Program-made: the position numbers and the translations under genes
Source of the DNA: Clostridia bacterium
GTDB taxonomy: Bacteria; Bacillota; Clostridia; Oscillospirales; Acutalibacteraceae
Direction: 5' to 3'
DNA length: 48,568 nucleotides
Assembly (NCBI GenBank): GCA_017472225.1
Contig: JAFUQS010000111.1
Location: forward strand, 1-48,568
Shown here: positions 1 through 48,568 of the stretch, piece after piece
Numbering within the stretch: position 1 is the stretch's first letter
How the letters are laid out: every line of letters begins with the position of its first letter
The notes under the pieces: model-generated
Seen by the model: only the letters and a program-made list of their open reading frames with translations
Database searches by the model: none
What the model was told of the DNA's origin: nothing

Positions 1-243
1 AAATCTGCCTTCGGCAGTCATAATAGCAACTGTTGATTTCTTGTGTTTCAACATATAATCCTTATGCAACATGTCTCGCCTGCCGGCTCGGTCGGTGCTT
101 CTGCTTTGCAGAGGTGTCCACCGGACACCCGCACCCCATTTTCCGAGGCGGATTTTTGCTTCTTCGGGTGGAAGCGTGAGGTTAGGTATCATATAGTCAC
201 CAACACGGCGATATTCAAGTTTTTTGTTCTGTTCCATAATCAT
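1..243 (-). CDS. tnpV: TnpV family protein, 3' part outside the window
   Basis: The N-terminus matches TnpV proteins of Tn4451-like mobilisable elements (LEYRRVGDYMIPNLTLP, then RLGKWG, then LHKDYMLKHKK). The role of TnpV is not established. The start ATG at 243 overlaps the stop of the upstream DUF6809 gene (ATGA), with AAGGAAAGGA as ribosome site; a second ATG lies at 237. Between the KWG and MLHKDY segments there is an in-frame 60-bp stretch (73-132, about 20 residues) that I do not expect in this family and that is rich in short palindromes. The gene runs off the left edge, so the C-terminus cannot be judged. Family call is fairly safe; function unknown. Confidence 0.65.
   Translation of the reverse strand, partial: MIMEQNKKLEYRRVGDYMIPNLTLPPEEAKIRLGKWGAGVRWTPLQSRSTDRAGRRDMLHKDYMLKHKKSTVAIMTAEGRF
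73..132. repeat. 60-bp palindrome-rich in-frame insert in tnpV
   Basis: Two adjacent perfect hairpins are visible: TCTGC-TTT-GCAGA (100-112) and GGTGTCC-ACC-GGACACC (113-129). They are preceded by a GC-rich segment with a repeated ACCGA on the minus strand. The segment is exactly 20 codons without a stop in the tnpV frame, so it lengthens the protein rather than breaking it. It looks like a small inserted palindromic element; its boundaries are inferred from where TnpV similarity stops and resumes. Confidence 0.45.
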
Positions 244-518
244 TTGTCCTTTCCTTTTTCAATAAAAGTGTCGTATGTAAATCTTGCACCGAGCCTGAAG
301 CCTACTGTGAAGCTGTTTGCATTGCAGAGGCTTGAAAACTTGATGTAAGTTGCAACATAGTCGGCAAAGAGCTCCTGTTCCTTGTCGGCGAGAATTGATG
401 TTAGATGTTCCTCTTTTCCGGAAAGCTCATTAAGGCTCTTTTTTACTTTTTTGGTGAGCTCTGTCGTGCATTCCTGTGGCTCGATATTGCCATAGTAAAA
501 ATCTTCAATGAAGCTCAC
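240..518 (-). CDS. DUF6809 family protein (92 aa)
   Basis: A small acidic, helical protein. The pattern FIEDFYYGNIEP near the N-terminus, a central EEHLTSILADKEQELFADY helix and VGFRLGARF near the C-terminus match DUF6809, a family seen in integrative elements and phages of Clostridia; its function is not known. I chose the GTG at 518 because the family starts just before this FIEDFYYGN block and a G-rich ribosome-site-like stretch (GGCGGTGG) precedes it; a longer reading frame upstream overlaps the 53-aa gene. It starts 4 bases after the stop of the 53-aa gene and overlaps tnpV by 4 bases, so the three are cotranscribed and probably translationally coupled. Confidence 0.65.
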   Translation of the reverse strand: MSFIEDFYYGNIEPQECTTELTKKVKKSLNELSGKEEHLTSILADKEQELFADYVATYIKFSSLCNANSFTVGFRLGARFTYDTFIEKGKDK

Positions 519-522
519 AGTA

Positions 523-684
523 TCACCACCGCCTTTCACTTTTATCAATGATTTTGATAAGCAGCTCATCAACATCCTCTGTGGGTAAATCCTTTTCCAA
601 GAGCTTATTGCGAAACTCATTCATACCATTGACAAGCAAATTGCACTCAAAATCCGTCAGCTTGATTTTTACCTTTTTAGTCAT
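523..684 (-). CDS. Small mobile-element protein (53 aa)
   Basis: A 53-residue open frame begins at ATG 684 behind a textbook ribosome site (AAGGAGG, 7 bases upstream) and ends at TGA 523-525. The product is Lys/Asp/Glu-rich (MTKKVKIKLTDFECNLLVNG at the start). Proteins of this type are common first genes in DUF6809-containing operons of gut integrative elements, but I know no function for them. Its size puts it below usual gene-finding limits; the ribosome site, tight spacing and operon position support it being real. Confidence 0.65.
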   Translation of the reverse strand: MTKKVKIKLTDFECNLLVNGMNEFRNKLLEKDLPTEDVDELLIKIIDKSERRW

Positions 685-713
685 AAGAAAACCTCCTTGT
701 TTTTGATAGTTTC

Positions 714-743
714 ATTCTATCTGACAGCAAGAAAACAATCCAA
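714..743 (-). promoter_or_regulatory. Promoter of the 53-aa/DUF6809/tnpV operon
   Basis: On the minus strand TTGGAT (738-743) and TAGAAT (714-719) are separated by 18 bases, about 30 bases upstream of the ribosome site. The -10 region overlaps a GATAG-N7-CTATC inverted repeat (705-721) that could be an operator. Box match is moderate. Confidence 0.35.
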
Positions 744-762
744 TATGCCAATTTTTTGACAT

Positions 763-816
763 AAAAAAGAGACTGTTTACGGACGGAAAATTCCATTAAC
801 AGTCTCATATTTTTTT
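763..816 (-). terminator. Bidirectional intrinsic terminator after the recombinase
   Basis: A 9-bp perfect stem, GAGACTGTT (769-777) with AACAGTCTC (798-806), is flanked by T6 on the minus strand and T8 on the plus strand. It lies 3' of the recombinase gene on the minus strand. Confidence 0.7.
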
Positions 817-825
817 AGGTATAAC

Positions 826-897
826 CTTACATCAAAAATTTAAAGAACAAGTTTCTATGCACATTTTTTGCATCGATTGATGTGAGTTTGATGTAAG
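826..897. repeat. 11-bp inverted repeat between terminator and recombinase end
   Basis: CTTACATCAAA (826-836) is the exact reverse complement of TTTGATGTAAG (887-897). The 50-base spacer is AT-rich. The stretch 685-994 has no gene: it contains the operon promoter, the terminator and this repeat. It may be a binding site of the neighbouring element; no function can be assigned. Confidence 0.45.
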
Positions 898-994
898 ATG
901 TAATTTTTTTGTGTTTTACTCCCCTCAAAACCTCAGTAAAATGGGGATTATTGAGAGTTTTATTTATCGAGGCTCTTCATTGTCGGGATATGTA

Positions 995-2950
995 TTATAT
1001 CATTTTAAAATATTTAAGTGCATCCATAATGGCGTCTTCTTTTTCCTTAGTACACTGTGGTACCCGGCTTTTGCCTTCGCCCTTGTTATAACACTCTCTT
1101 TCAATAATGCCACACTTAGTTTTAACCTGAGATATATAAAGAGAAGATACCTTCAAATTGAACTTGTCAAAGACATAATCCTTGATTTCCTGATATGTTG
1201 CTTTGGTTTCAGCTGCAGTAACATCAATCTCTGAAAGGTCAAGTTTTATGTCGATATGTGTGTCCGGTCTGCGTTGGGACAAAAGAACAACCGTTTCGAC
1301 TGTTGTTTTTTCATTCGGAACAGATATTTCAGCGATATTTCCGTCATCCCCATCATAACAGATGGGAATGCGGAACTTTATCTTTTTTAGAATCTGTCCG
1401 TTTTCAGTCGGTTCCGGGTTAATCTCAATGCGTTCAATAATGCTGCTGAGAAACTCTTTCTTTTCCGCATCGGTGAACTTCGGATATATTATATCAAAGA
1501 ATAACAGAAATTGATATACCTTTTCCTGAGAAATTTTATCTTTACGTATATTTTCAAGCCTTTCATAAATAATGGATAACTCTTTTTCCGTTTCGTTTAT
1601 ATCACGATACAGGGAATCAAGCCTTAACTGCATATCATCATATTTCTTGTTGTAAAACTCATCAAACACATCAAGGCTGTCCATAGCTTTGCCGAGCTTT
1701 TCTTTTGCCATATTAAGCTGACGGAGTTTCTTGTTAAGGCCTGCTATCTCTGCTTCAATTTCCGCCGTATCAATCCTCGCATTTATCTTATCTTTTATCG
1801 CTTCCTCAAATTTCGGATTTTTTACTATTTTTGATACAAATTCTTCAACGGCTGAATTAACCTTTTCCTGATGGATTTGCTTTTTATAGGTGCATTTATG
1901 ACCGTCAAGCTCCAAACGATGCTTACAAGCATAATACCAATAATCACGGTAAAAAGTGCCATCCTTTTTTCTCTTTCTGCTTACACTGCCGTACATAGGC
2001 TGACCGCACTCGGGACAGCAAACGATACCCGATAGCAAGTGTTGATGCTCAAGACTGTATGTCTTTTCATTTTTTATGCCGGTTTTCTTCCTTTTTGCCT
2101 GTGCTAAAAGCCAGTCTTCTTCAGATATAATGGCATCGTGTACACCGTCATAAACAGGATATTCATCTTGCTTTACGATATGAAATTCATTTCTTGCACC
2201 ATTAACTTTTTCTGTTTTTCTTCTGCCGTATGCTAACTTACCACAGTAAACGGGATTATCTAAAACAAGCTTAACAAAGTGTGCAGAGAATGTACTGAGT
2301 GTACCGTTCTGCCTTTGCTTTTTCTCATACCCATGTTGGTTAAGATATTTGGCAATACCATTTGCGCCCATATTGGTGTGAATGAATTTATCGTAAATAA
2401 CTCTGATTGCCTCGGCTTCATCTTCAGCAATTTTAAGTTCACCTTTATCAAGATAATATCCGTAAGGGGCAAAACCGCCGTTCCATTTACCTTCTCGTGC
2501 CTTTTGTTTTCTGCCTTCCATAGTCTGTACAAGAATGTTCTCACGCTCAATTTCAGCAACAGCGGATAAAACAGAAATCATCAGCTTACCGCTATCCTTT
2601 GAACTGTCTATACCATCTTCAACACAGATAAGATTTGCACCGTAATCCTGCATAATCTGCAAAGACGAAAGTACATCAGCAGCATTTCTGCCAAAACGGG
2701 ACAACTTGAAAACAAGCACATAATCCACACCGTCTTTGCCGCTTTCTATATCACTGAGCATTCTTTGAAATTCAGGTCTGCCGCCTATATTCTTGCCAGA
2801 GCAACCTTCGTCACTGTATATACCGGCAACAATCATATTCTGATATTCAGCATATCGTAACAGCTTTTCTTTCTGTGCATCAAGACTGAATCCGTCAACC
2901 TGCATTGATGTTGAAACACGGATATAGATGTAACAAATTAATCTTCTCAT
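995..2950 (-). CDS. Large serine recombinase with swapped rlmD-type C-terminal tail
   Basis: A TnpX/Tn4451-class site-specific recombinase that would excise and integrate the 9.75-kb unit. Domains in order: N-terminal resolvase fold (residues about 5-150) with the catalytic serine in RVSTSMQVDGFSLDAQ and FKLSRFGRN; recombinase domain (about 155-300); zinc ribbon CCPECG...C...C (about 315-365); long coiled coil (about 390-510); then a C-terminal tail beginning VETVVLLSQRRPDTH that is nearly identical to the tail of RlmD at 10743. The tail is encoded across the attachment repeat, so the last 95 or so codons came from the integration site, not the element. The start ATG 2950 is preceded by AAGGAG. 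The frame is intact, so the protein could be active. RlmD is a recognised integration site for such elements; the tail exchange is read directly from the sequence. Confidence 0.9.
   Translation of the reverse strand: MRRLICYIYIRVSTSMQVDGFSLDAQKEKLLRYAEYQNMIVAGIYSDEGCSGKNIGGRPEFQRMLSDIESGKDGVDYVLVFKLSRFGRNAADVLSSLQIMQDYGANLICVEDGIDSSKDSGKLMISVLSAVAEIERENILVQTMEGRKQKAREGKWNGGFAPYGYYLDKGELKIAEDEAEAIRVIYDKFIHTNMGANGIAKYLNQHGYEKKQRQNGTLSTFSAHFVKLVLDNPVYCGKLAYGRRKTEKVNGARNEFHIVKQDEYPVYDGVHDAIISEEDWLLAQAKRKKTGIKNEKTYSLEHQHLLSGIVCCPECGQPMYGSVSRKRKKDGTFYRDYWYYACKHRLELDGHKCTYKKQIHQEKVNSAVEEFVSKIVKNPKFEEAIKDKINARIDTAEIEAEIAGLNKKLRQLNMAKEKLGKAMDSLDVFDEFYNKKYDDMQLRLDSLYRDINETEKELSIIYERLENIRKDKISQEKVYQFLLFFDIIYPKFTDAEKKEFLSSIIERIEINPEPTENGQILKKIKFRIPICYDGDDGNIAEISVPNEKTTVETVVLLSQRRPDTHIDIKLDLSEIDVTAAETKATYQEIKDYVFDKFNLKVSSLYISQVKTKCGIIERECYNKGEGKSRVPQCTKEKEDAIMDALKYFKMI
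1210..1300. repeat. Attachment-site direct repeat, left copy (in recombinase 3' end)
   Basis: Matches 10961-11051 at 90 of 91 positions; the last 78 bases (1223-1300) are identical. Homology stops abruptly at base 1301, where the recombinase-specific sequence begins, and continues with lower identity to the left through the shared protein tail. The sharp edge places the crossover within or at the right edge of the repeat, in the codons for VETVVLL. Confidence 0.8.
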
Positions 2951-3015
2951 AAATTTTTCAACTCCTTATATGTTTTCAGCTTTATTATATTTTTCTTTCT
3001 CTTATTCGACAAATG

Positions 3016-3042
3016 TGTGGAGCAGGATTAACCTGCCCCACA
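3016..3042. other. Hairpin between the 72-aa gene and the recombinase
   Basis: TGTGG-A-GCAGG (3016-3026) pairs with CCTGC-C-CCACA (3032-3042), an 11-bp stem with one mismatch and a 5-base loop, just 3' of the 72-aa gene. There is no T-run on the minus strand, so it is not a standard terminator for the upstream genes. It could be an RNA-processing or regulatory hairpin. Confidence 0.35.
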
Positions 3043-3048
3043 ATGTTT

Positions 3049-3267
3049 TTATGCGGTTTGCTTTTCAGCTTTTTTATTTACTTCTGACTTAACAATATCG
3101 TCAAGCATCGGCCCGTACTTTTCTACCATACAGGCAAGAAAATCAACCATTCTGTCAAACGCCGCACTTTGCTCCGCCGTGAACTCACTTGGCTCAATAC
3201 GAAAACTATATTCACCCTTGGTGTTGTTCAGAATGGTTTTTATTAGTTGTTTGATTCGTTTAAACAT
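3049..3267 (-). CDS. Small mobile-element hypothetical protein (72 aa)
   Basis: I do not recognise a named domain. The N-terminal 20 residues are strongly basic (MFKRIKQLIKTILNNTKGEY) and the rest is acidic and helical (SEFTAEQSAAFDRMVDFLA). I prefer ATG 3267, with AGGTG seven bases upstream; a GTG at 3276 overlapping the parB stop (GGTGA) is also possible. It follows the truncated parB directly and precedes the recombinase, so all three may be one transcript. The basic N-terminus could bind nucleic acid, but that is a guess. Confidence 0.55.
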   Translation of the reverse strand: MFKRIKQLIKTILNNTKGEYSFRIEPSEFTAEQSAAFDRMVDFLACMVEKYGPMLDDIVKSEVNKKAEKQTA

Positions 3268-3272
3268 TCTCT

Positions 3273-3887
3273 TCACCTCGCATCCCTATCTCTCTGTTTA
3301 ATCAGATACTTTCTGTAATACTCGCAAGCCTTCAGTACAAACTCCTCAAGCTCTTTCTTATCTGCCCTTGGTGAAAACTGCTGTAATTGTTCAAGAGGAA
3401 ACTTTATCGTTTCTCTTTGGTTTGCTTTATCCTCTTGCATAATGGTTTCAATCTGTTCTGTGTTCAATTCGTTGCTCTGACTCAGTTTTTTGAAGCGGAC
3501 TGCCTGCGAAAATGAAGGCGTGCGTTCTTCTTCCTCTATCGTGCCGAGAAGGGCATACTGTTGCTCTTCTGTGAGATAGGAAAGTTCAACAGCAGGGGTA
3601 AGCGCAATTTTACCTTCGTCAACAAGTTCAAGGAGTTCAGGGATGAGGTTTGTCAGTCGGATATATCGTTGAATTTGAGCTCGACTTTCGCCTGTCTGCT
3701 CACCAATTATTTCATCTGCTCTTAACTTCGTCTCAAGTTGAGACGAAGTTAAATCTGTACGTTTGCCCTGTGATTTCAATGCTTCATACTTGAGCTTATA
3801 CGCAAACGCCTTCTCGCTCGGTAAAATATGTTCTCTGTGCAGATTGCTGTCAACAAGCATAATTGCCGCTTCATCTCTGCTTATCAT
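3273..3887 (-). CDS. ParB-family protein, N-terminally truncated
   Basis: The product begins inside a ParB-type domain: RDEAAIMLVDSNLHREHILPSEKAFAYK is the usual end of the ParB N-terminal domain, followed by the KorB/HTH region (TGESRAQIQRYIRLTNLIPELLELVDEGKIALTPAVELSYLTEEQ). A complete protein would have roughly 100 more residues upstream, including the GERR/CTP-binding motif, which is absent. The first ATG (3887) has GAGG immediately adjacent, too close to be a good ribosome site. The upstream open frame continues only into unrelated sequence with a hairpin (CAAGAG...CTCTTG, about 3929-3954). It is probably a decayed partition or regulatory gene, although the HTH part could still be expressed. 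Confidence 0.6.
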   Translation of the reverse strand: MISRDEAAIMLVDSNLHREHILPSEKAFAYKLKYEALKSQGKRTDLTSSQLETKLRADEIIGEQTGESRAQIQRYIRLTNLIPELLELVDEGKIALTPAVELSYLTEEQQYALLGTIEEEERTPSFSQAVRFKKLSQSNELNTEQIETIMQEDKANQRETIKFPLEQLQQFSPRADKKELEEFVLKACEYYRKYLIKQRDRDAR

Positions 3888-4012
3888 CCTCGTAAATTCA
3901 ACAGAGCACAGAATGTTTTTGTTGTCAAGAGAAGTAGCGAAGCGACTCTTGATAATGGGAACAGGGTGTGATTACCTATTATATTATGAAAAAACAACAA
4001 AATATCTTACGC

Positions 4013-4504
4013 TTAACGATTTTTATTTTTTTTGGTGATATTCTTTTTATTTGAAAGATTTTCAATTGCTTGAGCACACAATTTAGTTAAAGGTATGCCT
4101 ATAGCTTCTTTATAATTAAAACCTAATAGCTGCATGGTTTTTAATGTATCTACATTTACAATATCTTTCAATGCTTTTAAAGATTCTATCCCATCAGCTT
4201 CAATAAATTGACTTAAAATGTCAATAACAAGTTCAATAGTATTATGAAGATGCTCAATGTCCTCATCACTAATTTCAATTTTTTCTAATTCATGTCTATA
4301 AGCCTGAGCTATACGTAGGATTTCTTCTCTTTCTTCAATTAATTCACTTATTATCTCGTTATAATAGTTTTTTATTTTCTCTGCATCGCGTTCTGCTTTT
4401 ATTGTTTTAACTTTTGTGCTGACCGCCGTTGCAGTTCCTTTAACCGCCAGGGCTGTCAATTCAGTTCCCATCTGTGCCAATGTAGCTTGTAATGTTGCAT
4501 CCAT
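4013..4504 (-). CDS. Hypothetical protein of the ATPase operon (163 aa)
   Basis: No known domain recognised. I chose ATG 4504 because of the strong site TTGGAGG before it; the frame also contains an upstream methionine at 4555. The N-terminal 35 residues are small and hydrophobic to amphipathic (DATLQATLAQMGTELTALAVKG); residues about 35-105 form a charged helix or coiled coil rich in Lys and Glu; the C-terminus is very basic (KKNITKKNKNR). It lies about 55 bases downstream of the 475-aa gene and is probably cotranscribed with it and the ATPase. The composition would fit a membrane-active or oligomerising effector, but nothing seen proves this. Confidence 0.6.
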   Translation of the reverse strand: MDATLQATLAQMGTELTALAVKGTATAVSTKVKTIKAERDAEKIKNYYNEIISELIEEREEILRIAQAYRHELEKIEISDEDIEHLHNTIELVIDILSQFIEADGIESLKALKDIVNVDTLKTMQLLGFNYKEAIGIPLTKLCAQAIENLSNKKNITKKNKNR

Positions 4505-4558
4505 TATTTTGACCTCCAAAACACATTCAAACAATTTGATTTTATTTAACAACACCTA

Positions 4559-5986
4559 TTATACAATTTTTTTATAAATACTTATAACTTTTTTTATATC
4601 TGAAAACATATTATCTGCGCTTCGATGTTCACTTGGACTATTAGCTAAGGTAAAACTATACTTAGGTTCATGAAAATACATTTTGTCGTGACTTCCGGCT
4701 TCTAATGTGAATCCACATTTTTCAAATTTGCTGCGTCTTAATTGCAAAGATTTATCCTTTAAAGCATTTTCAATATTGTTCAATATTTCCTTGCCTTTAC
4801 CCAAAAGCTCATTTTCTTTCAAAAACGTATCTAATATATCCTTTTGTCGAGTGTTACTATTCAATTTGGGCTGTAATTGAGAAAGCAATGTTATTACCAA
4901 GTCGTTTAATTCCCCATGGTAAAACTCTGTTATTCCAGTAGTTTTAAAAGATATCGTATCATTAATTTCTTTTTTTGCTTTGAAAGATTCTATGATTGAG
5001 TTTTTACAATCTAATTGATACTGAAGATCTCTGATTTTCTCTTCTTTCTTTTTTACATCCTCATCAAATGCAGCTAAAAGAGCATCACACTCTTGTTTTG
5101 TATCTGTTGCACTTTTACTTTCTTCTTCAAAAATTTTTCTATGGTAAAGAACTTGCAAATTACTCCAAGAATAATCATTTGTATTATCATGATTCAACAC
5201 AGACTGTTGGAGTGTAGCACGAACAAAGGACGCCATTTGTTTGCTATCTAATTTACCATTTTCAAAGAAGTCCTCAATTGAAATAATTTCTTTGTACGTT
5301 GACTTAGAAAAATAAATACCAATATAGCCATTATAAGGATTATTGGAATTAGTCAATTCTTTCAATTTCTTTGAAAAGGTTTTATTCGGCTCAACTAATA
5401 CATGTGCTATACCTGATAAACTGCTTGCCAATTTATTCTCATCAACAGAATATAAATTGGGGTTAAACCCATCAACACTTAAATATACTACTGGCAAATT
5501 TGTTTTTACTGTTCCACACATTATTTGCGCACATATATCCATATCTGCATCTTTCAAATAAATCGGTTTATCAACAATAGGGAAAACTCCCTTATCATAA
5601 CAAAGATCGGCTTCAATTAAATTTTTAATTATATGAGGTTTATGTATTTTGGGCAAACTTCTCGAATAATTTTTCGTATGGCAAGAAAGCGTTATAGATA
5701 TATTTTTTTCATCGTTTATCTCCGAATAGATGCAATCTGTAATCCAACTATTCTTATCTTCTCTATTTGCAAATCTTAACGCTAAAATCGTGTTAGAAGA
5801 TATATTAGAATTCAAAATTGATATAGATGTATTTTCAAAATCTTGTTTGAAAAACTCTTTTCCATCACAATCAATTTCTTTAATTTTGTAATGTGGGCTT
5901 CCCTTAAGCCAAGTCTTTAAAACAGCTAAAACTTTTTCTTTATCCGTACTATCTTTTAGTCTGATTTTTGTTGTAAATAAATCCAT
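4559..5986 (-). CDS. Hypothetical protein of the ATPase operon (475 aa, coiled coil)
   Basis: Not recognised as a named family. The N-terminal half is mixed alpha/beta with conserved-looking patches (LPVVYLSVDGFNPNLYSVD, HVLVEPNKTFSKKLKEL, NPYNGYIGIYFSKS). A coiled coil follows at about residues 285-340 (EECDALLAAFDEDVKKKEEKIRDLQYQL region), then a basic helical C-terminal domain with LQLRRSKFEKCGFTLE. ATG 5986 has AAAGGAGC eight bases upstream. It sits between the 99-aa and 163-aa genes in one AT-rich minus-strand operon headed by the ATPase. Large unknown proteins beside an OLD/SMC-like ATPase are common in antiphage systems; function here is inference only. Confidence 0.7.
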   Translation of the reverse strand: MDLFTTKIRLKDSTDKEKVLAVLKTWLKGSPHYKIKEIDCDGKEFFKQDFENTSISILNSNISSNTILALRFANREDKNSWITDCIYSEINDEKNISITLSCHTKNYSRSLPKIHKPHIIKNLIEADLCYDKGVFPIVDKPIYLKDADMDICAQIMCGTVKTNLPVVYLSVDGFNPNLYSVDENKLASSLSGIAHVLVEPNKTFSKKLKELTNSNNPYNGYIGIYFSKSTYKEIISIEDFFENGKLDSKQMASFVRATLQQSVLNHDNTNDYSWSNLQVLYHRKIFEEESKSATDTKQECDALLAAFDEDVKKKEEKIRDLQYQLDCKNSIIESFKAKKEINDTISFKTTGITEFYHGELNDLVITLLSQLQPKLNSNTRQKDILDTFLKENELLGKGKEILNNIENALKDKSLQLRRSKFEKCGFTLEAGSHDKMYFHEPKYSFTLANSPSEHRSADNMFSDIKKVISIYKKIV

Positions 5987-6039
5987 TTTTACGCTCCTTT
6001 ATTAATTAATATTACTTGTTCATTTACTGCTCTTATATG

Positions 6040-6339
6040 TTAAAGGCTATCTATTAAACTTTTTCTAACTTCAGCAAGTTCTCGATTTAAATCTTCAACA
6101 TATTCTTTGCAAACATCTATGTAAAGATCTTTAGAGTATCCCTCGGTTTTTTTAAAACTTGACAATACATCACTGTCAAGCATCATTTCTAGTAATTTTG
6201 AAAAAACGATTTTAAAATCCGATTGACTCTCTGAACTGTTTAAATTTACGGTTAACTTCTCTTCTTCTGAAAAATGAAACATTAATATATCCGTTTCTCC
6301 AGAAACGGTCAATTCAACAACAATTATCATTCGATCCAT
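6040..6339 (-). CDS. Small hypothetical protein of the ATPase operon (99 aa)
   Basis: No recognised domain. The start at ATG 6339 has GGAGAG upstream and lies 26 bases inside the 3' end of the ATPase gene, so translation is probably coupled to it. The first half is predicted beta (MIIVVELTVSGETDILMFHF), the second half acidic helices ending EVRKSLIDSL. Its position directly after the ATPase suggests a partner subunit. What it does cannot be told from sequence. Confidence 0.6.
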   Translation of the reverse strand: MDRMIIVVELTVSGETDILMFHFSEEEKLTVNLNSSESQSDFKIVFSKLLEMMLDSDVLSSFKKTEGYSKDLYIDVCKEYVEDLNRELAEVRKSLIDSL

Positions 6340-8149
6340 AAATAACTCTCCTATCATTAAAAGCTTCTTTTCCGCCTTCAAGTGTATGTAAACTTTCGGC
6401 AGTCCAACTTAATTTGTCATTTTCATCTTTTATGTTAACAAGCTGATCGTTAAAGGGATTACCTATGTATGTACCATAGACCCCATTTTGATATGTTCTA
6501 AATATTGACATATAAGGCAATGTTCTAACAGCTATATTTGCATTATGCGTTGCGATTATAACAGCTTTGTGACGTTTAGCTAACTCAGATATTTGTGGCC
6601 TTATAATTGAATCCACATATGAATTTCCCATACCTAATTCGGGTTCGTCTAAAAAATATGCATCAGCTGGTTTTTTTAACCTTTTTTGCAGCAATAATAT
6701 GCCTTTTTCACCATTAGAAGGTACATACTCTGTATTGTCGGCAGTAACAATTTGTTTTGAGATGCCGAGAAAATAAGCCGTTGAATTTATACTGTGGTCT
6801 ATACACATTCCCTTCAAGCTGTCAATATGCGCTGATAATGAATCCGATGAAATCATTGATGTCGCTTGTAACATTTTTGATTTAATATCATTAAGAACTC
6901 TGATTCCCGACACAAATTCAGCTGTCTTTGACTCACTAGAAAGCATTCTAAAAAGTCTTCTAATATAAATTTCACCCTTATCTTCAAGTTCACCCAAATA
7001 TTCAAGCTTAAAACTATTTTTATCGGTAATGTTCTCAAGTATTTTTTTTAGAGCTTTTATCAACATAATTCTGTTTTGAGCATACTCAATAAATCCAGTT
7101 GATGATGGCTTGGATACAGAATTTGAATTTTTGTCAGCAATGCCTTTTATGGCGTTTATACTATAGTTAGTAAGTTTAGTAGAATTCGCTTCCAATATAT
7201 CAAGAATGAATTTACTTTTAATTTTGCTATATAAAACATCAAAACCATTTATTATATTAATTTTTTCTTCTTCTGAAATATAGTTATCTAAAACTATTCT
7301 ATCTAAAGACTCTTTAATATACTTTATTGTTTTATAATCGTCGGCATGCTGAGTATAACTTTCAGGACTAGGTACTATCAAAGTAGCAGCCTCCGTTATC
7401 TTCATCCTTTTTTTATTTGAATTATGATTTCTTGTTTTAAACCAACTTATATAATTTGAAAATAAAGTAGGGTTTGTATCTTTCCAATCGAAAATATATT
7501 CAAACTCTTCTTTGCAATCAGTTGAACCAACAATACTAATATTTCTTTCCATGTCAGTAGTTTTAAGTAGCGAATTAAATTCGTCGTCTTTTTGAGCACC
7601 AGCATATACAGAACATTCAATACCTTGTGATACCATACTTTGGTGGATAGATTCTAAAATCTTGCTTTTTCCAGTTCCCTTTTGACCAAAAATTATATTA
7701 ACATCGTCGTATATTTTTAAATCAATTGTTACAGAAGAATGTGGTTTTGCTTTTACATTATATGATTTTTTCTGATTCAATAGAGTTTCTACCACCGCTT
7801 CATCTCTTTTTGCTAGTAAGCAGAATTGAGAAAAACTTGATACTGGTAGTTTCAACTCTGAAAAATTGCATTCTTCATATTTATTCCAATCTTTCACATC
7901 GCTTCCGATAATTACATTGTAATCATGGTTAGCAAATACACCTAATGACCTGTTATTCTGTGTTTCATCGAAAACTCTCGTTGGTTCTCCTACAAGGCTT
8001 ATCAACTTACACAAATCCTCTTCAGATATTCCTGGAGTTTTTTTATAGTGAGGAATATAAATTACATCACAATCATTTAATTTATCAAAAACAGTTTCAA
8101 TGTTTTTAGTACATACTTCAATATTATCTCCTTCAAATAGCTCTTGCAC
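6314..8149 (-). CDS. ABC/OLD-type AAA ATPase, 5'-truncated PHP-ATPase
   Basis: The ATPase motifs are complete: Walker A GQKGTGKS (residues 155-162 from the GTG at 8149), a signature-like SNGEKG (about 478), Walker B YFLDEPELGMG (about 498-508) and H-loop ATHNAN (about 533). A long helical insert separates A and B as in OLD/SMC-like enzymes. The first 150 residues resemble the C-terminal part of a PHP-type metal hydrolase (VIIGSDVKDWNKY, VIYIPHYKK). The coding frame continues upstream of 8149 for 55 more family-like codons (LWPGVEIDIKG, YHLIVVANPDN) to about 8314-8320, with no ATG and then a TAA at 8321. The HxH metal site expected at the start of a PHP domain is gone. GTG 8149 has no good ribosome site. 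So this is probably a truncated, perhaps silent, gene; the original was likely a PHP-AAA defence-type protein (inference). Confidence 0.7.
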   Translation of the reverse strand: MQELFEGDNIEVCTKNIETVFDKLNDCDVIYIPHYKKTPGISEEDLCKLISLVGEPTRVFDETQNNRSLGVFANHDYNVIIGSDVKDWNKYEECNFSELKLPVSSFSQFCLLAKRDEAVVETLLNQKKSYNVKAKPHSSVTIDLKIYDDVNIIFGQKGTGKSKILESIHQSMVSQGIECSVYAGAQKDDEFNSLLKTTDMERNISIVGSTDCKEEFEYIFDWKDTNPTLFSNYISWFKTRNHNSNKKRMKITEAATLIVPSPESYTQHADDYKTIKYIKESLDRIVLDNYISEEEKINIINGFDVLYSKIKSKFILDILEANSTKLTNYSINAIKGIADKNSNSVSKPSSTGFIEYAQNRIMLIKALKKILENITDKNSFKLEYLGELEDKGEIYIRRLFRMLSSESKTAEFVSGIRVLNDIKSKMLQATSMISSDSLSAHIDSLKGMCIDHSINSTAYFLGISKQIVTADNTEYVPSNGEKGILLLQKRLKKPADAYFLDEPELGMGNSYVDSIIRPQISELAKRHKAVIIATHNANIAVRTLPYMSIFRTYQNGVYGTYIGNPFNDQLVNIKDENDKLSWTAESLHTLEGGKEAFNDRRVIYGSNDNCC

Positions 8150-8319
8150 CCTTGCATTGAAGGTAGATGTATTGTCAGGATTTGCAACTACAATAAGGTG
8201 ATATTTATTACCAACTGAACCTTTAATATCAATTTCAACACCAGGCCATAATTGGCAATCATCTTTTACTGCCTCTTGTAACTCATTGAATTGAATTAAA
8301 TCGAATGCATTAATAAAAA

Positions 8320-8340
8320 ATTACATAAAGACAACTTAAT
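8320..8340. other. Junction between truncated ATPase and tnpV remnant
   Basis: ATPase-family coding sequence stops near 8314-8320 and the tnpV stop codon lies at 8340, leaving about 20 AT-rich bases between two genes that are each damaged. This marks a deletion or insertion boundary inside the element. Confidence 0.5.
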
Positions 8341-8725
8341 CAAATATATATCAACTCTTCACAAACTATCTCTCTCGCCCTTGCTTCAATATCCCCCATT
8401 CTCTGAATCCACTCCATCGGGTCTTGTTCTTTCAGTTGTTCCGTCACACCTTCGGCTTCTTTCATCTGCTCAACAAGAGCATCAAACATATCACGAGTTT
8501 GCTCGTCTACATCGGCAAGGCAAGAATGCAGTTTACCACTCATAATCAGTGAATCATATACATATTTTTTATTTTTCTTAAGATAATGCTCATGCATTCT
8601 CCCCATCTACCTATTGTGCGGTCATCTTTGGGCTCGGGTAATTTTAGGTCGGGGAAATAATAGTCGCCGTGAAGGGTGTAACTGATACCTGTTTGTTCGT
8701 TGGTGGTGTGTTTGGGTAATGACAT
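8340..8725 (-). pseudogene. tnpV: tnpV with a single-base frameshift
   Basis: Two overlapping frames together give one full-length TnpV. The first (from ATG 8725, ribosome site AAGGAGG) reads SLPKHTTNEQTGISYTLHGD through DDRTIGRWG. The second continues GRMHEHYLKKNKKY to ARAREIVCEELIYI. The frame changes at about 8600-8608, in a TGGGGAGAATG context where one base is missing from the purine run. A whole TnpV is about 125-130 residues, matching the joined product. A sequencing or assembly error in the G-run would give the same picture. The gene supports assignment of the element to the Tn4451-like group. Confidence 0.75.
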
Positions 8726-8732
8726 ATAAAAG

Positions 8733-8771
8733 ACCTCCTTGTATTTTGGTAAGACCATTGTACAAGGAGGT
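8733..8771 (-). promoter_or_regulatory. Hairpin sequestering the tnpV ribosome-binding site
   Basis: An 11-bp perfect inverted repeat, ACCTCCTTGTA (8733-8743) and TACAAGGAGGT (8761-8771), with a 17-base loop. In the minus-strand transcript the 3' arm contains the AAGGAGGT that precedes the tnpV ATG at 8725, and the 5' arm pairs with it fully. This would hide the ribosome site, so tnpV translation should be low unless the stem is opened. Confidence 0.6.
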
Positions 8772-8801
8772 TTGAGTTTTGTCGAATATGCGGGAAGATT
8801 A

Positions 8802-9740
8802 TTATTCAAAAAGACTTAACTGATTAATTTTATAAGACTTCATTTCTCTCACTTTTATCACATCATCTTCTCCAATCTCACCAAAAAGCAAGGGTGAATT
8901 TGGATTATGTAACAGAAAATTGTTAGAAACTATTTTTGTATTAAAATTTGCATAGCAATACAAACAACCATTTTTACAAGTGTTATATGCACCAATATCA
9001 ATACTGGAAATACAACCACATTCTAATCGTTGGTTTTTGTCTTTTTCAATATTAAGTTTATATTTTCCGATACGTTCAAATCGATTTTTATCTATACAGC
9101 TTGCATGAGATATTCCAAATCGTTGAAGATTTATGTCTTCTGCACATGTATCAATGTAAATACCATGCTTTTTGGCAATTTCACTCAAAGCACCAATCAA
9201 TTCTATTTTTTGTGAAGCTGTTGGTATTGTTATCCCTAATGGTGAAATGTTTCTTTTTGTTTTTTCATAGAAATCAACAAAACTTACAGTGCATTTTTCA
9301 GTATAGTTTGCAAGTTTATCAACTAAAGACTCAAAATACTTTATATGGTATTGCATGTTGTATTTTTCGTTAAATATAATTGGATCATAGCGCCAAACAA
9401 CTTTATCTTTACCAATCTCAGTCGATAGTCTTTGAAAAGCCGGGATAATTACGTCTTTTTTAGGTGGAATATTTGGTTCTACATCGTTTCCGTAAGAATT
9501 AAGAGTAAACTGAAAATAATATGTGTATTTTTCAAGTTCTGATAATCTGTCTAACATTGGTGCAGGGTTTTTTGTCCAAAAAACTATACCGTCAACAACA
9601 TCGGGAGAAAGTGAAATTTTTCCTACTTGATGTATATTCATTGGATTTCGAACATAAACATACTCATCTTTTATTCGATTAAAAAACCAATCTGAATAAT
9701 AAGAAGGTATATCAGTTCTTCTGCTTGCGCTTATAATCAT
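8802..9740 (-). CDS. DUF1848 family protein with radical-SAM-like Cys motif
   Basis: The product (312 aa) has the DUF1848 signature MIISASRRTDIPSYYSDWF at the start, then VDGIVFWTKNPAPM, and VVWRYDPIIF. Near the C-terminus it has GCISSIDIGAYNTCKNGCLYCYAN, which contains CX3CX2C, the iron-sulfur motif of radical SAM enzymes placed at the wrong end of the protein, as is usual in this family. Its reaction is unknown to me. ATG 9740 has GTAGGAG eight bases upstream and starts 11 bases after the stop of the methyltransferase-like gene; a longer frame from 9788 would overlap that gene and lacks family similarity. The pair is probably cotranscribed. Confidence 0.8.
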   Translation of the reverse strand: MIISASRRTDIPSYYSDWFFNRIKDEYVYVRNPMNIHQVGKISLSPDVVDGIVFWTKNPAPMLDRLSELEKYTYYFQFTLNSYGNDVEPNIPPKKDVIIPAFQRLSTEIGKDKVVWRYDPIIFNEKYNMQYHIKYFESLVDKLANYTEKCTVSFVDFYEKTKRNISPLGITIPTASQKIELIGALSEIAKKHGIYIDTCAEDINLQRFGISHASCIDKNRFERIGKYKLNIEKDKNQRLECGCISSIDIGAYNTCKNGCLYCYANFNTKIVSNNFLLHNPNSPLLFGEIGEDDVIKVREMKSYKINQLSLFE

Positions 9741-9751
9741 AGTTATTTCTC

Positions 9752-10645
9752 CTACTCGACTTCTATGAGCATTTGTGCACTTGAACATTGCCTCCAGGGC
9801 TCATAATAGCTAAACTCTCTTGGGATTTCAAACAAAATATCAGTTGATCTATGTCGCATGCCATAACGCTGATAATCGCTTTTAATATTATAGTCAAAAT
9901 AAAACATTGAATAAGTTCCATGTAAACCAGCCTTTGATAATTCCTTACATAAATCTTCAAAATGATCTCTACCTCTGTTGCAACTGTTTACATCGTTTAT
10001 AAGTATTACTAAAGGCTCATTTGATTTTTTATGAACAATTATGTTAGAGATAAGTTTAACATAAAAATCTTTAATTTTGTTTATCTGATTTGTATTATAA
10101 AGGTGTGATATAAGGTATTGGATAACAATAACATTTGCTTTTTTTAAAGTTCTAGAGTTTACATAATCAATCGCATCTTCATACAAAAATTTAGCCCTCA
10201 TATCAAGTGCTGATTCTTCTGCGTAAGTTTTTATTTCTTCATGAATAGGCAGCCATAAATCATTCTTATCTATTCCTAAATATTGTATTCTTTTGTTTGA
10301 ATCAGTTTCTTTAACATACTCTTCAAATGCCATTAGGTCAGGACAACCACCACAGCCAATAGACAGTATGTGATAATCATCAATATCCTTCAGTGCTGGA
10401 CTCTTTCTTAATAGATACAACATTTCCGATGCATATTTAAAAGAATAATCGCACACATAGAAATTTAAAAGATTTGTGCAATCATAATCTTTTTTACCGT
10501 TTGGATATTTTGTAGGAAAGTGAATCTCATCAAGACATGTTTTGCATCCACCGGAGCACCCATCCTTATGATGACATCTCTTACAAGTATTTTCCGAACG
10601 GTTGTAGTTTTCATTGCAAAAATCTGTCATATGATATATAAGCAT
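9752..10645 (-). CDS. Cys-rich methyltransferase-like protein paired with DUF1848
   Basis: The N-terminal 40 residues hold a dense cysteine cluster (CKRCHHKDGCSGGCKTC), likely a zinc or iron-sulfur site. From about residue 90 the sequence fits a class I SAM-dependent methyltransferase: strand-loop HILSIGCGGCPDLMAF in place of the usual GxGxG loop, acidic residue after the second strand (IQYLGIDKNDLW), DAIDYV, then VIVIQYLISHLY. ATG 10645 has TAAGGAGG seven bases upstream. It is the first gene transcribed inside the element, just downstream of rlmD, and pairs tightly with the DUF1848 gene. Substrate unknown; a rRNA, tRNA or DNA modification role is possible but unproven. Confidence 0.65.
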   Translation of the reverse strand: MLIYHMTDFCNENYNRSENTCKRCHHKDGCSGGCKTCLDEIHFPTKYPNGKKDYDCTNLLNFYVCDYSFKYASEMLYLLRKSPALKDIDDYHILSIGCGGCPDLMAFEEYVKETDSNKRIQYLGIDKNDLWLPIHEEIKTYAEESALDMRAKFLYEDAIDYVNSRTLKKANVIVIQYLISHLYNTNQINKIKDFYVKLISNIIVHKKSNEPLVILINDVNSCNRGRDHFEDLCKELSKAGLHGTYSMFYFDYNIKSDYQRYGMRHRSTDILFEIPREFSYYEPWRQCSSAQMLIEVE

Positions 10646-10742
10646 TTTTTTACCTCCTTATTTTCATTGACGCTTAACACCATCATATATATAAGTGTAA
10701 GAAATGCTAAAAAGTAACAAATTTTTGAAAAATTTCTTAAAA

Positions 10743-12398
10743 CTACTGTACCATCCTAAAATGCCTTAACGCATCCATGATAGCATCTTCTTTTTCCTTC
10801 GGGCATTTAGGCACTCTGTGTCCTTCTTTGCCTTTGTTATAATTTTCACGTTCTATTATCCCACACTTGGCTTTCACCTGTGAAATATACAGCGTAGATA
10901 CCTTTAACCCAAACTTATCGAGCACATAATCCTTGATTTCCTGATATGTCGCCTTTGTCTCAGCTGCAGTAATATCAATCTCTGAAAGGTCAAGTTTTAT
11001 GTCGATATGTGTGTCCGGTCTGCGTTGGGACAAAAGAACAACCGTTTCGACATGAGTAGTTCTCGGGAACATATCAACTGCTGTTGCTTCTTTTGTTTCA
11101 TAACCGAGCTCATTGAACACTGCAAGGTCCCTTGCAAGGGTTGCAGGGTCGCAGGAAACATATACCACTGTTTCCGGTGACATGCTTGATACGGTTTCAA
11201 GAACCTCCCTTGAGCAGCCCTTTCTCGGCGGGTCAAGAACAACCACATCCGGTCTTATGCCCTCATCATAAAGTGTTTTTGCTGCACCTTTCGCATCGTC
11301 ACAAATGAATCTTGCGTTTTCAATGTTGTTCAGTTTTGCGTTTTCCTTTGCATTTTCAATCGCCTGCGGAATAATTTCAACACCAATAAGACTCTTCGCC
11401 TTGTCTGCCATTGTAAGACCGATTGTACCTGCTCCGCAGTAAAGGTCAAGAATCACCTCGTTGCCCGTAAGGCCTGCATATTCCTTTGCTTTGCCGTATA
11501 AAAGCTCTGTGCCCTCAGGATTCACCTGATAAAAGGAAAGGGGCGATATTCTGAATTTAAGACCGCACAATTCATCCTCAATGAAGTCGCTGCCCCAGAT
11601 TGTGATACATTCATCACCGAGAATAACATTGGTGTCCTTTTTATTTATGTTAAGAACGATTGACCTGATGTTCTTTCCCGAAGACAAGAGAAGCTCAATG
11701 AGTCTTTCCTTTCTCGGTATACTGTCACCGTTAATTACAAGGCAGACCATCATTTCACCTGTTTTGTGAGCCTGTCTGAGATAAATATGCCTGAGAAGTC
11801 CCTTGCCCGTTTTTTCGTCATATATAGTTACGGGATTTTCAGCAATGTATCTTCTTATAAGAGGGATAACGGTGTGAAAATCCTCCTTCTGAAGCAGGCA
11901 TCTGTCACTGTCAGTGATGCGATGGGTACGCTTTGAATAAAAACCGATTTGTATATTGCCGTCTTCACTCATACCAACGGGAATCTGAGCCTTGTTTCTG
12001 TAATTTTTCGGCTCTTTTATGCTGAGTATCTCCTTCACTTCAATTCCGAGTCCGCCTATGCGCTGAAGTGCATCGGTTACGGTCTGTTTTTTGATGTTCA
12101 GCTCCTCTTCATAGCTTATGTGTCTGTAAGCACAGCCGCCACAACGGGTATCAATTTCACAGTCGGATTCTATTCTGCATTTTGCTTTTTTTACTATCTT
12201 TTTGATTTTGCCGACAGCGTAATTCTTTTTCACCTTGATAATGTGTACAAGAAGCTCATCTCCGGGTGCGGCACCCTCAACAAAAACCGCCATATCCTTA
12301 AAACGACCCAAACCACTCCCCTGTGATGTGAGAGTGGTTATGGTAAACTTTATTTCGTCATTCTTTTTGATTATTTCATTATTTTTCATTTTTGTCAC
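10743..12398 (-). CDS. rlmD: 23S rRNA (uracil-C5)-methyltransferase RlmD with element-derived C-terminal tail
   Basis: RlmD/RumA methylates a 23S rRNA uracil with SAM. Visible parts: N-terminal TRAM domain (about 10-70), iron-sulfur cysteines (CRIES-DCEIDTRCGGC), SAM loop LDLYCGAGTIGL, DPPRKGC, and the catalytic cysteine in VVYVSCDPATLARD. The usual protein ends soon after HVETVVLLS; here about 95 more residues follow (RRPDTHIDIKLDLSEID onward), homologous to the recombinase tail at 995. The extension starts exactly at the attachment repeat, so it was supplied by the integrated element; catalysis should be unaffected. The start is GTG 12398, overlapping the stop of the upstream LCP gene (GTGA), or ATG 12389; neither has a strong ribosome site. 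It is the last gene of a regulator-kinase-LCP-rlmD run. Confidence 0.93.
   Translation of the reverse strand: MTKMKNNEIIKKNDEIKFTITTLTSQGSGLGRFKDMAVFVEGAAPGDELLVHIIKVKKNYAVGKIKKIVKKAKCRIESDCEIDTRCGGCAYRHISYEEELNIKKQTVTDALQRIGGLGIEVKEILSIKEPKNYRNKAQIPVGMSEDGNIQIGFYSKRTHRITDSDRCLLQKEDFHTVIPLIRRYIAENPVTIYDEKTGKGLLRHIYLRQAHKTGEMMVCLVINGDSIPRKERLIELLLSSGKNIRSIVLNINKKDTNVILGDECITIWGSDFIEDELCGLKFRISPLSFYQVNPEGTELLYGKAKEYAGLTGNEVILDLYCGAGTIGLTMADKAKSLIGVEIIPQAIENAKENAKLNNIENARFICDDAKGAAKTLYDEGIRPDVVVLDPPRKGCSREVLETVSSMSPETVVYVSCDPATLARDLAVFNELGYETKEATAVDMFPRTTHVETVVLLSQRRPDTHIDIKLDLSEIDITAAETKATYQEIKDYVLDKFGLKVSTLYISQVKAKCGIIERENYNKGKEGHRVPKCPKEKEDAIMDALRHFRMVQ
10961..11051. repeat. Attachment-site direct repeat, right copy (in rlmD)
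   Basis: The partner of 1210-1300: one mismatch (T10973 against C1222), identical from 10974 to 11051. It codes for VETVVLLSQRRPDTHIDIKL and some following residues of RlmD. To the right the sequence is ordinary rlmD; to the left lies element DNA. Confidence 0.8.
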
Positions 12399-13939
12399 CG
12401 TGAGTAATAGCTCGGGGTTACACCGTCATAAATAAGCTTATGCGTATACTTCACCTCATCCTCCCAATCAACAAGAACAACTTCAAAATTATCAATAAGC
12501 TGAAGCTTTGAGGACTTATGAGGCAGAATATACTGCTCAAAATCACTTGAAAGATAGGTCGGTACATTCACAAGCTGAGAAACGATTTCCGTTTTTGAAA
12601 GGTCTGTTGTGATAAGAGGAAGCACCTTGTTGAGAAGAACATTAAGCTGAAATACATTCATGCCCTTTGCCTTGTTTGCAAGGGCAGTGAGAACATTTCT
12701 CTGCCTTTGTGTTCTGTCTCTGTCAGAGTCAATTTTACGAAGTCTGACATATTCAAGTGCCATGGGACCGTTAAGGTTATATGTTCCTGCACCTATATAT
12801 TCATAGCCGTTGCTTTTCAGCTTACTTTTCAAAGCCTTGGCTTCTGCTTTGGTGAGTGTGATTGTGACTCCGCCCGCCGCATCAATAAGCTCCTGAAAAG
12901 CTGAAAAGGTTGTGCTGACATAATTATCAATTCTGATTTTATAATTATTTTCAATTGTCTGCATTGCCAATTGAGCTCCGCCATAGCCGTGAGCATGGTT
13001 AAGACGGGTGTTGTCATATCCCTCAATTGCAACATATGCCGTTCTTGACAGGGAAATAAGCTTGATCTTTTTTGTAACCTTATTGATGCTTACAAGAATC
13101 ATGGCATCGGATCTTCCGTAGGGATAGGATTTTCCGCCTCCGTCAATACCCATGAGAAGAATGTTGAGAACATCCTCGCTATACCAGATTTCATTATTGT
13201 GGGCGTTCAGTTCAATAAGCTTATCGTTTTCCTCAAGCTCTGCTTTAACATCTTCATTTTCTTTGGCAGCCTGAATAATGGCTGTGTCGTCTTCCTCCTC
13301 CTGCTGACCGATTGTTACCTCATAAACACTGTTGTCCTTTTTCGCAATTATGCTGCCGTCTTTTCCTATAAGGAATTCAGATATGTGAAGCTTGCTGCCG
13401 TCAGAGAAGCTTGCATTACCCTGAGAATCAACAACAACTCCCGAGCTTCCGATAAAGCTGCCGTCCTGAAAAACAACATTTCCGTCTTTATATATTGTTG
13501 TACCGTCAGATAAAACTGCAAGTCCGTCGGCGGTGATGTAGGAGCCGTCCTTGAAAATCATGCTGCCGTCAGGATTTTTAACGGAGCCGTCAGGAAAGTA
13601 AATTCTGCCGTCAGAAAGAGTGAAGGAACCGTCGGCATTCATCTGAGACACATGAATGGTAATATATTCGCCTGTGCCCAACAGCACCTGAGTAGTCTGA
13701 GGCTCGGTGTAAACCACAGAAGGCCCGTCGGAGCCGTCATCGTAATTTATTTTATTAAGATAATGATTACCGATTGCAACAATGCTGCACACTGAAAAAA
13801 TCACTGCCACAACAACAATTGAAGCAATTTTATGCTTATATAAAAACTCAGTCAGCTTCAGAAACAGTGCCTTTGCCTTGATTAAAAAGGGCTTTATGCT
13901 GCGCCTGAGCTGTTCAAGCTTTTGTTCCAATTTATCCAT
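12395..13939 (-). CDS. LytR-CpsA-Psr (LCP) family protein with heptapeptide DG-repeat stalk
   Basis: LCP proteins attach secondary polymers to peptidoglycan outside the cell. Layout: cytoplasmic basic N-terminus, one membrane segment (about 38-58), a stalk of 7-residue repeats (about 103-200), an acidic linker, and the LCP domain (about 240-480). LCP landmarks are ILLMGIDGGG, the arginine-bearing ISLSRTAYVAI, FSAFQELIDAAGGV, and LEYVRLRKIDSDRDRTQRQRNVL, whose Asp and Arg residues bind the lipid pyrophosphate. I prefer ATG 13939 with GGGTG nine bases upstream; a GTG at 13951 is possible. It overlaps rlmD by 4 bases and lies 28 bases after a histidine kinase gene, so it may belong to a cell-envelope regulon. 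The repeat stalk is unusual for the family. Confidence 0.88.
   Translation of the reverse strand: MDKLEQKLEQLRRSIKPFLIKAKALFLKLTEFLYKHKIASIVVVAVIFSVCSIVAIGNHYLNKINYDDGSDGPSVVYTEPQTTQVLLGTGEYITIHVSQMNADGSFTLSDGRIYFPDGSVKNPDGSMIFKDGSYITADGLAVLSDGTTIYKDGNVVFQDGSFIGSSGVVVDSQGNASFSDGSKLHISEFLIGKDGSIIAKKDNSVYEVTIGQQEEEDDTAIIQAAKENEDVKAELEENDKLIELNAHNNEIWYSEDVLNILLMGIDGGGKSYPYGRSDAMILVSINKVTKKIKLISLSRTAYVAIEGYDNTRLNHAHGYGGAQLAMQTIENNYKIRIDNYVSTTFSAFQELIDAAGGVTITLTKAEAKALKSKLKSNGYEYIGAGTYNLNGPMALEYVRLRKIDSDRDRTQRQRNVLTALANKAKGMNVFQLNVLLNKVLPLITTDLSKTEIVSQLVNVPTYLSSDFEQYILPHKSSKLQLIDNFEVVLVDWEDEVKYTHKLIYDGVTPSYYSR
13340..13633 (-). repeat. In-gene 21-bp / heptapeptide tandem repeats (DGSxxxx)
   Basis: From residue 103 of the LCP protein the pair Asp-Gly recurs at exact 7-residue steps: DGSFTLS, DGRIYFP, DGSVKNP, DGSMIFK, DGSYITA, DGLAVLS, DGTTIYK, DGNVVFQ, DGSFIGS, then SGVVVDS, QGNASFS, DGSKLHI. 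One degenerate unit and DGSIIAK follow. That is 14 units in register, 11 with intact DG. In DNA this is a 21-bp period with recurring CCGTC on the plus strand. Confidence 0.85.
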
Positions 13940-13967
13940 TAAAATATTCACCCGTTCAATTCAGTTA

Positions 13968-15272
13968 TTATTTTCTTCTTGTTTTTCTGTTTAATCTTTC
14001 AAGCTCAATGCAGATTCTGAGTCCGCCGAGAGAGCTTTCACAGGCATAGATTTTTCCTGCGTGACTTTCAATGATTTCACGGCAGATGGAAAGCCCGAGG
14101 CCTGCCACCTTTCTGCCCTCATCCGAGGTATAAAGCGGTTCAAAAATAAGCTCATACTTTTCCTTTTCAACACCCTTGCCCGAATCATCAATGTGAATGT
14201 ATACCCTTTCCTTTTCTGCACGGATATCAACCGCAATGATTTTTTCGTTTGTGCCGAAGTGCTTGAATGAGTTTGAAAAAATATTTCCCAGAACCCTTTT
14301 GAATTTGGGCATATCGAGGGCTGCTGCGGCATCCTCATCACCCTGAAGCTTTATGATGAATTTTGCGCCGGAATTTTCAATTTCATCGCCGTAATCCTTG
14401 ATGATTTCATCACAAAGCTCTTTCATTGTTATGCTTTCGGTTTTGAAATCTCTGAGCATATTCAAGCTGAGATAATCATCAAATTCATCAATAAGGGCAC
14501 GGATTTCTTCACTTTTTTCATAAACCGTTCCAAGATATCTTTTTCTTCTTTCCTCGCTGAGTCCATCCTTTCTGAGCTGCTCAGTGTAGCCCATGATGGA
14601 GGTAAGCGGAGTTTTGATATCGTGAGAAATTGAGGCGATAATTCGCCGCTGATTGTTCTGTTGACTTTCAAGATTCTTCGTCATTGAAACAAAGCGCTGA
14701 TAGACCTCACCGGCATAACCCTTGATTTTAATCTGCTTGAGCTTACCTGTCTTGTCATATTCCTCAATTGCTCTGTAAAGTCCCTTAAAGGGTCTTAAAA
14801 CAATTGTATATATTGTGAAAATCAAAAGGCACAAGGCGGAAAGACCGATAAGAAATTCCATAAAGAAGAACTCAACAAGACTTCTCACATCGGCAACATA
14901 ATCACGAAGAAGATAAACAGAAGACTTGATGACATAAGCACTGCCCTGATACTCAAAGGGGGTCTGCACCTTAACATCAAGCGCCGACCAGGTTCTGCCG
15001 ATAGAACGGGTGACAACCTTGTTATCGCTGTTTTCAATTACAATAACAATATCCTCATATTGCTCAACAATTTCGCTCCATGAGTCCACGCTTTGCTCCT
15101 GAGTCAGCTTCCCGATGATTTCATTGTTGTAATTCTGAAGAATCGCTTTATCGTTATAGGCAACATCAGCAACAGCCGTTGTTACCGATGCATTATAGGA
15201 GTAAGCAAAAGCTACAATAACCCCGAGAAAAATAAGAATTACCATGATATTGGTCTTTCTGCTTCGGATCAT
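13968..15272 (-). CDS. Sensor histidine kinase
   Basis: A membrane-bound kinase of 434 aa. It has a first membrane segment (about 8-27), an extracytoplasmic sensor of about 115 residues (IVIVIENSDNKVVTRSIGR region), a second segment (about 140-162), a HAMP-like linker, the H-box SISHDIKTPLTSIMGYTEQL with the phosphorylated His, an N-box (NIFSNSFKHF) and G-boxes (DDSGKGV, GLGLSICREI). ATG 15272 has GGGAGGG nine bases upstream. The cognate regulator is the gene at 15469-16155, 196 bases upstream and separated by a small inverted-repeat element. The gene leads into the LCP gene, which suggests envelope-stress or cell-wall control (inference). Confidence 0.9.
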   Translation of the reverse strand: MIRSRKTNIMVILIFLGVIVAFAYSYNASVTTAVADVAYNDKAILQNYNNEIIGKLTQEQSVDSWSEIVEQYEDIVIVIENSDNKVVTRSIGRTWSALDVKVQTPFEYQGSAYVIKSSVYLLRDYVADVRSLVEFFFMEFLIGLSALCLLIFTIYTIVLRPFKGLYRAIEEYDKTGKLKQIKIKGYAGEVYQRFVSMTKNLESQQNNQRRIIASISHDIKTPLTSIMGYTEQLRKDGLSEERRKRYLGTVYEKSEEIRALIDEFDDYLSLNMLRDFKTESITMKELCDEIIKDYGDEIENSGAKFIIKLQGDEDAAAALDMPKFKRVLGNIFSNSFKHFGTNEKIIAVDIRAEKERVYIHIDDSGKGVEKEKYELIFEPLYTSDEGRKVAGLGLSICREIIESHAGKIYACESSLGGLRICIELERLNRKTRRK

Positions 15273-15302
15273 GCGCTTTTACCCTCCCTTCCGGCGGCAG
15301 TC

Positions 15303-15336
15303 GGACACGATATGTCTCAAATGTCCGATTTCACAC
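15303..15336. repeat. Short inverted repeat between regulator and kinase
   Basis: TCGGACA and TGTCCGA form a 7-bp perfect inverted repeat around a 14-base loop near 15300-15328, 5' of the kinase gene. No T-run follows on the minus strand, so it is not a clear terminator. Confidence 0.3.
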
Positions 15337-15368
15337 GCCTTTGAAATTTTTCAGTATTTTCGGATGAT

Positions 15369-15466
15369 CAGGATGACGAAATGCTTTCCGCCTTTCTGAG
15401 ACTAATCACCGTAAAGACGGAAAATTCTCTCTTTCGGGCGGATTCGGATTTATACTTGTCACCCTG
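15369..15466. repeat. MITE-like element, copy C (degenerate)
   Basis: The left end CAGGATGACGAAATGC and right end GATTTATACTTGTCACCCTG form imperfect terminal inverted repeats that match the ends of copies at 33286-33448 and 37051-37164 (shared TGACAAGTATAA and ATCCGAATCCG). The interior is not alike. It sits between the response regulator and kinase of one operon. Confidence 0.45.
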
Positions 15467-15468
15467 AC

Positions 15469-16155
15469 TTATTTTACTACTTTAACAAATTTATAGCCTA
15501 CGCCCCAGACAGTTTTGATATATTCATTGTCCGGGTCAATTTTGTCACGGATACTCTTGATGTTGACTGCAACAGTGCCTATATCACCGAATTCGGTATC
15601 CCACACATGGCTGAAAATCTGTTCCCTTGTGAGCACCTTACCTGCATTTTCCATAAGGTACTGCAAAAGCTGGAATTCCCTTGTTGAAAAGGAAACAGAC
15701 TCACCTTTTTTGAAAACCTCATAAGAGCCGATACAGATTTCAATGTCGCCAACCTTGATTTTGCCTTCCTCCTGCTCCGCACGGCTTCTTTCCTCACGTC
15801 TCAGGTGTGCCTTGACCCTTGCAACGAATTCCTCAACAACAAAGGGCTTTGAAATGTAGTCATCGCCGCCTGTTTCAAAGCCCAGAACAGCGTCAACAGG
15901 CTTACCCTTTGCTGAAACAAAAATAATGGGACAGGACACCCTGCTTCTCAGGAATTTACAAAGGTCAATTCCGGAAATTTCAGGCATCATAATATCAAGA
16001 GTGATAAGAGAAATTTCAGAAGTATTGTCCAGTATGTATTCATAAGCACTTCTTCCGTCGGTTTTAATCACTGTTTCAAAGCCTTCATCTTCAAGTGCAT
16101 CGGAAATAAGCTGAGCAATGGAAACATCATCGTCTACAACAAGTATTTTACTCAT
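15469..16155 (-). CDS. OmpR-family response regulator
   Basis: A 228-aa regulator: receiver domain (1-about 115) with acidic pocket VDDD, phospho-acceptor Asp in ITLDIMMPE, conserved Thr/Ser in IIFVSAKG and Lys in YISKPF; C-terminal winged helix (about 130-225) with FSTREFQLLQYLMENAGKVL and WGVGYKF. ATG 16155 has AAAGGTGAAG upstream. It is first in the run regulator-kinase-LCP-rlmD. A divergent regulator gene starts at 16411, so the 255-base gap holds both promoters. Confidence 0.92.
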   Translation of the reverse strand: MSKILVVDDDVSIAQLISDALEDEGFETVIKTDGRSAYEYILDNTSEISLITLDIMMPEISGIDLCKFLRSRVSCPIIFVSAKGKPVDAVLGFETGGDDYISKPFVVEEFVARVKAHLRREERSRAEQEEGKIKVGDIEICIGSYEVFKKGESVSFSTREFQLLQYLMENAGKVLTREQIFSHVWDTEFGDIGTVAVNIKSIRDKIDPDNEYIKTVWGVGYKFVKVVK

Positions 16156-16323
16156 AGTTCTTCACCTTTCTTTTCCATATCTGTTTTTACATACCTATAC
16201 AGTATAATATAATAATATAAATCTCCTTAAAAATAAAGAGTTTTTACATTAAATTCTTAAAATTATAATAACTTTTAAGTTTTAAAGAAGAAAAATGCCG
16301 TGTCCGCTTCACAAGTGAAAAAA

Positions 16324-16345
16324 CTTAAGAAAGTCTTAAGAAATA
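16324..16345. promoter_or_regulatory. Tandem 11-bp operator upstream of the VanR-like gene
   Basis: CTTAAGAAAGT and CTTAAGAAATA lie head-to-tail with an 11-base period, the spacing usual for OmpR-family dimers. They end about 29 bases before a TATACT -10 box (16374-16379) whose -35 region is poor, so activation from this site is plausible. The half-site resembles the TCGTANGAAANT-type sites described for VanR. Autoregulation by the adjacent gene is inferred. Confidence 0.5.
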
Positions 16346-16410
16346 AAAACGACAAAATTCCCGTATTTTATGGTATACTTACATTATAAAACAGGGAGGC
16401 GGAATGTAAA

Positions 16411-17097
16411 ATGAGGATTTTGGTTGTAGACGACGAAGCTGAAATTGCAGACCTGATTGAGCTTTACCTTCAGAACGAAGGCTTTGAAATTCAAAAATGC
16501 TATAACGGCACCGATGCCGGCAGACTGATTGAAAATGAAGAATTTGACCTTGCTGTGCTTGATGTTATGCTGCCCGGTATTGACGGCTTTACCCTTTGTT
16601 CAAGAATCAGGGAAAAGCATAAATATCCGGTTATTATGCTCACGGCAAAAACCTCTTATATCGACAGAATATCAGGTCTTTCACTCGGTGCAGATGATTA
16701 TGTCACCAAGCCCTTCAATCCCCTGGAGCTTGTTGCAAGAGTCAAGGCACAAATCAGAAGATATCACCAATATAACACCGCAGAGCAGACGAGCGATTTT
16801 ATTGAAATTTCAGGGCTCGAAATGAACATTGCCGACCATAGCTGCCGGCTTTACGGAGAAAGCATTGCCTTCACACCCACCGAATTCAAAATTCTGTGGC
16901 TTCTTTGTGAAAATGCAGGCAAGGCAGTTTCCACCGAAGAAATTTTCGAGAGTGTATGGGGCGAAGATTATCTTGACAGCAACAACACTGTTATGGTACA
17001 TATAAGAAGAATCAGAGAAAAAATGCACGAAAAGCCTAAGAACCCGAAGTTCATAAAAACCGTGTGGGGAGTGGGATACAAAATTGAAAAAGAATAA
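16411..17097 (+). CDS. VanR-like response regulator
   Basis: A 228-aa OmpR-family regulator close to VanR of vancomycin-resistance clusters, judging by IREKHKYPVIMLTAKT, GLSLGADDYVTKPFNPLELVARVKAQIRRY and the winged helix with FTPTEFKILWLLCENAGK. The phospho-acceptor Asp is in LAVLDVMLPG. ATG 16411 has GGGAGGCGG ten bases upstream. It overlaps the following kinase by 14 bases. No van ligase or dipeptidase genes are nearby, so the pair more likely controls native cell-envelope genes than resistance. Confidence 0.9.
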   Translation: MRILVVDDEAEIADLIELYLQNEGFEIQKCYNGTDAGRLIENEEFDLAVLDVMLPGIDGFTLCSRIREKHKYPVIMLTAKTSYIDRISGLSLGADDYVTKPFNPLELVARVKAQIRRYHQYNTAEQTSDFIEISGLEMNIADHSCRLYGESIAFTPTEFKILWLLCENAGKAVSTEEIFESVWGEDYLDSNNTVMVHIRRIREKMHEKPKNPKFIKTVWGVGYKIEKE

Positions 17098-18274
17098 AAA
17101 GGAAAAGAAAAGCAAGGGTACACGCAGTGTTACAAATATCATTGTCCGTAATTTTGTTTTGAAAAACATCTTCTGCTTTGCAGCGTTTCTTGTAATTTAC
17201 ATAATCATTTACCTTTTTGCAAAAATTAACGATCATGTATATTATGTTATACAGGATTTTTATTTCAACATAATTGCCCCCGTTCTTCTCAATGTTTTTG
17301 AGCAGGATACGGTGAACTTCTTTTATGAGCAGCATTATTCGCTTTATTTTATTTTCTGCTTCTATGTGTTCATTTTCAATTGCTTCACCTGTTCTGTATC
17401 CACCCTCATTAACTTCAACAAAACCTATAAAAGTCTTGAAGCCTTCACCGACAGCGAAAGTGATATTGCCTCATTTTCAAAGGATTTTTCCGACATTGAA
17501 ATCAGGCTGAAGGATATCAGACTTGATGTGCTTGAAAGTCAGAAGCAGGCAATTGAAGCGGAAAACAAGAAAAATGACCTTGTTATGTATCTTGCCCACG
17601 ACCTTAAAACACCGCTTACATCGGTCATCGGCTATCTGACACTTATTGATGAATCACCGGAGCTGACAAGGGAGCAAAGGGCAAAATTCACAGGAATTGC
17701 CCTTGACAAGGCTTATCGCCTTGAGCAGCTTATAACTGAGTTTTTTGAAATCACAAGGTTCAACATCAACACCATAACATTGCAGAAAAACCGTATCGAC
17801 CTGGGACTTATGATAAATCAGATTGTTGATGAATTTTATCCCATGCTGACAGAAAAGAACATTAAGGTTGACATAGACATTCCCGATAAAATTCTAATGT
17901 TTGCCGATTCGGATAAAATTGCAAGGGTCTTTGATAACCTTTTGAAAAATGCAGTTAATTATTCTTATGAAAACACAATGATAAGAGTCGGTGCAAGAAT
18001 AAGGCAAAACAGGGTTGTTATCAAGTTCCGGAACAAATGCGATGAAATTCCCGAAGAAAAGCTTTCACGGCTTTTTGAAAAGTTCTATCGCACCGATTCA
18101 TCACGAAGCTCGGGAACAGGCGGCTCAGGGCTTGGCCTTGCAATTGCAAAGCAGATAACAGAGCTTCACGGCGGCACAATCAAAGCAAAAAGCTCAGTTG
18201 ATTACACCGATTTCACCGTCATTCTCCCCTATCTTTATGCCGGAGAAATTACTGATGAGCAGCTTGAGTTTTAA
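17084..18274 (+). CDS. VanS-like sensor histidine kinase
   Basis: The protein (396 aa) has a basic N-terminus, two membrane segments (about 28-48 and 88-115) with a short outer loop, a HAMP-like linker, H-box MYLAHDLKTPLTSVIGYLTLI, N-box DNLLKNAVNYS and G-box GTGGSGLGLAIAKQITELHGG. The arrangement and the H-box region match VanS. The start appears to be TTG 17084, inside the regulator gene, with GGAGTGGG upstream; no in-frame ATG lies near. The stop is 73 bases before the mnmA start, and that gap holds the mnmA promoter. Confidence 0.88.
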   Translation: MKKNKKEKKSKGTRSVTNIIVRNFVLKNIFCFAAFLVIYIIIYLFAKINDHVYYVIQDFYFNIIAPVLLNVFEQDTVNFFYEQHYSLYFIFCFYVFIFNCFTCSVSTLINFNKTYKSLEAFTDSESDIASFSKDFSDIEIRLKDIRLDVLESQKQAIEAENKKNDLVMYLAHDLKTPLTSVIGYLTLIDESPELTREQRAKFTGIALDKAYRLEQLITEFFEITRFNINTITLQKNRIDLGLMINQIVDEFYPMLTEKNIKVDIDIPDKILMFADSDKIARVFDNLLKNAVNYSYENTMIRVGARIRQNRVVIKFRNKCDEIPEEKLSRLFEKFYRTDSSRSSGTGGSGLGLAIAKQITELHGGTIKAKSSVDYTDFTVILPYLYAGEITDEQLEF

Positions 18275-18287
18275 CAAGGATTAACAC

Positions 18288-18316
18288 TTGACATTACACC
18301 TTCGAAAATATATAAT
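18288..18316 (+). promoter_or_regulatory. Promoter of mnmA
   Basis: Perfect TTGACA (18288-18293), 17-base spacer, perfect TATAAT (18311-18316), followed by the TCGGAGG ribosome site of mnmA. Confidence 0.8.
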
Positions 18317-18347
18317 CATTAAGGATTATTTTTTCGGAGGTGTTTTT

Positions 18348-19403
18348 ATGGCTGAAAAAGTTCTGGTTGGTATGAGTGGCGGTGTTGACAGTGCCGTTTC
18401 AGCTTATCTTCTTAAACAAGCCGGTTATGAGACCGCAGGTGTCAACTGCCGTTTTTTCAGATTTGAAGATGTGTTTTGTAACAAAACCGACACAGATGTT
18501 GATGATGCAAGAAAAACCGCCGAAAAAATGGAAATTCCCTTTTATGTTTTTGAGTTCTTCGATGAATTCAGGGAGAATGTTATTGATAACTTTATTTCAA
18601 CCTATGAAAAAGGTGCAACACCCAATCCTTGTGTTGTGTGCAACAAGCACCTGAAGTTCGGTGCCATGCTCCGAAAAGCTGAACAGGAAGGCTTTGACAA
18701 AATAGCAACAGGGCATTACGCCAACATTGAAAGAGACACAAACGGAAGATTCCTTTTGAAAAAAGGCGCAGATATCACAAAGGACCAGAGCTATGTGCTT
18801 TATTGCCTCAATCAGTATCAGCTTTCACACACCCTTTTCCCCTTGGGCGGCATGACAAAGGCTGAGGTGCGTGAAATTGCCGGAGCAATCAATTTTGTTT
18901 CAGCAAGAAAAAGCGACAGTCAGGATATCTGCTTCATCCCTGACGGAAAATATGCCGATTTCATTCAGAAATACAGTGGCAGAATATATCCCGACGGTGA
19001 ATTCGTTGACATGAACGGCAGAATTCTCGGCACTCACAAGGGCATTATCCGTTACACCGTGGGACAAAGAAAGGGCCTTGGTCTTGCACTGCCTGCGCCC
19101 ATGTATGTCAAGGAAAAGGATGTGCCGGGCAACAGAGTTATCCTTTGCGACAACGAAACACTTTTCACAAGGGAGCTTGACGCTGAGGACATCAATTTCA
19201 TTCCCTTTGATTCGCTTGATGCTCCGCTTCGTGTGAAGGCAAAAACAAGATATAAGCACACGGAGCAGTGGGCAACGGTTGAACAGACCTCACAAAACAG
19301 CTTTCACCTCACCTTTGATGAGCCGCAAAGGGCAATTTCAAAAGGTCAGAGTGTTGTTCTTTATGACGGTGAATATGTTGTTGGTGGCGGCATAATTAAA
19401 TAA
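18348..19403 (+). CDS. mnmA: tRNA-specific 2-thiouridylase MnmA
   Basis: MnmA puts sulfur on U34 of tRNA Lys/Glu/Gln. Seen: PP-loop GMSGGVDSAVSAYLL (about 8-22), first catalytic cysteine in NPCVVCNK (about 95), second in SDSQDICFIPDG (about 190), KDQSYVLYCL for tRNA contact, and the C-terminal beta-barrel domains (GQRKGLGLALPAPMYV onwards). The length of 351 aa is normal. I start at ATG 18348, which has CGGAGG nine bases upstream and begins MAEKVLVGMSGG; the frame extends further upstream, but that part overlaps the promoter. A terminator follows, so it is a single-gene unit. Confidence 0.95.
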   Translation: MAEKVLVGMSGGVDSAVSAYLLKQAGYETAGVNCRFFRFEDVFCNKTDTDVDDARKTAEKMEIPFYVFEFFDEFRENVIDNFISTYEKGATPNPCVVCNKHLKFGAMLRKAEQEGFDKIATGHYANIERDTNGRFLLKKGADITKDQSYVLYCLNQYQLSHTLFPLGGMTKAEVREIAGAINFVSARKSDSQDICFIPDGKYADFIQKYSGRIYPDGEFVDMNGRILGTHKGIIRYTVGQRKGLGLALPAPMYVKEKDVPGNRVILCDNETLFTRELDAEDINFIPFDSLDAPLRVKAKTRYKHTEQWATVEQTSQNSFHLTFDEPQRAISKGQSVVLYDGEYVVGGGIIK

Positions 19404-19414
19404 ATTAACAAAAG

Positions 19415-19456
19415 CCTCGTAAAATGCCTGATTTTAAAGCTTTTTACGAGGTTTTA
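19415..19456 (+). terminator. Terminator of mnmA
   Basis: CCTCGTAAAA (19415-19424) pairs with TTTTACGAGG (19442-19451), a 10-bp perfect stem followed by TTTTA. Confidence 0.85.
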
Positions 19457-19504
19457 TAGTACTTTAATACAAAAAAGCGTTCGTCATTTTGTATAAAAAT
19501 TCCG

Positions 19505-19533
19505 TTGACAGTAGAAAAATTTTGTTGTACAAT
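19505..19533 (+). promoter_or_regulatory. Promoter of the sigma-factor gene
   Basis: TTGACA (19505-19510), 17-base spacer, TACAAT (19528-19533), about 42 bases before the start codon. Confidence 0.75.
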
Positions 19534-19575
19534 AATCATAATAATAGTATGGTGAACTGAAAGGACTTTTCGATT

Positions 19576-20145
19576 TTGAATTATTCACTCCTCAGCGATG
19601 AAGAACTTGTAAATCTGGTTAAAGAAAATGACAGCGAGGCTTTTTCGTGCCTCACTGCAAGATATATCGAAAAGGCAAAAATAATTGCTCTGTCCTTTAA
19701 AAATGTTCCCATTGAAAATGACGATCTGATTCAGGAGGCTATGACAGGGTTTCTTTCCGCAGTTTATTCCTTTAAAAATGACAGCGGATGTTCCTTTGCC
19801 ACCTATTCGTCACGCTGCATAAAAAACAGACTTCTCAGTGTGATAAGAAGCTCCTCAGCGAAAAAGCGTATTCCCCATGAGTTGGTTGTTCCGTTTGAGG
19901 AAACAACTGAGCTTTCCGAAAATGTTCCCTCACCTGAAGAACACCTCATTTCGCAAAGTGAAGCGGAATATATTTCGTCTGTTATTTCATCCTCCCTTTC
20001 AAAGCAGGAGAAAGAGATTTTTATGCTTTATTTAACAGGTATGTCTTATGATGAAATTGCAAGGTCCGCCCGTATTTCACAAAAGGCTGTTGACGGAACC
20101 TTGCAAAGAGCAAGGAAAAAACTGCGTGAAAAACTCAGTTTATAA
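19576..20145 (+). CDS. RNA polymerase sigma-70 family factor, SigH-like
   Basis: A short sigma factor (189 aa). Region 2 (about 20-90) includes DDLIQEAMTGFLSAVYSFKNDSGCSFATYSSRCIKNRLLSVIR, close to the -10 binding part of sigma-H; region 4 (about 130-185) has LSKQEKEIFMLYLTGMSYDEIA and a helix-turn-helix RISQKAVDGTLQRARKKLREKL. The start is TTG 19576, with AAAGGA upstream. Sigma-H directs early sporulation and post-exponential genes in Firmicutes; the match is at family level, so other alternative sigma factors remain possible. A zinc-ribbon gene follows after a 90-base gap with possible RNA structure. Confidence 0.82.
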   Translation: MNYSLLSDEELVNLVKENDSEAFSCLTARYIEKAKIIALSFKNVPIENDDLIQEAMTGFLSAVYSFKNDSGCSFATYSSRCIKNRLLSVIRSSSAKKRIPHELVVPFEETTELSENVPSPEEHLISQSEAEYISSVISSSLSKQEKEIFMLYLTGMSYDEIARSARISQKAVDGTLQRARKKLREKLSL

Positions 20146-20148
20146 TAT

Positions 20149-20208
20149 GCCCCATAGCTCAAAGCAGAGCGTTGTTATCAAAGAGCCGGTGCAATTCCGA
20201 CAAGGGCA
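20149..20208 (+). ncRNA. Candidate structured RNA between sigma factor and zinc-ribbon gene
   Basis: Nested pairings are visible: GCCC (20149-20152) with GGGC (20204-20207); GCTC (20157-20160) with GAGC (20167-20170); TTGT (20172-20175) with ACAA (20200-20203); CGG (20187-20189) with CCG (20197-20199). The 3' strands CCG-ACAA-GGGC are contiguous. GCCGGTGCAATTCCGAC looks like the core of cobalamin-type riboswitches or a mutated tRNA T-arm, but the rest of neither fold is complete. Role unknown; it could be a leader for the zinc-ribbon gene. Confidence 0.3.
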
Positions 20209-20234
20209 ATTAAATTCAAGCGAGGTAAAAAATC

Positions 20235-20519
20235 ATGTACGAAGACAAAACACTCAAATGCAAGGAATGCGGAAATGACTTCATCTTTTCTGCAGGCGAG
20301 CAGGAATTCTATGCTGAAAAGGGCTTCCAGAATGAACCCCAGCGTTGTAAGGAATGCCGCACTGCTCGCAAAAACGCAGCAAAGCCTGCCCGTGAGCTTT
20401 TCATTGCTACTTGTGCATCTTGCGGCGGCGAAGCAAAGGTTCCCTTTAAACCCACAGAAGGCAGAGATGTTTACTGCAGCGACTGCTTTGCAAAGATGAA
20501 AGAGGAAGAAGAAGCATAA
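20235..20519 (+). CDS. Zinc-ribbon protein (94 aa)
   Basis: Two four-cysteine sites are seen: CKECGNDFIF...CKECRTARK (about 9-42) and CASCGGEAKVPF...YCSDCF (about 59-86). The first block (KCKECGNDFIFSAGEQEFYAEKGFQNEPQRCKEC) fits the short 'probable zinc-ribbon' family (zf-trcl type) found in many Clostridia; the second resembles CxxC-x-CxxC regulators or RNA-associated proteins. Function unknown. ATG 20235 has AGCGAGG upstream. It is followed by a terminator. Confidence 0.8.
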   Translation: MYEDKTLKCKECGNDFIFSAGEQEFYAEKGFQNEPQRCKECRTARKNAAKPARELFIATCASCGGEAKVPFKPTEGRDVYCSDCFAKMKEEEEA

Positions 20520-20570
20520 TTTATATTTGGAAGTTTTTGTTTAATTACTTTATAAATAGTCTTTATGCAA

Positions 20571-20603
20571 CCGGAGCATTTTGTTCCGGTTTTTCTTTTT
20601 TTC
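20571..20603 (+). terminator. Terminator of the zinc-ribbon gene
   Basis: ACCGGA (20571-20576) pairs with TCCGGT (20586-20591), followed by T5-C-T7. Confidence 0.75.
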
Positions 20604-20624
20604 AGAGAAAATACACTGTTTTTA

Positions 20625-21203
20625 TTAAAGCTCAACTCTGCCGCAGATACCAAAGCCTTTCAGCACCCGTGCAGTCTGACTCACAGGAAGCCCCATAACC
20701 GAAAAGTAATCGCCTTTGATTTCCTTAACAAGAACACTGCCGAAGCCCTGAATTCCGTAAGAGCCTGCCTTATCACTACATTCCCCTGTTTTCACATAGC
20801 TTTCAATTGTCTTTTCGCTAAGCTCATAAAATTCAACCTGTGTTGTGTTTGAAAAAACCTCCGAACGGTTTTTATCAGCAATGCATACGCCCGTTGAAAC
20901 AGTGTGTATTTTTCCCGAAAGCATACGGAGCATTCTTTTTGCATCCTCGTCATCCTTGGGCTTACCGAGAATTTCATTTCCGAAAGCCACAACAGTATCA
21001 CAGCCGAAAACAACGGCATTCTCATTGCTTTTCAGCACGGCAAGTGCCTTTCTTCTGCTCAGCTCACAAACGGTTTCCTCAGGAGTCATCTGCCCGACTA
21101 TATTTTCGTCTGCATCTGACGGTATAACCTCAAAGGTATAGCCTGCATTTTCAAGAATTTCACGCCTTCTCGGAGAAGCCGAAGCAACAATAAATTTTTT
21201 CAT
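20625..21203 (-). CDS. maf: Maf-family nucleoside triphosphate pyrophosphatase
   Basis: Maf proteins hydrolyse non-canonical or dTTP/UTP nucleotides to monophosphates. The start SASPRRREILENAG is the substrate loop, CDTVVAFGNEILGKPKD carries the catalytic Asp and Lys, and GSYGIQGFGSVLVKEIKGDYFSVMGLPV is the C-terminal signature; the GIQG and DYFSVMGLP pattern fits the YhdE/dTTP-UTP subgroup. The start ATG 21203 overlaps the stop of the Nudix gene by one base (TGATG), so the two are translationally coupled. Length 192 aa is typical. Confidence 0.92.
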   Translation of the reverse strand: MKKFIVASASPRRREILENAGYTFEVIPSDADENIVGQMTPEETVCELSRRKALAVLKSNENAVVFGCDTVVAFGNEILGKPKDDEDAKRMLRMLSGKIHTVSTGVCIADKNRSEVFSNTTQVEFYELSEKTIESYVKTGECSDKAGSYGIQGFGSVLVKEIKGDYFSVMGLPVSQTARVLKGFGICGRVEL

Positions 21204-21742
21204 CACAGCTTACCCTCCTGCTTAAGTCTCGCAACCTTGAGCACAAGCGCAACGGTCTTCGAGTCGGATATCTCACCTGCCATAACCATTTTCACAGCAT
21301 CCCGAAGGGGAATTTTCTCAACGGATAAAAACTCACCCTCATCAAGGTGCTGATTTACAAGGTGAAGCCCCGTGGCAAGAAAAAGATAGATAATTTCACT
21401 GCAATAAGCAACCGTGGGATAAACTGTTCCCATGGAAATAACCTTATCGGCATTTACTCCGCACTCCTCCTCAAGCTCACGGATACCCGCCTCCATAGGA
21501 TTCTCACCCTTTTCAAGCTTTCCTGCCGGAAGCTCCAAAAGCTCACGCTTAAAGGGGTAGCGATACTGTCTTACAAAAAACAGCTCTTCATTTTCGCTTA
21601 AAGCTGCAACACAGACTCCTCCGCTGTGCTCAACCACCTCTCTTTTACTCCTTGAGCCATCGGGCAGCTCAATATCATCAACATGAACACGGATGATTTT
21701 TCCTTCAAATATATTTTTTTCGCTTAAAGTTTTTTCTTCCAT
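21203..21742 (-). CDS. nudF: Nudix hydrolase, ADP-ribose pyrophosphatase type
   Basis: The Nudix box GKLEKGENPMEAGIRELEEECGV (about 75-97) is complete, with both REL and EE residues. The flanking pattern (FVRQYRYPFKRELLELPAG before it and YPTVAYCSEIIYLFLATGL after) is that of ADP-ribose pyrophosphatases. It would clear ADP-ribose in the cytoplasm. It heads a two-gene operon with maf; both act as house-cleaning nucleotide hydrolases. 179 aa is typical of the family. Confidence 0.88.
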   Translation of the reverse strand: MEEKTLSEKNIFEGKIIRVHVDDIELPDGSRSKREVVEHSGGVCVAALSENEELFFVRQYRYPFKRELLELPAGKLEKGENPMEAGIRELEEECGVNADKVISMGTVYPTVAYCSEIIYLFLATGLHLVNQHLDEGEFLSVEKIPLRDAVKMVMAGEISDSKTVALVLKVARLKQEGKL

Positions 21743-21808
21743 AATATCAGTCTCCGTTCAAGGCATATTGTTAAGTTTTTCTCAATATATATTCCTCAGG
21801 TGATTAAA

Positions 21809-22714
21809 ATGAAATATATTATAAAACCAACTGAATTTGATTATAACACAAATATCCGATTTATTGAAGAGCTTATTAAAGAATATCCCTTTTTGACGGC
21901 AGAAATTATCGGAAGAAGCAGCCTTGGCAGAGGAATTTTTTCCCTTTCACTGGGCAACCCGAAAAATGCAGTTATCTATGCCGGCGGCTTTCACGGCAGT
22001 GAATGGCTCACCTGCGGAATTCTCATGCTTTTCATCGAAAAGGTCTGCCGTTCAATCAAGCACTCAAGCCTTCTTTGCGGTGTTGACATTAAAAGAGCCC
22101 TTACTCAGCTTGGCATAACCGTTGTACCCTGTATCAATCCTGATGGGGTGGAAATTGCAATAAACGGCTTTGAAAGTGCAAAAAATATGAGACGGTTTCC
22201 GGAGGAATATTGCGGCTGTACCGACCACAGAAAATGGAACGCAAATGCAATGGGAGTTGACATCAATCACAACTTTTCAGCGGGCTGGGATATCCTTCAT
22301 CAAATGGAAAAGGAACAGGGAATAAAGGGCCCCGGTCCAAGGCAATACGGTGGTGAATATCCGGAAAGCGAAGCTGAAACAAAGGCTCTGACCCGACTTT
22401 GCAGACTCAGAAAATTCCGTCAATGCATGGCAGTTCACAGTCAGGGTGAGGAAATCTATTGGCAATATGGTGAAAATACGCCTAAGCAAAGCTCAATGAT
22501 GGCAAAAATCCTTGCCGACTCCTGTGGCTATACCCTTGTAACAAACGATGCACTCGCTTCACACGGAGGCTTCAAGGATTGGTTCATTGATGAATTCTGT
22601 CACCCCGGCTTCACAATTGAAATCGGCAAGGGAGAAAATCCCTTGCCGAAAAGTGAGCTTTATGAAATTTATGAAAAAACAGAAGAAGCTTTCACACTGT
22701 TTGCACTGATGTGA
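21809..22714 (+). CDS. M14 family zinc carboxypeptidase
   Basis: Zinc ligands are visible: HGSEW (about 68-72, His and Glu) and His in MAVHSQGEEIYWQYG (about 210). The catalytic Glu lies in FTIEIGKGENPLP (about 273). VVPCINPDGVEIAING and GVDINHNFSAGW are typical substrate-binding segments. The size and the lack of a signal peptide resemble gamma-D-glutamyl-diaminopimelate peptidase I, which cuts peptidoglycan stem peptides, so a role in muropeptide recycling or spore cortex is likely but not certain. ATG 21809 has CAGGTG eight bases upstream; the GTG at 21800 is part of that site. Confidence 0.88.
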   Translation: MKYIIKPTEFDYNTNIRFIEELIKEYPFLTAEIIGRSSLGRGIFSLSLGNPKNAVIYAGGFHGSEWLTCGILMLFIEKVCRSIKHSSLLCGVDIKRALTQLGITVVPCINPDGVEIAINGFESAKNMRRFPEEYCGCTDHRKWNANAMGVDINHNFSAGWDILHQMEKEQGIKGPGPRQYGGEYPESEAETKALTRLCRLRKFRQCMAVHSQGEEIYWQYGENTPKQSSMMAKILADSCGYTLVTNDALASHGGFKDWFIDEFCHPGFTIEIGKGENPLPKSELYEIYEKTEEAFTLFALM

Positions 22715-22726
22715 ATTCAACTTTTT

Positions 22727-24538
22727 TTACCAACCGAAATAATCGTTGAAGTAATCCTCAAAGCTGCCTGCTCCACCACGGTAATATCCGTCATCCTCAT
22801 ATTCCGTCTTGGGCTCAGTTGCTTCCTCGTTCTGAACAGAGCCCTTATCCTCAACAAGGGTAATTGTTACATCAAAGGTTGAGGTTTTGTAGGTTCTGCT
22901 TTCAATTCTGCAAAGTGTGAGTGTGAGTGTATCACCGACAGAGCCTGTTTCGATGAAGTCAAGCAATACACTTGAATCATCCATATTCTGACCATTAACT
23001 GCAATAATAAGGTCACCAACCTCCGCCTCGGTTCCGGCAAGTGAGCTGTCCTCTGAAATACCTGCAATTACAAGTGAGCCCTGAGGAAGTCCCTTGATTG
23101 AAACAACAAGTGAATAAAGCTGATAAGAGCTTACGGGAGCATATTCAATACCAAGCTTGGGTCTGTTGGGAACATAGCCGTATTCAATAAGTGCATCAAC
23201 AATGGGTGAAGCAATTGACGTTGGAACGGCAAAGCCCATACCCTCATATTCAGTTGAAGCAATTTTTGATGAGTTGATACCGATTACCTGTCCGGCTGAA
23301 TTAACAAGTGCACCGCCTGAGTTACCGGGATTTATTGCAGCATTATGCTGAATACAGGTCATGGTATAGGTTGAGGTTACGGAACGGTCAATGGCAGAAA
23401 CAATGCCGTTTGTGATTGAGCCGAAGTATTCACTTCCGCCGGGATTACCGATGGCATAAACCGGCTCACCGATATCAAGAGCAGTTGAGTCGCCGAATTC
23501 TGCCAGTGGAAGTCCCGTTGCTTCAACCTTGACAACACCTATATCCGTTCTTGTGTCATAAGCAACAAGCTCTGCTTCAAAGCGTCTGCCGTCAAGGAGC
23601 AGAACACCGTAAGTAACACCGTCCTCACTGATAACATGAGCGCAGGTTACAATATATGTCCAACCGTCCTTTTCACTCATGAGAACACCTGAGCCTTCAC
23701 CGGCAAGCATACCGTCAGCATAGGTCATAACACCAACAACACTCGGTCTTACCTTATCGGCAACATAAACTGAGTTTGCAACCTGTGTCACTGCCTGAGT
23801 TGTGGAAACCTCAATATTTTCACTTGTAACCGTGGGTCCGTCTGTTATGCCCTGAGGCTGTGAAGACTGCTGTGAGGTTGTTGTGTCCTGAACTGCAGTG
23901 TCATCATCTGAAAAAAGACCCACAAGCATTCCCACAATCGCCAATGCAAGGCAACAAACAAGAATAACCCCGAGGAATGTTTTGCCCTTGCTTTTTTTCG
24001 GCATTTCGGGCTGAGGCGGATTCGGATTCCACTGATTCTGACCGTACGGAGGATTCTGCTGATAAGGTGAACCGTAGCTTCCGTTGTGATTCTGATTATA
24101 TACAGGCTGATTTATATGCGTATAGCCGGGATTGACCTGCTGAGCCGCATTATCCTGAACGGGCGGCTTTGGTGCATAGGGATTGAAGGTGGGTTCAGCC
24201 TCCTTCATCGGCTCGGGAGAAAACTCCGGCTCGGGAACAAATGCTGTTTCGGGAGAAAATTCCGGCTCAGTATTCACCTCGAAGCCCTGAATATCAGGTC
24301 TCGGATATTCCTGAAAAAATGAAACCGGAGCTTCCTGATTCTGAGCATCCTCAAAATCAGCTTCCCTGACATCCCCTTCATCAATATTCTTCACAGGAAT
24401 GAAATCATCAGCCTTATCAGCCGTTACGCTTTCATAATTTTCATGAAAAGCCTTATTTTCAAATTCTTCCTTCACTTCCTGTTCAGGCTGTTCAGGCTTT
24501 GAATTGAAAAATTCATCGTTAAAATTATTATCGTTCAT
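22727..24538 (-). CDS. HtrA/DegP-type membrane serine protease with long acidic N-terminus
   Basis: Layout: about 185 cytoplasmic residues that are acidic, then Pro/Asn/Gln-rich and probably disordered (including repeated EFSPE motifs); one membrane segment (186-209); trypsin-like domain with His301 (TCAHVI), Asp332 (RTDIGVV) and Ser407 (NPGNSGGAL); PDZ domain (about 450-545); acidic C-terminus. It degrades or refolds misfolded exported proteins outside the membrane. ATG 24538 has AAAGGAGC seven bases upstream. The upstream region holds a direct repeat and a motif shared with the promoter of the neighbouring two-component system, so control by that system is likely (as CssRS controls htrA in Bacillus). 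Confidence 0.92.
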   Translation of the reverse strand: MNDNNFNDEFFNSKPEQPEQEVKEEFENKAFHENYESVTADKADDFIPVKNIDEGDVREADFEDAQNQEAPVSFFQEYPRPDIQGFEVNTEPEFSPETAFVPEPEFSPEPMKEAEPTFNPYAPKPPVQDNAAQQVNPGYTHINQPVYNQNHNGSYGSPYQQNPPYGQNQWNPNPPQPEMPKKSKGKTFLGVILVCCLALAIVGMLVGLFSDDDTAVQDTTTSQQSSQPQGITDGPTVTSENIEVSTTQAVTQVANSVYVADKVRPSVVGVMTYADGMLAGEGSGVLMSEKDGWTYIVTCAHVISEDGVTYGVLLLDGRRFEAELVAYDTRTDIGVVKVEATGLPLAEFGDSTALDIGEPVYAIGNPGGSEYFGSITNGIVSAIDRSVTSTYTMTCIQHNAAINPGNSGGALVNSAGQVIGINSSKIASTEYEGMGFAVPTSIASPIVDALIEYGYVPNRPKLGIEYAPVSSYQLYSLVVSIKGLPQGSLVIAGISEDSSLAGTEAEVGDLIIAVNGQNMDDSSVLLDFIETGSVGDTLTLTLCRIESRTYKTSTFDVTITLVEDKGSVQNEEATEPKTEYEDDGYYRGGAGSFEDYFNDYFGW

Positions 24539-24566
24539 GGTTTGCTCCTTTCTGTTGCGAAACAGA

Positions 24567-24627
24567 ATTATCTTTCTTATTGCGGTTTAAAGAATAAAAC
24601 AAAATGCTAAAACCAAGTTTAAAGAAT
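24567..24627 (-). promoter_or_regulatory. htrA promoter region with 11-bp direct repeats
   Basis: GTTTAAAGAAT occurs at 24585-24595 and 24617-24627, 32 bases apart (three helical turns). A GATAAT -10 box (minus strand, 24567-24572) has no good -35 box but lies next to the first repeat, which suggests an activator. The far copy extends into CCAAGTTTAA, also found at 26931-26940. Confidence 0.5.
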
Positions 24628-24646
24628 TATTAAAATTCACCTTAAT

Positions 24647-26116
24647 TTATTGTGAAAAAGGAATTTCAAAGGCAAACTCCGTATATTCTCCTTGCTTACT
24701 GTCCGCAGTAATGTCACCGTCATGCATATTTATGATTGTTTTGACAATATAAAGGCCCAGACCAACACCCTTTGTGTCAAATGAGCGTGATTTGTCAACC
24801 TTATAAAAGCGTTCAAAAATTCGTGAGATTTCCTCCTCGGTAACACCTGCACCTGAATTGCGGATTCTCACTCTGGTACATTCACCGTCATTATTTGCAA
24901 AAACAGTAATCGTTCCGTTATCGGGTGTGAATTTAACCGCATTGTCAAGCAGGTTATATATAACCTGTTGAATAAGGTCCTTATCTGCCTTCATATTAAC
25001 GCTGCCCATGTCCTCAAAGCCTTCAATGTTGATTTTCTTTTCATCAATTTTTCTTTCAAAGGAAAGAAGGGTATCGAAAATCTGCTTGGAAACATCATAA
25101 ACGGTGGGAGCAAGCTGAACCTCACCGGCTTCAATTTTTGAAAGGTTAAGCATTGAAACAACCATTCTCGAAAGCCGTTTAACCTCAGAGGATACAATAG
25201 AAAGATATTTCCTTTCCTCCTCAGGAGGAATTGTTCCGTCAAGAATACCGTCAATGAAGCCTCCGATTGAGGTCATCGGTGTTTTAAGCTCATGGGAAAC
25301 ATTGGCAACAAAGCTTTTTTGTGATTCATCGCTGATTCTGAGTTCATCAGCCATTTTATTGAGCGCCTTCGCAAAGTTACTGAAGTCCTTCTTTGTATAG
25401 TCCTCATTGGCTCTGTGGCTGAATTCACCCTTTGCAAAGTGAGTTGTAACCTCCTGCATTTCACTCAGCGGCTTGGTGATACCCTTTGTGGTGAAATACA
25501 TTGCAATGAACACAACAATCAACGCAAGAAGAATTGTGTAGGACATTGACTGCACAATACCTGCAACATAAGGCAGAAAACCGGTGATTGCATCTTCAAC
25601 GGCATAGGTCACGGCAACAACCTCACCGTTATGCTTTATAGGCACGGCAACAACAAATTTACCGATACCGAATTCATCCTCCGTTGTATAATCGGTAAAG
25701 CCACCGTCCATTGCCCTTTTCATATGTTCTTCGGAAACTGTCAGGCTGCGATGCACTGCACAGACATTGATTCCGTTCATATCTGCATCACAGCAGAAAA
25801 TAACATCGCCCTGAATATCGGTTATGAAATAATCGGAAAGCGTTGCCTCATGCATAAACCTCAAGGCATTTTTAATCATTTCGTCATCATTCTCACTGTA
25901 AAAGCCGTTTTCATCAAGAGTGCTGTATGCTCCCGCTATGTTCTGCGCATTCCTTGTGAGCACATCAACCTTATCCGTCCACCACTGACCCGCAACAAAA
26001 AACATCATAACAAAGCCAATGAACATAAAGCCGAGAAGCACCGTTAAAGCAGAAACACCGAAGTAACGCCTGAAAAGATTACTTTTATTTTTAACCCTTT
26101 TATTTTTTGTTTTCAT
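24647..26116 (-). CDS. HAMP sensor histidine kinase next to htrA
   Basis: A 489-aa kinase: membrane segment 1 (about 18-40), a roughly 130-residue outer sensor domain with three cysteines (DVIFCCDADMNGINVCAVHR) that resembles a single Cache/PAS-like fold, segment 2 (about 185-207), HAMP (about 208-262), H-box ANVSHELKTPMTSIGGFIDGIL, N-box YNLLDNAVKFTPDNG and G-boxes (VGLGLYIVKTI). ATG 26116 has AAAGGAAG upstream. It is transcribed after its regulator (26196-26885), with a hairpin terminator between them. The gene order kinase-htrA suggests sensing of secretion or envelope stress. Confidence 0.92.
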   Translation of the reverse strand: MKTKNKRVKNKSNLFRRYFGVSALTVLLGFMFIGFVMMFFVAGQWWTDKVDVLTRNAQNIAGAYSTLDENGFYSENDDEMIKNALRFMHEATLSDYFITDIQGDVIFCCDADMNGINVCAVHRSLTVSEEHMKRAMDGGFTDYTTEDEFGIGKFVVAVPIKHNGEVVAVTYAVEDAITGFLPYVAGIVQSMSYTILLALIVVFIAMYFTTKGITKPLSEMQEVTTHFAKGEFSHRANEDYTKKDFSNFAKALNKMADELRISDESQKSFVANVSHELKTPMTSIGGFIDGILDGTIPPEEERKYLSIVSSEVKRLSRMVVSMLNLSKIEAGEVQLAPTVYDVSKQIFDTLLSFERKIDEKKINIEGFEDMGSVNMKADKDLIQQVIYNLLDNAVKFTPDNGTITVFANNDGECTRVRIRNSGAGVTEEEISRIFERFYKVDKSRSFDTKGVGLGLYIVKTIINMHDGDITADSKQGEYTEFAFEIPFSQ

Positions 26117-26147
26117 AAGCTTCCTTTCTGAAAATCAGATATCAACA

Positions 26148-26179
26148 TAAAACGCCCTGATTAAATCGGGCGTTTTTAT
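26148..26179. terminator. Hairpin terminator/attenuator between regulator and kinase
   Basis: AACGCCC (26151-26157) pairs with GGGCGTT (26168-26174), with T-runs on both strands. In the minus direction it falls between two genes of one two-component operon, so it would reduce kinase relative to regulator. Confidence 0.6.
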
Positions 26180-26195
26180 ATTGAATGAGATATTA

Positions 26196-26885
26196 TTATT
26201 CTTTTGTTTCGAACTTATAGCCTACGCCCCAGACAGTTCTGAGCTCCCACTTATCGGAAGCACCCTCAAGCTTTTCACGAAGACGCTTAACATGAACGTC
26301 AACTGTTCTTGAGTCACCGTAATAATCATAGCCCCATACCTCATCAAGAAGCTGGTCTCTTGTGAAAACTCTGTTGGGATTTTTTGCAAGGTGGAAGATA
26401 AGCTCCATTTCTTTGGGAGGTGTGTCAATCTGAACACCGCCAACCTTAAGCTCATAATTTGTCAGGTTGATTGAAAGCTTATCATAGTGAACCTCCTTAA
26501 CCTCATCTGCGGCAGAGGAAGCACTGCGGCGCAGAACAGCCTTGATTCTTGCAACAATTTCCTTTGTGTCAAAGGGCTTCACAACATAGTCATCTGCACC
26601 GAGCTCAAGGCCGAGAACTCTGTCAAACACCTCACCCTTTGCAGTGAGCATGATGATGGGGGTTTCGGAAAACTTTCTGATTTCTCTGCAAACCTGCCAA
26701 CCGTCAAGCTTGGGAAGCATGATATCCAGAAGAACAAGTGAAGGGCTTTCCTCCTGAAAGGTTGTAACCGCTGATGCTCCGTCATTTGCAATAACTACAT
26801 TGTAGCCTTCTTTTGTAAGATAAAGTCTGAGAAGCTCGCAAATATTAAGATCATCGTCAACAACAAGAATTTTTTCTGCGTTCAT
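26196..26885 (-). CDS. OmpR-family response regulator of the htrA-linked system
   Basis: Receiver domain (1-about 118) with VDDD, phospho-acceptor in LVLLDIMLPK, IIMLTAKG and VVKPF; winged helix (about 130-228) with DTPPKEMELIFHLAKNPNRVFTRDQLLDEVWGYDYYG and VWGVGYKF. ATG 26885 has AAGGAGAA upstream. A TATAAT lies on the minus strand near 26920-26926 without a clear -35 box; CCAAGTTTAA (26931-26940) just upstream is shared with the htrA promoter, which supports autoregulation plus control of htrA. Confidence 0.92.
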   Translation of the reverse strand: MNAEKILVVDDDLNICELLRLYLTKEGYNVVIANDGASAVTTFQEESPSLVLLDIMLPKLDGWQVCREIRKFSETPIIMLTAKGEVFDRVLGLELGADDYVVKPFDTKEIVARIKAVLRRSASSAADEVKEVHYDKLSINLTNYELKVGGVQIDTPPKEMELIFHLAKNPNRVFTRDQLLDEVWGYDYYGDSRTVDVHVKRLREKLEGASDKWELRTVWGVGYKFETKE

Positions 26886-26930
26886 GGTGATTTCTCCTTT
26901 TTTTACGTTAGTTTTTGTTATTATATAGTG

Positions 26931-26940
26931 CCAAGTTTAA
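26931..26940 (-). promoter_or_regulatory. Motif shared with the htrA promoter
   Basis: CCAAGTTTAA here equals 24613-24622 upstream of htrA. Both lie just upstream of divergent-from-consensus promoters, as expected for a common operator half-site. Two occurrences of a 10-mer are suggestive, not proof. Confidence 0.35.
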
Positions 26941-26980
26941 TTTTACCTATAGTATTTTATTTTTTCATCCGAAAAATACA

Positions 26981-28720
26981 TTACATTCTTTCAGGTGAAT
27001 CAACTTTAAGCATTTTAAGAATGCTCTTCATAGTGTCTCTTGTGCAGATGCAAAGGAAAATTCTTGCCTGCATAAGCTTTTCGTCCTCAACACTGACACG
27101 GCAGTTGTTATAGAACTTATGGAAATGGGTTGCAAGCTCAATTGCATAATGTGTGACCTTTGCAGGGTCATAGTTTCTTGCCGCACCAATAATTACATCG
27201 CCAAGTGAGGAAAGGTAACGGATAAGCTCCCTTTCTTCCTCGCTGTCAAGAAGCGCAAGGTCTTCGGCAGTGCAGTCACGGATAACCTTGCCCTCAGCTT
27301 CAAGCTTTGCAAGAATACTGCATATTCTTGCATGGGCATATTGGCAATAATAAACCGGATTCTGTGAGCTTTGTTCAACTGCAAGGTCAAGGTCAAAGTC
27401 CATAAGTGAGCCCGGCTCTCTCATATTGAAAAGGAAGCGGACCGCATCGATGGGCACTTCATTAAGAAGGTCAACAAGAGTGATTGCCTTGCCGGTTCTT
27501 TTGCTCATTCTCACAACCTCACCGTCACGGACAAGGCGGACGAACTGCATGAGAAGAATGTCAAGCCTTTCAGGGTCAATGCCCACAGCCTTCATGGCAC
27601 CCTTCATTCTTGCAACATGACCGTGATGGTCTGCGCCCCAGACATCAATCGCTTTGTCAAAGCCTCTTTTTTCAAGTTTGTTTCTGTGATATGCAATGTC
27701 GGCGGCAAAATAAGTCGGGTTGCCGTTGGCTCTGATGAGAACATCATCCTTTAATTCAAGCTTATCGATATATTCCTGTGTTTTGCCCTGTGAAAGAAGC
27801 ATTTCAGTCTGAATATCCTTGTTCTTATACCAGAGAGCACCGTCCTTTTCATAGGTGTGACCGCCATTTTTGAGGATATCGATTGTCTCCTTGAGCTCAC
27901 CGCCATTGTGAAGAGTCAGCTCACTGAACCACAAATCGTAATCGATACGGTATTTTTCCATTGCCTTTTTCATGTTGTCAAGGTTTTTGGGGAGCGCAAA
28001 TTCAACAAGAGCCCTTCTTCTTTCTTCTTCGCTCTTAGTGAGGTAGCTGTCACCGTAGGTCTGCTTGAATTCCGTTGCCCTTTCGATAATATCCTCACCA
28101 TGGTAGCTATCCTCGGGGAGCTCAATTTCCACACCGAGAAGCTGCTGATATCTGATATCGAGGGACAGAGCAAATTTATCAATCTGATTGCCGGCGTCAT
28201 TAACATAGAATTCACGGCTTACCTCATAGCCTGCATAATCAAGAACGGCAGCAAGGCAATCGCCCAATGCGCCACCTCTTGCATTACCCATATGCATGGG
28301 GCCTGTGGGGTTGGCGGACACAAACTCAACATTTATCCTCTTGCCCTTGCCGTAATCACATCTGCCGTAGTTGTCACCTGCTTTTCTGATTTCAAAAAGC
28401 ACATCTGCATAGTAAACATCGGAAAGGAAAAAGTTGATAAATCCGGGGCCTGCAATTTCCACCTGACGGAAATATGTATCCGTAAGGTCAATATTTTCTG
28501 TGATTGCTTCTGCAATTTTTCTCGGCGGAAGCCTGAAGGCCTTTGCATTCACCATTGCCGCATTTGTTGAATAATCTCCGTTTTTTCTGTCGGCAGGCAC
28601 TTCAACGGAAAAAGCATTACATTCACCTTGTGTAAGAATTCCCTTTTCCTGGGCTTTGCTTATGGCAGAAAGCACCATTTGTCTTATCTGATTTTGCGCT
28701 TTGTTTACGGTTTCTGACAT
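26981..28720 (-). CDS. argS: Arginyl-tRNA synthetase
   Basis: Class Ia synthetase charging tRNA-Arg. Seen: N-terminal Add1 domain (about 1-110), VSANPTGPMHMGNARGGALGD (HIGH-type signature, about 130), VWGADHHGHVARMKGAMKA, VRMSKRTGKAITL (KMSKS-type loop, about 383), and the C-terminal DALR anticodon-binding domain (QNPVYYCQYAHARICSIL to the end). ATG 28720 has GAGAGG upstream. 579 aa is typical. It follows the DUF1934 gene by about 21 bases and is probably cotranscribed with it. Confidence 0.97.
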   Translation of the reverse strand: MSETVNKAQNQIRQMVLSAISKAQEKGILTQGECNAFSVEVPADRKNGDYSTNAAMVNAKAFRLPPRKIAEAITENIDLTDTYFRQVEIAGPGFINFFLSDVYYADVLFEIRKAGDNYGRCDYGKGKRINVEFVSANPTGPMHMGNARGGALGDCLAAVLDYAGYEVSREFYVNDAGNQIDKFALSLDIRYQQLLGVEIELPEDSYHGEDIIERATEFKQTYGDSYLTKSEEERRRALVEFALPKNLDNMKKAMEKYRIDYDLWFSELTLHNGGELKETIDILKNGGHTYEKDGALWYKNKDIQTEMLLSQGKTQEYIDKLELKDDVLIRANGNPTYFAADIAYHRNKLEKRGFDKAIDVWGADHHGHVARMKGAMKAVGIDPERLDILLMQFVRLVRDGEVVRMSKRTGKAITLVDLLNEVPIDAVRFLFNMREPGSLMDFDLDLAVEQSSQNPVYYCQYAHARICSILAKLEAEGKVIRDCTAEDLALLDSEEERELIRYLSSLGDVIIGAARNYDPAKVTHYAIELATHFHKFYNNCRVSVEDEKLMQARIFLCICTRDTMKSILKMLKVDSPERM

Positions 28721-28741
28721 TATATATCCTCTCTTTTCCGC

Positions 28742-29170
28742 TTAGTTAGTTTTTTTCGGTTTCATGGTTATGATAAATTCAATTTCACCTATAGGGTGCA
28801 GCTCCTGATCCGTGGCATATTTGAAATTGAGCGTTCCGCCCTTGTCGGACATTTCGGACTCAACCTTTTTTCCCGTAATGCCGAGAGAAAAAGCCCCGTA
28901 GGGTGTTACATGGTGAGAAAGGTGCCTCATACCCGCTTCAATTGTCATGTAAGAATTGATTGCGCCTTCCCTTGAAACGGAAATGCATGAGCCTTTTTCA
29001 ACCTTAAGCAACGTTGTGCTTTCACCCTCCTCGGAGTCATCCTCCTTATAGGTTATGATATAATTATCACTGTCACCTTCAAAAGAAGCATGAGTTGTCA
29101 TTTCAAGGGTGTCTGTTTCCCCGTCTGCCTCCTGAATGGTAACGACTGTTATAAGATACTGTTTATCCAT
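28742..29170 (-). CDS. DUF1934 (YwiB-like) beta-barrel protein
   Basis: A 142-aa protein, mostly predicted beta strands (YLITVVTIQEADGETDTLEM, IITYKEDDSEEGESTTLLKVEKG, HHVTPYGAFSLGITGKKVE), matching the lipocalin-like DUF1934 family. In Bacillus subtilis the homologue ywiB also precedes argS, so the neighbourhood is conserved; the biochemical role is unknown. I start at ATG 29170, with AAAGGAAA upstream, because the family begins with this short segment; a longer frame from 29209 is unlikely. Confidence 0.85.
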   Translation of the reverse strand: MDKQYLITVVTIQEADGETDTLEMTTHASFEGDSDNYIITYKEDDSEEGESTTLLKVEKGSCISVSREGAINSYMTIEAGMRHLSHHVTPYGAFSLGITGKKVESEMSDKGGTLNFKYATDQELHPIGEIEFIITMKPKKTN

Positions 29171-29279
29171 TAAAATTTCCTTTCGGTAAGCCTTGATACA
29201 ACTAAACATAAATATACATTATAGATAATAACACAATCATAAGAAAAAATCAATTTATTCTTATATATTTTTTATCTCC

Positions 29280-29309
29280 TTGACATATCTCATCAAAAAA
29301 CTATATAAT
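29280..29309 (+). promoter_or_regulatory. Promoter of the GH95 gene
   Basis: TTGACA (29280-29285) and TATAAT (29304-29309), both perfect, with an 18-base spacer. Confidence 0.75.
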
Positions 29310-29349
29310 AGATACAATATTTTTAAAAATCTCAATGTGGGGTGTTACT

Positions 29350-31767
29350 ATGTTTTTATGCTACAGCGATGCGGCTCATATGAGTTATTTCGGTTGGGAA
29401 AACGAAGCGCTGCCTTTAGGTAACGGCAGAATCGGAGCAAAGGTTTTCGGCGGCAAGGAATGTGAACTTATTCACTTCAATGAAAAAACTCTCTGGTCCG
29501 GCGGTGCAGCCGTTGAAGGCTTTAAGGGTGGTATCAGGAACACGGATAAGGGCAAGGCCTTCCGTGAAATTCAGGAGCTTCTCAATAACGGTAATGTTTC
29601 CGCAGCAACGGCAAGGATGAAGGAGCTTGAAGGTGACTCCACCGGCTTCGGTGCATACCAGAGCTTCGGCAACCTTTACATTCAGTTTGAGCACAAGGGC
29701 GACTTTCAGAGCTATGTGCGTGACCTTGACCTTGACACTGCCTCATCAATGGTAACCTACCGACTTGATAAAACCACTTATACACGTCATTATTTTGTCA
29801 GCTATCCCGACAATGTGTTCGTGGCAAGGCTTGAAAAGGAAACCAAGCACTCAGAAGATGAAAAGCAGCCCGAAGCAGACCCGAAAATCAGCTTTGAAGC
29901 TTATGTTGTTTCGGAGCAGAAGGGCGAAAGCAAAAGTGAGGGCGACACAATTTATCTTTCCGGAACGGTTAAGGCAAATGAGGGCCTCGACGGTGAAGAC
30001 GGCAAGGATAAAAACAACATGAAATACGGCTGTGCAGTCAGATTTATCACTCAGGGTGGTGAAGTTACTGCAGTTGAAGGCGGCAAAATCAAGGTTACAG
30101 ATGCCGAAAGTGTTGTTATAATTATGAGCCTTGCAACAGACTATGTAAACACATATCCTGTTTTTTCCGACGGAAGCGATCCGCTGAAAAAAGCCGTTGA
30201 CTTTGTGGATAAAGCAGCCGAGCGCAGCTTCGCTGAGCTTTACAGACGCCACCTTGATGATTACAAGGCACTTTATAACAGAGTATCCTTCAACCTCGGT
30301 GAGCAGGAAATCAAGTATTCCACCGATTATATGCTAAAGCGCTTTGACAAAAAGAAGGAATACAAAAGAAATCTCATCACCCTTCTTTTCCAATATGGCA
30401 GATACCTTCTCATTTCTTCATCAAGAGACGGCTCTCTTCCGGCAAATCTTCAGGGAATCTGGAATGCGAAAAACAATCCGCCCTGGTCATGCGATTATCA
30501 TTTCAACATCAATGTTCAGATGAATTATTGGGCAGCATATGCTGCAAACCTGTGTGAAACTGCATTGCCGTATATCGATTTTGTGAATTCCCTTAAAAAG
30601 CCGGGCAGACTTGTTGCATATAACACACTCGGCATCGGTGACGGTGATTTTGAGAAGGCAACCGGTTGGATGATTCACACAATGGTCACTCCGCTCGGCT
30701 TTGTGGGCCCCGGTTGGGATTGGAAATGGGGTTGGGCACCCACCAACGGAGCATGGGCAACACAGAATATGTTTGACTATTATCTTTATACCCTTGACAT
30801 TCAAAAGCTGAAAAATGATATTTATCCCACAATGGAAGAATGTGCTCTCATGTGGACTCAGCTTCTTGTGAGAGACAAAAAAAGCGGCAGACTCACCGTA
30901 TCGCCCGGATTTTCACCCGAGCACGGCCCTGTTTCGGCAGGCAACACCTATGACCAGAGCATCATATATAACCTCTATGAAGATGTTATTGCAGCCTCAC
31001 AGGCTCTTACCGAAAACGGATACGAGACTGCTGTTAACAAGGAGCTTATTGCCACGATTAAAGAGCAGATCAAAGAGCTCAGACCCATTCACATCGGCAA
31101 ATGGGGACAAATCAAGGAATGGTACGATGAGGACAAGTTCCTTATGCGAGGCTTCTATACAAAATCGGTGCAGAAAAAACACCGTCATCTTTCACACCTT
31201 CTTTCGCTTTATCCCTTCAGACAAATTGATGCAGATGACCCGAAAATGCTTAAGGCGGCTCTCACCTCCCTTGATGACAGAGGCAAAAAAAGTACAGGCT
31301 GGGGACTTGCAGTGAGACTTCTGTCCTATGCAAGGCTGAGACAGGGTAACGATTGCGATGAAATTATCGAAAACATCATTTCAACGGCAATTCTCAAAAA
31401 CCTTTTCGGCACTCATCCACCCTTCCAGATTGACGGCAACTTCGGTCTTGTTGCAGGCATTTGCGAAATGCTTATGCAAAGCCACAAGGCATATATTCAC
31501 CTTCTGCCTGCCCTTCCCGAAAATTGGAAGGAAGGCGAAATAAAAGGTCTTCTTGCACGGGGTAATTTTGAAATCAGCATGAAGTGGACAGTCGGCAAGC
31601 TCAAGGAAGGCACCGTAAAATCCAATTCAGGCGGTAAATGCTCACTTAAATATGACGGCAAAATTATGCTTGTTTATGACGAAGACGGAAATGAAATCGA
31701 AACCGAATTCATCGACGGCATTACCACCTTCCAAACAGAAAAAGGAAAAACCTACAAAATCAGTTGA
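29350..31767 (+). CDS. GH95 alpha-L-fucosidase
   Basis: Family GH95 enzymes are inverting alpha-1,2-L-fucosidases (some act on L-galactose). The N-terminal beta-sandwich starts ENEALPLGNGRIGAKVFGG; the (alpha/alpha)6 catalytic domain holds FNINVQMNYWAAY with the Asn pair, SPGFSPEHGPVSAGNTYDQ with the probable acid Glu, and HPPFQIDGNFGLVAGICEML with the Asp; a small C-terminal beta domain follows (LLARGNFEISMKW). There is no signal peptide, so it acts in the cytoplasm on imported oligosaccharides. ATG 29350 has GGGGTG six bases upstream. No transporter or other sugar gene is near: it stands alone between a promoter and a terminator. Substrate could be host mucin or milk glycans, or plant xyloglucan. 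Confidence 0.93.
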   Translation: MFLCYSDAAHMSYFGWENEALPLGNGRIGAKVFGGKECELIHFNEKTLWSGGAAVEGFKGGIRNTDKGKAFREIQELLNNGNVSAATARMKELEGDSTGFGAYQSFGNLYIQFEHKGDFQSYVRDLDLDTASSMVTYRLDKTTYTRHYFVSYPDNVFVARLEKETKHSEDEKQPEADPKISFEAYVVSEQKGESKSEGDTIYLSGTVKANEGLDGEDGKDKNNMKYGCAVRFITQGGEVTAVEGGKIKVTDAESVVIIMSLATDYVNTYPVFSDGSDPLKKAVDFVDKAAERSFAELYRRHLDDYKALYNRVSFNLGEQEIKYSTDYMLKRFDKKKEYKRNLITLLFQYGRYLLISSSRDGSLPANLQGIWNAKNNPPWSCDYHFNINVQMNYWAAYAANLCETALPYIDFVNSLKKPGRLVAYNTLGIGDGDFEKATGWMIHTMVTPLGFVGPGWDWKWGWAPTNGAWATQNMFDYYLYTLDIQKLKNDIYPTMEECALMWTQLLVRDKKSGRLTVSPGFSPEHGPVSAGNTYDQSIIYNLYEDVIAASQALTENGYETAVNKELIATIKEQIKELRPIHIGKWGQIKEWYDEDKFLMRGFYTKSVQKKHRHLSHLLSLYPFRQIDADDPKMLKAALTSLDDRGKKSTGWGLAVRLLSYARLRQGNDCDEIIENIISTAILKNLFGTHPPFQIDGNFGLVAGICEMLMQSHKAYIHLLPALPENWKEGEIKGLLARGNFEISMKWTVGKLKEGTVKSNSGGKCSLKYDGKIMLVYDEDGNEIETEFIDGITTFQTEKGKTYKIS

Positions 31768-31842
31768 ACAGGCTTTTCAGTGCAAAATGCGTTGAAGCAG
31801 TCAGGGGTCAGGAATTGCAGATTTTGACAACCATAAAATTTA

Positions 31843-31882
31843 AAAGCATCTGACTTTTTACGGTCGGATGCTTTCTGTTTTA
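31843..31882 (+). terminator. Terminator of the GH95 gene
   Basis: AAAGCATCTGAC (31843-31854) pairs with GTCGGATGCTTT (31863-31874), one G-T pair, followed by CTGTTTTAT. Confidence 0.7.
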
Positions 31883-31894
31883 TCTTTACTTAAC

Positions 31895-31966
31895 GGCGGG
31901 AAGAATTTATCCGTTATATCAATCTAAAAACGGATATAGCCGAAGCGAATTGACCCGCCATTTTTT
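31895..31966. repeat. Large intergenic hairpin between the GH95 and deacetylase genes
   Basis: GGCGGG (31895-31900) pairs with CCCGCC (31954-31959); inside it AATT with AATT and TATCCGT with ACGGATA extend the stem with bulges; T6 follows on the plus strand. It could be a second terminator or a small palindromic repeat. Confidence 0.4.
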
Positions 31967-31975
31967 CACTTTGCA

Positions 31976-33004
31976 TTATTCAAGAGCCGTAAGGCTCCTG
32001 AATTCATACCCCTGTTCTCTCGCCTTGTCAATAATCTCCGGCAGAGCCTCAGCATTGTCATGGGATACACTGTGAAGAAGAATAATTGCGCCGTCGTGAA
32101 GGCGGGACATAACAGTTTCAACAGCATAATCCTTGCCCTGAATGTTGTCCGTGTTCCAATCATTATAGGCAACTGACCAGAAAACACTCACATAACCGAG
32201 AGATGCAACAAGATCAAGTGCGCTGTGTGTATATTCACCGGCAGGGAAGCGAAAAAACTTTGCCGCATAGCCGTAATTTTCACGAAGATAGTTTTCAAAG
32301 GTTTCAAGCTCCTTTGCCATCTGTGTGCGGTCAATTTCCGCAAATGAGGGATGCGTTGTTGAATGGTTGCCCACAATATGCCCCTCTTTAATCATACGGG
32401 TTATAAGCTCAGGCTCACTTTTCACATGGTCAAGGGTGCAGAAAAAGGTTGCCGGCACCTGCTTTTCCTTCAGGGTATCAAGCACATCGGAAGTAAGATT
32501 ATCATGCTCATAACCGCAATCAAAGGTGAGATATAAAACCTTTTCCTCGCTTACGGTATCGAGTGTTACGGCGGAAAACGGATCGAAATCCTTCTGAAAC
32601 TGCACAACCGTGTGATGAGGCTCACCACCTGAGGCAGGGCCATGGGAGTGAGATTTCTTTTCTGATGAATAGTTCCCCGTATTTTCAGTTGCAGTGTAGG
32701 TGATTTTCGGAAGTGCAGTGTAGCCTGTTAAGGTTTTGCCGCCTGCTTCACCTGTGATTACCATATTTGAAAAATCAATGGGATAACTTTTCCCGTTATT
32801 TCCGTCATCAACAACGGTTGATGAATTTATCTTTGGGGCAAGGTTTGTTACCGACGGGGTCTCGGTGGATGTTGTGTTTTCGTTTTCAGGCTTTCCTGTT
32901 GTGAGGATATCCGTAATTCCCTGTGCGGCATCGCCCTTACCACAGCAATTAAAGGCAAAAAGCACCACCGAAACACACAGTATGAGGCAGATATATTTTT
33001 TCAT
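31976..33004 (-). CDS. Polysaccharide deacetylase, PdaA-like, exported
   Basis: A NodB-domain deacetylase (342 aa). The N-terminus is a signal peptide with a possible lipobox (VVLFAFNCCGKG), then a Thr/Asn-rich linker. NodB motifs: LYLTFDCGYEHDN (motif 1, catalytic Asp), HIVGNHSTTHPSF (motif 2, metal His pair), RFPAGEYTHSALDL (motif 3), IILLHSVSHDNAEALPEII (motif 5). TFDCGYE in place of TFDDG is typical of PdaA-type enzymes that deacetylate muramic acid for delta-lactam formation in spore cortex. A general peptidoglycan deacetylase role is the alternative. Confidence 0.9.
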   Translation of the reverse strand: MKKYICLILCVSVVLFAFNCCGKGDAAQGITDILTTGKPENENTTSTETPSVTNLAPKINSSTVVDDGNNGKSYPIDFSNMVITGEAGGKTLTGYTALPKITYTATENTGNYSSEKKSHSHGPASGGEPHHTVVQFQKDFDPFSAVTLDTVSEEKVLYLTFDCGYEHDNLTSDVLDTLKEKQVPATFFCTLDHVKSEPELITRMIKEGHIVGNHSTTHPSFAEIDRTQMAKELETFENYLRENYGYAAKFFRFPAGEYTHSALDLVASLGYVSVFWSVAYNDWNTDNIQGKDYAVETVMSRLHDGAIILLHSVSHDNAEALPEIIDKAREQGYEFRSLTALE

Positions 33005-33078
33005 TATAAACCATCAACTCCTTTATGTAGCAATACCGACAAGCGGTATTGCAGAGTCTGAGTGTAATTTCTCAGCTC

Positions 33079-33258
33079 TTACTTGAACATATACCTTACA
33101 TCACCGATAAAGCCCTCAAGACTTTTCATTGCCTTGTTGGCTTTTTTCCTTGCTGAACGCTTCATGCCTGAGCCTGCCATTGCGCCCTTCAGATATGCAC
33201 CTGCGCCTCCGACAGCCATGCCGATGCCAACGCCCCTCATTATGCTTTTCATTTCCAT
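33079..33258 (-). CDS. Small basic Gly-rich protein (59 aa)
   Basis: Start ATG 33258 follows an excellent site GGGAGGAG. The N-terminal 30 residues form a Gly/Ala/Met-rich segment (GVGIGMAVGGAGAYLKGAMAG) that could insert in a membrane; the rest is basic (MKRSARKKANKAMKSLEGF). Small proteins of this composition are common in Clostridia and are unassigned. It lies downstream of a MITE-like repeat and upstream of the deacetylase on the same strand. Function unknown. Confidence 0.6.
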   Translation of the reverse strand: MEMKSIMRGVGIGMAVGGAGAYLKGAMAGSGMKRSARKKANKAMKSLEGFIGDVRYMFK

Positions 33259-33285
33259 GGTCTGCTCCTCCCTTTCTTTGGTTTT

Positions 33286-33448
33286 TAGGATAACACTTAT
33301 AAATCCGAGCCCGTTTTTTACAGAGCGTATTTTTGTCAGTACAAGGCATAAAACGGAGCAAATCCTTGACGGATTTGCGAGTATTTTAACGAAGTAATGG
33401 CGGAAATACGCCTGCAAAAAACGGATTCGGATTATGCTTGTCATCCTA
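33286..33448. repeat. MITE-like element, copy A (163 bp, full)
   Basis: Imperfect terminal inverted repeats of about 42 bases run inward from TAGGAT (33286) and ATCCTA (33443-33448); both arms contain ATCCGA..CCGTTTTTT.CAG.GCGTATTT. The core from 33341 to 33448 matches 37058-37164 closely (for example TAAAACGGAGCAAATCCTTG and GGATTATGCTTGTCA). Too short to code; not an ERIC or REP sequence I know. Confidence 0.65.
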
Positions 33449-33583
33449 CCCTGACGGGTTAATATTATTTTTTGAAGGGGACTTTTTATTAGACAAGGGA
33501 ATTTTTCACAAAATGGTGTTTATTTTTTCTTCGTTTAATGATACAATATCAAGAGATACGAAAAAACGGAAGGAACAAATCGA

Positions 33584-34081
33584 ATGTCAAAAATAAACAT
33601 TGTTCTTGTTGAGCCGCAGATTCCGCAGAATACAGGCAACATTGCAAGAACCTGCGCAGCCACCGGTGCATCACTTCATCTTGTGAAGCCTATGGGTTTC
33701 ACTGTTGACGATAAGAAACTGAAAAGAGCAGGCCTTGATTATTGGCATCTGCTCGACATTACATATTATGACAATTTAGATGATTTTTATAATAAAAACA
33801 AAGACGGAAAATTTTTCTATCTGACAACAAAAGGCACCCACATTTATTCCGATGCAGTCTTCCCGGAAAACTGCTATATTCTTTTCGGCAGAGAGGATGC
33901 AGGTCTGCCCGAGGAGCTTCTCAAGAACAATCCGGATACTTCCCTTCGTATACCGATGCGTGACGAAGCAAGAAGTCTCAACCTTTCAAACACGGTTGCC
34001 CTTGTGACCTATGAAATTCTGCGTCAATGGGGCTTTCCCGACCTTCTTTGTGAAGGCAAGTTAACAAAATTCGATTGGTAA
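33584..34081 (+). CDS. trmL: tRNA (cytidine/uridine-34-2'-O)-methyltransferase TrmL
   Basis: A short SPOUT methyltransferase (165 aa). Motif 1 LVEPQIPQNTGNIARTCAATGA, motif 2 ILFGREDAGLPEEL, and motif 3 LRIPMRDEARSLNLSNTVALVTYEILRQ form the knotted SAM site. It modifies the wobble ribose of tRNA-Leu isoacceptors as a dimer. ATG 33584 has ACGGAAGGAAC upstream; a TACAAT -10-like box is at about 33543. The next gene starts 10 bases on and may be cotranscribed. Confidence 0.93.
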   Translation: MSKINIVLVEPQIPQNTGNIARTCAATGASLHLVKPMGFTVDDKKLKRAGLDYWHLLDITYYDNLDDFYNKNKDGKFFYLTTKGTHIYSDAVFPENCYILFGREDAGLPEELLKNNPDTSLRIPMRDEARSLNLSNTVALVTYEILRQWGFPDLLCEGKLTKFDW

Positions 34082-34091
34082 GGTGAATGGT

Positions 34092-34565
34092 ATGAACAAA
34101 AATTTTACAGCAGAAGATATTATCAAAAAACACGAAACCAACATTAAGTCCGCCGCAACGGTTATTCTTCTTTCCGGCGTTCTCGGGCTTATTTATGTTG
34201 TGCGCTTTTTCTTCAAGGGAGATTTCAATTTTTATTTCAGCCTTTCCTTTACTGATATGCTTTTGAAATCAGGCAACGAAAACGGCAATATAATTGTGCC
34301 TTCAATCATCTCCGTAATTTATATTGTCGCTTATCTTTCCCTGTCCGTTCTTTCAAACAAAAACACAAAGCTTCTTACAGTGGCGGCAGTTATGTATCTT
34401 TTCGATTTTTCCTGCCTTATCGGCTCTCTCATTTTCATTTATGAAAAGCCCCTTGACCCTGCTTGCTTTATTGATGTTATTATGCACCTTTTCATCTTGA
34501 TCTTCTTTGTTGTCGGAGTTAAATCAGCAAAAGCACTGAGAAGCGGAAAAGCTGAAAAGCAATAA
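34092..34565 (+). CDS. Membrane protein of unknown function (157 aa)
   Basis: Four hydrophobic segments are visible (about 18-38, 70-90, 97-118 and 128-148), with a charged N-terminus (KNFTAEDIIKKHETNIKSA) and a basic C-terminus (KSAKALRSGKAEK). I do not recognise the family. ATG 34092 has AAGGTG six bases upstream. It follows trmL by 10 bases and ends before a strong terminator. Confidence 0.65.
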   Translation: MNKNFTAEDIIKKHETNIKSAATVILLSGVLGLIYVVRFFFKGDFNFYFSLSFTDMLLKSGNENGNIIVPSIISVIYIVAYLSLSVLSNKNTKLLTVAAVMYLFDFSCLIGSLIFIYEKPLDPACFIDVIMHLFILIFFVVGVKSAKALRSGKAEKQ

Positions 34566-34586
34566 ATCAGAACAAAAAAAACGAAC

Positions 34587-34627
34587 AACGCTGTTGATAC
34601 CGGACAAGGTACAACAGCGTTTTATGT
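34587..34627. terminator. Terminator between the membrane protein and GNAT genes
   Basis: AACGCTGTTG (34587-34596) pairs with CAACAGCGTT (34612-34621), a 10-bp perfect stem with T-rich flanks on both strands, placed between convergent genes. Confidence 0.8.
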
Positions 34628-34630
34628 TTG

Positions 34631-35137
34631 TTATAAATATAAATTCATCAATGTGAAGTCAATATACTCGCCATCGATTTTGAAAAAGCCCTTGAATTCA
34701 CCAATCTTCTGAAAGCCGAATTTTTTATATAAGCCGATCGCCCGTTCATTGTCGCTCCGGACTTCAAGAGAAATGATTTCTGCCTGAGCTGTGTTTTTGG
34801 CAAAGTCAATTATTTTTTCCAAAAGCATACTGCCGATGCCCTGTCCCCATTCCGACTTCAGAACAGAAATACCGAACTCCCCTCGGTGCGCCATTCTGGC
34901 ATTTGTGAAGCCTGTATAGCTTGCATTACCGACAATTTTACCGTTTTTTTCGGCAACAAGAAAAATCTGACTTTCAGAATTGAGAACCTTTTCAAGCATT
35001 TCCTTTTCTTCCTGAACCGTAAAAGGAACACCCTCACCGGAGAAGGTCAGGTTATCCGTTTCACCGCCCACCTGCTTCAAAAGCTCAAGGAATCCTTCAG
35101 CGTCTTCAGGTAATGCCTGTCTTATTATTATACCCAT
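34631..35137 (-). CDS. GNAT-family N-acetyltransferase
   Basis: The protein (168 aa) has the GNAT fold: N-terminal IIIRQALPEDAEGFLELL, the beta strand IFLVAEKNGKIVGNASY, the acetyl-CoA loop in FGISVLKSEWGQGIGSMLLEKII (Q/R-x-x-G-x-G/A pattern), and SLEVRSDNERAIGLYKKFGFQKIGEFKG. Substrate cannot be read from sequence; it resembles general amino-acid or protein acetyltransferases. ATG 35137 has AAAGGGAGC upstream. It follows tsaD by 23 bases on the same strand, so it is probably the third gene of the phosphatase/RimI-tsaD operon. Confidence 0.85.
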   Translation of the reverse strand: MGIIIRQALPEDAEGFLELLKQVGGETDNLTFSGEGVPFTVQEEKEMLEKVLNSESQIFLVAEKNGKIVGNASYTGFTNARMAHRGEFGISVLKSEWGQGIGSMLLEKIIDFAKNTAQAEIISLEVRSDNERAIGLYKKFGFQKIGEFKGFFKIDGEYIDFTLMNLYL

Positions 35138-35160
35138 TATGCTCCCTTTCCTTGTTTCGT

Positions 35161-36165
35161 TTATTCAATGCTCATACCGGCGTAGGCATTCAATTCCAAA
35201 TCTGCAACATTACCGCTGAGATATTCATAGTAGCCCTGTGAGCCGACCATTGCCGCATTATCACCGCAAAGTGAAAGTTCAGGAAGATAAAGCTTCCATT
35301 TGTGCTTTTTGCAAAGCTCTGTAATATCATTTCTCAAAACGGAATTTGCTGAAACGCCGCCTGCAAGAACAAGGGTTTTATGACCGAGGTCAAGCATAGC
35401 CTTTTCGGTGTTTTTGCAAAGGCAGTTTGAAACAGCCTTCATAAAGGATGCGCCAAGGTCTGCCTTGTTGATTTCAGTACCCTTTTGCTCTGCATTGTGG
35501 ATTGTGTTGATAACAGAGGTTTTAAGGCCGGAAAAGCTGAAATCATAAGGACAGTTTTCCACCTTCGGGGTAGGAAATCTGAAAGCGGTGTTGTCGCCGT
35601 CCTTTGCCAATTTATCCATATTCAGTCCGCCGGGATAAGGAATCCCCATGGTGCGAGCAGCTTTGTCAAGAGCCTCACCCGCCGCATCATCTCTTGTTCT
35701 GCCGATAATTTTAAAATCGGTATAGTCCTTCACCTCAACCATCATGGTGTTGCCGCCGGAAACTACCAGACAGAAGAAGGGAGGCTTCAACTCCTGATGG
35801 GTTATGTAGTTTGCCGCAATGTGAGAACGAAGGTGGTGTACGGGAATAAGGGGAAGCTTTCTGCCATAGGAAAGTCCCTTTGCATAGTTCACACCAACAA
35901 GAAGCGCACCGATAAGCCCCGGTGCATAAGTCACTGCAACGGCATCAATATCATCTAAAGTAAGCTCTGCGTCAGAAAGAGCCTTCTCAACAACACCGGA
36001 GATTGCTTCTGCGTGGCGTCTTGAGGCGATTTCCGGCACTACTCCGCCATAAATTTTATGCTCCGGCACCTGTGATGCCACAACATTTGACATCACTTTT
36101 CTTCCGTTTTCAACAACGGAAGCGGCAGTTTCATCACAAGAGGATTCAATTGCAAGTATTTTCAT
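35161..36165 (-). CDS. tsaD: tRNA N6-threonylcarbamoyladenosine transferase TsaD
   Basis: TsaD transfers the threonylcarbamoyl group to A37 of ANN-reading tRNAs. Seen: ASKHA-fold start ILAIESSCDETAASVV, metal ligands in VHHLRSHIAAN, LVVSGGNTMMVEV, GEALDKAARTMGIPYPGG, LVLAGGVSANSVLR, and the final SLCGDNAAMVGSQGYYEY. 334 aa is standard. ATG 36165 has AAGGAATG upstream. The rimI part of the preceding gene is its usual neighbour; TsaB and TsaE are not in the window. Confidence 0.96.
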   Translation of the reverse strand: MKILAIESSCDETAASVVENGRKVMSNVVASQVPEHKIYGGVVPEIASRRHAEAISGVVEKALSDAELTLDDIDAVAVTYAPGLIGALLVGVNYAKGLSYGRKLPLIPVHHLRSHIAANYITHQELKPPFFCLVVSGGNTMMVEVKDYTDFKIIGRTRDDAAGEALDKAARTMGIPYPGGLNMDKLAKDGDNTAFRFPTPKVENCPYDFSFSGLKTSVINTIHNAEQKGTEINKADLGASFMKAVSNCLCKNTEKAMLDLGHKTLVLAGGVSANSVLRNDITELCKKHKWKLYLPELSLCGDNAAMVGSQGYYEYLSGNVADLELNAYAGMSIE

Positions 36166-36184
36166 TTATATCATTCCTTGATTA

Positions 36185-37036
36185 TTATTTGAAAAATTTT
36201 GTCATAATAAGGGCATTTTCCGTCGGGTCAGAATAGAAATTTTTTCTTTCACCCATCTTTTCAAAGCCCTTTTTTTCATAAAGTGTAACAGCGGCTGAGT
36301 TACTCACTCTCACTTCAAGAGTAATAAAAGCGCAGCCTTCTTTTTCAGCTATATCTATTCCGTTGGAAACAAGCCTTTCGCCTATCCCCTGCCTTCTGCA
36401 TGACGGAAGAACGGCAACATTTGCGATATAACATTCGTCGAGTACAATGTGCATACCCATATAGCCCACAATCTCACCGTTTTTTTCCGCAACAAAAAAC
36501 CTTGCATTTTCGTTTGTCAGTTCTTCTCTTATTCCGTCTTCACTCCATGGGATTGAAAAACATTCCTTTTCGATTGCCGAAACAGCCTTCACAGCGTCTT
36601 CGGTCATCGGATGAATTTCCGTTTCGCAGAATTGTTCAAGAAATTTATCAATTTCACTGCTGATTTTTTCGGCGCATTGAAGGTAAACCTCCTCGTCCCC
36701 GCCATAGGGGTCGGGAACATTGCCGAGAACATACAGCTTTTCTTCCGGAAGAAAGGGCAAAAGTGCATTTTTGTGGCTTTGTGTCATGCAGACAAAAAGG
36801 TCATATCCGTTGAGCATATATTCACTCAGTCTTCTTGCCCTGTGAGAGGATATATCAGCACCGAAAACCAAAGCAGCCTTCACTGCATTTTCCGTCACCG
36901 TATCACCGGGGAAAGCTGAAATCCCTGCACTTTCGCAAACAATATTAAGTTTTCTTTTTCCGACCTTCACCCTCATAATTCCCTCAGACATAGGGCTTCG
37001 GCAGGTGTTACCGGTGCAAACAAAAAGAATCTTCAT
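36185..37036 (-). CDS. Fused low-MW (arginine?) phosphatase - RimI acetyltransferase
   Basis: Two enzymes in one chain of 283 aa. Residues 1-about 137 are a low-molecular-weight phosphatase: P-loop C7-TGNT-C-R13-S, and the general-acid Asp in VPDPYGGDEEVY. Residue 11 is Thr, as in YwlE, where Thr11 favours phosphoarginine over phosphotyrosine; tyrosine phosphatases usually have Ile or a similar residue. Residues about 141-283 are RimI-like: IEKECFSIPWSEDG, CYIANVAVLPSCRRQGIGERL and EVRVSNSAAVTLYEKKGFEKMGERKNFY. RimI acetylates ribosomal protein S18 and commonly neighbours tsaD. No ribosome site or stop separates the halves. The arginine-phosphatase role fits the nearby mcsB kinase but is inferred. 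Confidence 0.88.
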   Translation of the reverse strand: MKILFVCTGNTCRSPMSEGIMRVKVGKRKLNIVCESAGISAFPGDTVTENAVKAALVFGADISSHRARRLSEYMLNGYDLFVCMTQSHKNALLPFLPEEKLYVLGNVPDPYGGDEEVYLQCAEKISSEIDKFLEQFCETEIHPMTEDAVKAVSAIEKECFSIPWSEDGIREELTNENARFFVAEKNGEIVGYMGMHIVLDECYIANVAVLPSCRRQGIGERLVSNGIDIAEKEGCAFITLEVRVSNSAAVTLYEKKGFEKMGERKNFYSDPTENALIMTKFFK

Positions 37037-37050
37037 GGCATTTTCACTTC

Positions 37051-37164
37051 AGGCTGACAAGTATAAAACGGAGCAAATCCTTGGCTTATTTGCGGGTATT
37101 CAAACGAAGTTATGGCGGAAATCCGCCTGCAAAAAAACGGGCTCGGATTATGCTTGTCACCCTA
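37051..37164. repeat. MITE-like element, copy B (internally deleted)
   Basis: Matches copy A from 33341 onward: TAAAACGGAGCAAATCCTTG, CGAAGT.ATGGCGGAAAT, and CGGATTATGCTTGTCA are shared. The left arm is shortened, so the end TGACAAGTATAA runs directly into the interior. It lies 5' of the phosphatase-RimI gene. The rest of the 37.04-37.36 kb gap is AT-rich and holds only the upstream region of the secreted-protein gene. Confidence 0.6.
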
Positions 37165-37357
37165 CCTTTATTTTTTCATTACTATATATAGTAAAGGTTT
37201 TCAGCAAAAAAGTAAATATATTTTTTTCAAATTGTTTTGACTTTAAATGTATTTTAAGTGTAAAAGCGGCAATAATTTTATTTTTAATTCTTAATAAGAA
37301 ATAAAATATAAAGTATGTGATATATAATTAAAATACCTATAAAAAGGAGGTAAACTT

Positions 37358-37897
37358 ATGAAAAAGATTTTAGCAGTATTACTTTCCGTTCTCTGCATTT
37401 TCTCAGCAGTGTCAACAACAGCCTTTGCTGCAACCGATAACATCATCGGTGAAGTTGTTGAGGATTATCTCGGTGTTACCGAAGAAGACGGAATCGACCA
37501 GCAGATGATGTACGGCATACATTATGAGATGGAACCCATCACACTCGTAAGCGTTATGTATAAGCCGAACCCCTCAATCACCTTTGACCAGCCTATGATT
37601 ACAAAGGTTACAAAGGATACTCCCATTTCTATTGACTATGAATTCCTTTATTGGAGACATGGAGAAACCGGTGAAATCTATTACCCCGGCGATTCAATTG
37701 AGGTTACAGGCAAGGTTACACTTTATGCAGTATGGCAGGAAAAGACAGACAATTATCCTCAGTTTATCAGAGCTATGATGGCCGGTTTTGAGACTCTCAG
37801 CCGCCTTATCCAGAAGTTCCTTGGTATTGTTGAGGCTGTTGAAGAATCCGAAAGCGAATACTATGCAACCACAACAATGCCTGACACAACAGCATAA
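37358..37897 (+). CDS. Secreted protein with a partial InlB-type repeat
   Basis: A signal peptide is clear: MKKILAVLLSVLCIFSAVST then AFA before ATD (cleavage at about residue 25). Residues about 75-130 end in the pattern FLYWRHGETGEIYYPGDSIEVTGKVTLYAVW, the hallmark of Listeria-Bacteroides (InlB B-type) repeats; only one unit is present. The C-terminus is acidic with no anchor. ATG 37358 has AAAAAGGAGG seven bases upstream; a TATAAT-like box lies near 37323. It is presumably a small extracellular protein of unknown binding partner; a strong terminator follows. Confidence 0.75.
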   Translation: MKKILAVLLSVLCIFSAVSTTAFAATDNIIGEVVEDYLGVTEEDGIDQQMMYGIHYEMEPITLVSVMYKPNPSITFDQPMITKVTKDTPISIDYEFLYWRHGETGEIYYPGDSIEVTGKVTLYAVWQEKTDNYPQFIRAMMAGFETLSRLIQKFLGIVEAVEESESEYYATTTMPDTTA

Positions 37898-37914
37898 ATT
37901 AAATTTAAAACACA

Positions 37915-37950
37915 CAAAAAACATCCGATGTCACCATCGGATGTTTTTTT
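37915..37950. terminator. Bidirectional terminator
   Basis: ACATCCGATG and CATCGGATGT form a 10-bp perfect stem with a TCAC loop (37921-37944), flanked by A6 and T8. It serves the secreted-protein gene on plus and the Cys-rich gene on minus. Confidence 0.85.
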
Positions 37951-37958
37951 GCTTCTCA

Positions 37959-38114
37959 TCAGCAACCGCAGTTGTCGTTACAGCCGCAGCCACAGTTGTT
38001 GCAACCGTTACCGCCGAAAATACCGCCGTCGTTACCGCAGCACATTGAGAGAATAAGAAGGATTACAATCCATGAGCAAGCGCTACCACCGAACAAACCG
38101 TTATTACATGCCAT
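37959..38114 (-). CDS. Small Cys/Gly/Asn-rich membrane protein (51 aa)
   Basis: ATG 38114 has a strong site AAAGGGGG eight bases upstream, and a 51-codon frame ends at TGA 37959-37961, just before a terminator. The product has a short N-terminus (MACNNGLFGGSACS), one hydrophobic helix (WIVILLILSM), then a tail of Cys, Gly and Asn (CNNCGCGCND and similar) with ten cysteines after the helix start. This layout recalls small Cys-rich and YjcZ-type proteins of spore-forming Firmicutes; function unknown. The ribosome site, clean frame and terminator support a real gene. Confidence 0.6.
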   Translation of the reverse strand: MACNNGLFGGSACSWIVILLILSMCCGNDGGIFGGNGCNNCGCGCNDNCGC

Positions 38115-38262
38115 TTGTGTTTACCCCCTTTCCGAAGAGCGAAGCGGCTTTTTTCTTAAGTCGTCTTCGCCTTACATCACCATTATACGGAAAAGATAAA
38201 AGTGTGTTACTGATTTTGAATATTAAATTCTGAAACAGTGAAAACTTATTCCGGTGATATAT

Positions 38263-38448
38263 ATGATAAAAAGAAATCCTGATTCCTTTGACCTTTTTCA
38301 CGACGAAGCTCAGACAGAAGCTCAGAGCTTTTGTGACTTTTTTGATGAAAGGTCAAAATCAATTTCCCATGAAAACCGATTTCAAAGCCAAGCTTCAGAT
38401 TTTGAAAAAACGAGAAATTTAACAAAAACAGAAGAAAATCAAAGCTAA
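38263..38448 (+). CDS. Possible small hydrophilic protein (61 aa)
   Basis: A frame from ATG 38263 with CGGTGA six bases upstream encodes a polar, acidic protein (MIKRNPDSFDLFHDEAQTEA) without known domain. It lies in the 470-base region before ctsR, which is otherwise regulatory and contains GGTCAAA-like words even inside this frame. Coding signal is weak; it may be chance. Confidence 0.25.
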   Translation: MIKRNPDSFDLFHDEAQTEAQSFCDFFDERSKSISHENRFQSQASDFEKTRNLTKTEENQS

Positions 38449-38477
38449 ATTTAAAAATCAAAAGGTCAAATCAGTTT

Positions 38478-38494
38478 TTTGACCTTTTTTGACC
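38478..38494 (-). promoter_or_regulatory. CtsR box 1
   Basis: On the minus strand GGTCAAA-AAA-GGTCAAA matches the CtsR heptad direct-repeat consensus (RGTCAAA-NAN-RGTCAAA). It ends at the -35 region of the ctsR promoter. Confidence 0.85.
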
Positions 38495-38523
38495 TTTGAA
38501 GAAAAGTCATAATCGGATATAAT
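38495..38523 (+). promoter_or_regulatory. Promoter of the ctsR-mcsA-mcsB-clpC operon
   Basis: TTTGAA (38495-38500), 17-base spacer, TATAAT (38518-38523); a second overlapping TATAAT is at 38523-38528. The promoter is bracketed by two CtsR boxes, so bound CtsR would block polymerase. Confidence 0.75.
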
Positions 38524-38532
38524 ATAATCAAA

Positions 38533-38549
38533 GGTCAAAGAAAGTCAAA
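38533..38549 (+). promoter_or_regulatory. CtsR box 2
   Basis: GGTCAAA-GAA-AGTCAAA, an exact fit to the CtsR consensus, covering the predicted transcription start. Further AAGTCAAA/TCAAAGG words continue to about 38570. Confidence 0.88.
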
Positions 38550-38583
38550 GTCAAAAAATCAAAGGACAAAAGGAAGTGACCCG

Positions 38584-39036
38584 ATGAATCTTTCAAACGC
38601 AATTGCTCAGATGATTACTGAAATGCTTCAGGATAAAAGTGAAATTGAAATTCAAAGAAATATACTTGCTCAGGATTTAGGCTGTGTACCAAGCCAGATA
38701 AACTATGTTCTTTCTTCCCGCTTCACACCCGAAAGGGGCTTCATTGTTGAAAGCAGAAGGGGTGGCGGAGGCTGTATAAGAATCACCCGCATAAGCTATG
38801 ACAAGGATACACTTCTCATGCAGATTGTGAACTCTGTGGGCAACAGAATTGATGAAGCAACAACAAGAAATCATCTTGTCAACCTGGTCTATCATAAGCT
38901 TTTATCAGATAGGGATGCAGCGCTGATTTTATCCGCCTGTAACGATGTGAATTTCAAAATCCTTCCCCCTGAATTAAGAGATGTAATCAGAGCAAGCCTG
39001 TTCAAGCAAATGCTGTTAACCGTTATGCAGGAATAA
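38584..39036 (+). CDS. ctsR: Transcriptional repressor CtsR
   Basis: CtsR represses clp heat-shock genes and is inactivated by heat and by McsA/McsB. N-terminal winged helix with NLSNAIAQMITEML, EIQRNILAQDLGCVPSQINYVLSSRF, and the DNA-contacting glycine-rich wing ESRRGGGGCIRI; C-terminal helical dimer domain (IDEATTRNHLVNLVYHKLLSDRDA). 150 aa is typical. ATG 38584 has AAAGGAAGTGA upstream. It heads the four-gene operon and its own promoter carries CtsR boxes, so it is autoregulated. Confidence 0.96.
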   Translation: MNLSNAIAQMITEMLQDKSEIEIQRNILAQDLGCVPSQINYVLSSRFTPERGFIVESRRGGGGCIRITRISYDKDTLLMQIVNSVGNRIDEATTRNHLVNLVYHKLLSDRDAALILSACNDVNFKILPPELRDVIRASLFKQMLLTVMQE

Positions 39037-39076
39037 AATATATAAGTCAATAAAGACAATTAGGGAGGTAATTATA

Positions 39077-39589
39077 ATGTTATGTCAGAACTGTAAGAAA
39101 AACGAAGCAACAACCCACATCAAGCGTGTACTTAACGGCGAAGCCACGGAAAGCCACCTGTGTTCCAATTGTGCCCAGAGCTTAGGCGTCGGAAATTTTT
39201 TTGATGATTTTTCATTGAATATGCCCGATATTTTCTCAGGATTTTTCGGAGACAGTGTTTTTGCCCTTGAAAACGGCAGACTTGACCGTTGTGAAAAATG
39301 CGGCTGCCAATTCGATGACATCATCAAAACCGGCTGTGTAGGCTGTGCAGACTGCTATGAAAAATTCTATTCAAAGCTTCTGCCGTCAATTCAGCGTATT
39401 CACGGCAAAGCAAATCATGCCGGCAAGGTGCCGAAGCATACAAAAGAAAAAGTCAAACCAAAGGAAAAGACCACTGAAGAAAAAATTGCTGACCTTCAGA
39501 AGGATATGCAAAAGGCAATTGACGAACAGAATTTTGAGCAGGCTGCAATAATCAGAGACGAAATCAAAAAAATGAAAGGAGAAAACTGA
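39077..39589 (+). CDS. mcsA: McsA, activator of protein arginine kinase
   Basis: Two zinc-binding cysteine clusters (MLCQNCKKNEATTHI...HLCSNCAQSLG and CEKCGCQFDDIIKTGCVGCADCYEKF) and a C-terminal UVR motif (IADLQKDMQKAIDEQNFEQAAIIRDEIKKMK). McsA binds and activates McsB and links it to ClpC and CtsR. The charged segment KEKVKPKEKTTEEK joins the two parts. ATG 39077 has GGGAGG upstream. Its stop is 1 base before the mcsB start. Confidence 0.95.
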   Translation: MLCQNCKKNEATTHIKRVLNGEATESHLCSNCAQSLGVGNFFDDFSLNMPDIFSGFFGDSVFALENGRLDRCEKCGCQFDDIIKTGCVGCADCYEKFYSKLLPSIQRIHGKANHAGKVPKHTKEKVKPKEKTTEEKIADLQKDMQKAIDEQNFEQAAIIRDEIKKMKGEN

Positions 39590-39590
39590 A

Positions 39591-40595
39591 ATGACCTGGT
39601 ATAAGAACAAAGGAAATGAAGGCGACATCGTTTTAAGCACAAGGGTACGCCTTGCAAGAAACCTTGAAGATTATCCCTTCCCCATAAGGCTCAGCACACA
39701 GGAGAAGATGAATATTTCACTGCTTGTCAGGGACAGCCTTGAGGATTACGACAGCAAAAAGCTTTCATTTATTGATATGTCAACTCTTTCCCCTGCCAAA
39801 GCCGTATCCCTTGCAGAAAAGCACCTGATAAGCCCCGAATTCGCCTATGAGGGTGCGGGCAGAGCACTTCTTCTTTCAGAGGATGAGGATGTAAGCATTA
39901 TGCTTTGCGAAGAAGACCACATCAGAATTCAGGTTATTCTTCCCGGTCTCAACCCCGAGGAGGCATTCAATGAGGCTGATAAAATCGACTCCATAATTGA
40001 AAATAAGCTCAATTATGCTTTCAATGAGCGTATCGGTTATCTCACTCAATGCCCGACAAATCTCGGCACAGGCATGAGAGCATCTGTTATGCTTCATCTG
40101 CCCGCATTGAGCAAAAAAGGAGCAATGCGTCGCCTTTCAACCACCGTTGCCAAATTAGGTCTCACCCTTCGTGGCTCTTACGGTGAAGGCAGCGAAATTT
40201 CAGGCGATATATATCAATTAAGCAATCAGGTCACTCTCGGTATCAGCGAAAAAGCTGCTCTGCAGAATCTGACATCCATTGCATTGCAGATTGTGTCCCA
40301 GGAAAAACAGGCCCGTGCCGCAGTTATCAAGGACGAGGATTTTGTTGATAAAATCTATCGCTCCTGGGGTATTCTCCGCAGTGCATACAAGCTGACTTCA
40401 AATGAACTTACAAACCTTATTTCTTATGTCCGTATGGGCGCAAGTGAGGGTATTATCGACATACCCACAGAAAAGCTGACGGAAATGTTCATCGAAAATC
40501 AGCCGGCAACAATAAATGTTGCAGAAGGAAAAACTCTTTCGCAAAGTGAAAGGGATATTCTCAGAGCAGAAAAAGTAAGAAAAGAGCTTAACTGA
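39591..40595 (+). CDS. mcsB: Protein arginine kinase McsB
   Basis: A guanidino-kinase-type enzyme (334 aa) that phosphorylates arginine in proteins to mark them for ClpCP. ATP-binding arginines in LSTRVRLARNLEDYPFP, the substrate loop YLTQCPTNLGTGMRASVMLHLPAL, and RGSYGEGSEISGDIYQLSNQ are visible, with the C-terminal regulatory segment ending LRAEKVRKEL. ATG 39591 has AAAGGAG upstream, inside the end of mcsA. A phosphatase with the YwlE-type Thr11 lies at 36185-37036. Confidence 0.95.
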   Translation: MTWYKNKGNEGDIVLSTRVRLARNLEDYPFPIRLSTQEKMNISLLVRDSLEDYDSKKLSFIDMSTLSPAKAVSLAEKHLISPEFAYEGAGRALLLSEDEDVSIMLCEEDHIRIQVILPGLNPEEAFNEADKIDSIIENKLNYAFNERIGYLTQCPTNLGTGMRASVMLHLPALSKKGAMRRLSTTVAKLGLTLRGSYGEGSEISGDIYQLSNQVTLGISEKAALQNLTSIALQIVSQEKQARAAVIKDEDFVDKIYRSWGILRSAYKLTSNELTNLISYVRMGASEGIIDIPTEKLTEMFIENQPATINVAEGKTLSQSERDILRAEKVRKELN

Positions 40596-40601
40596 AAAAC
40601 G

Positions 40602-40637
40602 AGGGGATGTTGAACTTGATGTTTGACGTCCCCTTTT
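40602..40637 (+). terminator. Hairpin (attenuator) between mcsB and clpC
   Basis: AGGGGATGTT pairs with GACGTCCCCT (G-T pairs allowed) and is followed by TTTT, between two genes of one operon. It is weaker than the other terminators here and may only tune clpC level or stabilise upstream RNA. Confidence 0.4.
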
Positions 40638-40657
40638 AAATTAGGGAGGTAGTAACA

Positions 40658-43105
40658 ATGTATAAATTCACAGGTTTTACGGAAAAAGCCAACAGAGCCT
40701 TGAATTCTGCCGTTGAAATTGCAGAAAATCTCGGTCACACATATATCGGCAGTGAACATCTTCTTGCAGGTATTGTGAGAGAGGATAACGGCACTGCAAC
40801 AGCACTTCTTATCAAAAAAGGTGTAACCATTCAGAATGTTGAAGAAAGCATAAGAAGAAATATCGGTGTCGGGATACCAACGGTGCTGACACCAAACGAC
40901 TTCACTCCACGCTCAAAGCACATTATTGAGCTTTCCCTTTCAATTGCAAAAAATGAAAGTGCAGGCTATGTGGGAACTGAGCATATTCTCAAGGCAATGC
41001 TCAGTGAGGATGATTGCTGTGCCGCTTCACTTCTTTCGGATTTAGGGGTATCACCCGGCGTTCTTCTTGAAGAGCTGAAAAGCGGAAACGAAAAGGCATC
41101 CTCACCCTTCGGACACTCACAAGCAAGTAAAAAAGCTCAGAAGGGAAAAAGCAATACACCGTCACTTGACAAATACGGTCAGGATTTAACGATGAAGGCA
41201 GCAGCAAATGAAATTGACCCTGTAATCGGCAGAGAAGCAGAAATTGAAAGGGTAATACAAATCCTTTCCCGTCGCACAAAAAACAATCCGTGCCTTATCG
41301 GTGAGCCCGGTGTGGGCAAAACTGCCATTGCTGAAGGGCTCGCACTGAAAATTGTTAAAAATGAGGTTCCTGAGCTTCTGAAAAATAAAAGAGTGGTATG
41401 CCTTGACCTTACAGGCATGGTTGCAGGCACAAAATACCGTGGTGACTTTGAAGAAAGAATCAAGGCATGCATTGATGAAGTGAGCAAAAATAAGGATATT
41501 ATCCTTTTCATCGATGAGGTGCATAATCTTATCGGCACAGGCTCTGCAGAAGGTGCGGTTGATGCGGCAAATATTCTCAAGCCCTCACTTGCCAGAAGTG
41601 AGCTTCAGCTCATCGGTGCCACAACTCTGGAGGAATACAGAAAATACATCGAAAAGGACTCTGCCCTTGAAAGACGTTTTCAGCCTGTCAAGGTTGGCGA
41701 ACCGAGTGCAGAGGAGGCAATACTCATCCTCAAGGGTATCAGGGACAAATACGAAGCTCACCACAAGGTGAAAATCACCGACGAAGCAATTGAATCTGCC
41801 GTTAAAATGTCTCAAAGGTACATCAGCGACAGATATCTTCCCGACAAGGCAATCGACCTTATTGATGAAGCAGCCTCTAAGGTGCGTCTCGGCTCCTTCA
41901 CTGCCCCGCCCGAAATCAAGGAGCTTGAAAAAAAGCTGAAAGCTATCACCGAAGAAAAGGCAGCCGCCATCAATTCACAGGATTTTGAAGCTGCCGCCAC
42001 ACTCAGGGACAGCGAAAAGGAGCTGATGAGCAAAATTGCCGTTGCTCGCTCCGAATGGAAGGAAGAAAGCAACCTTCGTAAAAGCGAGGTAACTGCCATT
42101 CAGATAGCTCAGATTGTTTCAGGCTGGACAGGTATCCCCGTGACAGAAATTACAAAAGAGGAAGGTCAGCGACTGCTTCAGATGGAAGAAATTCTTCATG
42201 AAAGAATTGTGGGGCAGGACAAAGCCGTGTCTGCTGTTGCAAGAGCAATCAGGCGAGGCAGAAGCGGACTCAAGGACCCGAACAGACCTATGGGCTCTTT
42301 CATTTTTCTCGGCCCCACCGGTGTTGGCAAAACCGAGCTTTGCAAGGCACTCGGCAGTGCTATGTTCGGTGACGAAAATGCAGTTATCCGCTTTGATATG
42401 AGCGAATTCATGGAAAAGCACAACGCTTCACGACTTGTCGGCTCTCCCCCGGGATATGTGGGATATGAGGACGGCGGTCAGCTCACTGAAAAAATAAGAC
42501 GAAAGCCTTACAGCGTTGTCCTATTTGACGAAATTGAAAAGGCACACCCCGATGTGTTCAATATGCTTTTGCAGATTCTTGATGACGGTATTCTCACAGA
42601 TTCAACAGGCAGGAAGGTCGACTTCAGAAATACGGTGATTATAATGACCTCGAACCTCGGCGCAAAAATGATTGCCGGTGAGGGCAAGGCCATAGGCTTC
42701 GGAACAGACAACGGCACACTTTCAGATAAGCAGATTCATGATGCAGTTATGTCCGAATTGAAAAAGGCATTCCGCCCTGAATTTCTCAACCGTGTTGACG
42801 AAATTATTGTTTTCGGTCAGCTCAGCAAGGATGAAATAAAGGAAATTTCCAAAAAGCTGCTTCAAGGTCTCAAAAACAGGCTTTCAACAATGGAAATTGA
42901 AATGGATTTCAGCGATGAGGTTATTTCCATGGTTGCCGATGCAGGCTTCGACCCGGTTTACGGCGCAAGACCCCTGAGGCGTGTTATTCAAAGCAGAATT
43001 GAAGATAAGCTTTCTGAGGAAATTCTTGACGGAAGAGTTGAAAAGGGCAAACGGTACATTTGCTCAACTGAAAATGAAGGTGTTGTGTTTAAAACGGCAT
43101 CATAA
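40658..43105 (+). CDS. clpC: AAA+ chaperone ClpC
   Basis: ClpC unfolds substrates for ClpP, including arginine-phosphorylated proteins. Order: Clp-N double repeat (1-about 145), first AAA module with [15 protein letters not shown] and [12 protein letters not shown], the middle domain with a UVR-like coiled coil ([20 protein letters not shown], about 425-470), second AAA module with [15 protein letters not shown] and [16 protein letters not shown], and the C-terminal D2-small domain. 815 aa is normal. ATG 40658 has GGGAGG upstream. A strong terminator ends the operon. Confidence 0.96.
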
Positions 43106-43113
43106 AAATTATA

Positions 43114-43148
43114 CCGCCTTGGTGCATTTTGCACAGAGGCGGTTTTTT
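43114..43148 (+). terminator. Terminator of the ctsR operon
   Basis: CCGCCT (43114-43119) pairs with AGGCGG (43137-43142), enclosing an inner GTGC/GCAC pair, followed by T6. Confidence 0.85.
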
Positions 43149-43780
43149 CATCTATTATAAAACTCAGCAAATGCCTTGTCACCATCAGGCAGCAGTTCAA
43201 ACTCCATCACCTTTTTGCTTTCCGGATGCTCAAAGGAAATTCTGCATGACCAAAGAGCAATTGTTTTTTCATCATCCTTGCCGCCGTAACGCCTGTCACC
43301 AAAAAGCGGCATTTTCCGTGAGGCAAACTGAATTCTTATCTGGTGTGTTCTGCCTGTGTGAAGTGAAACTCTGACAAGGCTTTTATCCGCCTTTCTTTCC
43401 AAGGTCTCATAGCTGAGCAGAGCCTTTTTGACTCCCCTTCTTTCTTTTTTTACAACGAAGGATTTGTTTTTGCTCCTGTCAAAAAACAGAAGATCCTCCA
43501 TTGTACCCTTGTCTGCTTCACCGTGAACAATTGCAAGATATTCCTTTTTCATTCTGCGGTCTGAAACCTGAGCAGAAAGATTTGCTGCTGCCTTTTGTGA
43601 TTTTGCATAAACCATAACACCGGCAACATCCTTATCGAGTCGGTGAACAGGATAAATCACGCTTCCCGTATATTCACTGAGCTTATCCACCATACTCGCT
43701 TTGCCGTTTCCGTCCTGAGAAAGCAATCCTCTCTCCTTGACACAAACAATTATATGCTCATCTTCAAAAAGAATTTTCAT
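43148..43780 (-). CDS. RluA-family pseudouridine synthase
   Basis: Converts uridine to pseudouridine in rRNA or tRNA. The catalytic Asp is in PVHRLDKDVAGVMVYAKS (about residue 53); further family landmarks are RRMKKEYLAIVHG, VSLHTGRTHQIRIQFAS and LFGDRRYGG. At 210 aa it lacks an S4 domain, as in the short RluA/YqcB-like branch; which base it modifies cannot be told. I start at ATG 43780, with GGAAGG upstream and KILFEDEHIIVCVKE as the usual first strand, rather than at 43816. It lies convergent to clpC. Confidence 0.88.
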   Translation of the reverse strand: MKILFEDEHIIVCVKERGLLSQDGNGKASMVDKLSEYTGSVIYPVHRLDKDVAGVMVYAKSQKAAANLSAQVSDRRMKKEYLAIVHGEADKGTMEDLLFFDRSKNKSFVVKKERRGVKKALLSYETLERKADKSLVRVSLHTGRTHQIRIQFASRKMPLFGDRRYGGKDDEKTIALWSCRISFEHPESKKVMEFELLPDGDKAFAEFYNR

Positions 43781-43837
43781 CCGTTTCACCTTCCGTGAAA
43801 AAAGAGCTGAATCCATGGGATACAGCTCTTTAAAATT

Positions 43838-45397
43838 TTATTTTGCATAATCAACTGCTCTTGTTTCACGAATCATGTTGACCTTGATCTGACCGGGATA
43901 CTCAAGCTCCTGTTCAATCTTTTCAACAATGTTGTGAGCAACAAGTGCCATTTCCTCGTCACTTACAAGCTCAGGCTTAACAATGATTCTTACCTCACGA
44001 CCTGCCTGAATTGCAAATGCCTTTTCAACACCCTTGAAGGATTCGGAAATCTGTTCAAGTGTTTCAAGGCGCTTGATATAATTCTGAAGATTTTCTCTTC
44101 TTGCGCCGGGTCTTGCGGCTGAAATTGCATCCGCAGCCTGAACAAGACAAGCGATTACGCTCTTGGGCTCAACATCACCGTGGTGAGCATGAATTGCATT
44201 AACAACAATGTCGTTTTCCTTATACTTCTTGGCGTATTCGACACCGAGCTCAATGTGTGAGCCCTCCTGCTGATGGTCAACAGCCTTACCGATATCGTGA
44301 AGAAGACCTGCACGTCTTGCAGTTTTAACATCTGCACCGATTTCAGCAGCCATAAGACCTGCAATGTAAGAAACCTCAAGTGAGTGATTGAGAACATTCT
44401 GACCATAGCTGGTACGGTATTTGAGACGACCGATAAGCTTAACAAGCTCATTGTGAACACCGTTAACGCCTGCGTCAATAACAGCTCTGTCACCTGCCTG
44501 CTTAATAGCCTGGTCAACCTCACGCTTTGCCTTTTCGTGAATCTTCTCGATAAGTGCGGGGTGGATTCTGCCGTCAGAGATAAGTCTTTCAAGAGTGATT
44601 CTTGCAACCTCTCTGCGAACGGGGTCAAAGCTTGAAAGGGTGATTGCCTCAGGTGTATCATCAATGATAAGGTCAACACCTGTAATTGTTTCGAGGGTTC
44701 TGATGTTACGTCCCTCACGGCCGATGATACGACCCTTCATTTCATCATTGGGAAGAGCAACAACAGACACAGTAGCCTCCGATGCATGGTCGGCTGCACA
44801 GCGCTGAATCGCGGTTGTAATGATTTCTCTTGCAAGATTTTCGGACTCCTCACGAACCATCTGCTCATATTCCATAATCTTGACAGCTTTTTCTCTTTTA
44901 AGAGTTTCTTCAAGGGAATTGATAAGATCAATTTTAGCTTGTTCCTTTGTATAGCCCGATATCTTTTCAAGCATTTCTAACTGACTTCTTTTGATGCTTT
45001 CTGCTTCGGAAAGTTGATCTTCTGCTTTTTTGATTTTTTCATCAAGAATTTCTTCTTTTTTCTCAAGAGCTTCAGTCTTCTTGTCAAGGCTTTCCTCTTT
45101 TTGAATCATTCTTCTTTCCTGACGTTGAACTTCGTTTCTTCTTTCACGGATTTCACGCTCGGATTCATTTCTGAATTTATGAATTTCATCCTTTGCTTCG
45201 AGAATTGCCTCTTTCTTTTTTGTTTCTGCTTCGTTCACCGCCTGATTAACAATTCTGGCAGCTTCATCATTTGCGGAACCGATGAGCGCTTCAGCAGTTC
45301 TTTTTCTATGAGCAACGCCGACTACGAATCCGACTACGGCAGCAACAACAGCACAAACAACAGCAATAATAATTGCAATAACAATATTGATTTCCAA
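43838..45397 (-). CDS. rny: Ribonuclease Y
   Basis: RNase Y is the membrane-anchored endonuclease that starts mRNA decay in many Firmicutes. Order: N-terminal membrane segment (about 3-28, [23 protein letters not shown]), long coiled coil (about 30-190), KH domain (about 210-275, [15 protein letters not shown]), HD domain (about 330-430) with metal motif [21 protein letters not shown], and a conserved C-terminal domain ending in [21 protein letters not shown] start at TTG 45397, with AAGGAGG ten bases upstream; the frame extends further but has no other good start. A perfect TTGACA promoter lies 150 bases upstream. Confidence 0.95.
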
Positions 45398-45553
45398 AGT
45401 AGCAGCACCTCCTTCTTTCAAAATTCTTGGGGTGGCAACATATATAATGCGGATTTTCCGCCAGTACTATATCACCGATGTGGTTCATCAAAAGAATTAC
45501 AGTAATGTTACTCGAGCGACAGTGCAATATACCAAAACTACACCATCTTGAAT

Positions 45554-45582
45554 ATTTTAAACCAAAACACACAATATGTCAA
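45554..45582 (-). promoter_or_regulatory. Promoter of rny
   Basis: On the minus strand TTGACA (45577-45582), 17-base spacer, TAAAAT (45554-45559). It gives a leader of about 150 bases before the TTG start; no clear riboswitch fold was noticed in it. Confidence 0.7.
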
Positions 45583-45667
45583 GCGAAAAAGGGTGCAAAG
45601 GGATATTTTTTTAATACAAATTAAATAATTTTTCATTTACCCCCTGCTTTTTATTGTAATGTTTAGC

Positions 45668-45710
45668 AAAAAAATACATCTCCGCTGATTTTATCCCAAC
45701 GAAGATGCAT
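45668..45710 (-). terminator. Terminator of the surface-protein gene
   Basis: On the minus strand ATGCATCTTC pairs with GGAGATGTAT (one or two G-T pairs), followed by T7, 14 bases after the stop of the 615-aa gene. Confidence 0.75.
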
Positions 45711-45723
45711 TTTTATTCAGATT

Positions 45724-47571
45724 TTATTCTTCTGTTTCATCCTGCTCTGCTTCTTCATCTGAAGGCAAAGCGTCACGGTGCTTCTTTGAAAGGAAATAGC
45801 CCGCAAGTGAACCCACCGCAATCACACCTGTGGGTGCAACAACAATTTCCGGATTTTCCTTAACAGTTTCAGCCGCCCTTTCAATAACGGTCTGCTCCTG
45901 TGTGGTTTCCTCCTCACCGTTCAGAATTGAGGATGTGGTAACAATATTTCCGAAGGCATCAGTGGCATACACACCACCGATAAGGTCTTCAAGATAATTG
46001 AAATCGAATCTGTTTGTCGTTTCAGCTTCATCGTTCTGCTGTGTAGTGGTATTCAGGTCATATGTTGTGTCCACACCATAGGTTGTGAGCACATTTTCAG
46101 CCGCCTTAGTTGTTGAAAGCTCAGACTGTACCTTATCATCAACAGCAGAAATAACACTGTCTATTGCCTTGCCTGCTTCAGAATCCTGATCGGGAACAAT
46201 TGTGTTCATAAACTTTTCAACCTCAGCCACCAGATCATTTTCGGACTGCACTGTATTTTCATCATTGAGTGAAGCGTCCTTTTTAATAATGAACTCATAA
46301 ACCGCACTTTCGTTTCTTGTTCCGTCATTATAGAAAACCGAAAGAAGAACCTTTTCTTCCTTAAGTGAGGTGTAAAGGTCAACGCTTGTGGTTGAGTTAG
46401 GCTCAACCTCCACATCATTGAGTCTGATTGTCACATACTCGCTGTTTCCGCCTTCAAGCTGGTCTGCAAGGGCAAAGGGTGTGAACCAGACCTTCTGAGT
46501 TGTTTCGGCAACAACAATTTCATAGGTCATAACATCACAGTAAAACTCATCCTCAAGAGCAAAGCAATCATTTGCTTCGGCAAGAACAAAAAGCTCCTCT
46601 GCCGTCATACCGTAATCAAAGGAAACACCCTTTTCGGTGAGCATAGTCTGAAGAATGAGCTTCTGCAAAGCGAGCTCATCCTCACTCTGAGTTGCAATTA
46701 TAAGCATAATCGGGTCAACAGTGATGTCATACATAGTGTTGAGAATTGATGCATAATAAGCATAATCAACATATTCCTTCTGAGCATTAGTTGTTTCCTC
46801 ATAAGGATAAACGGGCACCTGATAGTCATAGCCTGAAGCTGTGATAAGCTTCGCCCAATGGAAGATTTCTTCAGTGGAAGGATTTTTGCTTACGGGGAGC
46901 TCCTCAAACTGTGTAACATAATTTTTCATCGTGTTCACTGCCATACCTGTGAGTGTATCAACACCGGAGGGAAGCATAGTATCGGTGAGGGCTGAAAGAA
47001 TAATTACCGTTGCACCGTCAAGAGTCACGCCCTTGGGAATTTCAACCTTCTTTTCATAAAGCACATAAACTGCATCGTATTTCAGAGCTGCATAAGTAAC
47101 GGCAATTGCAGCCTTATCCTCTGCATCCTCATTACCGGGAAGTCTGATTCCGTAATCCTGAAGATATGCACGCATTTCATCAAGTGTCCCTGTCATACCC
47201 GATGCCGTAACGAGATAATACATTGCATTGTTTATTTCACTGTAAGCAGCGGCAACGGTATTTTCATCAAGGTCAAAAAGTGTTGAATACTGCTCTGCTT
47301 CCTTGATAAATTCATCATATGTATGACTGCCCGGATGGTCCGAGGGCAAGGGCTTCATTGTTTTTGAGGTGACAGCCATCGCATCGTCTCTTACAATAAC
47401 ATTATCAAGCCATGCATAGTTATACACAGGCGATGAGGAACGGGTGTTTCCCGGAAGAATTGCAATCGTACCACCATAGGTAGTGATTGCTGCAGCCGTT
47501 ATGGGACATACCGCCATGGCAAAGATTATCATTAAAGCAAGAAGCAGAGAAACAAGTTTTTTCATCTTCAA
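45724..47571 (-). CDS. Membrane-anchored extracellular protein (615 aa)
   Basis: A signal peptide is clear (MKMKKLVSLLLALMIIFAMAVCPITAAA), and a C-terminal membrane segment (about 580-600, VVAPTGVIAVGSLAGYFL) is followed by KKHRD and an acidic tail, so the bulk lies outside. Residues about 50-340 are helical and alpha-rich with repeated Tyr/Ala; residues about 385-440 (YVTIRLNDVEVEPNSTTSVD...AVYEFIIKK) resemble a cadherin-like beta-sandwich. A Thr/Glu/Asn-rich linker precedes the anchor. There is no LPXTG. I do not recognise a catalytic site. The start ATG 47571 has AAAGGAGG upstream and a good TTGACA/TATCAT promoter. Confidence 0.8.
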   Translation of the reverse strand: MKMKKLVSLLLALMIIFAMAVCPITAAAITTYGGTIAILPGNTRSSSPVYNYAWLDNVIVRDDAMAVTSKTMKPLPSDHPGSHTYDEFIKEAEQYSTLFDLDENTVAAAYSEINNAMYYLVTASGMTGTLDEMRAYLQDYGIRLPGNEDAEDKAAIAVTYAALKYDAVYVLYEKKVEIPKGVTLDGATVIILSALTDTMLPSGVDTLTGMAVNTMKNYVTQFEELPVSKNPSTEEIFHWAKLITASGYDYQVPVYPYEETTNAQKEYVDYAYYASILNTMYDITVDPIMLIIATQSEDELALQKLILQTMLTEKGVSFDYGMTAEELFVLAEANDCFALEDEFYCDVMTYEIVVAETTQKVWFTPFALADQLEGGNSEYVTIRLNDVEVEPNSTTSVDLYTSLKEEKVLLSVFYNDGTRNESAVYEFIIKKDASLNDENTVQSENDLVAEVEKFMNTIVPDQDSEAGKAIDSVISAVDDKVQSELSTTKAAENVLTTYGVDTTYDLNTTTQQNDEAETTNRFDFNYLEDLIGGVYATDAFGNIVTTSSILNGEEETTQEQTVIERAAETVKENPEIVVAPTGVIAVGSLAGYFLSKKHRDALPSDEEAEQDETEE

Positions 47572-47639
47572 GGACAGCCTCCTTTTATATCATCAGATTC
47601 ATATAAAGATATACATAATTTCACTATTATACATAGTAT

Positions 47640-47668
47640 ATGATACAACTTTCAAAGTGAGATGTCAA
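47640..47668 (-). promoter_or_regulatory. Promoter of the 615-aa surface-protein gene
   Basis: On the minus strand TTGACA (47663-47668), 17-base spacer, TATCAT (47640-47645). Confidence 0.65.
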
Positions 47669-47735
47669 CAAAAACTCGAATTATTTAACAAAATTCACCG
47701 AAAAAAAGTCATCACATACTCAGAATAATCCCCTG

Positions 47736-47764
47736 TTGACAAAACAGCTTTTATGATATACACT
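47736..47764 (+). promoter_or_regulatory. Promoter of the 140-aa membrane-protein gene
   Basis: TTGACA (47736-47741), 17-base spacer, TACACT (47759-47764). Confidence 0.55.
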
Positions 47765-47795
47765 GAACACAGAGCCGGCAGAAAGGAGAATACAT

Positions 47796-48218
47796 ATGGA
47801 AAGTCATGAAAGTAAAGCTCTGAGATATTCCAAAAGAGAAATTTTTATTCTGGCAGCTTTATCCCTCGTTATCGCTTTTACGCTCATTATATCTATGCTT
47901 ATTGAAGACGGTTTTTCCGTATCCGACATCTTTTTCTCTTTTATTATAATTCTTGCACTCTCCTTATTGACCGGAGCTGTGATTTATCAATACTACAACA
48001 ATATTCTTGAATACAGCAATTACGGTTTTACTTTCAAGGGTACAACCTATTCCTACAGCCAGGCAACAAAGCTTGTTGCAGTTCACTACCACAGATTCGG
48101 AACATATTATCATCTTTACTCAGGTGATGAAATTATCTATAGATTCTCCGCATCCTACGAGAACAAAGATGATTTTATTGAGGTTTTGCAAAAAAACGGT
48201 GTTTTGATTGTAACATAA
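47796..48218 (+). CDS. Small membrane protein with cytoplasmic beta domain (140 aa)
   Basis: Two membrane segments (about 15-36 and 45-66) follow a charged N-terminus (MESHESKALRYSKRE). The remaining 70 residues are beta-rich and aromatic (YSNYGFTFKGTTYSYSQATKLVAVHYHRFGTYYHLYSGDEIIYRF) and look like a PH-type or DUF6560-like fold, a comparison I hold only weakly. ATG 47796 has AGAAAGGAG seven bases upstream. It stands alone with its own promoter. Function unknown. Confidence 0.7.
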   Translation: MESHESKALRYSKREIFILAALSLVIAFTLIISMLIEDGFSVSDIFFSFIIILALSLLTGAVIYQYYNNILEYSNYGFTFKGTTYSYSQATKLVAVHYHRFGTYYHLYSGDEIIYRFSASYENKDDFIEVLQKNGVLIVT

Positions 48219-48270
48219 ATAGCTGTTAAAAAAATAATAAGCGTTTCAATGCGAAGGTAAATCGGGTTAT

Positions 48271-48322
48271 CAGTAGTCAGTAGTCGGTAGACAGTAGTCA
48301 GGGGTCAGTAGACAGGAGTCAG
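48271..48322. repeat. Heptanucleotide tandem repeat (CAGTAGT-type, 7.4 copies)
   Basis: In strict 7-base register: CAGTAGT, CAGTAGT, CGGTAGA, CAGTAGT, CAGGGGT, CAGTAGA, CAGGAGT, CAG. Variation is at positions 2-4 and 7. A related short piece, GCAGTCAGGGGTCAGG, lies at 31796-31811. It is non-coding. Confidence 0.8.
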
Positions 48323-48568
48323 AAAAAGATAAAACAATAAGGAGTCTGTAAAAAATAAACAATCATTAAAAAGAAAGAATAACAACGTAAAAAGGAATTC
48401 TCTTTCAAAAAGCAGATTGTAGCGGGAGCGACTGTCGGACTACACGGCTGTGGAAAGGCACACAAATAAATTAGACAATAGCAGACCTTACGGAATAAAT
48501 TAAACCAAGCGGCTCAATTTATTGAGCGTTGTTTTAATTAGAGCTGTTCGGCAACCGAGCCGTGGTAT
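48323..48568. other. Intergenic end of window
   Basis: No supported gene. A hairpin GCTCAA-TTTA-TTGAGC (48512-48527) followed by GTTGTTTT may be a plus-strand terminator. GGGAGCGACTGTCGGACTAC around 48425-48446 is GC-rich against AT-rich surroundings but folds into nothing I recognise. Confidence 0.4.

Follow-up and report, generated by a model that had tools for sequence, protein, structure and literature searches.

Gene content of the AT-rich stretch

An AT-rich stretch at positions 4013-8320 of the window (the whole stretch of DNA analysed here, 48,568 nt) was originally predicted to be an eroded four-gene ATPase cassette resembling a defence system, raising the question of whether the four genes form one system or a smaller module lying beside unrelated genes. 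Open-frame reading agreed with the gene description given in that prediction, namely four AT-rich minus-strand frames with only the ATPase 5' end gone:

6314..8320, minus strand: truncated PHP-ABC ATPase, 668 codons; homology from ~8311, HxH and TNH lost, 59% identity to the intact L083 protein
6040..6339, minus strand: 99-aa acidic partner P0005 (pI 4.42), core module gene 2; a gene is at the same place in 70/70 testable loci
4559..5986, minus strand: 475-aa HEC-07-like protein P0006, coiled coil and HicA-like C-terminus (PADLOC HEC-07 4.5e-9, HicA-like 6.4e-5); read as separate cargo
4013..4504, minus strand: 163-aa helical protein P0007, ATG at 4504; read as separate cargo

The GC content of the four genes was 0.29-0.31, compared with 0.404 for the window. 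The 99-aa gene overlaps the ATPase frame by 26 nt; 53 nt separate it from the 475-aa gene, and a further 54 nt lie between that gene and the 163-aa gene. Given their length and their conservation across phyla, the open frames are not attributable to chance. Promoter and terminator scans performed no better than on shuffled sequence. The reading favoured here, with a probability of roughly 0.6, is that the window holds, in decayed form, a module of two genes (a PHP-ABC ATPase and an overlapping acidic partner of ~100 aa) with unrelated cargo alongside, carried on a serine-recombinase island at rlmD, and that intact copies of the module encode an ATP-gated PHP nuclease.

The truncated ATPase and its break

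The 668-codon frame bears a Walker A motif (GQKGTGKS), an ABC signature (PSNGE), a Walker B motif (FLDEPE) and an H-switch (ATH). Homology begins at ~8311, within the TNH|N motif, and ~44 N-terminal residues are missing. Among the 77 relatives whose ATPase N-terminus is on the contig, 76 carry D.H.HT and TNH motifs in the portion corresponding to these residues, whereas the window ATPase has neither HxH nor TNH. The surmise of a PHP N-terminus was therefore right, homologous ATPases do possess a longer N-terminus with full PHP motifs, and the view that decay is confined to the ATPase 5' end was supported. The label "ABC/OLD-type" held in part, as the protein is ABC/SMC-like with a PHP N-terminus. 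OLD nucleases have a C-terminal TOPRIM domain, and OLD identity was rejected since Pfam scans of the window protein and two intact relatives contained no TOPRIM.

The ATPase stops at a transposon relic:

8340..8725, minus strand: TnpV relic adjoining the break (TnpV 2.2e-31, profile positions 27-111)

Within the relic, 8340-8606 matches TnpV and the start lies, by eye, in another frame; its GC content is 0.417 versus 0.30-0.31 on both sides. The junction at ~8311 may be a false join, the window being a contig of a 111-contig draft. With these motifs lost, the copy in the window is expected to have no PHP enzyme activity. The 668 codons have stayed open with every ABC motif present and the partner intact, as would be expected if the truncated protein still worked together with the partner as an ATPase regulator. 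That is very improbable, however, as 76 of 77 relatives retain HxH and TNH, the nearest ATG, GTG or TTG past the break, a GTG, lies 57 codons downstream, the break adjoins a transposon relic, and a recent truncation accounts for the open frame equally well.

A two-gene module in relatives

A small gene lies directly after the ATPase gene in all 70 module loci where this could be tested, spanning about a dozen phyla. Of 71 pairs that were measured, with start codons assigned by rule, 63 show an overlap of 14 or 11 nt between the two genes. The intact ATPases of loci L010, L022, L023, L058 (Thalassotalea sp. ND16A) and L083 are 707-718 aa long, each with a small partner, and Flavobacterium also carries a copy. 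The ATPase/partner pair is real and little-described, with strict linkage, overlapping genes and two conserved motif sets, and it stands apart from the unrelated cargo as one real module.

As the PDB search gave no recognised fold for the partner (best match E 0.028), any role assigned to it is a guess. Weak matches to LmuC (6/59 partners, best 7.1e-5) and REase_II (16/59, best 3.7e-4) were too weak to assign a name.

The distribution of the module is rare and patchy, with 4 of 398 genomes of the phylum positive, the source genome included. Its neighbours include restriction-modification genes, a BREX-type helicase, HerA and integrases, and recurrent neighbours include non-defence genes as well. 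Intact relatives with full PHP motifs exist, as anticipated, and some are found near restriction-modification and other defence genes. In the same loci, 147 proteins near the module matched 175 PADLOC families, and 138 proteins encoded over 6 kb from it matched 84, a comparison that counts families rather than proteins; the defence enrichment is modest and roughly measured, because the far genes also match PADLOC models.

It is unlikely that the module serves DNA repair or mobile-element maintenance instead of defence. Repair functions, too, are served by PHP domains and by ATPases of the Rad50-like kind, several module copies are plasmid-borne, and integrase-like genes occur in 11 of 88 loci, all of which would suit such a role. 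Against it stand the rare and patchy distribution, the restriction-modification genes among the neighbours, and the related proteins AriA and Ppl, which are defence proteins. The intact pair is probably defensive.

The 475-aa and 163-aa proteins

The 475-aa protein, originally described as a coiled-coil protein, does contain a coiled coil, with further domains around it including the HicA-like C-terminus. Its matches to the PADLOC HEC-07 models were partial only (4.5e-9 over 41-204 and 5.3e-6 over 63-322). Homologues occur on plasmids without an annotated PHP-ATPase, and none was found in viral contigs or phage records. The 163-aa family was found next to phage packaging genes and, on plasmids, next to restriction-modification genes, with no match in phage records; its restriction-modification neighbours include a Type ISP gene. 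It was detected in 5 of 299 genomes of the phylum, the source genome included, two of these being weak partial matches, and a wider survey of 20 genomes gave one partial match, in the centre genome itself.

These distributions bear on whether the four genes are one composite system, in which the HicA-like 475-aa protein and the helical 163-aa protein would serve the PHP-ATPase module as accessories or effectors. The shared strand, the short intergenic gaps and the common low GC content are consistent with such a system. Two further genes of the region have equally low GC content:

8802..9788, minus strand: DUF1848 protein, AT-rich island cargo (PF08902 4.7e-109)
9752..10645, minus strand: 297-aa protein whose gene overlaps the DUF1848 gene; no Pfam match at E<=0.01

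Because these are equally AT-rich, composition marks cargo and not a system. Furthermore, neither the 475-aa nor the 163-aa family was present in the other 87 module loci, many of which are short contigs or have short flanks, and both families also occur in unrelated contexts without the module. It had been proposed that finding the small proteins without the ATPase would count against the cassette; the 99-aa protein stays linked, and the other two are found elsewhere. On these co-occurrence counts the four-gene system was rejected and is held to be highly improbable.

The rlmD serine-recombinase island

Two copies of an rlmD tail flank the 9.75-kb stretch that contains the module and a serine recombinase, in keeping with the earlier suggestion of mobile-element cargo:

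993..1292, minus strand: island end 1, where a second rlmD 3' tail is joined in frame to the recombinase gene's end; forms a 300-nt direct repeat with 10744-11043
995..2950, minus strand: the island's Ccr-like large serine recombinase (domain matches Resolvase 1.4e-38, Recombinase 2.2e-19, Zn ribbon 1.4e-11)
3273..3887, minus strand: ParB-type HTH protein of the island (HTH_ParB 5e-7)
10744..11043, minus strand: island end 2, the tail copy ending rlmD; direct repeat
10743..12398, minus strand: rlmD/rumA-type methyltransferase, likely insertion target (PF05958 1.2e-18)

The two 300-nt repeats are 80% identical at a spacing of 9751, and the tail is 83% identical as protein. The recombinase matched the CcrB model at 1.8e-59, under the model's cut-off. 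The methyltransferase was matched in 30 of 30 same-genus genomes. In six tailed same-genus relatives, the tail occurs once, directly after the core, and no relative of the recombinase core was present in the flanks searched. A tail-less rlmD as the empty site was dropped, as tailed rlmD without a recombinase also occurs, on two paralogues. The locus shows such cargo moving and decaying within a serine-recombinase island at rlmD in a member of the Bacillota.

Comparison with known systems

The closest layout is that of PDC-M49, a PADLOC candidate, which was reached via plasmid matches of a relative and read from three plasmid loci (Enterococcus and two Staphylococcus). Its PHP-ABC ATPase is 675-684 aa long and has D.H.HT and TNH motifs, and the second gene, which overlaps it, codes for an acidic protein of 94-102 aa, so that the overlapping arrangement of a PHP-ATPase followed by ~95-100 aa is common to both. 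Two intact relatives matched PDC-M49A at 2.9e-31 and 1.5e-32, and the matches of L022 (3.4e-22 over 7-718) and L083 (5.8e-30 over 2-704) fell far short of those of true members. The relation of the A subunits is only a distant one: true members of PDC-M49A (n=3) score 1.7e-210 to 0 versus ~1e-30 for the ATPases of this clade, and the PDC-M49 A subunit falls outside the supported 27-row branch of the module's ATPases. The truncated window protein had no PDC-M49A match at E<=1.

Membership in PDC-M49 was rejected on the B subunit. None of 59 partners matched the PDC-M49B models at E<=0.1, and profile-profile comparison (hhalign) gave a probability of 0.7% with a B profile of three rows only. Among 12 module-holding genomes, E values of 0.03-0.72 were obtained in three only, at positions not compared with the module, and a further genome search gave a best E of 0.13, in one of two genomes. 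The PDC-M49B model also gave no match in 299 genomes of the phylum and 274 genomes of another class, but it matched no control there either, so these searches do not demonstrate absence. The module shares the layout of PDC-M49 and is related to Ppl, yet it stands as a clade of its own, and no relation of its partner to PDC-M49B was detectable. The original wording of an undescribed system was too strong, since PADLOC lists PDC-M49 with the same layout and a relative of the PHP/NTPase kind, Ppl, has been described. The name PDC-M49 did not appear in the literature searched, and the pair of this ATPase and partner was absent among the matches listed (titles and abstract starts); bioRxiv and most subscription journals lay outside both searches.

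In Ppl, too, a PHP domain is joined to an NTPase of the ABC/SMC-like kind. Ppl is reported to be a single-gene system and a PHP 3'-5' ssDNA exonuclease that is held by NTPs and needs 3'-OH ends (PMC12904381). The PADLOC Ppl model spans 894 positions, versus 707-718 aa plus a small partner in the intact proteins here. Matches to it were local only (window 1.3e-5, L083 3.1e-4), compared with 3.7e-37 for a Serratia homologue, and the constant partner differs from single-gene Ppl; the module was not assigned to Ppl.

TrlF_fam_ATP (NCBIfam NF045780) matched two intact relatives at 4.8e-17 and 3.6e-20, best over the PHP N-terminus, but at 62 and 72.3 bits against a cut-off of 350, with a model length of 944. 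The window protein matched it at the very C-terminus (17.8 bits). The ABC ATPase core is shared with PARIS AriA, the best PDB sequence match (1.4e-9), and with Septu PtuA, a weak one (2.5e-3); the other PDB matches were mostly generic ABC ATPases, with Rad50 and PtuA only at ~2e-3. To our knowledge, neither AriA nor PtuA has a PHP domain, and the effectors of PARIS and Septu are separate nucleases. WonAB resembles the module in its two-gene layout of an ABC ATPase and a smaller partner, and protection is reported to need both genes (PMC12137116). WonB is a PD-(D/E)xK nuclease, whereas in the present module the partner is an acidic protein of 99 aa and the presumed nuclease motif belongs to the ATPase.

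Proposed mechanism and function

In the most likely mode of action of intact copies, the ABC domains would form a dimer upon ATP binding and detect a DNA state associated with infection, such as ends, repair intermediates or nucleotide depletion. Sensing would release the N-terminal metal-dependent PHP domain, leading to degradation of nucleic acid. The acidic partner, whose translation is probably coupled to that of the ATPase, may bind the ATPase and gate or position the nuclease. If active, the module would add to the PHP/NTPase defence class of Ppl a form with two components, one of them a small regulatory subunit, and would bear on PDC-M49, for which no published test was found.

We tentatively suggest, as a bolder reading with less than even odds, that the clade represents a two-component immune system in its own right, so far undescribed and spread over about a dozen bacterial phyla, in which a dedicated acidic subunit of ~100 aa holds and licenses an ATP-gated PHP nuclease, and that this clade and PDC-M49 separately recruited non-homologous small subunits. 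As part of the same suggestion, the 163-aa family may be a roaming helical accessory that joins different restriction or defence operons and phage packaging loci.

No phage assay for this PHP-ATPase clade was found in the literature searched. The ATPase had no match in 50,697 phage records; in viral contigs it was found at no locus with a two-row query and at two loci with a five-row query.

Organization of the four-gene stretch

The original prediction described four AT-rich minus-strand genes including a motif-complete ATPase, and the open frames, motifs and base composition confirmed this description. Read from 8320 to 4013, the four genes have a GC content of 0.29-0.31 vs. 0.404 across the window, which is one entire contig of a 111-contig, 2.33-Mb genome:

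6314-8320, minus strand: truncated ATPase frame, 668 codons, open
6040-6339, minus strand: 99-aa partner gene, open frame, overlapping the ATPase by 26 nt
4559-5986, minus strand: 475-aa gene, open frame
4013-4504, minus strand: 163-aa gene, open frame

Walker A, ABC signature, Walker B and H-switch are all present in the ATPase frame.

A two-gene module

Using a five-row alignment, a pattern-based scan of 84,980 species genomes yielded at least 77 ATPase loci, and viral contigs yielded two. By their labels, many of them those of metagenome-assembled genomes (MAGs), the loci belong to Bacteroidota, Bacillota, Pseudomonadota, Thermodesulfobacteriota, Planctomycetota, Verrucomicrobiota, Actinomycetota, Nitrospinota, Omnitrophota, Atribacteria, an Ignavibacterium MAG and a Myxococcales MAG. 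The loci are not all independent: L024 and L096 share one contig, L068 and L069 derive from the same MAG, and the partners of L033 and L103 are identical over the residues compared. Since the ATPase was found in only 4 of 398 genomes of a phylum sample, the window's own among them, its distribution is rare and patchy.

The core of the module comprises two genes, the ATPase and its partner. Among 79 loci, the partner gene was present in all 70 that retain the ATPase C-terminus and 300 bases beyond it (eight excluded for lacking the C-terminus, one for lacking room); these include L084, with an ATPase broken across frames and a partner with an odd end. With start codons set by rule, the two genes overlapped in 70 of 71 measured pairs (by 14 nt in 48 pairs, by 11 nt in 15 and by other lengths in 7), L052 being the single exception. 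The partner is acidic, with a median pI of 4.59 (range 4.05-5.21, n=59). All-against-all BLAST of 1,216 predicted genes from 88 loci revealed no conserved third module gene; the largest cluster beyond ATPase and partner comprised 11 loci.

The missing ATPase N-terminus

A Photobacterium damselae plasmid protein aligned across the whole window ATPase frame (36% identity), and its first 45 residues include D-I-H-V-H-T and T-N-H-N. In a 27-row alignment the nearest relative, L083 from a Clostridia MAG, was 59% identical, and the window ATPase begins at approximately its residue 45, with the break inside TNH|N. A TnpV relic, in two frames, lies immediately upstream. The N-terminal region lay within the contig (frame start >30 bases from the contig end) in 77 of the 79 loci L026-L104, and both PHP motifs were found in 76 of these, the exception being L074, whose frame opens 51 bases away from the end of the contig. 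Conserved residues of this kind bind metal in PHP domains. Given the motifs in 76 of 77 relatives (HxH/TNH-type) and the break inside TNH|N, the proposal that the remaining N-terminal part is PHP-like was right, and the window copy, judging from the alignment, has lost PHP metal-site residues.

The ATPase is also broken in Staphylococcus and Enterococcus plasmid copies (L012:3200-5563, L013:5261-6727, L011:5594-7963), both Staphylococcus copies adjoining IS6-family transposases; the small partner frame is still open in these, and decay of the ATPase alone thus recurs.

The 475-aa and 163-aa families

The 475-aa and 163-aa genes look like separate cargo. Profiles of both families had no match (E<=0.01) among the 87 remaining loci (L010-L013, L022-L104), many of which are short contigs. 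The 475-aa protein matched the PADLOC model HEC-07 weakly and has a HicA-like C-terminal end. Its family was present on 8 plasmid records and, of 200 family genomes, only in that of the window; no PHP-ATPase was annotated beside the homologue in three inspected plasmids, for which the gene table is incomplete. On a Citrobacter plasmid, a shortened homologue (L016:5001-8644) has an insertion sequence and a KPC carbapenemase gene in its vicinity.

The 163-aa family (window 4013-4504; L105, L112-L116, L128-L132, L134-L138) was present on 14 plasmid records, of which 10 neighbourhoods were read. The gene follows a large helicase-type gene in four (an insertion sequence splits one; the one profile-scanned is a Type ISP restriction enzyme), a cytosine methyltransferase in one and an AAA protein in one, and precedes type I restriction-modification (R-M) genes in one. 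In the remaining three the match lies inside a longer 263-283-aa protein, one adjoining an AIPR-family gene on the opposite strand and two adjoining replication, insertion-sequence or unnamed genes. Five viral contigs also carry the family (L105 and L138 being one contig); there it adjoins HNH or terminase-type genes as judged by eye, and the L137 copy is split across two frames. This helical family roams, among R-M genes including Type ISP on plasmids, phage packaging genes, and 3' of the HEC-07-like gene in the window.

Comparison with PDC-M49 and Ppl

Two full-length ATPase relatives matched PDC-M49A, from a two-gene PADLOC defence candidate (2.9e-31 and 1.5e-32). PDC-M49 resembles the module in architecture, with a PHP-ATPase of 675-684 aa and an overlapping 94-102-aa gene at three plasmid loci. 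The module partner gave no match to PDC-M49B: 0 of 59 partners matched, and hhalign returned a probability of 0.7% against a B profile of only three rows. A 31-row tree, combining the 27 selected ATPase rows with three PDC-M49A and one Ppl, placed the window ATPase inside an eight-row, mostly clostridial clade (support 100/99) and the 27 rows in a family excluding PDC-M49A and Ppl (100/97), with depth unsure owing to midpoint rooting and long branches.

Ppl, a PHP/NTPase defence nuclease, is reported to be a PHP exonuclease that digests ssDNA 3'-5', is held in check by NTPs and is set off by depletion of nucleotides and by 3'-OH ends (PMC12904381). Ppl is the best mechanistic model for the module, not a family assignment.

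Linkage, overlap, motifs, clade and truncation are demonstrated for the module. HxH-bearing PHP domains are metal-dependent phosphoesterases, and ATP dimerises ABC ATPases. The module may be pictured as a PHP nuclease gated by ATP or DNA state, the acidic partner possibly serving as gate or positioning subunit, and its purpose may be defence. The copy in the window is predicted to have no PHP enzyme activity.

Genomic neighbourhoods

Across 88 loci, with clusters labelled by eye from one member each, recurrent neighbours were integrase-like (11), ABC-transporter-like (7), cytosine methyltransferase (6), HTH (6), HsdR (5), methylase/R-M (5), helicase (4), HsdM (4) and HsdS (3), the Hsd counts including the duplicated contig L024/L096, plus two outer-membrane-type clusters of 5 loci each. 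At 1e-15, PADLOC matched 175 families among 147 near proteins vs. 84 among 138 far, counting families, several of which may match one protein. The near set was a random 147 of 239 proteins under length and residue limits, drawn from 69 loci with no more than two genes per side, within 2.5 kb of the module; the far set was all 138 of 138 proteins >6 kb away from 57 loci. Six entries (duplicates, fragments, the window itself) had been removed beforehand. Among the matches listed, the far set also contains defence genes. The surroundings of the module are island-like, and context lends moderate support to a defence role. In two loci the module has a further flanking protein, one of 255 aa without PADLOC match (L022:5605-6372) and one of 354 aa (L010:4058-5119).

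A serine-recombinase island at rlmD

A 300-nt direct repeat (993-1292 and 10744-11043, 80% identity) flanks 9.75 kb containing a Ccr-like serine recombinase. This repeat encodes a 94-aa tail that ends rlmD in one copy and the recombinase gene in the other; across 993-11043 both genes thus terminate in the same in-frame extension. Same-genus rlmD occurs with and without the tail, and a second paralogue can bear it too. Six of nine same-genus stretches carry a single tail directly 3' of the rlmD core and three carry none; no relative of the recombinase core was detected in the nine (E<=1e-4, flanks 2-15 kb). A lone tail looks like the unoccupied site, and the window has the appearance of an insertion flanked by two tails.

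The AT-rich cargo of the island is the four genes, a DUF1848 gene and a 297-aa gene. The latter two overlap (8802-10645) and share the low GC of the other cargo; the 297-aa gene had no Pfam match at E<=0.01, and in L025 the ATPase pair has a DUF1848 relative (30% identity) nearby. Window 1-620, just outside the island, holds another TnpV-like fragment, recognized by eye, along with a DUF6809 gene (240-620, 7.1e-19), suggesting that mobile elements are stacked here.
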